From Acidobacteriota bacterium (GTDB taxonomy: Bacteria > Acidobacteriota > Vicinamibacteria > Vicinamibacterales > UBA2999), in assembly GCA_963169195.1 (NCBI GenBank), contig CAUJDN010000099.1, positions 1 to 64,000 of the forward strand: a stretch of 64,000 nucleotides of DNA, written 5' to 3'. The notes beneath the pieces are model-generated. The model was not told the DNA's origin and did not search any database. It saw only the letters and a list, made by a program, of their open reading frames with translations. Positions 1 to 64,000 of this stretch are shown here, piece by piece; the first letter of the stretch is position 1; every line of letters starts with the position of its first letter. The position numbers and the translations under genes are program-made.

Positions 1-60
1 GACTCGGACACCAGCCGCACGCGAACATCTCTCATCGGTCCAGAGTATCAGACGCCACGA

Positions 61-225
61 CGAACCTCCGTGCTTCGAACCCCCGTGCCTCGAACCTCCG
101 TGCTTCGAACCCCCGTGCTTCGAACCTCCGTGCTTCGAACCTCCGTGCTTCGAACCCCCGTGCTTCGAACCCCCGTGCTTCGAACCTCCGTGCTTCGAAC
201 CCCCGTGCTTCGCCCCCTCGTGAAG
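61..225. repeat. 15-bp tandem repeat array (10 units plus a degenerate end unit)
   Basis: Ten head-to-tail 15-bp units of the form CGAACCYCCGTGCYT run from 61 to 210. A degenerate unit starting CGCCCCC follows at 211-225. The same unit, with the same kind of CGCCCCC end, occurs inside mutL at 22805-22924. The array ends just before the ribosome binding site of the oxidoreductase gene at 234. Units are multiples of three, so the array is open in several frames, but I do not regard it as coding. Confidence 0.97.
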
Positions 226-233
226 GAGCCCCC

Positions 234-1391
234 TTGGATCGTCGTTCGCTGATTCGCAACGGAAGCCTCGCCGCGCTCGGTCTCGCGGCGGGCGCGTGTG
301 CTCCGCGGACCGCTGCCGTGGCCACGCGACCGGCCGCGCGACGGCGGCCGCCGGTGGTCCTGCCCCACGTCAAAGCGTCGTGGGATCGGGTGATTCGGAC
401 GACCATCGGCCTCCGACCGCACCGCCCCGCCGGCTTCCTGCTCCGCGCCGACAAGCTGGACGCCAAGACGCTCATTCACAACTACGGCCACGGCGGCTCC
501 GGGATGTCGCTGTCGTGGGGCACGGCCTCGATGGCGGCCGACATGGCCGTGGCGCATGCCGATCGCCGAGCGGCGGTCCTCGGCGCGGGCGTCGTGGGGC
601 TGACCACGGCCCGGGAACTGCAGCGCCGCGGCTTCGAGGTCAGCATCTACGCCGCGGCGGTGCCGCCGGACACGACGTCGAACATGTCCCTGGCCGGCTG
701 GACGCCCACCTCCGGCCTCTCGCAGGCCGACGCCCGCACGCCGGAGTGGACGACCCAGTTGCGGCAGGCGGCCGAGATCGCCTATCGGCGCCTGCAGCTG
801 CTGGTCGGCTCCAGATATGGCATCAGCTGGATCGTCAACTACGGTCCCACGGAGAACGAGAAGGCGGCGGGTGGCCGGAACATGCTGCTCCCCGAGAGCG
901 TGCAGACCGGGGGAACGCTGCTTGGCCCGGGCGAGCACCCCTTCCCCACGACCTATGCCGTCGAGCGGCCGGAACTGCGGATCGAGCCGTCCATCTACCT
1001 GGACGCCCTGATGCACGACGTCGTCGACTTTGGCGGAACCCTGGTGATCCGGAAATTCGAGACACCCGCGGAGGTGGCGGCCCTGCCCGAGGGCCTCGTC
1101 GTGAACTGCACGGGCCTCGGCGCCGGAGCGCTGTTCGGCGATTCCGCCATGATTCCGCTGAAGGGCCAGCTCACGGTCCTGGTCCCGCAGCCCGAGATCC
1201 AGTATTCGACCAGCGGCGGCGCCCGTGTCCAGACCGCCGAGCCGGGCATCGGCATTCACATGATGCCCCGCTCCGACGGCATCATCCTGGGCGGTACGTC
1301 AGAGCGGGACGTGTGGACCGTCGACGTGAACGAGAAGGAGCGCCAGCGCATCGTCGAGGGACACATCGACCTCTTCAGCGCCATGCGCTGA
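234..1391 (+). CDS. Tat-exported FAD-dependent oxidoreductase, D-amino-acid oxidase-like, apparently circularly permuted
   Basis: The 385-residue protein resembles D-amino-acid oxidase (DAAO), which oxidatively deaminates D-amino acids using FAD. It starts at TTG 234, supported by AAGGAG at 223-228. The N-terminus has twin arginines, a hydrophobic stretch and Cys22 after Ala-Gly-Ala, suggesting Tat export and possibly lipid anchoring. The order of motifs is odd. GLRPHRP (residues 59-65) and HNYGHGG (82-88), which end ordinary DAAOs, come before the Rossmann motif GAGVVG (117-122). The chain then stops after a segment (MMPRSDGIILGG and on) that in DAAO precedes GLRP. All motifs lie in one uninterrupted frame, so this is not an assembly artefact of frame. 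Substrate is unproven. Confidence 0.85.
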   Translation: MDRRSLIRNGSLAALGLAAGACAPRTAAVATRPAARRRPPVVLPHVKASWDRVIRTTIGLRPHRPAGFLLRADKLDAKTLIHNYGHGGSGMSLSWGTASMAADMAVAHADRRAAVLGAGVVGLTTARELQRRGFEVSIYAAAVPPDTTSNMSLAGWTPTSGLSQADARTPEWTTQLRQAAEIAYRRLQLLVGSRYGISWIVNYGPTENEKAAGGRNMLLPESVQTGGTLLGPGEHPFPTTYAVERPELRIEPSIYLDALMHDVVDFGGTLVIRKFETPAEVAALPEGLVVNCTGLGAGALFGDSAMIPLKGQLTVLVPQPEIQYSTSGGARVQTAEPGIGIHMMPRSDGIILGGTSERDVWTVDVNEKERQRIVEGHIDLFSAMR

Positions 1392-1423
1392 GTCTCGGTG
1401 CCTCGCACCCGCGCCGGTCGAAC

Positions 1424-2056
1424 CTACTGGACCGACACCCCCACCGCCAGCCTGAACATCGTTGCCCGAGCCGCGGCGGGTGTCGTCGCGGTGGCGTCGC
1501 GCGGCGACAGTCGGTGCCAGCGGGCATCGAAGCCGACGCCGAGGTGATCGGAGAGGAACCACCGTGCGCCGCCGCCGAGGGTGATGGCGCCCGACCAGCC
1601 GGAGTCGGCGACGGCCGCCGGCAGGTCGGCAAGGGCCACCGAGTCGCCGACCACCTTCACCGCCCCGTAGCCCGCGCTCAGGTAGCTCCATCCCAGGCGA
1701 TGCCCGAAGTTCAACGACAGCTGCGGTGAGAACAGCGTGGCCCGTGTCCTGACCTCCGGGAGGCTGTCTGGCTCGGGCGACACCGTTCCTCGGGCCCAGG
1801 AGTAGGTGGCGCCGACGCCGAGCGTGGCAGCCCCTAGCTTCCTGACGTGCGCGTGGGCGCCGCCTTCGAACCCGAACCCGCGGGACGGCACCACGGCGGC
1901 GGCCGGCAGCGACGGCGTCCAGCCGGCGGCGGTGGGAAGTCCCACCACGACGCCGCGCAGGTCAACGACGAACCGCCCGATGGGATCCTTCGGCTGGGCC
2001 GCGACGGGGAGGGCGCCGGCGGTCAGCAGCAGGGCGAGAAGCGACGCGGTCCGCAT
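1424..2056 (-). CDS. Signal-peptide protein, probable outer-membrane beta-barrel
   Basis: This 210-residue protein begins with a clear Sec signal peptide ([20 protein letters not shown], cleavage probably near residue 20). The mature part is rich in alternating Gly/aromatic strands such as GVGATYSWARG and YLSAGYGAV, and ends in a short hydrophobic strand, as in small outer-membrane barrels. No family is recognised with certainty. Its start codon overlaps the deoC stop by one base (TGATG), so it is probably translated with deoC and rpiB. What a barrel would do beside a sugar-phosphate aldolase is not clear from sequence. Confidence 0.75.
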   Translation of the reverse strand: MRTASLLALLLTAGALPVAAQPKDPIGRFVVDLRGVVVGLPTAAGWTPSLPAAAVVPSRGFGFEGGAHAHVRKLGAATLGVGATYSWARGTVSPEPDSLPEVRTRATLFSPQLSLNFGHRLGWSYLSAGYGAVKVVGDSVALADLPAAVADSGWSGAITLGGGARWFLSDHLGVGFDARWHRLSPRDATATTPAAARATMFRLAVGVSVQ

Positions 2057-2925
2057 CAGTAGCCGCTGGCCCTCCCCGCCGGCGCCATTTCACCGCGCGA
2101 CTCCTTGACGATGCGCACGCCGGCGCTGGCACCGATGCGCGTGGCGCCCGCGGCCACCATGGCCTTCACCTGCTGCAGGTCGCGCACGCCTCCCGAGGCC
2201 TTCACGCCCATCTCCGCGCCGACCACGCGGCGCATCAGGGCCACGTCGCCGGCCGTGGCCCCGCCGGGCCCGAAGCCCGTCGAGGTCTTCACGAAATCCG
2301 CCCCCGCGGCCTTCGCCAGCGTGCATGCCGTGACCTTCTCCTCGTCGGTGAGCAGTGCCGTCTCGAGGATGACCTTGCTCACCACGCCTCGCTCGGCGCA
2401 GGCGCTCACGACGGCCCGGATGTCGTCGCTCACGAGGCGAACATCGCCGGACTTGAGTGCCCCCACGTTCAGCACCATGTCGATCTCGGTGGCGCCGTCG
2501 AAGATGGCGCGTCGGGCTTCGTACTGCTTCACGTCCGGCGTGGTCGCCCCCAGCGGGAAGCCCACGACCGAGCACACGCCCACGCCCGTCCCCCGGAGCC
2601 GCGCCGCGGCTCGTGCCACCCACGTGGGGTTCACGCACACCGTCGCGAACGTCCACTCGGCCGCCTCGCGGCACAGCGTGTCGATGTCATCGGCCGTGGC
2701 ATCCGGCTTGAGGAGCGTGTGGTCGATGGATGACGCCACGTCGCCAACTCCACCCTCGTGGGCGTGCAGGCCCAGCCTGGAGGCGCCGGCGTCCATCACG
2801 CCCCGCACGCGCTCGGGGCAGCATTCGTAGGTGAACCCGTGGCACTCGCATCGGGCGGGCGCCACGGCGCCGGCCGCCACCAGCTCCTCGAGAATCAGCG
2901 CGATCAACCGTCGATAGTCCGTCAC
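2056..2925 (-). CDS. deoC: Deoxyribose-phosphate aldolase with Cys-rich N-terminal extension
   Basis: DeoC cleaves 2-deoxyribose-5-phosphate to glyceraldehyde-3-phosphate and acetaldehyde. The aldolase domain begins near residue 66 ([13 protein letters not shown]). It contains the Schiff-base lysine K213 in [11 protein letters not shown], the second lysine K242 in VKASGG and an acidic residue in EIDMVLNVG. The first 65 residues are extra compared with short DeoC proteins and carry four cysteines (26, 28, 35, 36) in CECH and ECCP contexts, perhaps a metal site. I chose GTG 2925 because it follows a GGGGA ribosome binding site and lies 20 bases after rpiB. Longer reading upstream would overlap rpiB. 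The pairing with an RpiB homologue recalls acetaldehyde-generating sugar pathways; no microcompartment shell genes are visible here. Confidence 0.9.
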
Positions 2926-2945
2926 GTCGGTCCCCTGCCCGGCCG

Positions 2946-3575
2946 CTACGGTGTGCGCTCCAGGCCCTGGATCTTCGCGATCCGGCGCAGGTATCGCGGC
3001 TCGGTGGTGGCGGTCGCCAGGAACGTGTCCACGATGGCCAGGGCCTCGTCCGGCGACACGAGGGTCGCCCCGAGCGACAGCACGTTCGCCCCGTTGTGCT
3101 CCCGCGCGTAGCGGGCCAGCGTCCTGGTCGTGCACATGGCGGCCCGGATGCCGGCAATCTTGTTGGCGGCGATCGCGGACCCGATTCCGGCCCCGTCGAT
3201 GACGATGCCGGCGTCGGCCTCGCCGCGCGCCACCTGACGCGCCACCCGCGCGGCGATGTCCGGATAGTCCACGGCGTCGGGGCCATCGGTGCCCACGTCG
3301 CTGACGGCCAGGCCGCGCTGGCGCAGCGTGTCCCGGATCCGGTCCTTGAGCGCCACCGCTGTGTGATCGCCGCCCACGGCGACGCGGCGCACGTCGACGA
3401 CCGGCGCCAGGCGCGACAGGTCCGCGTCAGCCACGGTCCCGACCACCGTGATGCGCCGTTCGCGCAGCGTGTCCTGCGCCAGGGGTGTGATGTGCCCGCC
3501 GGGCGCCAGCACCACGGTGGACCCGCGCTCCAGCACCCGCGCGTCGGTTTCGGTGAGGATCGAGAAGACCTTCAT
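2946..3575 (-). CDS. RpiB/LacA/LacB-family sugar-phosphate isomerase with extra N-terminal domain and altered active site
   Basis: The 209-residue protein has the ribose-5-phosphate isomerase B fold from about residue 64: GGDH (68-71), DYPDIA (103-108), [18 protein letters not shown] and [13 protein letters not shown]. Residues 1-60 form an additional domain containing [15 protein letters not shown]. The residue equivalent to E. coli RpiB catalytic Cys65 (in ICGTG) is Asp127 here (IDGAG), and the following Thr is Ala. His160, equivalent to the ring-opening His, is kept. It is therefore an RpiB homologue whose substrate or mechanism may differ. The gene precedes deoC by 20 bases. The start at 3575 was chosen because residues upstream are not protein-like. 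Confidence 0.85.
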
Positions 3576-3639
3576 GCGCTCGTGGTCACGGGGTCCCGTG
3601 CCGGGAATCCGCGGACCCTCCCATGCTACGCTCGACGCC

Positions 3640-4152
3640 ATGCTGCCAGACGTCCTCATCCCCCAGGCGCGACTCGCCACTCGCATCACCGAACTGGCCA
3701 CGGAGATCCGCGCCGCCCTTCCCGACGATCATATCCACTTCGTCTGCGTGCTGAAGGGGGCCTTTCTCTTCCTGGCGGACCTGGTCCGGGCGATGGACGA
3801 GCGCGTGACGATGGACTTCATCGCCGTGTCCAGCTACGGCACCGGCACCCGGTCGTCCGGAGAGGTGCGCCTCGTGAAGGACGTGGACGCCAGCCTCGAA
3901 GGCCGGCACGTCGTCATCGTGGAGGACATCGTGGACACCGGCCTCACGCTGCACTACCTGCAGGACATCCTGCGGCGGCGCGGCCCCGCGTCGCTCCGGA
4001 CGGCCTGCCTGTTGAGCAAGCCGTCGCGGCGCACGATCGACGTGCGGGTGGAGTTCATCGGTTTCACCATCGAGGACCGCTTCGTCGTCGGCTACGGTCT
4101 GGACTACGCAGAACAGTACCGCAACCTGCCCTACGTCGGCGTGATGCCCTAG
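3640..4152 (+). CDS. hpt: Hypoxanthine-guanine phosphoribosyltransferase
   Basis: This 170-residue enzyme converts hypoxanthine or guanine plus PRPP into IMP or GMP in purine salvage. The PRPP-binding loop VIVEDIVDTGLTL is intact, as are the pyrophosphate-loop region VLKGAFLF and the flexible-loop region VSSYGTGTRSSG. The C-terminal FVVGYGLDYAEQYRNLP motif is typical of the family. ATG 3640 gives the usual family length; no strong ribosome binding site is visible. The gene is divergent from rpiB and convergent with the next gene. Confidence 0.95.
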   Translation: MLPDVLIPQARLATRITELATEIRAALPDDHIHFVCVLKGAFLFLADLVRAMDERVTMDFIAVSSYGTGTRSSGEVRLVKDVDASLEGRHVVIVEDIVDTGLTLHYLQDILRRRGPASLRTACLLSKPSRRTIDVRVEFIGFTIEDRFVVGYGLDYAEQYRNLPYVGVMP

Positions 4153-4163
4153 CCGCCCGGCCG

Positions 4164-5609
4164 TCACTGCACGGCCTTCCGCACCGACTCCGCGGCCGCC
4201 CGGGCGTCCCGGATGACCGCCGCCTCGTCCAGTGTCCGCACGACCCCGTCCTTCATCAGCACCCGCCCGTTCACCACGGTCATGACCACGTCGTCGCCGT
4301 GCGTAGCGTAGACGAGGTGCGAAACCGGGTCGTACATCGGCACCTGGCGTGGGCGATCGGTGCGGACGGCGATGGCGTCGGCCAGTTTCCCCGCTTCGAG
4401 GGAGCCGAGACGGTCCTGCAGGCCCAGCGCGCGGGCGCCGCCCATGGTCGCCATCTCGAGAGCCGTCCGCGCCGAGACCATCCGCGGATCGCGCGAGACG
4501 AGCTTGTGCAGCAGCGCAGCCTGGCGCATGGCCTCGAACATGTCGAGATCGTTGTTGCTGGCGGCGCCGTCCGTGCCCAGCCCCAGCCTGACGCCGGCCT
4601 TCAGGTACCCGGGGACCGGCGCCGTGCCGCTGGCGAGCTTCATGTTGCTCTCGGGGTTGTGCGCGATACCGACCCCGCGGGCCTGCAGGAGCCTCACTTC
4701 CTCCGGGGACACCCACACGCCGTGCGCGCCCAGCGTCACCGGTGCCCAGAAGCCGATGCCATCGAGGAAGGTCACCGGGCGCTTCCCGTAGCGCTGCTGC
4801 GCGATGCGCACCTCGTCCTCGGTCTCGGCGAGGTGAATCTGGAGGGGGATGCCATGCGTCACGGCCAGGTCGCGCGTGGCCAGGAGCGTGGCCTGATCCA
4901 GGGTGTACATCGAGTGAGGCGCAATCGACGGGATGACCAGCTCGTCGCCCTTGAACTTCCGGATGAAGGCCTCGGCTCGCGCCAGGCCCTCGGCCGGCGT
5001 CTTCGCGTCGGCCACCGGGAACTGGATGATGGTCTGGCCGAGGACGCCGCGTATCCCGGCCTCCTTCGCCGCGGCCGCCACTTCTTCCTCGAAGTAGTAC
5101 ATGTCGGCGAAGAGCGTGGTGCCGGAGCGGATCATCTCGAGAGCCGCCAGCCGGGTGCCCACGCGTACGAATGCGGGCGAGACCGTCTTCGCCTCGGCCG
5201 GGAAGATGTACTTCTCCAGCCACTCCATCAGCGCCAGGTCGTCCGCCAGACCGCGGTACAGCACCATGGGTGCGTGCGTGTGGGTGTTGATGAGCCCCGG
5301 CAGGACGATGTGGCCGGCGAGGTCCACGCGCTCGGCGGCGTCGAACCTGGCCGCGATGGCCTCCGGCGTGTCGACCGCCACGATCGTGCTGCCGTCGATG
5401 GCCACGCTGCCGGGCGAGAGCACGCGGCCGGCGCCATCCATGGTGACGATGGTGGCATTGGCGAGGACGAGGGAGACCGGCGTGCCGCCTGTCCGAGTCG
5501 CGGGCGCCGCCGCCGGCGGCGCGTTGGGCTGCGCCGGGCCCGAGCATCCCGCCAGGGCCAGTGCCAGAGCGGGGGCCAGCATCGCCCTGGGGACGGAGAG
5601 GCTGATCAT
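4164..5609 (-). CDS. Lipoprotein amidohydrolase of the MTA/SAH deaminase (MtaD/TrzA) family
   Basis: The 481-residue protein is a zinc-dependent deaminase related to 5-methylthioadenosine/S-adenosylhomocysteine deaminase. Metal ligands are visible in HTHAPM near residue 109, in HLAETE, and in GTDGAASNN. HNPESNMKLASG is also typical of this family. The N-terminus is a classic lipoprotein signal with lipobox LAGC (Cys22) followed by a Pro/Ala-rich linker. The enzyme should thus sit in the periplasm attached to a membrane, whereas MtaD enzymes are normally cytoplasmic. Its substrate could be another aminated heterocycle such as a guanine- or triazine-like compound. It lies between hpt and upp, both salvage genes. 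Confidence 0.88.
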   Translation of the reverse strand: MISLSVPRAMLAPALALALAGCSGPAQPNAPPAAAPATRTGGTPVSLVLANATIVTMDGAGRVLSPGSVAIDGSTIVAVDTPEAIAARFDAAERVDLAGHIVLPGLINTHTHAPMVLYRGLADDLALMEWLEKYIFPAEAKTVSPAFVRVGTRLAALEMIRSGTTLFADMYYFEEEVAAAAKEAGIRGVLGQTIIQFPVADAKTPAEGLARAEAFIRKFKGDELVIPSIAPHSMYTLDQATLLATRDLAVTHGIPLQIHLAETEDEVRIAQQRYGKRPVTFLDGIGFWAPVTLGAHGVWVSPEEVRLLQARGVGIAHNPESNMKLASGTAPVPGYLKAGVRLGLGTDGAASNNDLDMFEAMRQAALLHKLVSRDPRMVSARTALEMATMGGARALGLQDRLGSLEAGKLADAIAVRTDRPRQVPMYDPVSHLVYATHGDDVVMTVVNGRVLMKDGVVRTLDEAAVIRDARAAAESVRKAVQ

Positions 5610-5682
5610 GGGCTCCCTGATTCTACCCCGCGGTCACCACATCGCCGGAGCGCCCGGTGCACGAATCAGGTATCTTTCTCCC

Positions 5683-6303
5683 GTGCTTCACCTCGTTCAC
5701 CACCCCGTTGTCCACGACTGCCTCGTTCAACTTCGCGACGCCTCGACTCCCCCGGAACGCTTCCGCGCGCTGACCGAGCGCATCACGGTCGTGCTCGGCG
5801 CCGAGGCACTGGCCGACCTGCCCCAGCGCGAGGTGGACGTCATCACGCCGCTCGGTCCTGCCAGGGGCCATCGCATCGGCGTGGACGTCGTCATCGTGCC
5901 CGTGATGCGCGCGGGGCTGGCCATGCTGCCGGGGCTGCTGCAGCTCGTGCCGCTGGCGCGGGTGGGCTTCATCGGCCTGAAGCGGGACGAGCAGACGGCC
6001 ATCGCCTCTCAGTACTTCGAGCGCCTGCCCGAGCGCCTCGAGGACAGCTTCGTCCTGCTGGTGGATCCGATGCTGGCGACGGGTGGGAGCGCTTCGGCAG
6101 CGCTGGACCTGCTGAAGCGCGCGGGCGCGCGGCGGCTGGCGCTGGTGTGCATCGTGGCGGCCCCGGAGGGCGTGGCCCTGCTCGAGCGCTCGCATCCCGA
6201 CGTGCCGGTCTTCTGCCCCGTCGTGGACCGCGAACTGAACGATCGCAAGTTCATCGTCCCCGGGCTCGGGGACTTCGGGGACCGGCTGTATGGGACAACG
6301 TGA
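5683..6303 (+). CDS. upp: Uracil phosphoribosyltransferase
   Basis: Upp makes UMP from uracil and PRPP in pyrimidine salvage. The 206-residue length is normal. The PRPP loop LLVDPMLATGGSA and the uracil-site region VIVPVMRAGLAML are present, and the C-terminus GLGDFGDRLYG is diagnostic of the family. GTG 5683 was chosen because it gives the standard N-terminus (HLVHHPVVHD). It is divergent from the amidohydrolase, with about 73 bases between them. Confidence 0.95.
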   Translation: MLHLVHHPVVHDCLVQLRDASTPPERFRALTERITVVLGAEALADLPQREVDVITPLGPARGHRIGVDVVIVPVMRAGLAMLPGLLQLVPLARVGFIGLKRDEQTAIASQYFERLPERLEDSFVLLVDPMLATGGSASAALDLLKRAGARRLALVCIVAAPEGVALLERSHPDVPVFCPVVDRELNDRKFIVPGLGDFGDRLYGTT

Positions 6304-6439
6304 GGGAAGGCACAAGGCAGATCGGAGGAGGCCGCAGGCAGAAGGGAAAGGGTCAAGAAGGGGCCAAGGGAGGGGCACCCTGACGGTCGGCTTCCGGTCC
6401 CTGCGGCGGTCGTGGTAACATTCCCCGTCTCACCCGGCT
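6304..6439. other. Purine-rich spacer between upp and tRNA-Val
   Basis: This 136-base spacer is strikingly purine-rich on the plus strand from 6304 to about 6376 (GGAAGG, AAGGGAAAGGG and GGGGCCAAGGGAGGGG). The pattern looks like a decayed array of roughly 7-base purine units, but the periodicity is too weak to call firmly. TAACAT at 6416-6421 could be a -10 element for the tRNA. Confidence 0.4.
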
Positions 6440-6514
6440 GCGCGCTTGGCTCAGTGGTAGAGCATCGCCTTCACACGGCGGGGGTCCTAGGTTCGAATCC
6501 TAGAGCGCGCACCA
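6440..6514 (+). tRNA. tRNA-Val (anticodon CAC)
   Basis: A complete cloverleaf can be folded. The acceptor stem GCGCGCT (6440-6446) pairs perfectly with AGCGCGC (6504-6510). The D arm is GCTC/GAGC, the anticodon stem TCGCC/GGCGG encloses TTCACAC with anticodon CAC at 6472-6474, and the T arm is CTAGG-TTCGAAT-CCTAG. The discriminator is A6511 and the CCA end is encoded at 6512-6514. CAC reads GUG valine codons. No integrase or duplicated 3' end lies nearby. Confidence 0.96.
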
Positions 6515-6713
6515 CTCCACAAATTCCATCCAACAGCTTGTCCGTCAGACGCGCGTGAGCGCGCGGATCGCGGGTGACCGGCCAACCGACCGGTCTGCCG
6601 GGCCACGGCTTGTCGGGCGGCAAGCTCACAGCATCGCGACAGCGGCGAGTGCCTCTGCGCGACAGGAGATGCTGGCCCTGCGCGACTGGAGGGAGTGGCT
6701 CAGCGCGACGGAC

Positions 6714-8183
6714 TCAGCGTCCCGCCTGCGCGCCCTTGAGCCACGCCGAGATCTCTGCCAGCTGCGTCCGCACCGCGTCCGGATTCGTCGACTGCGGCGT
6801 CTTCTTCATCCGCACCGACGCCTGCGCCGTCACCACCGTCATCACGTCGTCCCCGAACGAAGGGTGAAACGCCCTCCATTCGGCTGGCGTGAGCGACTCG
6901 AACTCCTTGCCCTGCGCCAGCATCTCCCGCACCATGCGGCCTACCACTTCGTGCGCCGTGCGGAACGCCACACCCTTTGCGACGAGGTAGTCGGCCACGT
7001 CGGTCGAGAGCAGGAACCCGGAGGCCCCGCGCGCGGTCCGTGCGCGGTCCAGCGTGAGCGTGCGCACCACCGTGGCCGCCGCCCCCGCCGACCCCATCAG
7101 CGAGTCCTCCGCGTCGAAGAGCGCCTCCTTGTCCTCCTGCAGGTCCTTGTTGTAGCCGCTCGGCAGGCCCTTCATCGTCGAGAGCCACCCGGTGAGGTTC
7201 CCGATGGTCCGCCCGGCCTTCCCGCGCACCAGCTCCATCGGGTCCGGGTTCTTCTTCTGCGGCATCAGGCTGCTTCCCGTCGCCACGGCGTCGGACAGCA
7301 CGAAGAACCCGAACTCCTCGCCCGTGAACAGGACGACGTCCTCGGCAAGGCGGCTCAGGTGCACCATGGCGAGCGACGAGGCGTGCAGGAAGCTGCTGAC
7401 GTAGTCCCGGTCCGACGTCGCGTCGATGCTGTTGGCCACCACCTTCGAGAAGCCGAGGCGCTCGGCCAGGAACCGCGTGTCCACCGCGTAGTTGGTGCCG
7501 GCGATGGCACCCGCACCCAACGGCATCGCATCCGCTTCGGCCCGGACAGCCTCGAAGCGCTCCACGTCGCGCCGGAGCGCCCAGGCGTGAGCCAGCAGGT
7601 AGTGCGCCACCAGCACCGGCTGCGCCCGCCGCACGTGCGTGTAGGACGGCATCACCGCGTCCCCTGCCGACGCGGCCTGGGCCACGAGGGCGTCGATGAC
7701 CGACACCAGCGACTTCTGGATGTCAGGGATCCGCCGGCGTACGTAGAGCCGCATGTCCACGGCCACCTGGTCGTTGCGCGACCGCCCGGTGTGTAGCCGC
7801 CGCCCCGGCTCGCCGATGCGCTCGAAGAGCACGCGCTCCACGAACGAGTGGACGTCCTCGTCCGGGCCGGTGAGAAAGGCCGGGTTCGCGCGCCCGCTTT
7901 CGAGGATCGACGTCAGCCCGCGCCGGATGGCGGCCGACTCCTCCGGGCCCAGGACGCCGGCGCGCGACAGCGCCTCGGCCCACGCGAGGCTGCCCGCCAC
8001 GTCGTCCTCGAAGAGCCGCCGGTCGAACGAGAACGAGGCGCCCCAGGCGAGGAGCGCCTTGTCGGGCTCCACGTCGAAGCGGCCGGACCAGAGGGGTTTG
8101 GCCGCCTCCTGCGCCAGGGCGGGCGCGGCCAGCAGCAGTCCCAGGGTCGCGAACCCCAGCAGGCGACGTGTGCGTGCAGACAT
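6714..8183 (-). CDS. Argininosuccinate lyase family protein with Sec signal peptide
   Basis: Argininosuccinate lyase splits argininosuccinate into arginine and fumarate in the cytoplasm. This 489-residue homologue keeps the family motifs: HTGRSRNDQV (131-140), THVRRAQP (182-189), PLGAGAIAGTNY (221-232) and the signature GSSLMPQKKNPD (303-314). The first 24 residues form a textbook Sec signal (hydrophobic core LLGFATLGLLLAAP, cleavage motif ALA-QE). The start is supported by AAGGAGA just upstream of ATG 8183, and there is no later Met before the enzyme domain. An exported member is unexpected. It is not near other arginine genes, so it may act on a different amino acid or polyamine conjugate, or be a paralogue of a cytoplasmic ArgH elsewhere. 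Confidence 0.88.
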   Translation of the reverse strand: MSARTRRLLGFATLGLLLAAPALAQEAAKPLWSGRFDVEPDKALLAWGASFSFDRRLFEDDVAGSLAWAEALSRAGVLGPEESAAIRRGLTSILESGRANPAFLTGPDEDVHSFVERVLFERIGEPGRRLHTGRSRNDQVAVDMRLYVRRRIPDIQKSLVSVIDALVAQAASAGDAVMPSYTHVRRAQPVLVAHYLLAHAWALRRDVERFEAVRAEADAMPLGAGAIAGTNYAVDTRFLAERLGFSKVVANSIDATSDRDYVSSFLHASSLAMVHLSRLAEDVVLFTGEEFGFFVLSDAVATGSSLMPQKKNPDPMELVRGKAGRTIGNLTGWLSTMKGLPSGYNKDLQEDKEALFDAEDSLMGSAGAAATVVRTLTLDRARTARGASGFLLSTDVADYLVAKGVAFRTAHEVVGRMVREMLAQGKEFESLTPAEWRAFHPSFGDDVMTVVTAQASVRMKKTPQSTNPDAVRTQLAEISAWLKGAQAGR

Positions 8184-8289
8184 GGATCTCTCCTTCGGGC
8201 AGGGGTCGGTGCTCCGCCCATGATACGCGCCCCGGCCATCACGGTCTCGCCGTGCGCGGACCCGGAGAGAGAACGTCCCGAACGGGGCG

Positions 8290-8826
8290 TCAGTTCTTCT
8301 TGATCTCGTCGAGGAGCAGGCCGAGGACGCGGGTGTAGGCGGTGTCGGCGTCCGCGTGCGCCTTCATGTAGTCCTGCTCGGACATCTTGTCCTCGCGCCA
8401 GTTGGCGTCGAAGCGCACGCTCGCGCTGCCGACATCGTGCGCGTCCGCCGGCTGGTTCCGCTCGCCGCGCCGCACGCCATCCGCGCCGAGGTCGGTGATG
8501 ATGTTGCGGGACTGGGGGTCGGAGGCGCTGTTGAGGTCGATGTACACCTCGCGGTACTCGCGCCTGATGATCTTCTCGTTCAGGACCGCCGGCGCGGCGA
8601 ACTTCGCCCACACGACGATGAGCTGTCCGGGGAGGGCGAGGGCAGCGGCGAACTCGTCCTGGCTGTCGGGCACGCGGACCGCGAAGCTGTCCAGCTTCTT
8701 CGCGGCGAGCTGCTGAGCGAATTCGCGTGCCGGTGCCGTCGATTGCGGATCCTGGGCGAAGGCGGGTGATGACAGGCCGATCAGCAGGCCAAGGGCGGGA
8801 ACGGAGCGGAGGAGCACGCGTTTCAT
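8290..8826 (-). CDS. Hypothetical exported protein
   Basis: A 178-residue protein with a Sec signal peptide (hydrophobic core ALGLLIGLSSPAFA, cleavage before QDPQ). The mature part has a Q/A-rich amphipathic start (AREFAQQLAAKKLDSFAV), then mixed alpha/beta sequence including LIVVWAKFAAPAVLNEKI. I do not recognise the family. ATG 8826 is preferred over 8835 because it starts the signal peptide directly. It precedes the exported lyase by 106 bases on the same strand, so co-transcription is possible. Confidence 0.7.
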   Translation of the reverse strand: MKRVLLRSVPALGLLIGLSSPAFAQDPQSTAPAREFAQQLAAKKLDSFAVRVPDSQDEFAAALALPGQLIVVWAKFAAPAVLNEKIIRREYREVYIDLNSASDPQSRNIITDLGADGVRRGERNQPADAHDVGSASVRFDANWREDKMSEQDYMKAHADADTAYTRVLGLLLDEIKKN

Positions 8827-8870
8827 GCCCTCCATCTATCACCCGGAGCGTGCCGGCGTCAATCGGGCGA

Positions 8871-9308
8871 TCAGCCGATGAAGAGCGAGTCGTCGTCGTC
8901 CACGCCCGGACGCGCGTCCTTCCGGCGCCGTGAGGCCTCGCGGAAGCCACGGAAGGCGGACACCGCCGCCTGGACGCCGCTCAGCAGCGCCATGCCGTTC
9001 CTGGCCGGCCCCTGGACGAACTGCTGCGCCACGGCCAGGGTTTCGTCCACGCGCGTGACGACGTCGCCAAACAGCCGATCCACGCGCTCCACCTGCTTCG
9101 ACGCCAGCACCGCGCTCCGCGAGGCTTCGCTGGCGACGTCGGTGAGCTTCGAGAGGAGCGGCTTGATCTCGCCCTCGATCTGCTGCGACATCTGATCGAC
9201 GCGGCGCATCAGCTTGAAGCCCGCGACGATGGCCCCGACCTGGATGGCCGCCATCAGCAGGACCGAGACTGCGATGACACCGAGGAAGACCTCGGCCATC
9301 GGGCTCAC
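8871..9308 (-). CDS. Membrane-anchored coiled-coil protein, DUF948-like
   Basis: The 145-residue protein has one N-terminal transmembrane helix (about residues 8-30). A long helical region follows, with heptad-like spacing (LMRRVDQMSQQIEGEIKPLL, then KQVERVDRLFGDVV). The C-terminus is charged and ends in DDDDSLFIG. This layout matches DUF948-type proteins, often encoded with YtxH proteins. Its start overlaps the ytxH-like stop by four bases (ATGA), so the pair is translationally coupled. It sits at the end of the Mla-type operon, where it may help organise the envelope complex; that role is inferred. Confidence 0.75.
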   Translation of the reverse strand: MSPMAEVFLGVIAVSVLLMAAIQVGAIVAGFKLMRRVDQMSQQIEGEIKPLLSKLTDVASEASRSAVLASKQVERVDRLFGDVVTRVDETLAVAQQFVQGPARNGMALLSGVQAAVSAFRGFREASRRRKDARPGVDDDDSLFIG

Positions 9309-9580
9309 GCCTGCTCCCCGCGCTCCCGCGCCTGCTGGAAGGCCTCGCGGCCGCGCTCGATGGCCGTGGTCACCCCTTCGCGGTTGCGCTGGTAGAGTTC
9401 GCGGCCCTGCTCGACGGCGTCCCGGGCCTTGTCGCGGCCCTCGCGCGCCTTCTGCCCGATGAAGTCGCGCGTTTCCTCCCCCGTCGCTGGCGCGAACAGC
9501 AGCGCGACCGCCGCGCCGGTGATGGCGCCCACCATGAAGGCCAGCATCACGCTGCCCGCTCCGGCATTGTCCCTGGACAT
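9305..9580 (-). CDS. YtxH-domain protein
   Basis: A 91-residue protein with a Gly/Ala-rich N-terminal transmembrane helix ending in LLFAPATGEETRDFIG, the hallmark of YtxH/general stress proteins. A charged helical tail rich in Arg, Glu and Gln follows. It lies 14 bases after mlaD and overlaps the next gene by four bases. YtxH proteins have no defined biochemical activity. Confidence 0.85.
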   Translation of the reverse strand: MSRDNAGAGSVMLAFMVGAITGAAVALLFAPATGEETRDFIGQKAREGRDKARDAVEQGRELYQRNREGVTTAIERGREAFQQARERGEQA

Positions 9581-9594
9581 TGTTCGCCTCCGAC

Positions 9595-10632
9595 TCAGAA
9601 GATGCTCACCTTCACATTGAGATACCGCTTGGGGTCTTTCCGGATGTCCCCGATGAGCCCGCGCAGCTCGGATGCTGCCTGGTTCATGTTCTCATATAAC
9701 TGCCGGTCCTGCAGCAGCTGCCCGGCCGTGCCCTGGCCGGCGTTGAGGCGCTCGACGAGCGAGTCGAGCCGACCGGTCATGTCGTCCAGGCGCGTGTAGA
9801 GCGCCTCCTCCGTCAGCAGCTTTCCCATGGTCCCCTCGCCCTTGCTCAGGCGGCCGGTGATGGCGTCGAGGTTGGCGGTGGTGGCCGTGAGGCTGCGGCC
9901 CATCGCCGGGTCGTTCATCAGCTGCCCGAGCGTGCCCTCGCCGCTGCGGATGCGGCCCGTGATGGCGTTCAGGTTGGACACCGACTGTTGCAACTCCTCG
10001 TACAGCTTCGGATCCCTCGTGAGCCGGCCCAGCGTGCCCTGGCCATCGCCGATGGCGCGGGCCACCCGCTCGGCCGATCGGACGAACGCATCCACGTCGC
10101 GATACACCGCATCGTCGGTGAACAGGCGCCCGACGGTGCCCTTCCCGGCGCGGATATCCTCGATGAGGCGCCTGGCCTCGGAGAGCCCGTCCGAGGCCGT
10201 CTCGGTCAGCTCCGCGATCGTGCCTGGCGCCCGCCCCGACCGCACGTACTCCCAGTCCCGGAGGGGCGTGCCGTCCGAGGCGGCCGTGATGTCGATGGCG
10301 CCCTCTCCCAGCAGCGAGATGGACCCGATCGTGGCGAGCGAGCCCGTCGTGACCAGCGGGCGCATGTCGTCGTTGACCGTGAACCAGACCTCCACGCCGG
10401 CGCCCGAGAACCGCACGTCGGCGACCGAGCCCACCTCCACGCCGGCCACGCGCACGGGCGACCCGCTCTTGATGCCGGCCACGTTGTCGAACCGCGCCTT
10501 CAGCGGGTACAGCTGCCAGAAGAAGCCCCCTCCGCCCACGGCGAAGACGAGGGCGCCGGTCAGCACGAGGGCCACGACGGCGATGATGCCGAGCTTGAGC
10601 TCGGCGAACGCGAGTGAGCGTGTGCGAGGCAT
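9595..10632 (-). CDS. mlaD: MCE-domain lipid transport protein (MlaD family) with five C-terminal repeats
   Basis: This is the periplasmic substrate-binding part of an Mla-type ABC lipid transporter. It has one N-terminal transmembrane helix (about 13-35) and an MCE domain (about 42-115; VAGIKSGSPVRVAGVEVGSV). An extended C-terminal region follows, with five copies of G[EQK]GTxGxL at residues 163, 197, 231, 265 and 299, exactly 34 residues apart, each followed by D/E..LY-like positions and a helical stretch. The repeats should form a long helical element, perhaps a periplasm-spanning tube as in larger MCE proteins. It follows mlaF by 13 bases. Confidence 0.92.
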   Translation of the reverse strand: MPRTRSLAFAELKLGIIAVVALVLTGALVFAVGGGGFFWQLYPLKARFDNVAGIKSGSPVRVAGVEVGSVADVRFSGAGVEVWFTVNDDMRPLVTTGSLATIGSISLLGEGAIDITAASDGTPLRDWEYVRSGRAPGTIAELTETASDGLSEARRLIEDIRAGKGTVGRLFTDDAVYRDVDAFVRSAERVARAIGDGQGTLGRLTRDPKLYEELQQSVSNLNAITGRIRSGEGTLGQLMNDPAMGRSLTATTANLDAITGRLSKGEGTMGKLLTEEALYTRLDDMTGRLDSLVERLNAGQGTAGQLLQDRQLYENMNQAASELRGLIGDIRKDPKRYLNVKVSIF

Positions 10633-10645
10633 GCAGTCGAACCCC

Positions 10646-11497
10646 TTACGAGAGAAACGCCTGGAGATACGGATCGGACGACGCGCGCAGCTCCGCGGCC
10701 GACCCCTCGAAGACGATGCGGCCGTCCTTGAGCATCACGAAGTCGGCCTGCTCGAGCTTCTGCTCCCGCGCCGGCACCATGTCGATGGTGCCGGTGGCGG
10801 CCCGGACCGCCTCGTGCGTGGCGATGTAGAACGCGTCGCGCAGCTGGTGCGTGACGAGCACGGACGTGACGTTCTCGAGGTCGCGCAGCTTGATGATTTC
10901 GGCGTCGATGGTGAGCGAGGTCATCGGGTCCAGGCCGGTGGTCGGCTCGTCGTACAGCAGCAGCGTCGGCTTGGCCGCCATGGCCCGCGCGATGGCGACG
11001 CGCCGGCGCTGGCCGCCCGAGAGCTCCGACGGTGCCTTGTCGATGTGCTCCGCGAGCCCGACGAATCCCAGCACTTCCTCGACGCGGCGTCGGACGTCCT
11101 CGAGCGGCTGCCGCGTCTCTTCGTACAGCTTGTAGCCCACGTTCTCGCCGACGCTGAACGAGTCGAACAGCGCCCCCTCCTGGAACACCATGCCCATGTG
11201 GTGACGGACGCGCATGAGCTGCTCCTCGCCCATCCCGTCCACCCGGTGCCCGAGGACCCAGATGGTCCCGGCATCCGGCCGCAGCAGCCCCAGCATCAGC
11301 TTCAGGATGGTGGACTTCCCCGCGCCGCTCGCGCCCAGGAAGATCTTGGTGTGGCCGGCGCGCACGTCGAACGTCACGCCGTCCAGGATGACCTTGTCGT
11401 CGAAGGCCAGCGTCACCTTGTCGAAGAGCACGACCGGGGCGTGCGGCTCGACCAGTTCGATGGGGAGGCCGAAGTCGGCCAGGGACTCGCGTCGCAT
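10646..11497 (-). CDS. mlaF: Mla-type ABC transporter ATP-binding protein
   Basis: The 283-residue ATPase powers MlaE-type phospholipid transport. Walker A GASGAGKST, the Q-loop region MGMVFQEGALFDS, the signature LSGGQRRR and Walker B LLLYDEPTTGLDP are all intact, and the H-loop is VTHQ. The EGALFDSFSV stretch is characteristic of the Mla/Ttg2A subfamily. ATG 11497 overlaps the mlaE stop by one base (TGATG). Confidence 0.95.
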   Translation of the reverse strand: MRRESLADFGLPIELVEPHAPVVLFDKVTLAFDDKVILDGVTFDVRAGHTKIFLGASGAGKSTILKLMLGLLRPDAGTIWVLGHRVDGMGEEQLMRVRHHMGMVFQEGALFDSFSVGENVGYKLYEETRQPLEDVRRRVEEVLGFVGLAEHIDKAPSELSGGQRRRVAIARAMAAKPTLLLYDEPTTGLDPMTSLTIDAEIIKLRDLENVTSVLVTHQLRDAFYIATHEAVRAATGTIDMVPAREQKLEQADFVMLKDGRIVFEGSAAELRASSDPYLQAFLS

Positions 11498-12279
11498 CAG
11501 AAGAGCACCGTGATCAGCAGCCGCGTGAGGAAGAAGTCCACCACCAGCACGGTCACCGAGGCCGCCACGACGGCCGTGGTCGTCGATCGCCCGACCCCCT
11601 GCGTGCCCCCGCTCGTCCTCAGGCCCACGTGACACCCGATGGTCACGATGATGACGCCGAGGAAGAAGGGCTTGATGAGCCCCATCCAGATGTCCTCGAG
11701 GTACAGGCCCTCGGCGACGGATTGCCAGTACACCGACGAGGCCACCCGCAGCTGCGACGTGGCGATGATCCAGCCGCCGAGCAGGCCCACGCCATTGGCG
11801 ATGACCGTGAGGATGGGACACATGAGGAACCCGGCCAGCACGCGGGGCACGACCAGCTTCCGGACCGGGTCCGTGCCGAGCGCCCGCAGTGCGTTGACCT
11901 GGTCGGTCACGACCATCGAGCCCAGCTCGGCCGCGATGCCGGAGCCCACGCGGCCGGCGAGCATCAGCGCCGTCAGCACCGGGCCGAGCTCCTTGATCAT
12001 GGAGGCGCTGATGAGGCGCCCGACGTACGGCCGCGCGCCGAACTGGTCCATCGTCATCCCCGACTGCAGCGCCAGCACCGCGCCGGTGAAGAAGCCGGTG
12101 AGCAGCACCACGGTGAGCGAGCCCAGCCCGATGACATCGAGCTGCTCGATCAGATCGTGGGCGTAGAACGGCCGCGAGACGGCCCCCCGCATCACCGCCA
12201 CGTTCAGGCGGACGTATTCCTGCACCTCCAGCAGCGCGCTCTTGAGGCGCTCGCCGACGAATCCCGGCAGCAGCCCCAT
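11497..12279 (-). CDS. mlaE: Mla-type ABC transporter permease
   Basis: The 260-residue integral membrane protein belongs to the MlaE/YrbE permease family. It has an N-terminal amphipathic region, then about five hydrophobic segments. Conserved stretches are GLGSLTVVLLTGFFTGAVLALQ (split here only for description), RLISASMIKELGPVLTALM and AGRVGSGIAAELGSM, which contains the coupling region for MlaF. ATG 12279 overlaps the uvrB stop by one base; a GTG one codon earlier is possible. Coupling to uvrB is unusual functionally but clear in sequence. Confidence 0.94.
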   Translation of the reverse strand: MGLLPGFVGERLKSALLEVQEYVRLNVAVMRGAVSRPFYAHDLIEQLDVIGLGSLTVVLLTGFFTGAVLALQSGMTMDQFGARPYVGRLISASMIKELGPVLTALMLAGRVGSGIAAELGSMVVTDQVNALRALGTDPVRKLVVPRVLAGFLMCPILTVIANGVGLLGGWIIATSQLRVASSVYWQSVAEGLYLEDIWMGLIKPFFLGVIIVTIGCHVGLRTSGGTQGVGRSTTTAVVAASVTVLVVDFFLTRLLITVLF

Positions 12280-14300
12280 CACGAGAAGGCGGGCGCACCC
12301 AGCCCGAGGTCGCGCGTCTTCAGGGCGCGGATCTGATCGCGCAGCGCGGCGGCTTTCTCGAAGTCGAGGTTGGCCGCGGCGGCACGCATCTCCTTGTGAA
12401 GGCCCGCGAGGTGCCCGTCGAGCTCGGCCTGCGAGCGGAAGACGGGCACGCCCGCCTTCACGGGCTCGGGCACGCCCACGTAGTCCCGCTCGTAGACACT
12501 GGTCAGCACGTCGTCGATGGACTTCACGATGGTGGTGGGCGTGATGCCGTGCTCGGCGTTGTAAGCCGCCTGGAGGGCCCGCCGCCGCTCGGTCTCGCCG
12601 ATGGCCGTTCTCATCGAGTCCGTCATCACGTCTGCGTACATGATCACCTGCCCGTTCACGTTCCGCGCGGCGCGCCCGGAGGTCTGGATGAGCGCCCCGC
12701 CCGACCGCAGGAAGCCTTCCTTGTCGGCGTCCAGGATGGCCACCAGCGACACCTCCGGCAGGTCCAGGCCCTCCCGGAGGAGGTTGATCCCGACCAGGAC
12801 GTCGAAAACGCCACGCCGCAGGTCGCGCAGGATCTCCACCCGCTCCAGGGTGTCGATGTCGGAGTGGAGGTAGCGCACCTTGACGCCAAGCTCCTGGTAG
12901 TACTGCGTCAGGTCCTCGGCCATGCGCTTGGTGAGCGTCGTCACCAGGACGCGCTCACCCCGATCCGCACGCACGCGGATCTCGCCCAGCAGGTCGTCCA
13001 CCTGGCCCTTCACGGGACGCACGGCGATGGGCGGGTCCATCAGGCCGGTGGGTCGAATCACCTGCTCCACGACGACTCCCCCCGACTTCTGCAGCTCGTA
13101 GGGGCCCGGCGTCGCGGAGACGTGGATCAGCTGATGCACCCGCGCCTCCCACTCCTCGAAGTTGAGCGGGCGGTTGTCGAGGGCGGAGGGCAGGCGGAAG
13201 CCGTACTCGACGAGGACTTCCTTGCGGGAGCGGTCCCCGTGGTACATCCCGCGGATCTGCGGGATGGTCTGGTGACTCTCGTCCACGATGACGAGCGCGT
13301 CCGACGGCAGGTAGTCGAGCAGGGTCGGCGGCGGCTGCCCGGGCCGCCGGCCGGTGAGGTGCCGCGAGTAGTTCTCGATCCCGTGGCAGTACCCGATCTC
13401 CTTGATCATCTCGAGATCGAACATCGTCCGCTGGTGGAGCCGCTGCGCCTCGAGGAGCTTCCCCTCGCGCTCGAGCTCGCTTCGTCGCTCGGTGAGCTCG
13501 GCCTTGATGGTCTCGACCGCCTGCTTCAGCCGCTCGCGGCTGGTGACGAAGTGCGACTTCGGGTAGACCGCCGTACGATCGTGGCGCCGGAACGCCTTGC
13601 CGGTGAGCGGGTCGAACGACACCAGTTCGTCGATCTCGTCCCCGAACAGGCCAATGCGAAGCGCGGATTCCTCGTACGACGGGTAGACCTCGACGATGTC
13701 GCCGCGGACGCGGAAGGTGCCGCGGCCGAAGTCCACGTCGTTGCGCTCGTACTGGATCTCGACGAGCTTGCGCAGGATCTGGTCGCGGCCAATCCGCTGG
13801 CCCCGCTCGAGGGGCAGGAGCATCCCGTAGTAGGCCTCGGGCGAGCCCAGGCCGTAGATGCAGGACACGCTGGCGACGATGATGACGTCGCGGCGCTCGA
13901 AGAGCGACCGGGTGGCCGAGAGCCGCATCCGGTCGATCTCGTCGTTGATGGTCGATTCCTTCTCGATGTACGTGTCGCTCGACGGCACGTAGGCTTCGGG
14001 CTGGTAGTAGTCGTAGTAGCTGACGAAGTACTCGACGGCGTTCTCCGGGAAGAAGCGCCGGAACTCCTGGAACAGCTGGGCGGCCAGGGTCTTGTTGTGC
14101 GCCATCACCAGCGTGGGGCGGTTCACCCGGGTGATGACCTGCGCCATCGTATAGGTCTTGCCCGAGCCCGTGACGCCCAGCAAGACCTGGTGCCGGTCCC
14201 CCCGGTCGAGGCCGTCCACCAGCTCCGGCACCGCACGGACCTGGTCGCCCCGCAGCTCGAACTCGGACGTGAGGTGGAACCGATCGTAGACGGACGGCAT
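12279..14300 (-). CDS. uvrB: UvrABC excinuclease subunit B
   Basis: UvrB is the damage-verifying helicase-like subunit of nucleotide excision repair. At 673 residues it has normal length. Walker [11 protein letters not shown] (about 42-51), the beta-hairpin region with [20 protein letters not shown], Walker B region VIVDESHQT, helicase motifs [19 protein letters not shown] and [10 protein letters not shown] are all present. A C-terminal UVR domain ([20 protein letters not shown]) for UvrC contact ends the protein. It heads the overlapping mla operon, and no uvrA or uvrC is in this window. Confidence 0.97.
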
Positions 14301-14361
14301 ACGCGTGGCAGGAGCAACCCCTCATGGTACCACACAGGTCATGCCCGACCGGCGCTCCGGC

Positions 14362-15270
14362 CTACGGTCGCGGTGACGGTCGGTACGGGGCGAAATAGCC
14401 CTTGCGGCTGCGCACCTTGAGGCCGGGGCGCTTCACCGTGACCTCGACCTTGCGCCAGTGCCCGTCGGCGGCCGGGTTCGTCGAGGCGTAACCCAGCTGA
14501 TACTGCGCGCGGATCTCGTCGAGCACCTTCCCGTAGGCGGCATCCAGATCCTCGAGGCGCGACGGGAAGAAGGCCTGCCCGCCAGTGGCCTCGGTCATCT
14601 GCTGCAGCCGCAACCGCGAGTCCATGCGGAATCTGCCGGAATTCTCGACCAGGCCCACCGCGTAGACGGTCGCCTGCGAGGCCCGCAGCAGGTCCAGGAC
14701 TTCCCCGTACGACAGGCTGGATCGCGAGTCGGCGCCGTCGGTGTACATCACCAGGACCGGGCGGCCGGACTGCGAGGAGGCGCCGTCCAGGTAGACGCCC
14801 AGCGCGTCGTACAGGGCGGTCCATCCTTCCGGCTTCCGATTACGGATCCGCTCGACCACGCGCGGAAAGTCGCCCTGCGGATAGCGCGTGACGCGCACCT
14901 CCGTGTCGAAGTCCACCAGCGTGATGTCCTCGGACTGCGGCAGGAGGTTCAGGAACTTGATGGCGGCGCTGCGCGCCATGGTGAGATCCCGTTCCATGCT
15001 GGCGCTGGTGTCGAGCATGAGGCCGGTGTGCAGGCGGCTCAGCGCCTCGTCCCCGCCACCCGGCGAGAAGTACTCGATGACCTGCCGGCGCCCATCCTCG
15101 ACGATCTCGAAATCGTCCCGCCCGAGGTCGGTGACGAGGCCGCCCCGCCGGTCGGTGACCGTGACACCAAAAGTGACCAGGTCGATGCCGGCACGGAAGA
15201 CCACCTGTTCGCCCGCGAGCCCGGTTGAAGCCGCGATCAACAGCGACGCGCCGAGAAGCCCGCGGGCCAT
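14362..15270 (-). CDS. VWFA-related acidobacterial-type protein
   Basis: The 302-residue secreted protein has a short signal peptide (MARGLLGASLLIAASTGLA). A short strand-rich segment with TVTDRRGGLVTDLGRDDFEI comes next, then a von Willebrand factor A domain. The MIDAS motif is LMLDTSASME (DxSxS), and MYTDGADSRSS supplies another conserved acidic site. This architecture, with the FxxxxDLVTFGVTVTD start, is highly expanded in Acidobacteria (known as the VWFA-related Acidobacterial domain). It probably mediates protein adhesion. ATG 15270 was chosen because it begins the signal peptide. Confidence 0.9.
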   Translation of the reverse strand: MARGLLGASLLIAASTGLAGEQVVFRAGIDLVTFGVTVTDRRGGLVTDLGRDDFEIVEDGRRQVIEYFSPGGGDEALSRLHTGLMLDTSASMERDLTMARSAAIKFLNLLPQSEDITLVDFDTEVRVTRYPQGDFPRVVERIRNRKPEGWTALYDALGVYLDGASSQSGRPVLVMYTDGADSRSSLSYGEVLDLLRASQATVYAVGLVENSGRFRMDSRLRLQQMTEATGGQAFFPSRLEDLDAAYGKVLDEIRAQYQLGYASTNPAADGHWRKVEVTVKRPGLKVRSRKGYFAPYRPSPRP

Positions 15271-15295
15271 ACATGGATGGTACCTGAAACGCAGG

Positions 15296-15446
15296 GGGCG
15301 CAGATGACGCCGATGGCGGGGCTGAGCCCGTCTGGGCGGCAGGCTGAAGGCCCCGGACCGGGGCCCGGGCGCCCGCAAGGTTCCGGGCAGGCGGCCGTAT
15401 CGGAGCCACCCTGCGCCATCTGCGGTATCTGCGCCATCTGCGTTAT
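15296..15446. repeat. Inverted and tandem 9-bp repeat element between VWFA gene and DHH gene
   Basis: Near-identical 9-bp units (ATCTGCGCC, ATCTGCGGT, ATCTGCGCC, ATCTGCGTT) run in tandem at about 15409-15444. The segment 15296-15317 (GGCGCAGATGACGCCGATGG) reads as their reverse complement. The two parts flank a GC-rich stretch with a GGCCCCGGACCGGGGCC palindrome near 15350-15366. The whole could fold into a long hairpin. It lies in the divergent spacer directly before the GTG of the DHH gene. Confidence 0.75.
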
Positions 15447-15457
15447 CATCGGGGTCT

Positions 15458-16867
15458 GTGCGCTGTCTCGTGGTCTGTCACACGGAGCTGGTCGCCCGGC
15501 TCCTCGAGGCAGTCCTGGTTCCCCACGCCGACGTCGAATTGATGGTGGAAAGCGCGGCTTTCGCCCGCCGCGTGGACGATACGGGCCTACCGATCGGCAT
15601 CGCGGACCCGCAGCGCCTCGACAGTTTCGTCAAGGCCGATCTCACCCCGGGTACCGTGGTCCTCGTCGAGGACAACGGGCGCAAGGGCCTGCGCAAGGTG
15701 CTCGATGCGGTCTTCGGCGCCGGTGGCACCCTGGTCTATGTGCTCGGCACGCGCCCGGACGAGATGAAGAAGGCCGAGGCGCTCAGGACCGACTTCCCCG
15801 ACATGAACACGCTGACCCTGGCCGAGCTGGTCGGGTCGCCCCTGCTGGCCGAGCTGGGCCGGTCGGTGACGCGCCAGAAGGTGCAGCAGTACCAGCACTA
15901 CTTCCGCGACGCGGACCGGGTCCTCATCCTCACGCACAACGACCCGGATCCGGACGCCCTCGCCAGCGGTCTCGCCCTCAGGAGCCTGCTTCGCCGCACC
16001 CGCCAGACGGCCATCATCGGCTGCATGCAGGGCGTGACGCGCCCCGAGAACCAGCGGATGGTGAAGCTCCTGGATCTGGGCTACGAAGTGGTCCCCGCCG
16101 ACCAGTTCGCGGCGTTCGACAAGATCGCGCTCGTGGACGTGCAGCCGCACTACTTTCCGGGCCTGCTGCCCCACGCCGATCTGGTGATCGACCACCACCC
16201 GGAGCAATCGGGCTACTCGGCGGTCTACAAGGACATCCGCCCGGCCTACGGCTCCACCTCGACCATCCTCACCGAGCACCTCCGGGCGGTGGACATCGAC
16301 ATCTCCGAGCGCACCGCCACGGCGATGCTCTATGCGATCAAGTCGGACACGCTGTTCTTCAACCGCCAGGCCAATAACGCCGATCTCGACGCCTTCTCGT
16401 ACCTCTATCCGCGGGCCGACGCGACGATGGTGCGGAAGATGGAGGGGTCGGAAATCACCGCCGAGCGCCTCGACTACGTCATCAAGGCGTGGCAGACCGG
16501 CCGGCTGGTGGAGCACGTGTTCTGCGCGTTCCTGGGCGAGCCGCCGCGTGAGGACTTCGTGCCCTACGTGGCCGACTTCTACCTGCAGCTCGAGGACGTC
16601 CAGTGGACCGTCGTGTCGGGTGTGGTGAACGACACGTTCACCGTGTCGGTGCGCAACCTGGGCTATTCGCGGAACGCCGGTGACTTCGTCCGCCGCTGGT
16701 TCAACGACATCGGCAGCGCCGGCGGCCATCGCACCATGGCCAAGGCCGTCGTGCCCCTCGAGGCCTTCCAGCGCAAGTTCGGCACCTACGAAGGCAGCCG
16801 CATCAACCAGCGCATCCTGGAGCTCGTGCTGGACTTCCTGCACGAGGTGAAGCAACCGGCGAGGTGA
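15458..16867 (+). CDS. DHH/DHHA1-family phosphoesterase with N-terminal Rossmann-like domain
   Basis: A 469-residue protein. Residues 1 to about 140 form an alpha/beta domain resembling nucleotide-binding TrkA-N/RCK folds (CLVVCHTELVARLLEAVL), without a clear GxGxxG. A DHH phosphoesterase core follows, with HNDPDPDALASG, a second acidic motif LVDVQPHY and the DHH motif VIDHHPE. The C-terminal DHHA1 part carries SAGGHRTMAKAVVP. Related enzymes degrade short oligoribonucleotides (NrnA) or cyclic dinucleotides. The start is GTG 15458. Since a c-di-GMP enzyme is encoded at 45562, a role in degrading pGpG-like products is conceivable but unproven. Confidence 0.85.
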   Translation: MRCLVVCHTELVARLLEAVLVPHADVELMVESAAFARRVDDTGLPIGIADPQRLDSFVKADLTPGTVVLVEDNGRKGLRKVLDAVFGAGGTLVYVLGTRPDEMKKAEALRTDFPDMNTLTLAELVGSPLLAELGRSVTRQKVQQYQHYFRDADRVLILTHNDPDPDALASGLALRSLLRRTRQTAIIGCMQGVTRPENQRMVKLLDLGYEVVPADQFAAFDKIALVDVQPHYFPGLLPHADLVIDHHPEQSGYSAVYKDIRPAYGSTSTILTEHLRAVDIDISERTATAMLYAIKSDTLFFNRQANNADLDAFSYLYPRADATMVRKMEGSEITAERLDYVIKAWQTGRLVEHVFCAFLGEPPREDFVPYVADFYLQLEDVQWTVVSGVVNDTFTVSVRNLGYSRNAGDFVRRWFNDIGSAGGHRTMAKAVVPLEAFQRKFGTYEGSRINQRILELVLDFLHEVKQPAR

Positions 16868-16871
16868 GGGA

Positions 16872-16929
16872 AGGCCGGCGGCCTGCGCCGGTGGGCCCTT
16901 CAAGTGGGCGGGCGCTTTCGCGCCGGCCT
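16872..16929. terminator. Possible bidirectional terminator between convergent genes
   Basis: AGGCCGGCG at 16872-16880 and CGCCGGCCT at 16921-16929 are a perfect 9-bp inverted repeat. A smaller hairpin GGCGC-TTTC-GCGCC (16911-16924) overlaps the right arm. The element occupies the gap between the convergent DHH and PLP-enzyme genes. There is no T-run, so intrinsic termination is only likely, not certain. Confidence 0.5.
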
Positions 16930-18092
16930 CATCCCAGCGCCTGCGTGAGGTCCTCGATCAAGTCCAGCGGGTCCTCGAGGCCGATGGACAGGCGGATCAT
17001 CCCCCTCGACACGCCGGCCCGCGCCAGCTCTTCGTCCGACAGGCCCGTGTGTGACGTGAGGATCGGGAGGCTGCAGACGCTCTCCACGCCGCCGAGGCTG
17101 GTGGCGCGCTTGACGACCTGCAGGCGGTCGAAGGTCCGGAACGCCGCGTCCTGCCCGCCCCGCACGTCGATGGTCACCATGCCGCCGAACCCGGACATCT
17201 GCCGGCGTGCGATGTCATGGTCGGGGTGCGAGGGCAACCCCGGATAGTAGACGCGCGCGATCGCGGGATGCGCCTCGAGAGCGGTCGCGACGGCCAGGGC
17301 GTTCGCGTTGTGCCGGGCCACGCGGAGCGGCAGCGTCTTCAGCCCGCGGCCCAGGGCGTAGGCGGGTTGCGGATCCAGGACCGACCCCATGAGTCGCCGC
17401 GCCTTCGCCATGGGCTCGAGCCGCGCGCGCGTGCCGGACAGCACCCCGGCCGTGACGTCGCTGTGCCCGTTCAGGTACTTCGTCGCGCTCTGCATCGAGA
17501 TGTCCACGCCCATGGCGAGCACCGGCTGGTTCAGCGGGCACGCAAAGGTGTTGTCCACCACCGACGTGACGCCGGCGGCGCGGCAGGCCGCCGCCACGGC
17601 ACGGACGTCCACGCACCGAAGGGTGGGATTGATGGGCGACTCGAACCACACCCCCCTGGTGCGCGGCCCGATGACGCGCACCGGGTCGGCCAGCTCCTCG
17701 AGCGTGACGAAGCGCGAGGTGATGCCAAAGCGTGGCAACAGGTCCGTGATGAGGTGATGCGTGCCGCCGTAGATGGCGGCACTGCAGACCACCTCGTCGC
17801 CCTGCCGCAGCAGGGTCAGCAGCGCATGGGTCGTGGCGGCCTGGCCAGAGCTGAAGAGCAGCGACTGCTCCGCGCCGTCCACCGAGGCGAGCATCTCCTC
17901 GGCAGCCACGACCGTCGGATTCTCGTAGCGGGAGTAGAGGTATCCGGACGAGCGCCCATCCTGATAGGCCTGGACCTCGGCGGCGGACTCGAAGATGAAC
18001 GTGCTCGTTTCGTAGATGGGCGTCGTCAGCGCGGGCGTCCGGCCAGAGGTCACGTGCCCGCCCGCGTGAATCAGCTCGGTGCTCTTCCGCAT
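16929..18092 (-). CDS. Cystathionine gamma-synthase/lyase family PLP enzyme
   Basis: This 387-residue enzyme belongs to the Cys/Met-metabolism PLP family. The PLP-lysine sits in SATKYLNGHSDV, the phosphate-binding region is FSSGQAATTHALL, and the Asp that contacts the pyridine N is in SVVDNTFACP. The C-terminal SLGGVESVCSLP motif is typical. The sequence fits cystathionine gamma-synthase, cystathionine gamma-lyase or methionine gamma-lyase; motifs alone do not separate these, so I leave the symbol blank. It is monocistronic or heads no obvious operon. Confidence 0.9.
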   Translation of the reverse strand: MRKSTELIHAGGHVTSGRTPALTTPIYETSTFIFESAAEVQAYQDGRSSGYLYSRYENPTVVAAEEMLASVDGAEQSLLFSSGQAATTHALLTLLRQGDEVVCSAAIYGGTHHLITDLLPRFGITSRFVTLEELADPVRVIGPRTRGVWFESPINPTLRCVDVRAVAAACRAAGVTSVVDNTFACPLNQPVLAMGVDISMQSATKYLNGHSDVTAGVLSGTRARLEPMAKARRLMGSVLDPQPAYALGRGLKTLPLRVARHNANALAVATALEAHPAIARVYYPGLPSHPDHDIARRQMSGFGGMVTIDVRGGQDAAFRTFDRLQVVKRATSLGGVESVCSLPILTSHTGLSDEELARAGVSRGMIRLSIGLEDPLDLIEDLTQALG

Positions 18093-18122
18093 CCCTGCCT
18101 CCTGTCGCGTGAGGTGCGCACG

Positions 18123-19511
18123 TCAGATTCGCTCTCCGCTCGCCCCCAGGACCGGCTCGATGAACTGCCGATACGCGTCCTCGTAGCCGTGCTCCATCAG
18201 CTCGTCGAGCGAGTGCCGGCGGTCCGAGGCCTCATCCCAGGCGCCGGCCAGGTCCAGCGGCCGCACCGGGTTGTGCGCCGGCCGGATGACGCAGGTCAGC
18301 GGCACGCGGTACTGCAGGTGCCGCAGGGCATCACCCAGGGCGGCGTTCTCCGCGCTTGCCAGCTGCTCGGCGATGCGTCCCATGCCATCGGCACGCGCGG
18401 GCCTCAGCGCGTGGGGCCCGGGCAGGTCCGGCGCCGCCGACACGACGATGAGCTGCTCCGCGCCGGCGGCCGCGGCCTCTTCGATGCAGCGGCTGACGGC
18501 GGCGGTGCGGTCGGCCAGCCGGTGCGCCTCCCCTCTCCAGTACGCATCCGTCGCAAAGCCGACCATGCGCGGCTCGCACGCCCCGGGCAGCGTCATGGCG
18601 GCGCCCAGGACGTCGGCCAGGTGGTCGCGGGCCGTGCCCGCCAGGTCGTGCGCCTCGGCGCGCCGGGCCGACGCCGTGGTCATCGCGCCGAAGAGCGTCT
18701 TCCGGTACGGCTCGCGCACCAGGCCGAAGACCATGTCCCGCCGGGCGTCGAGATCGTGCACGACGAGGACGAGCTCACGGAAGCCGGGATGCCCCAGGTT
18801 CTCGGTGAGGAGGTCCGCATAGCGACGGCTCAGATCCCGGGCGTCGGGGGTTCGCAGCCTGGCGCCTCCGCGCAGGATGCTCCACAGGGCCGACGTCGCC
18901 GCATCAATGGCACGCGAGGCATCGACGGGAGCGCCGAGCAGCGACCAGAGCGCGTGCGAGGCTGCGCTCCGGCGAAGCGGCGCCCGCCAGGCGCGGAGCG
19001 CGAGCCCCGCGGCCAGCACCGCCAGGCCCGCCAGGGCGATCACGGTGATCAGGCGCGGCACCCAGGTCGGCAGCGCCTCGGGGGAAAAGGCCGAGCCCAC
19101 CGCGGCCAGCGCGCCGCGCGCGAGGTCCGCTCCCTGTGCCAGCCCAGCCATTCCCAGGACCATGGCCACGGGATACATCGCGGCGGACAGCAGGAGCGCC
19201 GCCGCGGGCGCGGCGAACACCGCAAGGGCCGCCCAGAGCAGGAGCCGCAGCCAGCGGAAGGTCCAGTGCCACCGGTAGAACGCGCGGGGTCCCTCGCTGC
19301 GCCACACGCCTCCGGGCTCCCAGAGGGGCGCCGCGCCGTCGATGGCGTACAGCACGGCCCCGAGCGCGCCGATGCCGCGGCCGCAGACGAGGTCGATCTT
19401 GATCCCGGTTTCCTGGAGTGCGCGGAGGACGCCCGCGTGGTACGCGCCGTCGGCGCCGGTCCCGGTCAGCACCAGCGCCGTGCGACGCTCGGGAGAATAG
19501 TGGTCGGCCAC
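18123..19511 (-). CDS. Degenerate patatin-like membrane protein
   Basis: The N-terminus of this 462-residue protein (ALVLTGTGADGAYHAGVL, 12-29) matches the oxyanion-hole region of patatin phospholipases (GGGxRGxYHxGVL). The next motif is GRGIGAL (44-50), where active patatins have GxSxG. The catalytic Ser is Gly46 and the oxyanion Arg is Asp21. Hydrophobic segments between about residues 85 and 185 indicate three or four membrane-spanning helices inserted after the patatin start. No clear DG[GA] dyad is visible. It is probably a non-catalytic relative, perhaps a lipid-binding or scaffolding protein. It starts at GTG 19511, overlapping the greA stop (TAGTG), hence co-translated with greA. Confidence 0.72.
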   Translation of the reverse strand: MADHYSPERRTALVLTGTGADGAYHAGVLRALQETGIKIDLVCGRGIGALGAVLYAIDGAAPLWEPGGVWRSEGPRAFYRWHWTFRWLRLLLWAALAVFAAPAAALLLSAAMYPVAMVLGMAGLAQGADLARGALAAVGSAFSPEALPTWVPRLITVIALAGLAVLAAGLALRAWRAPLRRSAASHALWSLLGAPVDASRAIDAATSALWSILRGGARLRTPDARDLSRRYADLLTENLGHPGFRELVLVVHDLDARRDMVFGLVREPYRKTLFGAMTTASARRAEAHDLAGTARDHLADVLGAAMTLPGACEPRMVGFATDAYWRGEAHRLADRTAAVSRCIEEAAAAGAEQLIVVSAAPDLPGPHALRPARADGMGRIAEQLASAENAALGDALRHLQYRVPLTCVIRPAHNPVRPLDLAGAWDEASDRRHSLDELMEHGYEDAYRQFIEPVLGASGERI

Positions 19512-19975
19512 TACTCGTCGTGAATGGTCACGAGCTTCAGGATCTCGAACTTGCGGCCGCCCGCGGGCGTGGTCACGACGATCTCGTCGCCTTCCTCCTT
19601 GTTGAGGATGGCGCGCCCGATGGGTGACGAGGTGGAGATGAGGCCCTTCTCGCCGTCGGCGTCCTCGGGCATCACGAGCTGGTACACGAGCTCCTGTCCG
19701 GTGGACTCGCGCAACGTGACCGTGGACCCGAACCCGGCCTTGCCGTGGGGGATCTTGTCCATGTTCATGAGCGCGATCTCGTTCATGCGGCGGCGCAGCA
19801 TGCCGATGCGCGCCTGGACGTAGGTCTGCCGCTCCTTGGCCGCCTGGTACTCCGCGTTCTCGCGCAGGTCGCCCAGCTCGCGCGCGCGCTGGATCTCCTT
19901 GGGGAGCTCCATCTTCAGCTCCCGCTCCAGCACCGCCACCTCTTGTTCAAACCGCTTGAGCAGCTTTTCCTTCAT
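19511..19975 (-). CDS. greA: Transcription elongation factor GreA
   Basis: GreA enters the RNA polymerase secondary channel and stimulates cleavage of backtracked transcripts. This 154-residue protein has the N-terminal coiled coil with the acidic tip (ELGDLRENAEYQAAKERQ) and the C-terminal FKBP-like domain (SSPIGRAILNKEEGDEIVV). ATG 19975 is preferred to GTG 19978. A possible -10 hexamer TATGCT lies on the minus strand at 20000-19995. Its partner downstream is the degenerate patatin. Confidence 0.95.
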   Translation of the reverse strand: MKEKLLKRFEQEVAVLERELKMELPKEIQRARELGDLRENAEYQAAKERQTYVQARIGMLRRRMNEIALMNMDKIPHGKAGFGSTVTLRESTGQELVYQLVMPEDADGEKGLISTSSPIGRAILNKEEGDEIVVTTPAGGRKFEILKLVTIHDE

Positions 19976-20015
19976 CACTCAAACTTCAGACTTTAGCATA
20001 ATTGGTCTCCCCACC

Positions 20016-20810
20016 ATGCCGCTCATCACCAGCCGCCAGCACGCCATTGTCAGGCAGTGCCGGGCCGTCGCGCGCGGCGACGACCGCCGGCTGCTGCTCG
20101 ACGGCTGGCACCTGCTCGACGATGCGCTCGGTGCCGGGTTCGCGGTGGAGACGGTGGCCGCGCGCGAGGAGGTGTCGCCCGGGCAGCGCGCCACGCTCGA
20201 TCGGGCGGCGCGGGCGGGCGCCGAGGTGGTGCGCGTGTCCGCCGCCGTCATGGATGCGCTCTCCCCCGTGCCGTCGCCGACCGGTGTCGTGGCCATTGCC
20301 GCCCGGCCGGCGGTGGACCCGCGCGCGCTCACGGCTCCTGCGCCCGCCCTCGTCGTCGCGGGCTTCGGCATCCAGGATCCCGGCAATGCCGGCGCCATCG
20401 CCCGCGCCGCCGACGCGGGCGGCGCCACGGGTGTGCTGCTCGACGCCTCATCGGCCGACCCGTGGGGATGGAAGGCGCTGAGGGCCGCGATGGGCAGCAC
20501 GCTGAGACTGCCCGTGCTGCGCGACCGCTCGGCGCTGCATCGCCTGAAAGCGTGGCAGGCGGACGGCCTGCGCGTGGTGGCCGCGGATCCCGACGCGACG
20601 GTCCGGATGTACGACGAGCGCCTCGACGGGCCGACGGCACTCGTCGTCGGTTCCGAGGGGGCGGGCGTCCCGGCCGACGTGCTGCGCGCCGCCGACGCGC
20701 GGGTGCGCATCCCGATGCGCGCCCGCGTCGAGTCGCTCAATGTCGCCGTGGCTGCGGCGGTGCTGCTCTACGAGGCGGCGCGGCAGCGCGAGTGGGTCGA
20801 GACCGTATGA
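20016..20810 (+). CDS. SpoU/TrmH-family RNA 2'-O-methyltransferase
   Basis: The 264-residue enzyme belongs to the SPOUT class of RNA ribose methyltransferases. An N-terminal substrate-binding part (SRQHAIVRQCRAVARGDDR) leads into the trefoil-knot domain. Motif 1 is GFGIQDPGNAGAIARAADA, motif 2 is ALVVGSEGAGVP and motif 3 is IPMRARVESLNVAVAAAVLL. The target nucleotide (rRNA or tRNA) cannot be told from motifs. Its stop overlaps the rarA start (ATGA). It is divergent from greA across 40 bases. Confidence 0.92.
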   Translation: MPLITSRQHAIVRQCRAVARGDDRRLLLDGWHLLDDALGAGFAVETVAAREEVSPGQRATLDRAARAGAEVVRVSAAVMDALSPVPSPTGVVAIAARPAVDPRALTAPAPALVVAGFGIQDPGNAGAIARAADAGGATGVLLDASSADPWGWKALRAAMGSTLRLPVLRDRSALHRLKAWQADGLRVVAADPDATVRMYDERLDGPTALVVGSEGAGVPADVLRAADARVRIPMRARVESLNVAVAAAVLLYEAARQREWVETV

Positions 20811-22144
20811 GCCTGTTCGACCCGGAGCCGGAGCCGGTGGACCCGCGCACCATCCCGCTGCCCGAGCGCATGCGTCCGCGCACGCTGGACGAGGTGGTCG
20901 GGCAGGACGACGTGATTGGTCCGGGGCGGCCCCTCCGCGAGATGATCGAGCGCGACCTGCTCCAGTCGATCATCCTCTGGGGCCCGCCGGGCACCGGCAA
21001 GACCACGCTCGCCCGCCTGGTCGCGGACCTCACCCGCGCCGAGTTCGTCTCCTTCAGCGCGGTGCTCGCCGGCATCAAGGAGGTGAAGGAGGTGATGGCT
21101 GCCGCGGAGGACCGCCGGCGCCGGCTGGGCGCGCGCACCATCGTGTTCGTGGACGAGATCCACCGCTTCAACAAGGCCCAGCAGGATGCGTTCCTGCCCC
21201 GCGTCGAGGCCGGCGACATCATCCTCGTCGGGGCCACCACCGAGAACCCGTCGTTCGAGGTGAACGCGGCGCTGCTCTCGCGGTCCAAGGTGTTCGTGCT
21301 GAAGCCGTTGGACGAGGCCGCCATCGTGACCATCCTCCGGCGCGCCCTCGCCGACGCGGCGCGGGGCCTGGGACGCGAGCAGGCCGAGGCGTCCGACGCC
21401 GTGCTGGCCCACGTCGCCCGGTTCGCTGGCGGGGATGCCCGCGCCGCGCTCAACCTGCTGCAGCTGCTGGTCGCCTCGGCGCCGCAGCCCGCGGGACGGC
21501 CGACGATCGACGAGGCACTGCTCGAGCGCACGCTCCAGCACAAGGCGCTGCTCTACGACAAGACGGGCGAGGAGCACTACAACCTCATCTCCGCGCTCCA
21601 CAAGTCCATGCGGAACAGCGACCCGGATGCGGCGGTCTACTGGCTGGCGCGCATGGTGGAAGCCGGCGAGGACCCGATGTACATCGCACGACGCCTCGTC
21701 CGCTTCGCATCCGAGGACGTGGGCAACGCCGACCCGCAGGCGCTGGTCGTCGCCATGGCCGCCAGGGACGCTGCGCACATGCTCGGCTTCCCCGAGGCCA
21801 ACACCGCGCTCGCCCAGGCGGCCCTCTATCTGGCCACGGCGCCGAAGAGCAACGCGGTCTATACCGCGTACGGCGCCGCGGCGGGCGCCGCGAAGAACGA
21901 CGTGGCCGCGCCCGTCCCTCTCCACCTGCGCAATGCGCCGACGAGGCTGATGAAGCAGCTGGACTACGGAAAGGGCTACCGGTATGCGCACGACGAAACC
22001 GAGGGCGTGGCCGACATGGACTGCCTGCCGGACAACCTGAAGGGCCGCACGTTCTACGCGCCCCCCGAGCGCGGCTTCGAGAAGGAGATCAAGCGCCGCC
22101 TGGACGGCTGGAAGGCGATCAAGCGCCGCCACCGAGAGCCGTAG
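20807..22144 (+). CDS. rarA: Replication-associated recombination protein A (AAA+ ATPase)
   Basis: RarA (MgsA) acts at stalled replication forks. The 445-residue protein begins with PLPERMRPRTLDEVVGQ, then Walker A GPPGTGKTTLA, Walker B VFVDEIHRFNKAQQDAFLP and sensor 1 GATTENPSFEVN. Its C-terminal tetramerisation region includes LIARRLVR-like sequence (MYIARRLVRFASEDVGNADP). The start at 20807 overlaps the methyltransferase stop by four bases. Confidence 0.95.
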   Translation: MSLFDPEPEPVDPRTIPLPERMRPRTLDEVVGQDDVIGPGRPLREMIERDLLQSIILWGPPGTGKTTLARLVADLTRAEFVSFSAVLAGIKEVKEVMAAAEDRRRRLGARTIVFVDEIHRFNKAQQDAFLPRVEAGDIILVGATTENPSFEVNAALLSRSKVFVLKPLDEAAIVTILRRALADAARGLGREQAEASDAVLAHVARFAGGDARAALNLLQLLVASAPQPAGRPTIDEALLERTLQHKALLYDKTGEEHYNLISALHKSMRNSDPDAAVYWLARMVEAGEDPMYIARRLVRFASEDVGNADPQALVVAMAARDAAHMLGFPEANTALAQAALYLATAPKSNAVYTAYGAAAGAAKNDVAAPVPLHLRNAPTRLMKQLDYGKGYRYAHDETEGVADMDCLPDNLKGRTFYAPPERGFEKEIKRRLDGWKAIKRRHREP

Positions 22145-22155
22145 CGGCGATCCGG

Positions 22156-22190
22156 CATTCCCGACTCCCGACTCCCCACTCCCGACTCCC
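22156..22190. repeat. Heptamer tandem repeat between rarA and mutL
   Basis: Five 7-bp units follow one another: CATTCCC, GACTCCC, GACTCCC, CACTCCC, GACTCCC. They fill most of the 53-base gap between the convergent rarA and mutL genes. The same heptamer in rotated form (CCCGACT) occurs at 41462-41489. Confidence 0.9.
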
Positions 22191-22197
22191 GGCGCGA

Positions 22198-24027
22198 TCA
22201 GATCCGCTCGAAGTTCTTCTCCACCTCCCGCCGCGTGATCCTCAGCATCACCGGGCGGCCGTGCGGACAGACGGTCGAGTACGAGGTCGCGCGCAGCTCG
22301 TCGAGGATGTGGGCCATCTTCTCGAAGGTCAGCGGGTAGTTGGCCTTCACCGCCGCATGGCAGGCGGTGAGGGCGGCGATGCGCTTGAGGCCTTCCTCCA
22401 CGCCGAGGCCGCGGTCCAGGCCCTCGAGGTCGTTGGCCAGGTCGCGGAGCGCGGTGTCGCACTCGTGGGTGGGCAGGATGGCCGGGATGGCTGTGACCTT
22501 GACGGTATCGCCCCCGAACTCCTCCACCTCGAACCCGAACCGCTCCAGCGCCTGGGCCCGCGAGACCAGGGCCTCGCGCTCGGCAGGCGGCAGCTCGAGG
22601 ACGATGGGCACCAGCAGCCGCTGGCTCTCGAGCGGCTGCTCCGTCAGCCGCTGCATGATCCGCTCGAACAGCACTCGTTCGTGCGCCACGTGCTGGTCGA
22701 TGATCGCAATGCCCTCGTCGTCGATGGCGATGATGAACGTGTCACGGAACTGCCCGAGCGGGACGAGCGGCCGCAGGCCGGAGACACCCGGCTCGCGCGT
22801 ACTTCGAACCCCCGCGTCCTGAACCTCCGTGCTTCGAACCCCCGTGCCTCGAACCCCCGTGCTTCGAACCTCCGTGCCTCGAACCTCCGTGCCTCGAACC
22901 CCCGTGCCTCGAACCTCCGTGCCTCGCCCCCCCGGGACGGCCCACCGTGACGTGTACACCCCGCCGGCGAGCACTCCGGGAATCGCCTGGGGGATCGGCC
23001 TGCCGGGCACGAGATCCGAGGACCGCAGCTGCAACTCCGGGGCGGGTCCCCGCCCCAGCGCATCGGCCACCGCGCGCCGCACCACCTCGTGCACCAGCGA
23101 CTGTTCCTTGAACCGCACCTCCGCCTTGGTCGGGTGCACGTTCACGTCCACCCGGTCCGGCGGGACCTCGAGGAACAGGTGCACCTCGGGGCTGCGCTCC
23201 TTGTTGGAGGCGACGCTGTAGGCATCGAAGATCGCATGCGCAATCGTCTTGTCCTTGACGATTCGCCGGTTGACGAAAACGTGCTGCGGTCCGCGCGTCG
23301 GTCCGTGCTCGGCCAGGGCGGCGACGTACCCGTGAAGGCGGATGCCGGCCGACTCGCGGTGTACCTCGACGAGATCGGGCCGGTCCCCGTAGAGCTGGTA
23401 GAGGCGATCGGCCACCGACGTCACCGGAGGGCAGGTCAGCACCCTGCGCCCGGCATTCATCAGCGCGAAACCGATGCGCGGGTAGCACAGCGCGAGCTGG
23501 GTCACCGTCTTCGAGATCTGCGCGCTCTCGGCCGCGTCCGACTTGAGGAACTTCCGGCGGGCCGGCAGGTTGTAGAAGAGATCCGCCACCTCCACCAGCG
23601 TGCCTTCGGGCCCGCCGGCCTCCATGACGGACTCGAACGCGCCCGCATTGACCCTGATCTCGGTGCCGCTCGGCTCTCCACGCGCACGCGTGCGCAGGCG
23701 GAAGTGCGACACCGACGCCATCGACGGCAGGGCCTCGCCGCGGAAGCCGAGGGTCACGATCGCGCCCAGATCGTCGGCGCGCCGGATCTTGCTCGTCGCG
23801 TGGCGCTCCAGGCTGAGCCGCGCATCGTCGGGCGCCATGCCGATGCCGTCGTCCTCGACGCGGATCAGCTTCTTGCCGCCGTATTCCGTCGTGATCGTGA
23901 TGCGGGTCGCCTCGGCGTCGATGGCGTTCTCGACGAGTTCCTTGATGACCGACGCCGGCCGCTCCACGACCTCGCCGGCGGCGATCTGATTGGCCAGGTC
24001 CTCTGGCAGCTTCGTGACGCGTCCCAT
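22198..24027 (-). CDS. mutL: DNA mismatch repair protein MutL with pentapeptide-repeat linker
   Basis: MutL couples mismatch recognition by MutS to strand cutting. The 609-residue protein has the GHKL ATPase domain: IAAGEVVERPASVIKELVEN (about 23-42), DDGIGM and the GFRGEALPS box. Its C-terminal endonuclease motifs are DQHVAHERVLFE and a CPHGRP motif, as in MutL proteins that nick DNA themselves. The variable linker carries an in-frame 15-bp repeat array giving eight pentapeptides of the form R(G/S)T(E/G)V at about residues 368-408. ATG 24027 was chosen to begin at the usual MGRVTKLPEDLANQ. mutS is not in the window. Confidence 0.96.
   Translation of the reverse strand: MGRVTKLPEDLANQIAAGEVVERPASVIKELVENAIDAEATRITITTEYGGKKLIRVEDDGIGMAPDDARLSLERHATSKIRRADDLGAIVTLGFRGEALPSMASVSHFRLRTRARGEPSGTEIRVNAGAFESVMEAGGPEGTLVEVADLFYNLPARRKFLKSDAAESAQISKTVTQLALCYPRIGFALMNAGRRVLTCPPVTSVADRLYQLYGDRPDLVEVHRESAGIRLHGYVAALAEHGPTRGPQHVFVNRRIVKDKTIAHAIFDAYSVASNKERSPEVHLFLEVPPDRVDVNVHPTKAEVRFKEQSLVHEVVRRAVADALGRGPAPELQLRSSDLVPGRPIPQAIPGVLAGGVYTSRWAVPGGRGTEVRGTGVRGTEVRGTEVRSTGVRGTGVRSTEVQDAGVRSTREPGVSGLRPLVPLGQFRDTFIIAIDDEGIAIIDQHVAHERVLFERIMQRLTEQPLESQRLLVPIVLELPPAEREALVSRAQALERFGFEVEEFGGDTVKVTAIPAILPTHECDTALRDLANDLEGLDRGLGVEEGLKRIAALTACHAAVKANYPLTFEKMAHILDELRATSYSTVCPHGRPVMLRITRREVEKNFERI
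22805..22924. repeat. 15-bp tandem repeat array inside mutL (8 units)
   Basis: Eight units of CGAACCYCCGTGCYT (first two slightly diverged) lie within mutL, followed by a terminal CGCCCCC as in the array at 61-225. On the coding strand each unit specifies five residues, so gain or loss of units keeps the frame. Confidence 0.97.
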
Positions 24028-24041
24028 GTGCCGGTCCGGTC

Positions 24042-25007
24042 CTACAACCACCCCGACTTCTTGAACCAGACGTACATCCCGGCACTCGACAGCAGCATGA
24101 GGGCCACAATCTCCCAGAACCGGGCGGTGCCTTCGCCCACGAGGCTCGGCAGCGGCACGTTCATGCCGAAGAGGCCGGTGATCACCGTCAGGGGGCCGAA
24201 CAGCGTGGCGATGACCGCCAGGAGCCGCGAGACGTCGGCCAGGCGATTGGACACCGAGGCCAGGTGCGCATCCAGGATGCCCGTCACCCGGTCCTGGAAC
24301 ACGATGGCGTCTTCCGCCATGCGTGCGAACTGATCGTAGACGTCACGAAAGCGATACGCCATCTCCTGGTTGACGATCTCGAACTCCCGCCTGGCCAGCC
24401 GGCCGACGGCGTCGCGCTGCGGAACGACGATGCGCCGCAGCATCGAGATGTCGCGTTTCACGGCGAGGATGTCGCCCATGAGGCCCTCGTGGTCCTCCTC
24501 GATGACCGACTTCTCGATCTCCTCGAGCCGTTCCTCGAGTTCGTCCGCCTCGGGACGGTAGTGGTCCACCATCGTGTCGACGATGCGGTGCAGCAGCGCC
24601 GCGGGCCCCTCGGCCAGGATGTGAGCCGTCCGCTCGCAAAGTCCCGCGACGTGGGCGATGCTGCGCCGGCGGCCGTCGTGGACGGTTACGAGAAAGGAGG
24701 CGCCGAGGAAGAAATCCGTGTCATGCGTCTCGAACGTGTGCTCCGGGGCGTGGAAGTTGATGCCGTGGAGGACGAGGTACAGGTAGTCGCCGTACGACTC
24801 GATCTTCGGATGCGGTTCCCGCTGCAGCGCCGACTCCACGGCCAGATCGTGGAAGCCGAACACCTCGGACAGCATGCGCCCCTCGGCTTCGGTGGGCTCC
24901 ACGAAGTCGGCCCAGACCGTCACGCCGCTGCCCGCCTTCAGCCATGCGGGGGCAATCGACGTGACCTCGCGGGTGGCGCCGTGCTCGTGGACGAAGATCC
25001 TCGTCAT
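24042..25007 (-). CDS. corA: CorA-family divalent metal ion transporter
   Basis: CorA proteins form pentameric Mg2+/Co2+ channels in the inner membrane. The 321-residue protein has a cytoplasmic alpha/beta domain, a long helical stalk with DELEERLEEIEKSVIEEDHE and two C-terminal membrane helices. The selectivity signature GMN is in GLFGMNVPLPS before the last helix. The basic tail ends in FKKSGWL. It is 14 bases upstream of mutL on the same strand, so the two may share a transcript. Confidence 0.92.
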   Translation of the reverse strand: MTRIFVHEHGATREVTSIAPAWLKAGSGVTVWADFVEPTEAEGRMLSEVFGFHDLAVESALQREPHPKIESYGDYLYLVLHGINFHAPEHTFETHDTDFFLGASFLVTVHDGRRRSIAHVAGLCERTAHILAEGPAALLHRIVDTMVDHYRPEADELEERLEEIEKSVIEEDHEGLMGDILAVKRDISMLRRIVVPQRDAVGRLARREFEIVNQEMAYRFRDVYDQFARMAEDAIVFQDRVTGILDAHLASVSNRLADVSRLLAVIATLFGPLTVITGLFGMNVPLPSLVGEGTARFWEIVALMLLSSAGMYVWFKKSGWL

Positions 25008-25015
25008 CGCATCCC

Positions 25016-25143
25016 CGGGAGCCCGAGAGGCCGGGCCCGCAAGATCCTGAGGGTCTGTGGTTCCGAGGTTCGGGAGGTTCTGCGGTCCTTCCCGACTCCA
25101 GAATTCCCCGGACCCCCGTACCCCGAACCCCGGCTCCCCGACC
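25016..25143. repeat. Degenerate tandem/inverted repeat between corA and ppdK
   Basis: The left half (about 25050-25085) is built of GGTTCYGAGG-like 7-9-bp units. The right half (about 25105-25143) contains CCCCGTA, CCCCGAA and CCCCGGC heptamers and is roughly complementary to the left. The element fills the gap and reaches the ppdK stop codon. It could fold as a hairpin in the ppdK or upstream transcript. Confidence 0.7.
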
Positions 25144-27942
25144 CTAGTCCCCGACCTTGACGCTCAGCGCCGCCTGGGCAGCGGCCAGGCGTGCGACGGG
25201 CACGCGGTACGGCGAGGCGCTGACGTAGTCCAGCCCCGCCTGGTGGAAGAAGTGTACGGACGCCGGATCGCCGCCGTGCTCGCCGCAGATACCGACCTTC
25301 AGATCCGCGCGCCGGCCGCGGCCCTTCTGCACGCCCATCGCCACGAGCTGGCCGACGCCCGTGGCGTCGATGGTGGCAAACGGGTCCTTGTCGAGGATCT
25401 TCTTGTCCTGGTAGACGCGCAGGAACTTCCCCACGTCGTCGCGCGAGAAGCCGAAGGCCATCTGCGTGAGGTCGTTGGTGCCGAACGAGAAGAACTGCGC
25501 CTCGGCCGCGACCTCGTCCGCCGTGACGGCGCCGCGCGGCACCTCGATCATGGTGCCCACGAGGTACCGGATCCTGATCTTCTGCTCCGTCATCACCTCG
25601 GCGGCCACGCGGTCGACGACGGCCTTCTGGTCCTTCAACTCCTTCACGAGCCCGACCAGCGGGATCATGATCTCGGGCACGACCTTGAGGCCTTCCCTGT
25701 TCAGCTGGCAGGCGGCCTCCATGATGGCGCGCGCCTGCATCTCCGTGATTTCCGGATAGGTGATCCCGAGCCGGACGCCGCGGTGACCGAGCATCGGATT
25801 GAACTCGTGGAGCTGCTCGACCCGGGCCAGCAGTCCCTTCTTCTCGGCCAGGACCGTGCCACCCTTGCCGGTGGCTTCCATGACGGCGATTTCGACCATC
25901 AGGTCCTCGCGCTTCGGCAGGAATTCGTGCAGCGGTGGATCGATGGTGCGGATCGTCACGGGCGAGCCGTGCATGGCCTTGAACACGCCGTAGAAGTCCT
26001 GGCGCTGCAGCGGCAGCAGCTCCGCCAGTGCGGCGCGCCGGTCGGCCTCGTTGTCGGCCAGGATCATCCGCTGGACGATGGGAATGCGACCTTCGCCGAA
26101 GAACATATGCTCCGTGCGGCACAGGCCGATGCCGCGGGCGCCGAACTTGTAGGCCAGTTCGGCCTGGTCCGGCTGGTCCGCGTTGGCGCGCACGCCCAGG
26201 CGCCGGAACCTGTCGGCCCACGTGAGCAGCTGGTGGAAGCGCCCGTAGATGTCCGACTCGGTGGGCTTCATCCCGCCGCCCACCACCTGCAGGATCTCGC
26301 TGGGGTGCGACGACACGCGCGCGATCTTGACCTCGCCGGTGAGGCCATCGAAGGCCACCCAGTCGCCTTCCTTCAGGACCTGGCCCTTCACGGTCACCGT
26401 CCTGCCGTGCTCGTCGATCTGCAGCTCACCGGCACCGACGATGGAGGGCTTGCCCATCTGGCGTCCCACGACGGCGGCATGCGAGGTCATGCCGCCAGTG
26501 GCCGTGAGGATGCCCTGCGACACCCACATGCCGTGGATGTCGTCGGGCACCGTCTCGCGTCGCACCAGGATGACGGGCTTGCCCTGGCCGGACCAGGCCA
26601 CCGCCTGCTCGGACGTGAACACCAGCTGCCCGCACGCCGCGCCTGGCGACGCGGGCAGGCCCCGGGTGGTCACCGGGATCGACCGCCACTCCCTCGGGTC
26701 GAAGCCGGGCGCGAGCAGCTGCGACAGCGCCTCGGGATCCACGAGCAGCAGGGCTTCCTTCGGGGTGATCAGCCTCTCCTTGACCAGGTCGGTCGCGATG
26801 ATGACCGCCGCGTGGCCGGTGCGCTTGCCGCTCCGCGTCTGCAGCATGTAGAGCCGGTCGTCCTGGATGGTGAACTCGAAGTCCTGGATGTCCTTGTAGT
26901 GCCGCTCGAGCCGCGTCGTGATCTGGCGCAGCTGCTGGTAGGCATGCGGCATGACCTTCGCCAGCTCGCTGATGGGCTGCGGCGTGCGGATGCCGGCGAC
27001 CACGTCCTCGCCCTGCGCATTGATGAGGAACTCGCCGAAGAACTCCTTCGCACCCGTGGCGGGATTGCGCGTGAAGCCCACGCCCGTGCCGGACCGGTCG
27101 CCCGTGTTGCCGAACACCATCATCTGCACGTTCACCGCGGTGCCGATGGAGTCGGGGATGTCGTAGATGCGCCGGTACTCCCTGGCGCGCGGGTTGTTCC
27201 ACGAGCGGAACACCGCGTTCCGGGCCATCCTCAGCTGCTCGTTCGGATCCTGCGGGAACGGCTTGCCCGTCTTCTGCCTGACGACGGCCTTGTAGGCGTC
27301 CACCACGTCGCGCAGGGCGACCTCGTCCAGGTCGGTGTCCAGCGACACGCCCATCGCCTTCTTGATCGTCTCGAACTCGTGCTCGAACGCGGACTTGGGG
27401 ATCTCCAGCACGACACTGCCGAACATCTGCATGAAGCGGCGGTAGCTGTCGTAGGCGAACCGGCCGTTCGCGGTGCGGTGCTTCAGGCCCTCGACGGCCG
27501 CGTCGTTCAGGCCGAGGTTCAGGATGGTGTCCATCATCCCGGGCATCGAGAACTTCGCGCCGGAGCGGACCGAGACGAGCAGCGGGTTCTCGGTCGAACC
27601 CAGCGTGGCGCCGGCGGCCTTCTCCAGCCGCTTCAGGTGCGTGGCGATCTCGGCATCGATGGCCGCGGGCAGCGTGTGGCCCTGCGCGTAGTACAGGTTG
27701 CAGGCGTCGGTCGAGATCGTGAAGCCCGGGGGCACGGGCAGTCCGGCGTTGGTCATCTCGGCGAGGCCGGAGCCCTTGCCGCCGAGCGTGTCCTTCATGT
27801 GCCGATTGCCTTCCGCCCTGCCGTTGCCGAAGAAATACACGTACTTCTTCGCGCGACCCGCCGTCGAGGCGCGTGCGGGGGCCTTCTTCGCCGCTGTCTT
27901 CGTCTTCCGTGCTGCGGTCTTCTTCAAAGCCTTCTTGGCCAT
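25144..27942 (-). CDS. ppdK: Pyruvate, phosphate dikinase with Lys/Ala-rich N-terminal tail
   Basis: PpdK interconverts pyruvate, ATP and phosphate with phosphoenolpyruvate, AMP and pyrophosphate. The 932-residue chain is about 40-55 residues longer than usual. The ATP-grasp domain starts with YVYFFGNGRAEG and DTLGGKGSGLAEM. The phospho-histidine is in GGMTSHAAVVGRQMGKP (near residue 486). The PEP/pyruvate TIM barrel contains FFSFGTNDLTQMAFGFSRDD. Residues 1-32 are almost only Lys, Ala, Thr and Arg, like histone H1 or HU-type tails. It lies six bases after glyS. An N-terminal tail of this kind might bind nucleic acid or polyphosphate; this is a guess. Confidence 0.96.
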   Translation of the reverse strand: MAKKALKKTAARKTKTAAKKAPARASTAGRAKKYVYFFGNGRAEGNRHMKDTLGGKGSGLAEMTNAGLPVPPGFTISTDACNLYYAQGHTLPAAIDAEIATHLKRLEKAAGATLGSTENPLLVSVRSGAKFSMPGMMDTILNLGLNDAAVEGLKHRTANGRFAYDSYRRFMQMFGSVVLEIPKSAFEHEFETIKKAMGVSLDTDLDEVALRDVVDAYKAVVRQKTGKPFPQDPNEQLRMARNAVFRSWNNPRAREYRRIYDIPDSIGTAVNVQMMVFGNTGDRSGTGVGFTRNPATGAKEFFGEFLINAQGEDVVAGIRTPQPISELAKVMPHAYQQLRQITTRLERHYKDIQDFEFTIQDDRLYMLQTRSGKRTGHAAVIIATDLVKERLITPKEALLLVDPEALSQLLAPGFDPREWRSIPVTTRGLPASPGAACGQLVFTSEQAVAWSGQGKPVILVRRETVPDDIHGMWVSQGILTATGGMTSHAAVVGRQMGKPSIVGAGELQIDEHGRTVTVKGQVLKEGDWVAFDGLTGEVKIARVSSHPSEILQVVGGGMKPTESDIYGRFHQLLTWADRFRRLGVRANADQPDQAELAYKFGARGIGLCRTEHMFFGEGRIPIVQRMILADNEADRRAALAELLPLQRQDFYGVFKAMHGSPVTIRTIDPPLHEFLPKREDLMVEIAVMEATGKGGTVLAEKKGLLARVEQLHEFNPMLGHRGVRLGITYPEITEMQARAIMEAACQLNREGLKVVPEIMIPLVGLVKELKDQKAVVDRVAAEVMTEQKIRIRYLVGTMIEVPRGAVTADEVAAEAQFFSFGTNDLTQMAFGFSRDDVGKFLRVYQDKKILDKDPFATIDATGVGQLVAMGVQKGRGRRADLKVGICGEHGGDPASVHFFHQAGLDYVSASPYRVPVARLAAAQAALSVKVGD

Positions 27943-27948
27943 GGGCGG

Positions 27949-30210
27949 TTATGACTCCTGCGGTACGATTTCCGACACGTCTGCCAGCTGGAGGATGAGT
28001 TGCTCCAGCGTCCACACCAGCCGGAGCCGCGCCTCGCGCAGCCCGGGATCCTCGGTCATCACCATCACGTCGTCGAAGAACGTCGCGACGGACGGCCCGA
28101 ACTTCGCGGCCTCCTCGAAGGCCTGCCTGAACGCATTCCCCGCGGCGACCGCGGCGTCGATCACGGCGCGGCGCTGCTGGACCTCCTGCCACAACGCGCG
28201 CTCGGCCGGTTCCTGCAGCAGCGAGTCGAGCGGCGCGCCCGCCCGATCGATCGCGGCCATGGACGGCGCCGCCGGCACGTTCCTGGCGATGATGTTCCGC
28301 ACGCGCTTGAACAGCGTGGCCAGCTGCCGGAAATCGTCGGTGTCCGCCACCGCGGCGAGCACCTCCAGCTTGCGCCGCGCGACGAGCGGGCTGACGCCGC
28401 GGATCTCGCCGTGGGTGACGGCGCGCACGTTCCGGATGTCGTGCCCCCGCTGCTCGAGCACGTAGCGCAGGCGCTCCCCGAGGAACGGCCACAGCGCCGC
28501 GCCGTAGCCTTCGGGATCCGTTTCCAGTGCATCGCCGATGAGGTCCGCGAACGGCTCCTGGGCCCTGGCGACGATCTGAGCCAGCGTGACGCGCACGTCC
28601 AGGCCCGTCAGCTCCGGCAGGTCCACCAGCGTCCGGATCAGGCCCTGCGCGGCCCGGCGGAGGCCGTACGGGTCGCGGGACCCGGTCGGCCGCTCGCCCG
28701 CCGCGAACATCCCGACCAGGCTGTCCACCTTGTCGGCCAGCGAAACCGCGGCCCACGGCACGGCGGCCTCGCCGAGCTGCGCCCGCGTGGGGGGCGCCTC
28801 GGCCTCCACCCCGTGGGGGAAGTAGTGGTGATACACGGCCTTCCACACCGCTTCGGGCTGGCCGTCCTCGCGAGCGTAGATGCCGCCGATGGTGCCCTGC
28901 AGCTCGGTGAGCTCGCGCACCATGTCGGTGGCCAGATCGGCCTTGCACAGCCGCCCCGCCTCGGCGGCATGCGGCGCCAGGTCGGGACGGCCCAGCACCT
29001 CGCGGCACAGCCACTCGGCCAAACGGCTCACCCGCTCCCCCTTGCCCCGGTAGCTCCCCAGTTTCTTGTGGAACAGCACCGTGTCCAGGCGCTCGATGAA
29101 CCCATCGAGGCGCTGCTGCCGGTCGGCATCCCAGAAGAACCGCGCGTCGCGCAGGCGCGCCGTCAGCACGCGCTCGAGGTTGCGCGACACCACCTCCGGC
29201 TTCTCCGGTTCCGTGTTGAGCACCGCCAGGAACACGGGCAGCAGCGATCCCCCGTCGTTCAGCACCGGGAAGAAGTGCTGGTGGTGAATCATCGTGGTCG
29301 TCAGCACTTCCTCGGGGAGCGACAGGAACTCCTCGGGGAAGTGCCCCGACAGCACGAAGGGATACTCGACCAGGTCGGGCACCTCCTGGAGGAGCGACTG
29401 CCCCACGAGCGCCGTGGCCACGCGGCCGCCCTTCCGGCGCGACTCCACGTCCAGCTCGCGCGCGATGCGACTGTGCCGCTCGTCGCGATCGAGCACGACG
29501 AAATGCTCGGAGAGCCGCTTGCGGTAGTCGTCGAAGCCCTTGACCTTCACCGCGCGGCCCGCCCGGCCGCTCGTGGCCAGGAAGCGGTGGCCGTAGGTGA
29601 CGGCGCCGGAGCGCACCTCCTGGACGAGGCCGCCCATGGCGTCGGGCGTGCGAAGAATGGCAAACGGCACCACGCGGCCGCCGTAGAGGAACACGATCCA
29701 GCGGATGGGTCGGCCAAACGGCAGATCGCCCTTCCCGTCGTCGAGCATCGCGTCCCAGCGCATCAGCTTGGGGAAGGCCAGGGCCCGGAGCGCGGAGGTG
29801 AGCACGTCCGGCAACACGTCCACCGCCGCCTTCCCCCGCTGCTGCCTCCGCACCGCGAGGTAGGTGCCCTTCTTCTCAGGCACCTCGAGGCGCTCGAGCT
29901 GTGACACGTCGACGCCCTGCTTGCGCGCGAAGCCTTCCGCCGCCGGCGTGGGGGTCCCCGACTGGTCGAACGCCGCGCTGACGGGCGGGCCCGTGATCAC
30001 CTCTTCCAGGTCGGCCTGGCGCTCGGACACTCGCGCGAATCGTGCGGTCAGCCGACGGGGCGTCGAAAAGGTCTCCACCGGCGCGTCCGCGCTCAACCGG
30101 GCCGCCTTGAGGCTCGCCTCGAGCGTGGCGCCGAAGGCGCTCGTGAGCGCCGGCAGCCAGCTGGCGGGCAGTTCCTCCGTTCCAATCTCGATCAGCAGTT
30201 CGCGGTCCAC
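27949..30210 (-). CDS. glyS: Glycyl-tRNA synthetase beta subunit
   Basis: The beta subunit of the alpha2/beta2 glycyl-tRNA synthetase binds tRNA-Gly and supports charging by GlyQ. The 753-residue protein begins with LLIEIGTEELPASWLP and contains TTTMIHHQHFFPV, DARFFWDADR and ADKVDSLVGMFAAGERPTGSRDPYGLRR, all typical. A DALR-like anticodon-binding region ends the protein. The start is GTG 30210, 36 bases after glyQ. Confidence 0.96.
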   Translation of the reverse strand: MDRELLIEIGTEELPASWLPALTSAFGATLEASLKAARLSADAPVETFSTPRRLTARFARVSERQADLEEVITGPPVSAAFDQSGTPTPAAEGFARKQGVDVSQLERLEVPEKKGTYLAVRRQQRGKAAVDVLPDVLTSALRALAFPKLMRWDAMLDDGKGDLPFGRPIRWIVFLYGGRVVPFAILRTPDAMGGLVQEVRSGAVTYGHRFLATSGRAGRAVKVKGFDDYRKRLSEHFVVLDRDERHSRIARELDVESRRKGGRVATALVGQSLLQEVPDLVEYPFVLSGHFPEEFLSLPEEVLTTTMIHHQHFFPVLNDGGSLLPVFLAVLNTEPEKPEVVSRNLERVLTARLRDARFFWDADRQQRLDGFIERLDTVLFHKKLGSYRGKGERVSRLAEWLCREVLGRPDLAPHAAEAGRLCKADLATDMVRELTELQGTIGGIYAREDGQPEAVWKAVYHHYFPHGVEAEAPPTRAQLGEAAVPWAAVSLADKVDSLVGMFAAGERPTGSRDPYGLRRAAQGLIRTLVDLPELTGLDVRVTLAQIVARAQEPFADLIGDALETDPEGYGAALWPFLGERLRYVLEQRGHDIRNVRAVTHGEIRGVSPLVARRKLEVLAAVADTDDFRQLATLFKRVRNIIARNVPAAPSMAAIDRAGAPLDSLLQEPAERALWQEVQQRRAVIDAAVAAGNAFRQAFEEAAKFGPSVATFFDDVMVMTEDPGLREARLRLVWTLEQLILQLADVSEIVPQES

Positions 30211-30246
30211 GTCGATACCTCGGCTTCTGGCGTCAGGCGGGCGGCG

Positions 30247-31137
<891 letters not shown>

Positions 31138-31151
31138 GGATGACGGTCGCC

Positions 31152-31805
31152 TCAGGGCGCCGGCGCGCGGCGCAATTCGTGAATCACTCGTATCGAACGC
31201 GGCTCGCGATCCAGATGCGAGCGAATCAGCATGCGGTGCACGTGCTCCAGCTCCCTCAGCGCCCGCGGTGTCGCGCCGAGCGCCTCCACCGCCAGCGGCG
31301 CCACGCGGCGGACGCCGCGCACGAAGGCCTCGGCCTCTGCCGAGAGCGACAGGTCCGCCGGGTAGACCCCCTGCAGCCTCAGCAGCCAGCACTCGAAGTA
31401 CCGCGCGAGCGGCTCGACCGGCACGCCACCCACCAGCGCGTCCAGCGTCGCCGTTCCCAGGCGAAAGAGCCGCTCGTCCGGGTCGGCCTCCGCGGCCCAT
31501 TCATCGATGAGCTCCGCGAAGTAGTGGCTGTAGCCGAGGGCCTCGGGACTGGCGGCCACGAGCGGCGAGGTGACGGGCTCGGCGTAGTTCAGGCCCACCA
31601 GCTCCCGTCGCTCCCTCTCGAAATATGCGACGCGCACGTGCGTCAGCGGCTCGAGCGCCCCCCGGAACCGCGATCGTGCCCTCCGCGCGTGCTCGGCAAC
31701 CCCCCGCTTCTTGCCGCGGTCGGCCGTGAGAAACACCACGATCCGGTCCGCTTCGCCCAGCGTGTAGGTTCGAAGCACGAGGGCGTCGGCCGTATGGAGC
31801 GGCAT
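31152..31805 (-). CDS. recO: DNA repair protein RecO
   Basis: RecO loads RecA onto SSB-coated DNA with RecR. The 217-residue protein has an N-terminal OB fold ([20 protein letters not shown], then [20 protein letters not shown]) and an all-helical C-terminal part. The Cys-containing zinc finger found in many RecO proteins is absent: the region [16 protein letters not shown] carries no Cys pair. Length is slightly short for the family. Confidence 0.9.
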
Positions 31806-31820
31806 GCCGTGCCGCCTATT

Positions 31821-33188
31821 CTATCGCGCCAGGTACTTCAGGAACACGGTCGCGAGGCCCAGGAAGGAGGCAAACCCCACGACGTCGGTGAAGGTGGTGA
31901 TGAACACCGACGAGGCCAGCGCCGGGTCCACCTTGAGGGCCTTCAGGCCGAGCGGCACCAGCGTGCCGGCCGTGGCCGCCACGAACATGTTGCACACCAT
32001 CGCCGCGCCGAGCAGCAGCCCCAGCATCGGGTCGGCCTTGGTGAGCCAGGCGACGCCGGCCGCAACCACCCCGAGGGCCAGGCCGTTGCCCAGCCCGATG
32101 AGCGACTCCTTCCCCAGCGCCTTCCGCGCGTTGACCCACGACAGCTCGCCGAGGGCCAGGCCCCGCACGATGACCGTGAGCGTCTGGGTGGCGGCGTTGC
32201 CCCCCATGCCCGCCACGATGGGCATGAACACGGCCAGGGCGGTGACCTGCTCGATCGTTCCCTCGAACAGGGCCACGACCGAGGCCGCGACGAACGCCGT
32301 CACCAGGTTGATGCCCAGCCAGGGCAGGCGCTTTCGGAGGGCCTCGCCCGGCGGGGTCGCGATCCGCTCGTCGCCCGACACGCCCGCCAGGCGCAGCAGG
32401 TCCTCGGTCGCCTCGTCCTTGATGACGTCGATGACGTCGTCCACGGTCACGACGCCGGCCAGCTTGTTTTCCTCGTCCACCACCGGCACGGCCAGGAGGT
32501 TGTAGGAGGCCACCTGCCGGGCGACTTCTTCCTGGTCCGTATCCACGCGCACGCTGATGACATCCGGCGTCATGATGCGCTTGAGGGGCGTCTCCGGCGA
32601 GACCAGGAGCAGCCGGCGCAGCGACGTGACGCCCACCAGGTGATTGCGGCCGTCCACGACGTAGAGGTAGAAGACCATCTCGACGTCACGCGCGCCCTGG
32701 AGCGCCGTGATGGCCTCGCCGACGGTCAGGTCCTCGTTGAGCGCGAAGACCGACGGGTTCATGATGCGCCCGGCGGTCTGCTCCCCGTACTCGAGGAGGC
32801 TTTCAACCTGCCCGGACTCCTTCCGCCGCATCAGCTCGAGGACTTCGCGCGAGAGCTCGTCGGGCAGATAGTCGAGGAGGGCGGCGGCGTCGTCGGACGG
32901 CAGCTCATGGAGGAGCTTGGCGATGTCGTCGGCCGATCGGCCGGTCAGCAGCTGGGCGCCCGGCTCCGGGCCCATCTCGCTGATCGCTTCCATGGCCAGC
33001 CTCGGCTGGCGCTCGACGAGGAGGGTGAAGACGGCGGAGCGCTCGGTGTCGAGGAGGGTCCCGAAAATCTGGGCGAGGTCGGCCGGGTGCTGCTTCTGCA
33101 GCAGGTTCAGGAGATTGGCTGTGGCGCCGATGCGCAGCAGGCGCTTGACCGAATCGACGACGACATCACTCCTGCGCGGCGCGGCCAT
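31821..33188 (-). CDS. mgtE: MgtE-family magnesium transporter
   Basis: MgtE is a Mg2+ channel gated by cytoplasmic Mg2+ sensing. The 455-residue protein has an N domain (about 20-130, LLQKQHPADLAQIFGTLLD), two CBS domains (about 135-260, with VVDEENKLAGVVTVDDVIDVI) and five membrane helices. Pore-lining residues lie in FMPIVAGMGGNAATQT. A CorA-type gene at 24042 gives this region a second Mg2+ transporter. It follows era on the same strand with 30 bases between them. Confidence 0.94.
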   Translation of the reverse strand: MAAPRRSDVVVDSVKRLLRIGATANLLNLLQKQHPADLAQIFGTLLDTERSAVFTLLVERQPRLAMEAISEMGPEPGAQLLTGRSADDIAKLLHELPSDDAAALLDYLPDELSREVLELMRRKESGQVESLLEYGEQTAGRIMNPSVFALNEDLTVGEAITALQGARDVEMVFYLYVVDGRNHLVGVTSLRRLLLVSPETPLKRIMTPDVISVRVDTDQEEVARQVASYNLLAVPVVDEENKLAGVVTVDDVIDVIKDEATEDLLRLAGVSGDERIATPPGEALRKRLPWLGINLVTAFVAASVVALFEGTIEQVTALAVFMPIVAGMGGNAATQTLTVIVRGLALGELSWVNARKALGKESLIGLGNGLALGVVAAGVAWLTKADPMLGLLLGAAMVCNMFVAATAGTLVPLGLKALKVDPALASSVFITTFTDVVGFASFLGLATVFLKYLAR

Positions 33189-33218
33189 GGCAATCCGAGC
33201 AAATGTAGCACACGCGAA

Positions 33219-34115
33219 TTACGTCCGCCGTCGCTTTCTCCGCCCTTCCACGCCCAGCTCGTCGAGCGTTCGCTCGTCGTCGCGCCAGCGCTCGCGCACC
33301 TTCACGTGCAGGTCGAGATAGACCTTCGTCTGGAAGAACCGCTCGAGCTCCTCGCGCGCCGCGGTGCCGATGGCCTTGATGGCGGCGCCACCCTTGCCGA
33401 TGAGGATGGGCTTCTGCGACTCGCGCTCGACGAGGATGGTGCAGTACAGCCGCAGCACGGGCCCTTCCTCGAACCGGTCCACGACCACGGCCGTGGAAAA
33501 CGGCAGCTCGTCGCGCGTCTGGCGCAGCACCTGCTCGCGCACGAGCTCGGCGACGAAGAAGCGCTCCGGGTGCTCCGTGAGGTAGTCCTCCGGATACACC
33601 GGTTCCCCTTCCGGCAGGTGGCGCAGCAGCACGTCCTCGAGGCGGTCCACGTTCTCGCCCGTGAGCGCCGACACGGGCACGATGTCGGCGAAGCCGACGT
33701 CCTGGTCGTAGGCGGCGATGCGCGGGAGCAGCGCCGCCTTCTCCACACGGTCCACCTTGTTCAGCGCCAGCACGCGCGGCACCCGCACGTTCCGCACGAC
33801 GTCCATCAGGAACCGGTCGCCGGCACCCGGGGGCTCGGAGGCATCGACGACCGCCACCACCAGGTCGGCCTCGCGCAGGGCGTCCAGCGCCGCGTCCACC
33901 ATCCGCACGTTCAGGCGGTGCAGGGGACGATGGATGCCCGGGGTGTCGATGAAGACCACCTCGCCGCCGGGATAGCGGCGCACGCCGACGATGCGGGTGC
34001 GGGTCGTCTGGGGCTTGTCGGAGACGATGGCGAGCTTCTGCCCCACCAGCCGGTTCAGCAGCGTGGACTTGCCGGCGTTGGGCCGTCCCACCAGCGCGAC
34101 GAACCCGCGCTTCAT
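33219..34115 (-). CDS. era: GTPase Era
   Basis: Era is an essential GTPase that binds 16S rRNA near its 3' end in 30S assembly. The 298-residue protein has G1 GRPNAGKSTLLN, the G3 motif DTPGIHRP, G4 NKVD and a C-terminal KH domain with GKGGAAIKAIGTAAREELE. ATG 34115 overlaps the stop of the CorC-like gene (ATGA). The neighbourhood with ybeY and phoH is the classic RNA-maturation arrangement. Confidence 0.97.
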   Translation of the reverse strand: MKRGFVALVGRPNAGKSTLLNRLVGQKLAIVSDKPQTTRTRIVGVRRYPGGEVVFIDTPGIHRPLHRLNVRMVDAALDALREADLVVAVVDASEPPGAGDRFLMDVVRNVRVPRVLALNKVDRVEKAALLPRIAAYDQDVGFADIVPVSALTGENVDRLEDVLLRHLPEGEPVYPEDYLTEHPERFFVAELVREQVLRQTRDELPFSTAVVVDRFEEGPVLRLYCTILVERESQKPILIGKGGAAIKAIGTAAREELERFFQTKVYLDLHVKVRERWRDDERTLDELGVEGRRKRRRT

Positions 34116-35365
34116 GCGCCGTTTCCGGCCACGGGCGCGGCCTGCTCCACGGCAGGCGCGATGCGGACGCGGGTGATGCGGCGGCGCTCGGCCTCGAGCA
34201 CCTCGACCTGCAGGCCGTCCACCTCGAAGTGCTCGCCGACGGCCGGGACCCGGCCGAGCCGGGAGAGGAGGAACCCGCCAACCGTCTCGAACCCCTCGCC
34301 CTCCGGCGTTACGTGCAGCCGCTGGGTCAGCTGGTGCACGTGCGCCTTGCCGCTGAAGACGAAGTGCCCGCCGCCCTCGTCCACGACAGGCTCGATCTCC
34401 ACGTCGTACTCGTCCCGGATCTCGCCGACGATCTCCTCGAGCAGGTCTTCCAGGGTCACGAGCCCGGCCGTACCGCCGTACTCGTCCACCACGACGGCCA
34501 TCTGGAGACGGTCACGCTGGAACTCTCGCAGGAGATCGATCACGCGCTTGGTCTCGGGCACGAAGTTCGCCGGCCGGATGAGCGGCGTAATGGGCGCCTG
34601 CGGGTCGATGGTGGCGAGCTTCTGGATCAGGTCCTTGATGAACACGAAGCCGACGACGTTGTCCAGCGTACCCTGGAACACGGGCACGCGCGAGTACTGC
34701 TGCTCGTTGAACAGGGCCTGGAGCCGGGCCATCGTCGCCTCGGCTTCGACCGCGACGATGTCGGGGCGAGGCGTCATCACCTCGCGCACCATCGTCTCGC
34801 GGAAGTCCACGAGCGTGCGGAGCATCGCGCGGGCCTGGCCTTCCTCGAGCGGCTCGGGCTCGCCGTTGGTGCCCGCGGGCGTGGGCTCGGCCGTCTCGGC
34901 GTCGGGCTGGGCCCCGGCCGCCACTCGTTCGCGCCGCCGGCTCGTCCCCACGCGAATCAAGGCCAGGGTGACCGGCGACAGCACGCGCGCCACGACGTCG
35001 AACGACGGCAGGAGGACGTCCAGCACGCGCTCGGGATCGCGACGGACGATGATGAGCGGGACCACGTGCTCGCAGAGCACCACGAAGCCAATCACCGATG
35101 CGATGAGGAGCGGAAATCGCGCGGGATCCACGCCCATCACCCGCGCCAGCAGCGCCGTGGCGAGGACCAGGACGAGCCCCAGCAGCAGCCGCGCCGGGAT
35201 GAACAGGCGGCGGGGGTCGTCGAGATACGGCTCCAGCCGCTCGTCACGCCCGCTGCCTTCCGCCATGATGCGCAGCGACAACTCCATCAACGCGCTGAAC
35301 GCCGCGATGATGGTGCCGAGGTAGATCCCGGCGAGCCCGAGGAGGAACAGCAGCAGGGGGGTCAT
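34112..35365 (-). CDS. HlyC/CorC-family membrane protein (DUF21, CBS pair, CorC_HlyC domain)
   Basis: The 417-residue protein has an N-terminal membrane domain with three or four helices (DUF21-like). A CBS pair follows (VREVMTPRPDIVAVEAEATM, VPVFQGTLDNVVGFVFIKDL). The C-terminal transporter-associated domain contains VVDEYGGTAGLVTLEDLLEE. A Pro/Glu-rich loop between residues about 150 and 175 is unusual. Relatives take part in Mg2+ efflux or tolerance, so it may work against MgtE and CorA here. Its start overlaps ybeY (ATGA). Confidence 0.9.
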   Translation of the reverse strand: MTPLLLFLLGLAGIYLGTIIAAFSALMELSLRIMAEGSGRDERLEPYLDDPRRLFIPARLLLGLVLVLATALLARVMGVDPARFPLLIASVIGFVVLCEHVVPLIIVRRDPERVLDVLLPSFDVVARVLSPVTLALIRVGTSRRRERVAAGAQPDAETAEPTPAGTNGEPEPLEEGQARAMLRTLVDFRETMVREVMTPRPDIVAVEAEATMARLQALFNEQQYSRVPVFQGTLDNVVGFVFIKDLIQKLATIDPQAPITPLIRPANFVPETKRVIDLLREFQRDRLQMAVVVDEYGGTAGLVTLEDLLEEIVGEIRDEYDVEIEPVVDEGGGHFVFSGKAHVHQLTQRLHVTPEGEGFETVGGFLLSRLGRVPAVGEHFEVDGLQVEVLEAERRRITRVRIAPAVEQAAPVAGNGA

Positions 35366-35913
35366 GGGCGACCCCGGGAGTCGGACGACCGCCTGGCGCG
35401 GGCGATGAGGCCGGTGGGCAGGCCGCCCTTCTTCCTCAGGCGGGCCTCTGAGCGGGCCATCCGTCCGGCATCGACGTCGTGATCGTACCCGAGGAGGTGC
35501 AGGAGGCCGTGGAGCGCCAGCACCCTGAACTCCGTACCCAGCGCGTGCCCGTGCTGCTTCGCCTGGCGTGCCGCCACCCCCGTCGCGACGACGATGTCGC
35601 CCAGCAGTGTCGCGTCCGCTGCGCCATGCTTCCCGCTCCCCCGATGGAACTCCGCGGCGACCCGAGGCGCTCGAAGGGGGGCTCCCCGCTCCCGGCTCCC
35701 GGCCGGGAACGACAGCACGTCGGTCGCGTAGTCCTTCCCGCGGAACATCCGGTTGAGGGCGCGCATCCGGCGGTCGCTCACCAGCGCCACGGTGACCTCA
35801 CCGCGAGCCGACGCCGGCGCGGTCCGGCCCAGCCACGCTGCGAGCCCTCGCGCGGCGGGAATGGGCCGGTCGGGCGTCGAGAGGTTAACGCGAAGCCGAG
35901 CTCGTGTTGCCAT
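35362..35913 (-). CDS. ybeY: Endoribonuclease YbeY with repeat-derived insertion
   Basis: YbeY is a zinc-dependent RNase needed for 16S rRNA 3' maturation and ribosome quality control. The metal motif HGLLHLLGYDHD is intact, and the DVLSFP motif is present at residues 65-70. About 30 residues (71-101) separate DVLSFP from LLGDIVV, roughly 20 more than usual. Part of this insertion is encoded by a heptamer repeat at 35681-35708. ATG 35913 overlaps the end of phoH by 29 bases. Confidence 0.93.
   Translation of the reverse strand: MATRARLRVNLSTPDRPIPAARGLAAWLGRTAPASARGEVTVALVSDRRMRALNRMFRGKDYATDVLSFPAGSRERGAPLRAPRVAAEFHRGSGKHGAADATLLGDIVVATGVAARQAKQHGHALGTEFRVLALHGLLHLLGYDHDVDAGRMARSEARLRKKGGLPTGLIARARRSSDSRGRP
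35681..35708. repeat. Heptamer repeat inside ybeY
   Basis: Four consecutive 7-bp units (GCTCCCC, GCTCCCG, GCTCCCG, GCCGGGA) lie inside the ybeY coding sequence, within the extra loop between DVLSFP and LLGDIV. The unit resembles the GACTCCC heptamers in nearby gene gaps. Confidence 0.75.
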
Positions 35914-36817
35914 AGGCCTCGTACGCCTTGACGATGGCCTGCACCAGCTTGTGGCGCACCACGTCGCGCTCGTCGAAGTAGACAAACGAGATGCCCTCGA
36001 CCTGCCCCACCACGTTCATGGCCTCCACCAGGCCCGATGTCCGGCCCGTCGGGAGGTCGATCTGCGTGATGTCCCCGGTCACCACGGCCTTCGATCCGAA
36101 GCCCAGGCGCGTGAGGAACATCTTCATCTGCTCGGTCGTGGTGTTCTGCGCCTCGTCCAGGATGACGAACGCGTCGTTGAGCGTGCGGCCGCGCATGAAG
36201 GCAATCGGCGCCACTTCGACAATGCCGCGCTCCAGCATCCGCTCGGCCTTCTCGACCTCGAGCATGTCGTACAGCGCATCGTACAGCGGCCGGAGGTAGG
36301 GGTTCACCTTCTCCTGGAGGTCGCCGGGCAGGAATCCCAGCTTCTCGCCGGCTTCGACGGCCGGCCTGGCGAGGATGATGCGGCTCACCTTCTTGGCCAG
36401 CAGGTAGTTGACGGCCTGGGCCATGGCCAGGTACGTCTTCCCCGTGCCGGCCGGTCCGATGCCGAAGACGATGTCGTGATGGTCGATGGCCTCGAGGTAG
36501 CGGCGCTGGTTGGCCGACTTGGCCATGATGCGCCGCCGCCCCGCCTGCCGGAGCTGGCCGCCCTTCAGGAAGTGCTCGCGCAGGTCCACGTCGGGGTCCG
36601 TCGCGACGAGCTGGGCGGCGTCTTTGACCTCACGCTCCGACAGCGCATGCCCCTCGGCGATGAGCCCGCCAATCTGCTCGACGAACCGGGCGACGGTGCC
36701 GGTATCGTCGGCCTCGCCCTCCACGAACAGATCGTGGCCCTGCGTGCGGATGCGGACGTTCAGGAGGCCTTCGAGGTGCCGCAGGTTGTCGTCGTAGGCC
36801 CCGAAGATCGTGGACAA
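35885..36817 (-). CDS. phoH: PhoH-like ATPase
   Basis: PhoH-like (YbeZ) proteins are ATPases linked to RNA metabolism and usually encoded with YbeY. This 310-residue protein has Walker A GPAGTGKTYLA, Walker B AFVILDEAQNTT and the ILARPAVEAGEKLGFLPGD region. TTG 36817 is the first canonical start codon in frame. The reading frame stays open upstream to a TAA just beyond 36885, however, and would add RRIAVPDDG, which resembles the normal family N-terminus. An ATC at 36862 lies eight bases after GGGAG, so the true start could be a rare codon. Confidence 0.92.
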   Translation of the reverse strand: MSTIFGAYDDNLRHLEGLLNVRIRTQGHDLFVEGEADDTGTVARFVEQIGGLIAEGHALSEREVKDAAQLVATDPDVDLREHFLKGGQLRQAGRRRIMAKSANQRRYLEAIDHHDIVFGIGPAGTGKTYLAMAQAVNYLLAKKVSRIILARPAVEAGEKLGFLPGDLQEKVNPYLRPLYDALYDMLEVEKAERMLERGIVEVAPIAFMRGRTLNDAFVILDEAQNTTTEQMKMFLTRLGFGSKAVVTGDITQIDLPTGRTSGLVEAMNVVGQVEGISFVYFDERDVVRHKLVQAIVKAYEAYGNTSSASR

Positions 36818-36873
36818 ACCGTCGTCCGGGACGGCAATGCGGCGTGTGGCGACGGTTCCGATCGCGATATCTC

Positions 36874-36886
36874 CCTTTGTTACAAA
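36874..36886. promoter_or_regulatory. 13-bp palindrome upstream of phoH
   Basis: CTTTGTTACAAAG is a perfect inverted repeat with a single central base, in an AT-richer patch about 60 bases before the annotated phoH start. It could be an operator or overlap a promoter. No match to a known regulator site is claimed. Confidence 0.4.
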
Positions 36887-36935
36887 GAGTTAACGGACCT
36901 CATGGAGCCTAGCACCCCCCGCGCGCCCGGTCAAG

Positions 36936-36958
36936 CCGGCGCCCGGGGCGTGCGCCGG
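36936..36958. terminator. GC-rich hairpin after aspS
   Basis: CCGGCGC (36936-36942) and GCGCCGG (36952-36958) form a 7-bp stem with a nine-base loop in the 198-base gap between aspS and phoH. There is no T-run. It may be a weak terminator or processing site. Confidence 0.35.
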
Positions 36959-37015
36959 GCCTGCAGCGGCGCGCCGGGAGTTCCGTCCCGGCGGCCTCGA
37001 GTCGTGCCGTCGTCC

Positions 37016-38782
37016 TCACCCCTGAATCTTGATGCTCAGCTCCCGCAGTTGTCGGGGATCCACCGTCGAGGGCGCGTCGCACATCAGGTCCACCGCCTGC
37101 GTCGTCTTTGGGAACGGGATGACTTCGCGGATGGACGTCTCGCCGGCCAGCAGCGCACAGATGCGATCCAGCCCGAGTGCCAGGCCACCGTGTGGCGGGG
37201 TGCCGTATTCCAGCGATTCGAGGAAGAACCCGAAACGATGCTTCGCGTCCTCGTCGCTCAGTCCGAGGAGCCGGAAGACCGTCGCCTGCGTCTCGCGATC
37301 GTGGATACGGATGCTGCCCCCGCCCAGCTCCCAGCCGTTCAGAATGACGTCGTAGGCCCGGGCGAGCACCGAGCCCGGGTCCGATTCGAGGCGCGCGAGA
37401 TCCTCCTCGCGCGGCGCCGTGAAGGGGTGGTTGACGGAATCCCAGCGCTTCTCGTCGGCGTTCCAGTCGAACAGGGGGAAGTCGGTGACCCACAGCAGCT
37501 CCCACCTTCCGTCCGGGACGAGGTTCGCCTGTCGGGCCACCTGCAGCCTGAGCTGCCCGAGCACCCTCGAGACCACGTCGGGGGCGCCCGAGGCCATCAC
37601 CAGCAGGTCCAGCGGCGTCGCCCCCGCCTGGTCGAGCACACGCCGGGTGCCGTCTTCGCCCACGGCCTTGACGGAGCACTGCACACCGTCGGCGGTGTGC
37701 CGCGCCCAGACGAGGCCGGCCGCGCCCAGCTGCTTTGCCTGCTCCACGAGGCTGTCCACTTCGCGGCGCGAGTAGCCGGACGCGCCGGGGATGACGAAGC
37801 CGCGGACCGTGCCGCCGTGCGCCACCGCCTCCCGGAAGATCCCGAAGGGCGAGTCCGCGAAGAGCGCGCCGAAGTCCTGGATCTCGAGGCCGAAGCGCAG
37901 GTCCGGCTTGTCGGAGCCGTACTTCGCGATGGCCTCGGCGTACGGCATCCGCCGGAAGGGCCGCGGGATCTCGACGCCGATCTCCCTGAAGCAGGCGGCG
38001 AGCGCACCCTCGACGATCTCGAAGACCAGCGGCGGGGTCGCAAACGACATCTCGAGGTCCACCTGCGTGAACTCGAGCTGCCGATCGGCGCGCAGGGCCT
38101 CGTCGCGGAAGCAGCGCGCGATCTGCACGTACCGATCGAAGCCCGCGATCATCAGGATCTGCTTGAAGATCTGCGGGGATTGCGGCAGCGCATAGAACTC
38201 ACCCGGGTGCACACGGCTCGGCACCAGGAAGTCGCGCGCGCCCTCCGGCGTGGACTTCGTGAGGATGGGCGTCTCGATTTCGTAGAAGCCCTGCTCGTCG
38301 AAGTACTTCCGGATGGCCATCGTGATGCGGTGGCGCAGGCCGACGTTGCGCTGCAGTGCCGGCCGCCGGAGATCCAGGTAGCGGTACCGGAGCCGCGTCT
38401 CCTCCGAGACGTTCTGGTCCTCGGCAATCGAGAACGGCGGCGTCTTCGCCTCGTTGAGGATGCGGATGTCCGCGGCGCGGACCTCCACCTCGCCGGTCGG
38501 CACGTTCAGGTTCACGGTGTCGGGCGACCGCCGCTCGACCTCGCCCCGGATGCCGACGACGTATTCCGAGCGCAGGCGCTTGGCCCGCTCGAGCAGCGCC
38601 TCGCTGCCTTCGACGATGACCTGCGTGATGCCGTGCCGGTCGCGCACGTCGATGAAGACCAGCGCGCCGAGATCGCGCACGCGGTGGACCCACCCGAGCA
38701 GCACCGCCTGCTGCCCGACGTCGCCGGGGCGCAGCGCCCCGCAGGTGTGAGTGCGAGCCAGCGTACCGAGTTGTTCTGCCAT
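37016..38782 (-). CDS. aspS: Aspartyl-tRNA synthetase
   Basis: AspS charges tRNA-Asp. The 588-residue protein is of the bacterial type, with an N-terminal OB-fold (GWVHRVRDLGALVFIDVRDR), class II motif 2 region ARCFRDEALRADRQLEFTQ, an inserted GAD domain and motif 3 GGLALGLDRI. The RDLG sequence, rather than RDHG, is the form seen in discriminating bacterial AspRS, suggesting that it does not also charge tRNA-Asn. ATG 38782 gives the standard N-terminus. Confidence 0.96.
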   Translation of the reverse strand: MAEQLGTLARTHTCGALRPGDVGQQAVLLGWVHRVRDLGALVFIDVRDRHGITQVIVEGSEALLERAKRLRSEYVVGIRGEVERRSPDTVNLNVPTGEVEVRAADIRILNEAKTPPFSIAEDQNVSEETRLRYRYLDLRRPALQRNVGLRHRITMAIRKYFDEQGFYEIETPILTKSTPEGARDFLVPSRVHPGEFYALPQSPQIFKQILMIAGFDRYVQIARCFRDEALRADRQLEFTQVDLEMSFATPPLVFEIVEGALAACFREIGVEIPRPFRRMPYAEAIAKYGSDKPDLRFGLEIQDFGALFADSPFGIFREAVAHGGTVRGFVIPGASGYSRREVDSLVEQAKQLGAAGLVWARHTADGVQCSVKAVGEDGTRRVLDQAGATPLDLLVMASGAPDVVSRVLGQLRLQVARQANLVPDGRWELLWVTDFPLFDWNADEKRWDSVNHPFTAPREEDLARLESDPGSVLARAYDVILNGWELGGGSIRIHDRETQATVFRLLGLSDEDAKHRFGFFLESLEYGTPPHGGLALGLDRICALLAGETSIREVIPFPKTTQAVDLMCDAPSTVDPRQLRELSIKIQG

Positions 38783-38811
38783 AGACCAGGGGTCGGGATC
38801 GGGAGTGAATA

Positions 38812-38860
38812 ATCAGGGATCAGAGATCAGAGATCAGGGATCAGGAGTCAGGCATCGCAG
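38812..38860. repeat. Heptamer tandem repeat between aspS and hisS
   Basis: Seven 7-bp units follow in order: ATCAGGG, ATCAGAG, ATCAGAG, ATCAGGG, ATCAGGA, GTCAGGC, ATCGCAG. They occupy the 118-base gap, just upstream of aspS. Looser units (GGTCGGGATCGGGAGTG) extend towards aspS. Confidence 0.92.
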
Positions 38861-38900
38861 TCACAGGACAGCCGGAGGGGGTTCCCGGAGCGCCGGGGCT

Positions 38901-40250
38901 TCAGCCCCGGCGGAGCACGCCGCCCACCCCCGCGCGCGGGACGCGTTGCTGCTCGCCGGTGCCCAGGTTCTTCACAGTGACCATGCCTGTCGCCGCCTCC
39001 TCGTCGCCGACGACCGTGACAAACGGGATGGCCCGGCTCGACGCGTACTTCAACTGCCTGCCCAGCTTGTCGGCCTCCGGGTAGACCTCGACGCGAAGCC
39101 CCTCCGATCGTAACTCGGCCGCCAGCCGCAGCGCATCCGGCACCCCATCGACACTCCACTGGGTGACCATGACATCCGCCGGAGCCTTGGCGAGGTTGTC
39201 CGGGAACATGCCGCGCTCGCCCATGACCACCAGGATGCGCTCGAGCCCGAGCGAGATGCCGCAGGCGGGGACCTCGGAGCCCAGGAACATGCCAATCAGG
39301 TTGTCGTAGCGCCCGCCGCCGCCGAGGCTGCCGGCCAGGTCCGGCACGGCGATCTCGAAGATGGCGCCGGTGTAGTACGAGAGGCCGCGCGCCAGCGACG
39401 GGTCCAGCCGCACGTGCGCGCCGGCGCCGCCCGGGACGAGGAGCCGGACGATGTCCCGGAGCTCGCCCATGGCCTCGGATCGGGTCCCGGCCAGGAGCGT
39501 TTCCAGCCGGTCGAGCACGGCCCGATTGAACGCCGCCGGATCGGCCGCCGCGGTGTGTTGCGCGGCGGCCACTGAGGAGAAGAACTCCAGGAGCATGCCG
39601 GCACCCGCGTCGGGCACGCCGCGCTGCCGCAGTTCGGCGGCGACCCCTTCAGGGCCGACCTTGTCCAGCTTGTCGAGGGCGACCAGCGCGTCACCGTGCA
39701 GGCCTGCCGGCACGCCGGCGGCCTCCAGCAATCCGCTCAGCACCCCGCGGTGATTCAGCCGCAGCGTGTAGGACGCAAAGCCAAGGCGCGACAGCACGTC
39801 ACCGGCGGCCGACAGCAGCTCGGCCTCGACCACCATCGCGCGCGACCCGATGGCGTCCACGTCGCACTGGTAGAACTCGCGGAAGCGCCCCTTCTGCGGG
39901 CGGTCGGCCCGCCACACCGGCTGCACCTGGTAGCGCTTGAAGAACTTCGGCAGCCTGGCGCGATGCTCCGCCACCACGCGCGCGAGGGGCACCGTCAGAT
40001 CGTAGCGGAGCGCCAGGTCCGCCTGTCCCGCCTCGGCGCCCTCGCCCCGCTTCAGGATCTTGAAGATGAGGCGGTCGCCCTCCTCGCCGTACTTGCCGAG
40101 CAGCGTCTCGATGTTCTCGACGGCCGGCGTCTCCAGCGGCTCGAATCCGTATCGCTGGTAGACGTCGGCGATGACGCCGATGACGTACTGGCGGCGCCGG
40201 ACATCCTCCGGGAGGAAGTCGCGCATGCCGCGTGCGGGGTTCGTGTTCAT
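38901..40250 (-). CDS. hisS: Histidyl-tRNA synthetase
   Basis: HisS charges tRNA-His. The 449-residue protein has class II motif 1 near GMRDFLPED, motif 2 in GRFREFYQCDVDAIG, the histidine signature LARGLSYYTGAIFE and motif 3 GISLGLERI. A C-terminal anticodon-binding domain (DVMVTQWSVDG on) completes it. It follows the carbonic anhydrase gene by six bases. Confidence 0.96.
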   Translation of the reverse strand: MNTNPARGMRDFLPEDVRRRQYVIGVIADVYQRYGFEPLETPAVENIETLLGKYGEEGDRLIFKILKRGEGAEAGQADLALRYDLTVPLARVVAEHRARLPKFFKRYQVQPVWRADRPQKGRFREFYQCDVDAIGSRAMVVEAELLSAAGDVLSRLGFASYTLRLNHRGVLSGLLEAAGVPAGLHGDALVALDKLDKVGPEGVAAELRQRGVPDAGAGMLLEFFSSVAAAQHTAAADPAAFNRAVLDRLETLLAGTRSEAMGELRDIVRLLVPGGAGAHVRLDPSLARGLSYYTGAIFEIAVPDLAGSLGGGGRYDNLIGMFLGSEVPACGISLGLERILVVMGERGMFPDNLAKAPADVMVTQWSVDGVPDALRLAAELRSEGLRVEVYPEADKLGRQLKYASSRAIPFVTVVGDEEAATGMVTVKNLGTGEQQRVPRAGVGGVLRRG

Positions 40251-40256
40251 CTCAGC

Positions 40257-40832
40257 CTAGGCCATCCCTTCGCCCCGGGCGCCGATCCGGCGGCCCGACA
40301 TGGGGTCGGCGTCGTCCGGCGCCGGCGCGCCGGCATACTCCAGCCGATAGGCTACGTAGTTGTCTGCGTACCCGCGGATCCCGGCGACCTCGTCATCGGT
40401 GAGTCCGCGCTGGACTCGTCCGGGTCGGCCCATCACCAGGGACCGCGGCGGGATGCGGGTGCCTTCGGTCAGCAGGGATCCGGCCGCAACGATCGAGTCG
40501 TGCCCCACGTGCACGCCGTTGAGCAGCACCGCCGCCATGCCGACGAGCACCCGGTCCTCGATGGTCGTGCCGTGGATGACCGCCGAGTGGCCAATCGTCA
40601 CCTCGTCGCCGACGATCGTGGGATGCGTGTCCCGCATCACGTGCACCATCGTCAGGTCCTGGATGTTGGTCCGGCGCCCGATGCGGATGTGGTGCACGTC
40701 GCCGCGAATGACGACGTTCATCCAGATCGACGACTCCGCCCCGATGACGACGTCGCCGATGACCTGCGCGCTCTCGTCCACGTAGGCGCTCGGATCGATG
40801 GCAGGCACGAGGTTCTTGAATCGCCGAATCAT
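40257..40832 (-). CDS. Gamma-carbonic anhydrase family protein
   Basis: The 191-residue protein is a left-handed beta-helix trimeric enzyme of the gamma-carbonic anhydrase (PaaY/YrdA-like) type. Hexapeptide repeats include VIGDVVIGAESSIWMNVVIR and IGHSAVIHGTTIEDRVLVGM. Zinc ligands are probably in MVHVMRDTHP and IGHSAVIHG. ATG 40832 was preferred to the upstream TTG because it gives the usual IRRFKNLVPAID start. Acyltransferase activity cannot be excluded. Confidence 0.9.
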   Translation of the reverse strand: MIRRFKNLVPAIDPSAYVDESAQVIGDVVIGAESSIWMNVVIRGDVHHIRIGRRTNIQDLTMVHVMRDTHPTIVGDEVTIGHSAVIHGTTIEDRVLVGMAAVLLNGVHVGHDSIVAAGSLLTEGTRIPPRSLVMGRPGRVQRGLTDDEVAGIRGYADNYVAYRLEYAGAPAPDDADPMSGRRIGARGEGMA

Positions 40833-40847
40833 CCAGTCACACCCATG

Positions 40848-40875
40848 AATCGTCAATCGGCAATCGCCAATGGAC
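40848..40875. repeat. Heptamer tandem repeat upstream of the carbonic anhydrase gene
   Basis: Four 7-bp units (AATCGTC, AATCGGC, AATCGCC, AATGGAC) lie between the dcd stop and the carbonic anhydrase start. Confidence 0.8.
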
Positions 40876-40880
40876 GCGAC

Positions 40881-41435
40881 TCAGATCCGGGGCAACGTGA
40901 CGCCGCGCTGCGCCTGGTACTTCCCCTGCTTGTCGCGGTACGACACTTCGCAGGGCTCGTCGCTCTGGAAGAACAGGACCTGCGCGATGCCCTCGTTGGC
41001 GTAGATCTTCGCCGGCAGCGGCGTCGTGTTCGAGATCTCGATGGTGACGTGCCCCTCCCACTCGGGCTCGAACGGCGTCACGTTGACGATGATGCCGCAG
41101 CGCGCGTAGGTGGACTTGCCGAGGCACACCGTCAGCACGTCGCGCGGAATGCGGAAGTACTCGATGGTGCGCGCCAGCGCGAAGGAGTTCGGCGGCACGA
41201 TGCACGTGTCGCCCTTCATGTCCACGAACGACTTCGGGTCGAACCGCTTCGGGTCCACCACGGTGCTGAACAGGTTGGTGAACACCTTGAATTCGTCCGC
41301 CACGCGGATGTCGTAGCCGTAGGACGACAGCCCGTAGGAGACGACCCCCTGGCGAACCTGGCGGTCCTCGAACGGCTCGATCATGCCGTGCTCGAGGGCC
41401 ATCGTCCGAATCCACCGGTCCGCTTTTATGGCCAT
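40881..41435 (-). CDS. dcd: dCTP deaminase
   Basis: Dcd converts dCTP to dUTP, feeding dTMP synthesis. The 184-residue trimeric enzyme shows [11 protein letters not shown], the catalytic region [23 protein letters not shown] and the C-terminal IAQVLFF. Ribosome binding site and ATG 41435 agree with normal family length. A bifunctional dCTP deaminase/dUTPase form cannot be excluded from motifs. Confidence 0.94.
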
Positions 41436-41461
41436 AGGGTCTCCCGCGCCGCCGGGCGGCT

Positions 41462-41496
41462 GCCGACTCCCGACTGCCGCTTCCCGACCCGCGACA
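41462..41496. repeat. Heptamer tandem repeat between dcd and ndk
   Basis: Five 7-bp units (GCCGACT, CCCGACT, GCCGCTT, CCCGACC, CGCGACA) fill the gap between ndk and dcd. They are a rotation of the GACTCCC heptamers at 22156-22190. Confidence 0.85.
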
Positions 41497-41501
41497 GGTG
41501 C

Positions 41502-41915
41502 CTACCGCAACTCCATGCCGCGGAAGAAGTAGCCGAGTTCGAACGCCGCGGTCTCCGGTGCATCGGAGCCGTGCGTGGCGTTGTTGTCGATGGAGGCGCC
41601 GAAGTCCTTGCGGAGGGTGCCGGGGGCCGCCTTCGCCGGGTCGGTGGCGCCCATCAGATCGCGCCACTGCCTGATGGCGTCAGGCGCCTCGAGGCACATC
41701 ACGATGCAGGGGCCCGAGGACATGAAGTCCGTCAATCCCCCGAAGAAGGGCTTGTCGCGGTGCACGTGGTAGAAGCCCTCGGCTTCCGGCTTCGACATGT
41801 GGATCATCCGCAAGGCGCGGACCGCGAACCCCGCGCCTTCGATGCGGGCGAGAATCTGGCCGGCGGCCTGCTTGCGGACGGCGTCCGGCTTGATGATGGC
41901 AAAAGTGCGCTGCAT
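41502..41915 (-). CDS. ndk: Nucleoside diphosphate kinase
   Basis: Ndk balances nucleoside triphosphate pools through a phospho-histidine. The 137-residue protein has the active-site motif NATHGSD, the N-terminal TFAIIKPDAV and the Kpn-loop region. ATG 41915 gives the family-standard start. It lies ten bases after pheA. Confidence 0.97.
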   Translation of the reverse strand: MQRTFAIIKPDAVRKQAAGQILARIEGAGFAVRALRMIHMSKPEAEGFYHVHRDKPFFGGLTDFMSSGPCIVMCLEAPDAIRQWRDLMGATDPAKAAPGTLRKDFGASIDNNATHGSDAPETAAFELGYFFRGMELR

Positions 41916-41925
41916 AAACACCTGA

Positions 41926-43071
41926 TTATAGCGGAGGTTTCCGTGGGCAGACCGGGTAGCACCCCAGGACGCGCACCGACTGCGTCGTGGAGGCCAGCCC
42001 GGCCAGTGCGGCCTGCATGCGCGGCTCGGCCAGGTGCCCCTCCACGTCCACGTAGAACACGTACTCCCACGCCATGCCGGGCCGCGGCCGCGACTCGAGC
42101 TTGGTGAGGTTCAGCGCCTCGTCCGCCAGCACGTTCAGGCACCGCACCAGGGCCCCCCGCTCGTGTCGTGTCCCGAACACCAGGGATACCTTGGCCTCGA
42201 CCAGCGGGTCGCACTCGAGGGGGGTCGCCGACACCACCACGAACCGCGTGAGGTTCACCACCTGGTTGGCGATGTCACGCCTGAGGACGACCAGCCCGAA
42301 TCGCTCCCCCGCGTCCTCGCTGGCAATCGCGCCCTGGTGCACGTCGGAGAGTTCCGCCACGCGGGCCGCCGCCAGCGCGGTATTGGCCGCGGCCTCCGGA
42401 TCGGCCTGCTTCAACTCGGCCAGGAACTCGCTGCACTGCGCCAGCGCCTGCGGGTGCGAGTGGATGCGCCGCAGCCCCTCCACCGTCGCGCCGGGCAGGC
42501 CCAGCAGGCAGTGCTGAATCTCCACGACCTCCTCACCCACGATGGAGAGGTTCATCCGGAAGAGGAGGTCGTAGACCTCGTAGACCGATCCCGCGGTGCT
42601 GTTCTCGATGGGCAGCACGGCGCGCTCGATGTGGGCCTCCTGCACGGCCTCGAGGGTCTCGCGGAATGAGCGGTAGGCCTTGAAGAGGACCGGCCGTCGC
42701 GCCACACCGAAGTACTGTCGGGCCGCCTGGTGCCCGTAGGCGCCCTCGGTGCCCTGGAAGCCCACGACCAGCGGGCGCTCGTCCCGCTCCGGCTGGTGCA
42801 GCCAGTCCTGCTGCCGGCGGACGGAATCCTCGAGAATCTCCCGGTAGACGCGGCGGACGAACGCCGGGTCGAGGCCGAGTCGCTCGCCGTACGACGAGCG
42901 ATGCTGCAGCAGCGCGGCCTCGCGCTCGTCGTCGCGCACCGGGTTGTCGCCTTCGGCCTTCACCTGGATGATGTCGCGGGCCAGCCGCGCGCGCTCACCC
43001 AGGGCGTTCAGGATGACCCTGTCGAGGTCGTCGAGCGATTGTCGCAGGTCTGCCAGACTTCGTGTCGTCAT
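41926..43071 (-). CDS. pheA: Bifunctional chorismate mutase/prephenate dehydratase
   Basis: PheA turns chorismate into phenylpyruvate for phenylalanine synthesis. The 381-residue protein has an AroQ-type mutase domain (about 1-90). A prephenate dehydratase domain follows, with GFQGTEGAYGHQAA, LPIENSTAGSVYEVYDLL and the catalytic stretch LTRFVVVS. The last part is an ACT domain with LTKLESRPRPG, the ESRP motif that binds phenylalanine for feedback inhibition. ATG 43071 follows a GGGGGG ribosome binding site. A terminator hairpin lies directly upstream, so transcription attenuation is likely. Confidence 0.96.
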   Translation of the reverse strand: MTTRSLADLRQSLDDLDRVILNALGERARLARDIIQVKAEGDNPVRDDEREAALLQHRSSYGERLGLDPAFVRRVYREILEDSVRRQQDWLHQPERDERPLVVGFQGTEGAYGHQAARQYFGVARRPVLFKAYRSFRETLEAVQEAHIERAVLPIENSTAGSVYEVYDLLFRMNLSIVGEEVVEIQHCLLGLPGATVEGLRRIHSHPQALAQCSEFLAELKQADPEAAANTALAAARVAELSDVHQGAIASEDAGERFGLVVLRRDIANQVVNLTRFVVVSATPLECDPLVEAKVSLVFGTRHERGALVRCLNVLADEALNLTKLESRPRPGMAWEYVFYVDVEGHLAEPRMQAALAGLASTTQSVRVLGCYPVCPRKPPL

Positions 43072-43084
43072 TGCGATGCCCCCC

Positions 43085-43129
43085 AAAAAAGGAAAACCGC
43101 CGCCCCAGCCTCTCTGCTGGGGCGGCGGT
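43085..43129 (-). terminator. Intrinsic terminator/attenuator immediately upstream of pheA
   Basis: On the minus strand a perfect 14-bp stem (ACCGCCGCCCCAGC at 43129-43116 with its complement at 43109-43096) encloses a six-base loop. TTTTCCTTTTTT (43096-43085) follows. The run ends 13 bases before the pheA ATG, so any transcript from upstream that includes the hairpin would stop before pheA. A competing GGCGGC at 43154-43149 could pair with the 5' arm as an antiterminator. Confidence 0.88.
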
Positions 43130-43160
43130 GTGTGGTTCCGGGCTTGCGGCCGCCTCGGAG

Positions 43161-43232
43161 CTACACCGTCACCCTGCCGGTAAAGAAGGAACCGGTGAAG
43201 GGATGAGCGGTGGCCCGACGCGTGGTGGTCAC
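43161..43232 (-). CDS. Candidate 23-residue leader peptide for pheA attenuation
   Basis: A short frame starts at GTG 43232, overlapping the sucD stop (GTGA), and ends at TAG 43161-43163. It encodes [10 protein letters not shown] in its second half, with Phe codons at 43199-43197, 43187-43185 and 43184-43182. The stop lies 32 bases before the terminator stem. A stalled ribosome at the Phe codons could leave the antiterminator free. The ribosome binding site is weak, and the frame could be chance; the position before a Phe-biosynthesis gene is what makes it credible. Confidence 0.5.
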
Positions 43233-44104
43233 GGCTTGAGCGCCTCGGCCAGGGATTCTCCCATATCCGCCGGGCTCTTGACTACCCGCACACCGGCCGC
43301 GGTCAGGGCCGCCATCTTCTCGGCAGCCGTGCCCTTTCCGCCGGCGATGATGGCCCCGGCGTGGCCCATCCGCCGTCCCGGCGGGGCGGTCTGGCCCGCG
43401 ATGAACGCCACGACGGGCTTCGTGAAATGGTCCGTGATCCAGGCCGCCGCCTCTTCCTCCGCCGACCCGCCAATCTCGCCAATCATGATCACGGCATCGG
43501 TGTCCGGGTCGTCCTGGAACAACTGCAGGGCGTCGATGTGCGTGGTGCCGATGAGCGGGTCGCCACCGATGCCGATGCACGTGGACTGCCCGAGCCCGCG
43601 CCGTGTGAGCTGGTCGATGGCCTCGTAGGTGAGCGTGCCGCTCTTCGACACGATGCCGATCCGGCCCGCACTGCAGATGTTCGAGGGGATGATGCCCGCC
43701 TTGCCCTTGCCGGGCGAGATGATACCCGGGCAGTTGGGGCCGATCAGGCGCGTGCCGGGATGATCCCTGAGAAACGTCGTGGCCTTCAGCATGTCCACCA
43801 CCGGGATTCCCTCGGTGATGCACACCACCAGCGCGATGCCGGCGTCGGCCGCCTCCATGATCGCGTCGGCCGCGAAGGGCGGTGGCACGAAGATGACCGA
43901 CGCGTTGGCGCCCGTCTGCTTCACCGCGTCGGCCACCGTGTTGTACACCGGCCAGCCCTCGTGCGTCGTCCCGCCCTTGCCGGGCGTGACCCCGCCGACG
44001 ACCGTGGTGTGGTACGCCGCGGCTGCCTTCGCGTGGAACGTGCCCTCGCGGCCCGTGAGCCCCTGGACGATGAGGCGCGTGTGCTGGTCGAGCAGGACAG
44101 CCAT
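43229..44104 (-). CDS. sucD: Succinyl-CoA synthetase alpha subunit
   Basis: SucD with SucC makes succinate and ATP or GTP from succinyl-CoA. The 291-residue protein has the CoA-binding Rossmann region ([20 protein letters not shown]), the phospho-His loop in [16 protein letters not shown]-like sequence ([18 protein letters not shown]) and [10 protein letters not shown]. Its start overlaps the sucC stop by one base (TGATG). Confidence 0.97.
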
Positions 44105-45273
44105 CAGCGGGCGCCTCCGGCCAGGGCGACCACGCGCGTCGCCGCCTCGCCCATCGTGTCGGCGGTCGTGAAGTTGAGCCCGCTCTCCGCCAGCATCTTC
44201 TTCCCTTCCTCGACGTTGGTGCCCTTCATCCGGATGACGATGGGCACCGGCACTTGCAGTTCCTGGACAGCGGCAATCACCCCGGCCGCGAGCACGTCGC
44301 AGCGCAGGATGCCGCCGAAGATGTTGATGAGCACCGCCTTCACGTTCGCGTCGACCATGAGAATCTTGAAGGCGTTGCGGATCTGCTCGGCCGTGGCGCC
44401 GCCGCCGACGTCGAGGAAGTTGGCCGGCATGCCGCCCGACAGCTTGATGATGTCCATGGTAGCCATGGCCAGCCCGGCGCCGTTCACCATGCAGCCGATG
44501 TTGCCGTCCAGGCGGATGTAGTTCAGCGAATATTTCGACGCCTCGACCTCCAGCGGGTCCTCTTCGCTCAGGTCCCGGAGATCGCGGATGTCCGCGTGGC
44601 GGAACAGCGCGTTGTCGTCGAAGTTCATCTTCGCGTCCAGCGCCAGCAGCTCGCCGCCCTTCGTCGTGATGAGCGGGTTGATTTCGAGCAGCGACGCGTC
44701 GGTCGCGACGAAGGCCTGGTAGAGGGACAGCATCATCTTCGTGGCCTTCTTCACCAGCTCGCCCGCCAGGCCGATCGCGAAGGCCAGCCGCTGGGCCTGG
44801 AAAGGCGCGAGCCCGATCCCGGGATGGATGAACGCCTTGTGAATCCTCCCCGGCGTGTGCGCCGCCACCTCCTCGATGTCCACACCGCCTTCGGCGCTGA
44901 CCATCAGCACCGGCCGCTGGGTGGAGCGGTCGACGACGATGCTCAGATAGAGCTCGCGATCGATGGCCAGCCCTTCCTCGATGAGCAGGCGGGACACCTT
45001 CTGGCCGCCAGGCCCGGTCTGGTAGGTCACGAGCGTTCGGCCCAGCAGGTCCCTGGCGACGGCTTCCGCCTCGTCCGCCGACTTGACCACCTTGACCCCG
45101 CCCGCCTTGCCGCGCCCCCCGGCGTGAATCTGGGCCTTGACGACGACCACCCCCCCGCCCAGCCGGCGGGCGATTTCGGAGACTTCCAGTGCGGAGAACG
45201 CCACCTCGCCGCGCGGCACCGGAACGCCGTGGCGGGCCAGGATGGCCTTGGCCTGATATTCGTGAATCTTCAT
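44104..45273 (-). CDS. sucC: Succinyl-CoA synthetase beta subunit
   Basis: SucC carries the ATP-grasp nucleotide-binding domain and the subunit interface. The 389-residue protein starts [20 protein letters not shown]. It contains [40 protein letters not shown] and [17 protein letters not shown], all family hallmarks. ATG 45273 was chosen accordingly. Its promoter should be in the AT-richer gap that it shares divergently with the c-di-GMP gene. Confidence 0.97.
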
Positions 45274-45561
45274 GGTGGGATGGGCCGATGAACGCTGACC
45301 GGGCCGAGATGTTATCACGCAGCGCCCGCGACAGACGGGAACCGGCCGTGGCGTGTCCATAAATGAGTCACTGTGCCTTTATGAGGCATGACCTTAAAGT
45401 CTTATAAAGTCGCCTAGTTGTGCCATTGTCGCGGATGTGCCTGTTTCACAACGGGACATGGCGAATGCGCCGGACGGTCTAACAAATACGTAAGTCTTGT
45501 GTTTTCTATCAGTTACCAGTTCATACAAGTCTGGCATGTGGGCTGCTATTCGTGAGATCGA
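45274..45561. promoter_or_regulatory. Divergent regulatory gap between sucC and the c-di-GMP enzyme gene
   Basis: This 288-base gap is markedly richer in A and T than its surroundings from about 45358 to 45560. It contains an inverted repeat TGCCT-TTATG-AGGCA (45374-45388) and direct repeats TTAAAGTC/ATAAAGTC (around 45395-45421) with a TATAAA at 45413-45418. TTGTGT around 45498 with TTCATA 17 bases later is a possible plus-strand promoter. I see no tRNA, protein frame or recognised riboswitch. Confidence 0.5.
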
Positions 45562-48078
45562 ATGGCCGTGTCCTCTGCTGTCGCCCGTCGTGGCGCCGAT
45601 TCGCCGGCGCACCGGCTCTTGACGCCGTACGTGGCGTTGGTGGTGACGGCCGGACTGGGCCTGCTGGTGTGGGGGGCGACGCGGGCGCCGTTCGAATACC
45701 CTCTCCTGCTGGGCGCCCTGCTCGTGGGCTCGATGACCACGTCGGTCCTCAAGATCCACCTGCCGCTGGCGAGGGGCCAGGCGACGCTGTCGCTTTCCTA
45801 CTTCACGGACTTCCTCAGCCTGGTGCTGCTCGGTCCGCACGAGGCCATGCTCGTGGCCGGCGCCAGCGCGGTCACGCAGTGTGTCGTGCTGCGGCGCGGC
45901 CGCTTCTCCCTGCGCCAGACGCTGTTCAGCGCGGCCACGCTCATCATCACCGTGCAGGCCGCAGGGGCGGTGGCCGGGCTCGTGGGCGGGTTCCATCTGA
46001 CGAGCAGCTTCAGCGTGCTCGTCAAGCCGGCGGCCGCGGCCGCCGCGACGTTCTTCCTGATCAACAGCTGGCTCGTGGCCGCGGCCGTGGCCCTGTCGCA
46101 CGGGCGCCCGGTCGTCGCCACCTGGCGAGCGGAGTTCGCCTGGGCCGCGCCCGCGTACTTCGTGGCGGCGGGCAGCGCCACGTTGTCGGTGGCGGTGATG
46201 GCCACCCAGGATGCGTGGCTCATCCTGCTCGCGGCCTCGCTGCTGGTGGTGACGTTCAACAGCTATCGCATCTACTTCCGGCGCCTCACCGAGCACCAGG
46301 ATCACCTGGAGGTGGTCTCCAACCTGCACCTGGCGACCGTGGAGGCTCTGGCTCGCGCCATCGACGCGCGGGATCAGACCATCGATCCCGACGCGGGCTC
46401 GGAGGAGAACCACATCCGGCGGGTCGAGGCCCGCGCGGCCGCGCTCGGCCAGGCGGCCGGCATGCGGCCCGACGAGATCGAGGGACTCAAGGTCGCGGCC
46501 CTGCTGCACGACATCGGCAAGCTGGCCGTGCCCGAGCACATCCTCACCAAGCCGGGGCGCCTGACGCCGACCGAGTTCGACTACGTACGGCTGCACCCCA
46601 CGGTGGGCGCCAACATCATCAAGGCCGTGCCGTTCCCGTACCCGGTCGCGCCGTACATCCAGAGCCACCACGAGCGCTGGGACGGCACGGGGTACCCGGA
46701 GGGCCTCCGCGGAGAGGCCATCCCGCTGGGGGCACGCGTGCTGGCCATCGTGGACTACCACGACGCGCTCACCGCGCATCGGCCGTACCACCGGGCCATG
46801 ACGGCGGAGGAGGCGGCGGCCACCCTGCAGGCGGAGGCGGGCAAGGCCCTGGACCCGCGCCTCGTGCGGCTGTTCCTCGAGGTGCTGCCGACCGTCCAGG
46901 ATTCCGAGACGGCGGCCGACGGGCGGGCTCTTCCGAGGCCCGAGCCGGGCGCGCCGCGCACGGGCGCCCCGGCCACCGGGTTCTCGGTCGAGGGCCGGCC
47001 CGCCGAGGCGGCAGCCAGCGTGTTCCAGAGCATCTCCCAGGCCACCCAGGAGGTGCGTGCCCTCTACGACATCGCCCAGACGCTCGGCACCCGCCTGAGC
47101 GTGGACGACACGATGGGTCTGCTCACCTCGAAGCTCAATCGTCTCGTGCCGGCGTCGTGCTGGGCCCTCTACCTGCCCGATGGCCGGCGCGACCAGCTGA
47201 GGTGCCGGTACGCCTCGGGGCTGTCGGCCGATGCGCTCGAGGGGCTCACGATTCCGGGCGGCGAGGGCGCGACGGGCTGGTCGGCCCGGCACCAGACGGC
47301 CGCCATCAACGCGCGCGCCAGCTCGGATTTCGAAGCCGCCGGGGCGCCCGACACTGGTGCGCTCTTCCAGTCGGCCCTCGCCTTCCCCCTGATGGCGGAG
47401 CAGCGGCTGATCGGCATCCTCACGGCCTATCACGTGGACCTGCACCCGTACACAGAGGCCCACCTGCGGCTGCTGCAGCGGCTGGGCGGACAGGCCGCCA
47501 GCGTCCTGGGGAACTCCATCCAGTTCGAGCGCATGCGCGCGGCGTCGCTCACCGACTCGCTGACCGACCTGCCGAACTCCCGGGCGCTCATCGGCTTCGT
47601 GGACGAGCGCCTCAACCCCGGGACCGACGAGATGGTGCCGAGCGCGATCATCATGATCGACCTCGACGACTTCAAGACCATCAACGACGTGCACGGGCAT
47701 CAGGCCGGCGACCTGGCGCTCCAGGCGGTCGCCGCGGCCCTGCGGCGCCAGATCCGCGCGTCGGACTTCTGCGCGCGCTACGGCGGCGACGAGTTCGTGG
47801 TCGCCCTGTCGTGTCCCGATCGGGCGGAGGCCGAGCGCCGGGCCGCCGACCTCCAGCGGGCCGTGGCGCGCCAGCGCCTGGAGCTGCCCAACGGTTCGAG
47901 CCTGTCGGTGGGCATCAGCGTGGGTGTCGCGATGAGCGGCGAGGACGGCGCCACCTTCGACGAGCTGCTCGAATCCGCCGATCGTCGGATGTACGAGGAC
48001 AAGCGGCAGCGCCGGGCCGCCACCCGCGTCGCGACCGCGGCGGGCTCGCCCATCCGCCTGGCGCATCCCGCGCGCTGA
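45562..48078 (+). CDS. Membrane HD-GYP/GAF/GGDEF protein, putative dual-function c-di-GMP enzyme
   Basis: The 838-residue protein begins with about eight hydrophobic segments (residues 20-235), forming a membrane sensor. An HD-GYP domain follows, with HDIGK near 316 and [11 protein letters not shown] near 370, the signature for c-di-GMP hydrolysis. Then comes a GAF domain (about 500-645) and a GGDEF domain (about 650-825) with an intact YGGDEF near 740. RASD, five residues before YGGDEF, fits an inhibitory I-site. Both catalytic signatures are present, so it may make and degrade c-di-GMP. It is divergent from sucC and upstream of sdhC. Confidence 0.9.
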
Positions 48079-48144
48079 GGGTCGCCCGGCCCACCGGGCG
48101 CCCGGCCGGCCCACCGCGAATCGACGGGCCCGACGGGCGCGTCC

Positions 48145-48173
48145 CTGATCATGGGCGGTGGATCGCATACAAT
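48145..48173 (+). promoter_or_regulatory. Possible sdhCAB promoter
   Basis: TACAAT at 48168-48173 matches the -10 consensus at five of six positions. CTGATC at 48145-48150, 17 bases upstream, is a weak -35. Transcription would begin about 13 bases before the sdhC ATG. Confidence 0.4.
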
Positions 48174-48192
48174 CACCGGTTGGGCATTCCTC

Positions 48193-48866
48193 ATGCGACT
48201 ACAGCAGGCATCGGCATCCTCCATCGGCTCGAAAATCCTGGTCGCCCTCACCGGGCTCGCCCTGTTCGTCTTCCTCATCGGACACCTCGCCGGCAACCTG
48301 CTCTTCCTGGCGGGCCCCGAGGCCTTCAACCAGTACGCGCACGCCCTGATCGGCAATCCCCTCGTCTACGTGGCCGAGGTCGGCCTGCTGTCGGTGTTCC
48401 TCCTGCACGTGGCCAAGACGGTCGCGGGCGTGCTCGCCAACCGGAGCGCCAGGCCCACGGCCTACGCGACACGGCGCTGGGCCAAGGCCAAGAACCCGCG
48501 CAGCCGCAAGAGCCTGGCCTCGACGACGATGATCGTGACGGGCGTGTTCACGGCGCTGTTCGTGGCCACCCATTTGGCCACCTTCAAGTTCGGCACGGTC
48601 TACGAGGCCGCAGGCATCCGGGACCTCTACCGCCTGCAGCTCGAGATCTTCAGCGCGCCGGGCTACGTCGTGTTCTATCTCGTGGCGATGGGGGTCATCC
48701 TCTTCCACCTCTGGCACGGGCTGTCGAGCGCGGCCCAGTCCCTGGGCGTCGATCACCCCCAGTGGACCCCGCGCCTTCTCGTGCTCGGCCGCGTGCTGTC
48801 GGTCGCCATCGCGGGCGGGTTCTTCCTCATCCCCATCTACACCTTCCTCCTCTCGCGGGGCGTGCT

Positions 48867-48870
<4 letters not shown>
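48193..48870 (+). CDS. sdhC: Succinate dehydrogenase cytochrome b558 subunit
   Basis: SdhC anchors the complex in the membrane and carries haem. The 225-residue protein has five hydrophobic helices and conserved His residues in [29 protein letters not shown] and [11 protein letters not shown], as in the b558-type SdhC of Bacillus and Bacteroidetes complexes. ATG 48193 gives the usual start. Its stop overlaps the sdhA start (ATGA). No sdhD is present, consistent with this three-subunit type. Confidence 0.94.
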
Positions 48871-50780
<1,910 letters not shown>

Positions 50781-50787
50781 GGACGAA

Positions 50788-50916
50788 GTGGGTTCGGAAG
50801 TTCTCAGGTTCTGGGGTTCTGAGGCTCGGTGGACCCGCTGAAACACCCGAGCCTTCTGAACCTGAACCATGACCCGAGAACCCCTGAACCCGAGAACCCC
50901 AGAACCCGAGAACCAC
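50788..50916. repeat. Inverted octamer repeat element between sdhA and sdhB
   Basis: The left arm (about 50790-50830) is GGTTCTGGGGTTCTGAGG-like. The right arm (about 50853-50913) is built of 8-bp units GAGAACCC, CTGAACCC, GAGAACCC, CAGAACCC, GAGAACCA, complementary to the left. The array ends only a few bases before the sdhB start, so the sdhB ribosome binding site must lie in or beside repeat sequence. Confidence 0.88.
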
Positions 50917-50919
50917 GTG

Positions 50920-51669
50920 ATGGCAATGACAGTGACCCTCAAAGTCTGGCGCCAGGCGGGCCCCGCGGCCCCGGGTCGCCTGGAAACCTACACGGCGACG
51001 AACGTCCACCCCGACATGTCGTTCCTCGAGATGCTCGACGTGGTGAACGAGGATCTCATCAGGGCCGGACAGGACCCGATCGCGTTCGATTCTGACTGCC
51101 GCGAGGGCATCTGCGGCAGTTGTGGCCTGGTCATCAACGGCATTCCGCACGGCCCCGACGCGGGGGCGACCACGTGCCAGGTCCACATGCGGCGCTTCAG
51201 GAACGGCGACACCATCACGATCGAGCCGTTCCGGGCCCGGGCCTTTCCGGTCCTGAAGGATCTGGTCGTCGATCGCGGGGCGTTCGACCGGATCATCGCC
51301 GCCGGCGGCTACGTGTCGATGAATGTCGGCGGCGCACCGGACGCCAACGCCGTCCCCATTCCCAAGGACGTGGCCGACCGCGCCATGGACAACGCGCAGT
51401 GCATCGGCTGCGGCGCCTGCGTGGCGGTATGCAAGAACGCGGCGGCACACCTGTTCACGTCGGCCAAGATCGCCCATCTCGGCTTGCTGCCGCAGGGCGA
51501 GGCCGAGCGTGGCCGCCGCGTGGTGCAGATGGTCGAGCAGATGGATGCGGAAGGGTTCGGGAGCTGCTCGAACGAGGGCGAGTGCGAGGCCGTCTGCCCG
51601 AAGCAGATCTCCATCGCCAGCATCGCCCGCATGAACCGGGACTACCTCAAGGCCGCGCTCGGCAAGTAG
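50920..51669 (+). CDS. sdhB: Succinate dehydrogenase iron-sulfur subunit
   Basis: SdhB passes electrons from FAD to quinone through three Fe-S clusters. The 249-residue protein has the plant-type [2Fe-2S] motif [19 protein letters not shown], then [13 protein letters not shown] and [15 protein letters not shown] for the [4Fe-4S] and [3Fe-4S] clusters. ATG 50920 or ATG 50926 could be the start; both follow the octamer array, and neither has a clear ribosome binding site. It is convergent with mdh. Confidence 0.95.
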
Positions 51670-51675
51670 GTCTCG

Positions 51676-51927
51676 AGGGTTCTGAGGTTCTGGAGGTTCT
51701 GGGGTTCTGGAGGTTCTGAGGTTCTGGAGGTTCTGAGGTTCTGGAGGTTCTGAGGTTCTGGGGTTCCGCATGCCGGCTGCCGGGACATCAGAACCGAACT
51801 CCAGAACGAACCTCAGAACCCTCAGAACCCTCAGAACCCCAGAACCTCAGAACCCCAGAACCCCAGAACCTCAGAACCCCAGAACCTCAGAACCCCAGAA
51901 CCCCAGAACCTCAGAACCTCAGAACCC
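51676..51927. repeat. Large inverted octamer-repeat element between sdhB and mdh
   Basis: The left arm (about 51676-51764) is a run of GGTTCTGA/GGTTCTGGA units. The right arm (about 51788-51927) is a run of AGAACCTC/AGAACCCC units, mostly 8 bp, which are the complement of the left. A 23-base spacer with GCATGCCGGCTGCCGGG separates the arms. The gap fills the space between convergent sdhB and mdh and could fold as a stem tens of base pairs long in either transcript. Confidence 0.95.
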
Positions 51928-51934
51928 GGTAGTC

Positions 51935-52888
51935 CTAGACCTTGATCACGTCCACCAGCTCCTTCACGGCGGCGGCGGACTTGTGCAGGGCGGCCTTCTC
52001 GTCATCGGCCAGCGGTACCTGGATGATCTCCTCCACGCCGCGCGCACCCACCTTCACGGGCACACCGACGAACAGGTCCGTGATCCCGTACTCGCCCTGC
52101 AGGAACACCGAGCACGGCATGACCCGCTTCTGATCCTTCAGGATCGCCTCGACCATGTCGGCGGCCGAGGCGCCGGGCGCGTACCAGGCGCTCGTGCCCA
52201 CCAGCTTCGTGATCTCCGCGCCGCCGTTGGCCGTTCGGGTGCAGATCTCGTCCAGCCGCGCCTGCGAGAGCCTGCCCATCTTCACGAGCTCGGTGAGCGG
52301 GATGCCCGCCACGGTGGAGAGCCGCGGCAGCGGCACCATCGTGTCGCCGTGGCCGCCGAGCACGAACGCGGTGACGTCGGAGACCGACACGTTCAGCTCC
52401 ATGGCGATGAACGTGCGCATCCTGGCCGAATCGAGCACGCCGGCCATGCCCAGGACGCGCTCCCGCGGGAAGCCGCTCAGGCGGAACACGGCCTGCGACA
52501 TGGCGTCGAGCGGGTTGGCCACGGGCACGATGATCGTGTCCGGCGAGTGCTTGACGACCTGCGCCGTCACGCTCTGCATGATCTGGTAGTTGACGTTCAG
52601 CAGATCGTCGCGGCTCATCCCGGGCTTGCGAGGCATGCCGGAGGTGATGACGACGACGTCCGAGTTGGCGGTATGCGCGAAGCCCTCGTCGGTCGCCCCG
52701 ACGCCGAGCACGCGCGCCGCCGATCCTTCAATCGCGCACGACTGGTAGATGTCGAGCGCCACGCCCGCGGCTTTCGTGTCGGCGATGTCCACCACGACGA
52801 CGTCGGCCAATGCCTTCTGGGCGACCGCGCGTGCCACCGTCGCGCCCACGTTTCCCGCTCCACCCACCACCGTGACCTTGCGATTCAT
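51935..52888 (-). CDS. mdh: Malate dehydrogenase (LDH-like type)
   Basis: Mdh oxidises malate to oxaloacetate with NAD. The 317-residue protein has the NAD motif [12 protein letters not shown], the substrate-specificity Arg in [12 protein letters not shown] (malate type), [11 protein letters not shown] and the catalytic His in [13 protein letters not shown] 52888 follows AGGAGTG. It reads away from serA and towards sdhB. Confidence 0.95.
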
Positions 52889-52957
52889 GCCTCACTCCTG
52901 AACAAGTTGACTTTAGGTCAGTTTGCCTCGCCACTTGCGGGCTGCGTCCACAACTTC

Positions 52958-52978
52958 TGTGGAAAACCTTGTGGATAA
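52958..52978. promoter_or_regulatory. Pair of DnaA-box-like sites between mdh and serA
   Basis: TGTGGAAAA (52958-52966) and TGTGGATAA (52970-52978) are 12 bases apart in the same orientation. The second is a perfect complement of the DnaA box TTATCCACA; the first is TTTTCCACA, which fits TTWTNCACA. They lie in the 250-base divergent gap between mdh and serA, about 70-90 bases upstream of mdh. Confidence 0.55.
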
Positions 52979-53092
52979 GACCGCGTGAACACCGTGTGAC
53001 GGCGTCGAATCTCGAAGAAATCCACGGATTGCACCACGGATGATGCACCCGCCCCCCCCGCGCGCCTTTTCGATCCGTCCTGAACCTGTCAT

Positions 53093-53098
53093 TATATC
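53093..53098 (+). promoter_or_regulatory. Possible -10 element for serA
   Basis: TATATC in the AT-rich stretch CATTATATCTGG lies 40 bases before the serA GTG. The matching -35 region (TCGATC, 17 bases upstream) is weak, so the call is tentative. Confidence 0.3.
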
Positions 53099-53138
53099 TG
53101 GCTGATTCCCCTCTGCCCTTCCCTGGAGACTCCATCCC

Positions 53139-54710
53139 GTGCGCATAGTCGTTGCTGACGATCTGCCCCAATCCGCCCTCGATCTGCTCCGCGCCGAAGG
53201 CTGGCACGTCGATGCCCGTTCCGGCCGCCCGCCCGATCAACTGAAACCCGACCTCGCCGACGCCGACGCCATCGTCGTGCGGAGCGCCACCAAGGTGACC
53301 GCCGACATCATCGCGGCGGCCCCGAAGTTGCGGGCGATTGCCCGCGCGGGGACCGGGGTGGACAACGTGGACGTGGAGGCCGCCAGCGCACGGGGCATCG
53401 TCGTGATGAACGCGCCCGGCGCGAACAGCGTCAGCGTCGCCGAGCTCGCGCTGGCACAGATCCTGGCGCTGGCACGGAAGCTGCCCGCGGCCGACGCGTC
53501 GATGAAGCAGGGCGTGTGGGACAAGAAGAGCTTCCTGGGCGAAGAGGTTCGCGGCAAGGTGCTCGGCCTGGCCGGCCTCGGCCGCATCGGCCAGGAAGTG
53601 GCCCGGCGGGCACAGGCGTTCGAGATGTCCGTCATCGCGCACGACCCGTTCATCTCGGCGCAGGTGGCCGGCGACCTGGGCATCGAGCTGGTCTCGCTCG
53701 ACGATCTGTGTGCCCGCGCGGACTACCTGTCGCTCCACATGCCCTCGTCGCCGCAGACGCGACGCACGTTCAACGCGGACCGGTTCGCGCGGTGCAAGAA
53801 GGGGCTGCGCATCATCAACACGGCCCGGGGCGACCTCATCGACGAGGCGGCGCTCGCCGCGGCCATCGAGAGCGGTCACATCGGGGGCGCGGCGCTGGAC
53901 GTCTTCGAGCACGAACCGACGAAGGACCACACGCTTCAGAAGCTGGCCAAGGTCGTCGCGAGTCCCCACATCGCCGCCTCCACGCGCGAAGGGCAGGAGC
54001 TGGTCGGCGTCGAGACGGCGTCGGCGCTCCGCGATTTCCTGAAGGCGGGGGTCATCCGCAACGCCGTGAACTTCCCGGCTGTTCCGCCGGACGAGTTCCA
54101 GCGGCTGCAGCCCTACATGGCGCTCGGCGAGCAGCTCGGGGCGCTGGTTGGCCAGATGGGCGAGGCGCGCATCGAGAGCCTTGGGGTCCGCTACTACGGC
54201 GAGCTCGCGGGCCAGCACCCGCTCATCGTCAATGCGGTGCTGGTGGGCCTGTTCGGGGCGATCCTCTCCGATCCCGTCACGGCCGTGAACGCCCGCGCCA
54301 CCGCCGCGCTGCGCGGCATCGACGTCGTCGAGTCCTCCAGCTCGCGCACCCGCGGCTTCAGGAGTCTCCTGTCGGTGAAGCTCATGACCGACGCCGGCGA
54401 TCGCTGGGTGGAGGGGACGGTGGCGGACCGCGCGCCACGACTCGTGGCGCTCAATGGCGTGCCGATCGAGGCCCCGCTGACCGGCGCGCTCCTGCTCCTC
54501 ACCAACAGCGATCAGCCGGGTGTCATCGGGGAGGTGGGCACCATCCTCGCCCGGCACGGCGTGAACATCGCCAACTTCGCGCTGGGGCGCGGCGAAGGCG
54601 GGGCCGTGGGCGTGGTCAACGTGGACGATCCCGATGGAACGCTGGACGCGGTGCTGGCGGAGATCCGCGCGGTGAACGCGGTCCGGAACGTGTGGGCGGT
54701 GCGCGTCTAG
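53139..54710 (+). CDS. serA: D-3-phosphoglycerate dehydrogenase
   Basis: SerA catalyses the first step of serine synthesis. The 523-residue protein is the long form. It has an N-terminal substrate domain, NAD-binding GLGRIGQEVARRA, the catalytic Arg/Glu/His region (RGDLIDEAALAAAI, then ASPHIAASTREGQE), an ASB-like domain (about 320-440) and a C-terminal ACT domain (about 450-523; NSDQPGVIGEVGTILARHGV) for serine control. The start is GTG 53139, ten bases after GGAG. Its stop shares the palindrome CTAG with the convergent next gene. Confidence 0.96.
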   Translation: MRIVVADDLPQSALDLLRAEGWHVDARSGRPPDQLKPDLADADAIVVRSATKVTADIIAAAPKLRAIARAGTGVDNVDVEAASARGIVVMNAPGANSVSVAELALAQILALARKLPAADASMKQGVWDKKSFLGEEVRGKVLGLAGLGRIGQEVARRAQAFEMSVIAHDPFISAQVAGDLGIELVSLDDLCARADYLSLHMPSSPQTRRTFNADRFARCKKGLRIINTARGDLIDEAALAAAIESGHIGGAALDVFEHEPTKDHTLQKLAKVVASPHIAASTREGQELVGVETASALRDFLKAGVIRNAVNFPAVPPDEFQRLQPYMALGEQLGALVGQMGEARIESLGVRYYGELAGQHPLIVNAVLVGLFGAILSDPVTAVNARATAALRGIDVVESSSSRTRGFRSLLSVKLMTDAGDRWVEGTVADRAPRLVALNGVPIEAPLTGALLLLTNSDQPGVIGEVGTILARHGVNIANFALGRGEGGAVGVVNVDDPDGTLDAVLAEIRAVNAVRNVWAVRV

Positions 54711-55258
54711 CGCAACCGCAGCGTGCGCTCGCCGCCGGATGCGTCGCGCAGCGTGACCGTCGTCTCCTGGACGTCGGCCACGGTGTAGCCGCCCGGCAGC
54801 GGGGCGCCCCGTTTCACGAAGTGCAGACCCGCGCCATCGCTGATGATGGCCGTGTACTCGACGGCATCGCCCTGCTGGCTGGCCGCCATCCCGGACAGTC
54901 TGAACGCCGGCCCCGGCGGCGCCGGCGGGACGTCCGCTGCGGACGATTCGTCCGGCGCGGAAGCCGCCGCGGGCGTTCCCCGGGCCCCGGCCACCTGGGG
55001 CCGGAGCGCCCCGAAGACAAACGGGTTCCGCGTGGCTCGAGGGGGAGCCGGCAGGTGCTCGAGCTTCCGGTGCAGGCGATCCGTGAACGCCCTCGACGGC
55101 ATCGCCTGCTCGACACCGAGAGGCCGGGGGCCCGGCGACACCACCCCTCCGGCGGGGGCCTGCCCCGCCCCGGGGCCGAACCGCCCCCCGAGGACCCATC
55201 CCGCGCCGAGCGTGAGCGAGGCGACGAGGGCCACCGTTCGCGGCTGCATGGCGTTCAT
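54707..55258 (-). CDS. Hypothetical membrane-anchored protein, GspC/PilP-like C-terminus
   Basis: The 183-residue protein has an N-terminal hydrophobic anchor (VALVASLTLGAGWVLGG), a long Pro/Ala-rich linker with RNPFVFG at about residue 77 and a small beta-rich C-terminal domain. FRLSGMAASQQGD, FVKRGAPLPGGYTVADV and TVTLRDASGGERTLRL resemble the pattern of GspC homology-region or PilP domains, which sit in the periplasm. No secretion or pilus genes are nearby, so the assignment is tentative. It overlaps the serA stop by four bases in convergent orientation and is divergent from kdsB. Confidence 0.6.
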   Translation of the reverse strand: MNAMQPRTVALVASLTLGAGWVLGGRFGPGAGQAPAGGVVSPGPRPLGVEQAMPSRAFTDRLHRKLEHLPAPPRATRNPFVFGALRPQVAGARGTPAAASAPDESSAADVPPAPPGPAFRLSGMAASQQGDAVEYTAIISDGAGLHFVKRGAPLPGGYTVADVQETTVTLRDASGGERTLRLR

Positions 55259-55281
55259 TCTATCGGTTGCTCGGAGGGTCC

Positions 55282-58558
<3,277 letters not shown>

Positions 58559-58566
<8 letters not shown>

Positions 58567-59518
58567 CGTGGCGCTCGCGCGCAAGGTACTGCAGACCGAG
58601 GCCGCGGCCATCCTCGCGCTGCTCGACCGCATCGACGGCCGCTTCTCCCGTGCCGTGGAGATCGTCCGCGACTGTCGCGGGCGCGTCATCCTCACCGGGA
58701 TGGGCAAGAGCGGGATCATCTGCCGGAAGATCGCGGCGACGCTGTCGAGCACCGGCACCCCCGCCTTCTTCCTGCACCCGGCGGAGGCCGTGCACGGCGA
58801 CCTCGGCGTCCTCCAGGCGGACGATGTGATCATCGCCGTGTCGTACAGCGGCGAGACCGAGGAACTGACGCGCGTACTGGAGACGATCAAGCGGCTGGAG
58901 GCCACGCTCATCGCCATCACGGGCGATGCCGGGTCCACGCTCGCGCAGGCCGCCGACGTCGCGCTCGACTGCCACGTGTCCGAGGAAGCCTGCCCGATGA
59001 ACCTCGTCCCGACGGCCTCGACGACCGCCGCCCTGGCGCTGGGCGACGCGCTGGCCATGTCGGTCCTCGTCGAGAAGGGCTTCAAGCCCGAGGACTTCGC
59101 CAACCTTCATCCGGGCGGAAAGCTCGGCAAGCGGCTCATGCGGGCCCGGCAGCTGATGCACGCCGGCGACGCGCTGCCCGCCGTGGGGCTCGACACCGTC
59201 ATGCGCGACGTCATCTACACGATGTCCAGCAAGGGCCTCGGCATGACCACGGTCCTGGACGCGGATCGGCGGCTGGCCGGCATCATCACGGACGGCGACC
59301 TGCGGCGGAAGATGGCCGTCTCGCCCGACATCCAGGCCCTGGTCGCGCGCGACGTGATGACCGCCAACCCGGTGACCATCGGCCCGGAGACCTTCGCCGT
59401 GGAGGCGCTCGCGCTGCTCGAGCGGCGGAAGATCACCTCGGTCGTCGTCATCGATGCCGAGCGTCGCGTGGAGGGCGTGCTGCACCTGCACGACCTGTGG
59501 CGCACGGAGATGGTGTAG
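58559..59518 (+). CDS. kdsD: Arabinose-5-phosphate isomerase
   Basis: KdsD converts ribulose-5-phosphate to the arabinose-5-phosphate used by KdsA. The 319-residue protein has a SIS domain (TGMGKSGIICRKIAATLSST, SYSGETEELTRVL, LVPTASTTAALALGDALA) and two CBS domains (about 205-319). The HPGGKLGKRL motif linking the two is typical. It starts at GTG 58559 inside the kdsA end. Confidence 0.95.
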
Positions 59519-59522
59519 GCCC

Positions 59523-60746
59523 GTGGACGTCGGCGCCTACCTCCCTCTCATCTCGGTGCTCGTCGCGCTCCTGCTGGGCCTCGCCATCGGCAAGGCCTGG
59601 GAGCGCTACAAGCTGCGCGACGGCCGCTGGATCGATCGCCGCAAGGCCCGCGACTCGCAGCACTACGTGCTCGGGCTGAACTTCCTCGTCTCGAACCAGA
59701 TCGACCTGGCCATCGAGGAGCTGAGCCGCGCGGCGCGCGTGGACGCCGACGCGCTCGAGATTCACATGATCCTCGGCAACGTCTACCGCGAGCGCGGGCA
59801 GGTGTCGAGGGCCATTCAGGTGCACCAGGCCCTGCTGCAGCGCCCGAAGCTCACGCGGCTCGAGCACAGCTACGTGCTGCTGTGCCTCGGGCTCGACTAC
59901 AAGCGGGGCGGGTTCGTGGACCGTGCGCTCGAAGCCTTCAAGGAGACCCTGAGGCTGGCGCCCGACAACCCGTACGCCCTGCTGTACCTCGAGAAGCTGC
60001 ACGAGGAGCAGCACCAGTGGGTGGAGGCCTATCGCATCCGCCGGCAGCTGGTCGAGTTGAGCGGGCCCGACACGCAGCCGAAGAACCAGTCCATCCTGGG
60101 GTTCCTGGAGAACGCGCTCGGCAGCGAGGCCCTGAAGGAGGACCGCCCCGCGGACGCGGCCAGACACTTCGAATCGGCCATCACGCACGATGCCGCCACG
60201 ACGCCGGCCTACCTCAATCTCGGAGACGTCCGGCTCCGCGCGGGCGACGCCTCCGGGGCCGTCGCCGCATGGAACCAGCTCATCGAGGTCGCTCCCGAGC
60301 GTGCCCACCTGGCGCTGGCGCGACTCGAGCAGCTCTACGAGCGGGAGGGCACGCCGCAGACGTTCATCGATCGGTGCCGCTCGTTCATCGCCGGCCGCAC
60401 GCAGGACTGGCGCGTCCGCCTGATGCTCGGCGCGCACCTGACGCGGCGGGGGCAGGCGGCCGCCGCGTTCGACCTGCTGCTCGGGGCGCTCGACCAGAAT
60501 CCGCACGGCCTCACGGTGCACCAGGCGGTCTGGGCCACGCTGCTGCAGCTCGACCTGGACCGGCCGCTGGTGCAGCGCTACATCGAGGCCGCCAGGAGTG
60601 CCGTGTTCTTCCTCGACCCGCACGTCTGCCTGAAGTGCCACTACCGGAGCACGGAGCTGCTCTGGCAGTGCCCGCACTGCCACGAGTGGAACTCGTTCGT
60701 CGAGGAGCGCATCGCCGCCGCCCGTCAGGCGTCGGCGGAGCTCTGA
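59523..60746 (+). CDS. lapB: LapB (YciM)-like TPR protein with C-terminal zinc ribbon
   Basis: LapB in Enterobacteria directs FtsH to degrade LpxC and so limits LPS synthesis. This 407-residue homologue has an N-terminal membrane helix (about 6-22), about nine TPR-like helices (AIEELSRAARVDADALEIHM, ALEAFKETLRLAPDNPYALL and so on) and a rubredoxin-like end with CLKC and CPHC (CLKCHYRS..LLWQCPHCHEW). GTG 59523 lies four bases after kdsD, so it belongs to the KDO operon. Confidence 0.9.
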   Translation: MDVGAYLPLISVLVALLLGLAIGKAWERYKLRDGRWIDRRKARDSQHYVLGLNFLVSNQIDLAIEELSRAARVDADALEIHMILGNVYRERGQVSRAIQVHQALLQRPKLTRLEHSYVLLCLGLDYKRGGFVDRALEAFKETLRLAPDNPYALLYLEKLHEEQHQWVEAYRIRRQLVELSGPDTQPKNQSILGFLENALGSEALKEDRPADAARHFESAITHDAATTPAYLNLGDVRLRAGDASGAVAAWNQLIEVAPERAHLALARLEQLYEREGTPQTFIDRCRSFIAGRTQDWRVRLMLGAHLTRRGQAAAAFDLLLGALDQNPHGLTVHQAVWATLLQLDLDRPLVQRYIEAARSAVFFLDPHVCLKCHYRSTELLWQCPHCHEWNSFVEERIAAARQASAEL

Positions 60747-60800
60747 GACACCGCGAGCCGGCCACCGCCACGCGCGCTGCCGCGCGCCACACCCCTCCGG

Positions 60801-61406
60801 CTACACCCGGGCCGACCGATCGCGCAGGGCCTCGAGGACCCGGTCAACCGCGGCATCGGTGGCCGAGAACGATCCGGCGGTGTCGATGACGTAGTCGGCG
60901 CGGTGCACCTTTTCCGTGATGGGCAGCTGCGCCGCCATCCGCTGCCGGCCCTGTTCCCGGCTCGTCCCGTCCCGCGCCACGATGCGCGCCAGCTGCACGT
61001 CCGGGGGGCACGCGGCCACCACCACGGTGTCGAAGTCCCGCGCGCGATCCGTCTCGAACAACAGGGGAATGTCGGCGACGGCGAAGGGCGTGGACGCGGG
61101 CAGGCCTTCGTAGAAGCGATCGATGGCCGCCCGGACGGCAGGGTGCACGATGGCCTCGAGATCCCGCCGCGCGCCCGCGTCAGCGAAGACGATGCCGGCG
61201 AGCCGGGCCCGGTCCAGCGAGCCGTCGGGCCCGAGGATCCCCGCACCGAAGCGCTCGGTGATGGCCTTCAGCCCGGGTGTCCCCGGTGCCACGGCCTCCC
61301 GCGCCAGTACGTCCGCATCGACAACCGGGACGCCGGCCTCGCGCATGCGGCGCGCGACGTAGCTCTTGCCGGTGGCGATGCCGCCGGTCAGCGCCACGCG
61401 GAGCAT
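60801..61406 (-). CDS. coaE: Dephospho-CoA kinase
   Basis: CoaE phosphorylates dephospho-CoA in the last step of CoA synthesis. The 201-residue P-loop protein has GGIATGKSYVA, VVDADVLAREAV, DIPLLFET and the lid-region RMAAQLPITEK. ATG 61406 overlaps the folD stop by one base (TGATG). It is convergent with lapB. Confidence 0.95.
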   Translation of the reverse strand: MLRVALTGGIATGKSYVARRMREAGVPVVDADVLAREAVAPGTPGLKAITERFGAGILGPDGSLDRARLAGIVFADAGARRDLEAIVHPAVRAAIDRFYEGLPASTPFAVADIPLLFETDRARDFDTVVVAACPPDVQLARIVARDGTSREQGRQRMAAQLPITEKVHRADYVIDTAGSFSATDAAVDRVLEALRDRSARV

Positions 61407-62341
61407 CAGCGGGGGGCCTGGGCCCGCCATTCCGCCGCGGTGATCGTATTGCGGAGCACCATGGCAATGGTCAGGGGCCCCACCCCTCCCGGCACGGGGG
61501 TCAGCGCGCCGGCCACGGCCTCCACGCCGGGGTGCACGTCGCCGATGAGCGCGCTCCCCTTCTCCTGGAACTGCCGCCGCCTGGCGCTGCCCTCCGGGAA
61601 GAAGCGCTGGACCTCGGCCTCGTCGGCGAGGCGATTGATGCCCACGTCGATGACCGTGGCGCCCGGCTTCACGAAGTCCTCCGTCACGAACCCCGGGCGA
61701 CCGACGGCCGCCACCAGGACATCGGCGGTGCGGCAGACGGCCGGGAGATCCACCGTGCGCGAATGGCAGATCGTGACCGTGGCATCCCGGTGCAGCAGCA
61801 GCAGCGCCATGGGCTTGCCCACGATGTCGCTGCGGCCGATGACCACGGCGTGCCTGCCGCGCAGGGGAATGCCCTCGCGGTCGAGCAGCTCGGCGCAGCC
61901 GAGCGGGGTGCAGGCGACCAGCGTGGGTCGCTTCTGCACGAGCCGGCCCACGTTGGCGGGGTGGAAGCCATCCACGTCCTTGCCGGGGTCGACGGCGTCG
62001 AAGACGCGCTGCTCGGCATCCTCGCCCATGCCCGACGGCAGGGGCGACTGGACCAGGATGCCATCGAACTCGTCGTCCTGGTTCAGCCGTCCGACGAGCG
62101 CGAGCGCCTCGTCCACCGACGCCGTCTCGGGCAGGCGGAACAGCTCGCCGCGGCAGCCATGCCGGGCGACCGTCGCGATCTTGTTCCGGACGTAGATCTC
62201 GGACGCCGGGTTGCTGCCGGCGAGCACGACGGCCAGCCCCGGCGGGCGTCCGTGCAGGTCCGCGAACCGCTCGACACGCGGCTCGAGCTCGGCGCGCATG
62301 CGCGCCGCCCAGGCTGTCCCGTCCAGTCGCCGAGCCGCCAT
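61406..62341 (-). CDS. folD: Bifunctional methylenetetrahydrofolate dehydrogenase/cyclohydrolase
   Basis: FolD interconverts methylene-, methenyl- and formyl-tetrahydrofolate. The 311-residue protein has SEIYVRNKIATVARHG (with the catalytic Tyr/Lys), ILVQSPLPSGM, KDVDGFHPANVGRL and the NADP site VIGRSDIVGKPMALLLL. The end is GGVGPLTIAMVLRNT. It is slightly longer than usual. It follows the permease gene by 14 bases. Confidence 0.95.
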   Translation of the reverse strand: MAARRLDGTAWAARMRAELEPRVERFADLHGRPPGLAVVLAGSNPASEIYVRNKIATVARHGCRGELFRLPETASVDEALALVGRLNQDDEFDGILVQSPLPSGMGEDAEQRVFDAVDPGKDVDGFHPANVGRLVQKRPTLVACTPLGCAELLDREGIPLRGRHAVVIGRSDIVGKPMALLLLHRDATVTICHSRTVDLPAVCRTADVLVAAVGRPGFVTEDFVKPGATVIDVGINRLADEAEVQRFFPEGSARRRQFQEKGSALIGDVHPGVEAVAGALTPVPGGVGPLTIAMVLRNTITAAEWRAQAPR

Positions 62342-62355
62342 CCTCGCCCCGCCGC

Positions 62356-64000
62356 CTACTTCTCGCCCGCGGCTCTGGTGAGCCCGAAGCCGACCGCCCA
62401 GATCGCGATGGAGACGGCCAGGAGCCGGAGCCCGAACGCATCGGCCTGCTCGGCCGTGACGCCGATCTCGTGCCACTTGGCGAGCGTCTCGGTCGTGATG
62501 CCGAGCTCGGTCATGAAGCCCAGCGCGGTGATGGCCGCCGCGTTGAAGATGAGCAGGAGCCCGAGGATCGTGATGAAGTTCGCCAGGCCCTGCAGCGGCG
62601 TCCGCCGCTGTGACTCGGCTTCGCTGGCGAGCGGGCTGTGCGTGCGGCCGTAGAACCAGTAGATGAGCAAGCCGATGTCGAGCCACACCAGGAACCGGAC
62701 CCAGGTGAGCACCGGCAGGCTCAGCATCAGGTAGGCGCACGAGAGGATGCCGAGCACCGGGAAGACCGGACCGAAGGGCACCTTGAACGGGCGCTTGGCG
62801 TCCGGCCGTGTCTGGCGCAGCCGCAGGACCGCGGCGCACACCACGACGAACGCGAAGAGCGTGCCGATGGAGGTCATCTCGCCCACGACCTGGATCTGCG
62901 TGAGGCCGGCCACCAGGGCGACCGCGACGCACGTGATGATGGTCGTGATGTAGGGCGTGCCGAACCTGGGGTGCACCTTGCTCACGCCCTGCGGCAGCAG
63001 ACGATCGCGGCTCATCGCGAAGAAGATGCGCGGCTGGCTCATGAGCATGACGAGCAGCACGGACGTGATGCCCGCCACCGCACCGGCCGAGACCAGGCCG
63101 GCCGCCCAGTCCTGGCCGATCACGGCCAGCGCGAAGGCCACGGGTGCGTTGAGGAACTGCTGCGCGACGGTGGGGTCCACCGACGTGACCCCGGGCAGCG
63201 CATCCGCTGCGCTGCGGTACTCCACCACCGGCACGATCCCGGACAGGACGGCGGAGACGGCCAGGTAGAGCGCGGTGCAGATCACCAGCGAGGCGATGAT
63301 CCCGATGGGCAGGTCGCGTTTCGGGTTCTTCGCCTCCTCCGCCGTCGTCGAGACCGCGTCGAAGCCGATGTAGGCGAAGAAGACCACGGCCGCCGCCGCC
63401 ATCACGCCGGAGAAGCCGTAGGGCATGAACGGCTCCCAGTTCTCGGGCTGGACGAACGTGGCGCCCGCGGCGATGAAGAAGAGGATGGCGGCGCCCTTGA
63501 TGGCCACCATCAGGGCGTTGAACCGTGCGGACTCGCGCACCCCGATCACCAGCAGCACCATGATGAAGAGCACGATGAGCGTGGCGGGCAGGTTGATGAT
63601 GCCGACCGGCGGCGCGGCGCCGATGGCGGTGGGAAGCTCGATCCCGAAGCCGGCGAGGAGCCGCTGCATGTAGCCGCTCCACCCGATCGCGACGGTCATC
63701 GAGCCGACGGCGTACTCGAGGATCAGGTCCCAGCCGATCATCCACGCGACGATCTCGCCGAGCGTGGCGTAGGCGTAGGTGTAGGCGCTGCCCGCGATGG
63801 GGATCATCGAGGCGAACTCGGCGTAGCAGAGGGCGGCAAAGGCGCAGGCCAGCCCCGCCGCGAAGTACGAGAGCATGATTCCCGGCCCGGCCTGGTTGGC
63901 CGCTGCCGTGCCCGTCAGGACGAAGATGCCGGTCCCGATGATGGCGCCGATGCCGAGCAGCGTGAGGTCCCAGGCCGTGAGGCTGCGCCTGAGCGCCTTG
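62356..64000 (-). CDS. APC-superfamily (cationic-type) amino acid permease, 5' end beyond the window
   Basis: The frame runs to the window edge without a start, so the N-terminus is missing. About 548 residues remain. Translation of the edge region gives LTAWDLTLLGIGAIIGTGIF, the usual first membrane segment of this family. At least twelve hydrophobic segments follow, with FASMIPIAGSAYTYAYATLG, FFAYIGFDAVSTTAEEAKNP and MSRDRLLPQGVSKVHPRFGTP, typical of CAT-type amino acid permeases. Substrate is unknown. Confidence 0.92.
   Translation of the reverse strand, partial: KALRRSLTAWDLTLLGIGAIIGTGIFVLTGTAAANQAGPGIMLSYFAAGLACAFAALCYAEFASMIPIAGSAYTYAYATLGEIVAWMIGWDLILEYAVGSMTVAIGWSGYMQRLLAGFGIELPTAIGAAPPVGIINLPATLIVLFIMVLLVIGVRESARFNALMVAIKGAAILFFIAAGATFVQPENWEPFMPYGFSGVMAAAAVVFFAYIGFDAVSTTAEEAKNPKRDLPIGIIASLVICTALYLAVSAVLSGIVPVVEYRSAADALPGVTSVDPTVAQQFLNAPVAFALAVIGQDWAAGLVSAGAVAGITSVLLVMLMSQPRIFFAMSRDRLLPQGVSKVHPRFGTPYITTIITCVAVALVAGLTQIQVVGEMTSIGTLFAFVVVCAAVLRLRQTRPDAKRPFKVPFGPVFPVLGILSCAYLMLSLPVLTWVRFLVWLDIGLLIYWFYGRTHSPLASEAESQRRTPLQGLANFITILGLLLIFNAAAITALGFMTELGITTETLAKWHEIGVTAEQADAFGLRLLAVSIAIWAVGFGLTRAAGEK

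Follow-up and report, generated by a model that had tools for sequence, protein, structure and literature searches.

D-Amino-acid oxidase (DAAO) is a textbook flavoenzyme with many uses in biotechnology. Descriptions of its family normally give a single, fixed order of segments: the dinucleotide-binding motif GxGxxG starts the chain, while GLRP and HNYGHGG end it. The protein studied here, encoded near one end of the window (the whole stretch of 64,000 nucleotides of DNA that was analysed), has all its segments in common with DAAO and D-aspartate oxidase (DASPO) (PF01266; human DASPO, 6RKF; human DAAO, 2DU8; Rhodotorula DAAO, 1C0P). These enzymes are indeed its best matches in both Foldseek and phmmer, and the shared motifs comprise GxGxxG, (T)TS, NCTG, GLRPxRP with the substrate Arg, and HNYGHGG.G...WG. 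Unlike them, the window protein is bacterial and predicted to be extracytoplasmic, has a permuted order and a putative Tat/lipoprotein signal, and carries His where human DAAO has Tyr228. The canonical bacterial DAAO-like proteins come from Streptomyces, from Tsukamurella and, in the window's phylum, from 7 of the 247 genomes sampled. They possess the same subfamily motifs, with about 30-37% identity over the shared main domain, but they keep the normal order, with GHGG about 285 residues after GxGxxG. None of these 7 genomes is in the list of those holding the permuted form. DadA-type dehydrogenase and glycine oxidase ThiO share the DAO superfamily and the FAD motif, but the window protein falls far below the cut-offs of their NCBIfam models (29 and 47 bits vs 383 and 251, respectively). 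We consider it very probable that the gene encodes a naturally circularly permuted, FAD-dependent oxidoreductase of the DAAO/D-aspartate-oxidase branch, which would be exported by Tat and would act on D-amino acids or acids of a similar kind. What is new is the architecture, together with its spread, in an enzyme family that is itself known; no description of a permuted DAAO, or of a permuted FAD oxidoreductase, was found in the open-licence papers searched.

The coordinates of the gene and its features are listed in Table 1. The frame is open and complete, and its TTG start lies in a context (TTG and AAGGAG) that is identical in an ortholog from an independent assembly (L012, 93% identity), while the comparison of start sites showed an M-[DN]-R-R opening at the equivalent place in other homologues. 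The N-terminus combines the sequence features of a Tat lipoprotein, namely a twin Arg, a hydrophobic stretch and a Cys in a loose lipobox (AGAC). It reads as a Tat signal, possibly that of a lipoprotein, in line with the twin-arginine signal proposed in the first-pass annotation. Across the family, a simple pattern picked out the RR and the hydrophobic stretch behind it in 85 of the 88 scorable distinct members (about 97%) and a lipobox-like Cys in 60 of 88, strict motif patterns having missed a few members. The proteins that Tat carries across the membrane are already folded and loaded with their cofactor, a mode of export that fits a flavoenzyme. Just upstream of the gene, near the contig end, a 15-base tandem repeat (CGAACCCCCGTGCTT) occupies positions 61-212 of the window in ten copies, and several of its frames are open.

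Table 1. Features of the permuted DAAO-like gene and its product (window positions; residue numbers refer to the 385-residue chain).
Feature	Position	Strand	Basis
Shine-Dalgarno-like AAGGAG, 5 bases before the TTG	223-228	+	Read directly; kept in the L012 ortholog
Whole open reading frame, circularly permuted DAAO-like protein (putative flavoprotein), 385 aa	234-1391	+	Sequence, phmmer, Pfam
Twin-arginine-type signal MDRRSLIRNGSLAALGLAAGACA with lipobox-like Cys22 (297-299)	234-302	+	Sequence
Pro/Ala/Arg-rich linker, predicted disordered	303-368	+	Low pLDDT, model residues 1-28
Permuted block, residues 46-106, equivalent to the DAAO C-terminus	369-551	+	DAO profile 300-353 (C99:369-545); DASPO 280-334
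GLRPHRP, residues 59-65	408-428	+	Sequence; Arg61 at 414-416
HNYGHGG, residues 82-88, flavin/substrate loop of DAAO	477-497	+	Sequence, family alignment
New junction: old C-terminal helix, short loop, old strand 1	552-563	+	Homologue spacing; model
Main part, residues 111-385: N-terminal and central portions of the old chain, with the FAD Rossmann and substrate domain	564-1388	+	DAO profile 2-297
GAGVVG dinucleotide-binding motif, residues 117-122	582-599	+	Sequence, family alignment
His342 at the place of human DAAO Tyr228 (carboxylate-binding)	1257-1259	+	Family alignment

The order of these motifs is the reverse of the canonical one: GLRPHRP and HNYGHGG precede GAGVVG, at exactly the residues given in the first-pass annotation, and the main part of the protein has no C-terminal GLRP/GHGG block of its own. 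When the protein was compared with the PDB by phmmer, D-aspartate and D-amino-acid oxidases came out as top matches in two pieces, residues 111-371 aligning with human DASPO 13-261 (i-E 1.3e-9) and residues 54-105 with DASPO 280-334 (i-E 8.7e-6). The two pieces thus stand in exchanged order. Judged from these alignments, the swap is far beyond chance. The Pfam DAO model (PF01266) likewise matched over its whole length in two stretches (99.6 bits vs a cut-off of 27.9), and in the whole-genome profile search positions 300-353 of the profile fell upstream of positions 2-330, the latter starting from base 570. The same PDB search was then fed a de-permuted query, with residues 110-385 written first and residues 40-109 last. 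Its residues 3-341 aligned with DASPO 14-333 in one envelope, at 72.1 bits vs 40.7 and 28.1 for the pieces, and human DAAO was aligned over 2-328. Undoing the swap thus regains a normal full-length DAAO, since the match becomes a single continuous one. The same segments are present in one chain and only their cyclic order has changed, as in a natural circular permutation. Its reversed order sets the protein apart from ordinary DAAOs, and it was classed with a sister clade of permuted proteins.

The prediction of the structure points in the same direction. AlphaFold was run on the mature chain with 10 sequences, once with and once without the moved block, using the same relatives in both cases. 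The full mature chain was modelled with moderate confidence (pTM 0.73, mean pLDDT 70.8), and all the best Foldseek matches of the model were DAAO or DASPO. Omission of the moved block lowered pTM to 0.43 and mean pLDDT to 48.6, an indirect sign that the block belongs integrally to the fold. The moved block, the junction and the GxGxxG region are modelled as strand 56-61, helix 72-83, strand 90-94 and helix 98-109 (the model numbering being the residue number minus 22), and the junction, between helix 72-83 and strand 90-94, has a pLDDT of about 90.

These results bear on two structural alternatives. The front block could be a separate small domain that resembles the DAAO C-terminus without packing against the FAD domain, but the predicted fold collapses in its absence, the junction is modelled as strand-helix-strand at a pLDDT of about 90, and the main part would be left without any GLRP/GHGG block; such an arrangement appears very improbable. 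An assembly error, or a chance frame fusing two gene fragments, might be suspected from the position of the gene, which starts 234 bases from the contig end and adjoins the tandem repeat. Full-length colinear homologues are nevertheless found in more than 60 independent genomes, complete chromosomes included, so that an assembly artefact is ruled out and the odds of a chance fusion are practically negligible. The swapped two-piece homology, the restored single match, the comparison of models with and without the block, and some 90 homologues of like order all bear out the circular permutation within one frame that the first-pass annotation had proposed. No permuted-type homologue carries a second GxGxxG upstream, the counter-sign named in that annotation; the only pattern matches were spurious ones due to read-through or low complexity (L010, L121 and the frameshifted L126). 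We conclude that the circular permutation of DAAO is genuine and natural, that it is conserved, and that most members couple it to a Tat-type signal.

The permuted form is indeed widespread. About 90 distinct related proteins from several bacterial phyla carry the same rearrangement, and in nearly all permuted frames the spacing from GHGG to GxGxxG is 34-48 residues, most often 34, with a single case of 70. The window's own genome holds three permuted paralogues (contigs C99, C43 and C35), and seven loci with the same order were found in independent assemblies of the first homologue set. Within the window's phylum, colinear permuted homologues with 34-72% identity occur in 33 of 396 sampled genomes, complete chromosomes among them, and 43 of 200 genomes hold the form in the phylum of G396, the genome with the Gemmatimonadota locus L017. 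The first-pass annotation had taken such permuted enzymes to be rare; among DAAO-like proteins of the window's phylum, the permuted order is instead commoner than the canonical one, and Gemmatimonadota carry it frequently. It also occurs on plasmids of alphaproteobacteria (Niveispirillum, Kozakia, Bradyrhizobium and Rhizobium) and of an actinomycete (Nonomuraea). Viral relatives of the permuted protein were not found, a structure search of viral proteins returning ordinary DAO folds only. One Acidobacteriota MAG has a tandem array of three permuted paralogues with gaps of 3-12 bases between them (L018, 3780-7388).

When 49 permuted proteins, with the swap undone, were placed on a tree together with 19 canonical ones, one branch separated the two types (SH-aLRT 89), a split that shuffled labels never produced. 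With the moved block left out, so that the grouping could not be created by the cutting and joining itself, the same split was recovered with an ultrafast bootstrap of 92, in 94% of bootstrap trees and with an SH-aLRT of 57, the canonical outgroups being few and some of them long-branched. The rearrangement is old and heritable, and not an error. A single ancient permutation, in the ancestor of the whole permuted clade, is probably at its origin, the sequence-based support for this being moderate and not decisive. In the midpoint-rooted drawing, a group of proteins lacking the signal (Nonomuraea and rhizobia) forms the first branch on the permuted side; permutation may have come before export, if this root holds.

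From a functional point of view, the alignment points to a conserved substrate-binding core. Arg61 aligns with Arg283 of human DAAO, the Arg that binds the substrate carboxylate, and is Arg in 92 of 92 permuted and 19 of 19 canonical proteins. The three Gly of the FAD motif are present in all 92 permuted proteins, including the window protein with its GAGVVG, and the GHGG loop is nearly invariant in the permuted family. Taken with established DAAO enzymology, these features predict the oxidation of a carboxylate-bearing amino acid at FAD: the chemistry is probably DAAO-like, and most likely the protein works outside the cytoplasm, where it would use FAD to oxidise D-amino acids or similar ones. 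Tyr228 of human DAAO, the carboxylate-binding Tyr, is replaced by His342 in the window protein; this position is His in 45 and Tyr in 29 of the 92 permuted proteins, and Tyr in 15 of the 19 canonical ones.

The substrate and the electron acceptor leave room for other readings. The same DAAO fold might act on another substrate, such as an N-methyl, cyclic or hydroxy acid or the product of a secreted peptidase, in line with the His that replaces Tyr228 in half the family, with the S9/S15-type peptidase genes near several members, and with the location of the signal-less subgroup, which in rhizobia and Nonomuraea adjoins a TPP enzyme. Against it stands the invariance of Arg61 and of the GHGG loop, which form the DAAO substrate-binding core; we find this reading rather unlikely. 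It is conceivable, though not what we would expect, that the enzyme, with the same permuted fold, is a dehydrogenase whose electrons go to a c-type haem protein of the periplasm or into the quinone pool, and not an oxidase using O2. A cytochrome c gene indeed overlaps the permuted gene, in line, in Kozakia; another lies in line 33 bp away in G457, on the Gemmatimonadota side; and a gene for a Tll0287-like c-haem protein (MCETCHG) overlaps the C35 paralogue in the window's own genome. Among the close in-line neighbours, 3 of 19 encode c-haem proteins vs 3 of 281 in the background, but this association was not replicated in a second set of loci (46 further genes; 1 of 25 vs 6 of 254), and the window copy has no adjoining c-haem gene. 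A cytochrome c operon partner, seen at three loci and then failing in the fresh set, was accordingly retained as a rival reading only.

In the preferred reading, that of a permuted, Tat-exported DAAO-like enzyme, the last strand-loop-helix unit of DAAO (GLRP...HNYGHGG...helix) would have moved to the front, behind the Tat signal, and would be joined through a short loop to the first, FAD-binding strand, so that the new chain finishes where the substrate domain used to end. The parts are predicted to fold into the ordinary DAAO shape and, judging by the motifs, to bind FAD. Tat would export the folded, FAD-loaded protein, which is probably lipid-anchored. A D-amino acid, or an alpha-amino/imino acid like it, would then be oxidised while bound by Arg61 and, probably, by His342, and the electrons would pass to oxygen or to a respiratory acceptor. 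A wider scenario, in which an ancient and widespread permuted clade owes Tat export and lipid anchoring to its freed N-terminus and serves as a periplasmic D-amino-acid dehydrogenase wired to respiration, seems doubtful to us as a whole. How permutation and export are linked can be tested directly. The permutation divides the FAD-binding Rossmann unit, has been kept stably in several phyla and comes with an export signal in most members. It shows how the fold accommodates new termini, and it offers an evolution-tested design for fusing or anchoring DAAO. In profile searches, permuted proteins appear as partial DAO matches, and the active-site block can be missed.

The neighbours of the window gene (an unassigned frame, deoC, rpiB, a phosphoribosyltransferase, an amidohydrolase and upp) belong mostly to nucleoside salvage, which suggests that they form no operon with it; no conserved neighbourhood was found in the window's phylum, and the gene neighbourhoods compared gave no stable pathway clue. 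At the C35 locus, the Tll0287-like gene (L010, 5111-5731, minus strand) overlaps the start of the paralogue by 4 bases, and an X-Pro dipeptidyl-peptidase-like S15 gene adjoins. Some copies are broken or unusual. In Mesorhizobium onobrychidis, the copy falls into two CDS, divided at GxGxxG, apparently by a frameshift (L062, 5920-6983). A frameshift also breaks L126 (G515 C5, Gemmatimonadota side), where the Rossmann part gives way to the substrate part; its genome also holds another, full-length permuted copy (L071). A 733-aa open frame in L144 (G152 C6:11602-12204) contains a canonical-type DAAO C-terminal half and is a possible fusion. Finally, in the signal-less subgroup of rhizobial plasmids and Nonomuraea, the permuted gene directly precedes a gene for a TPP-dependent enzyme (L061, 5926-8690; L155, 5998-8777; L060, 5857-8676; L062, 5920-8782), in what looks like a small conserved biosynthetic cassette; in Bradyrhizobium and Rhizobium, it is also preceded by a gene for an FAD-binding oxidoreductase.
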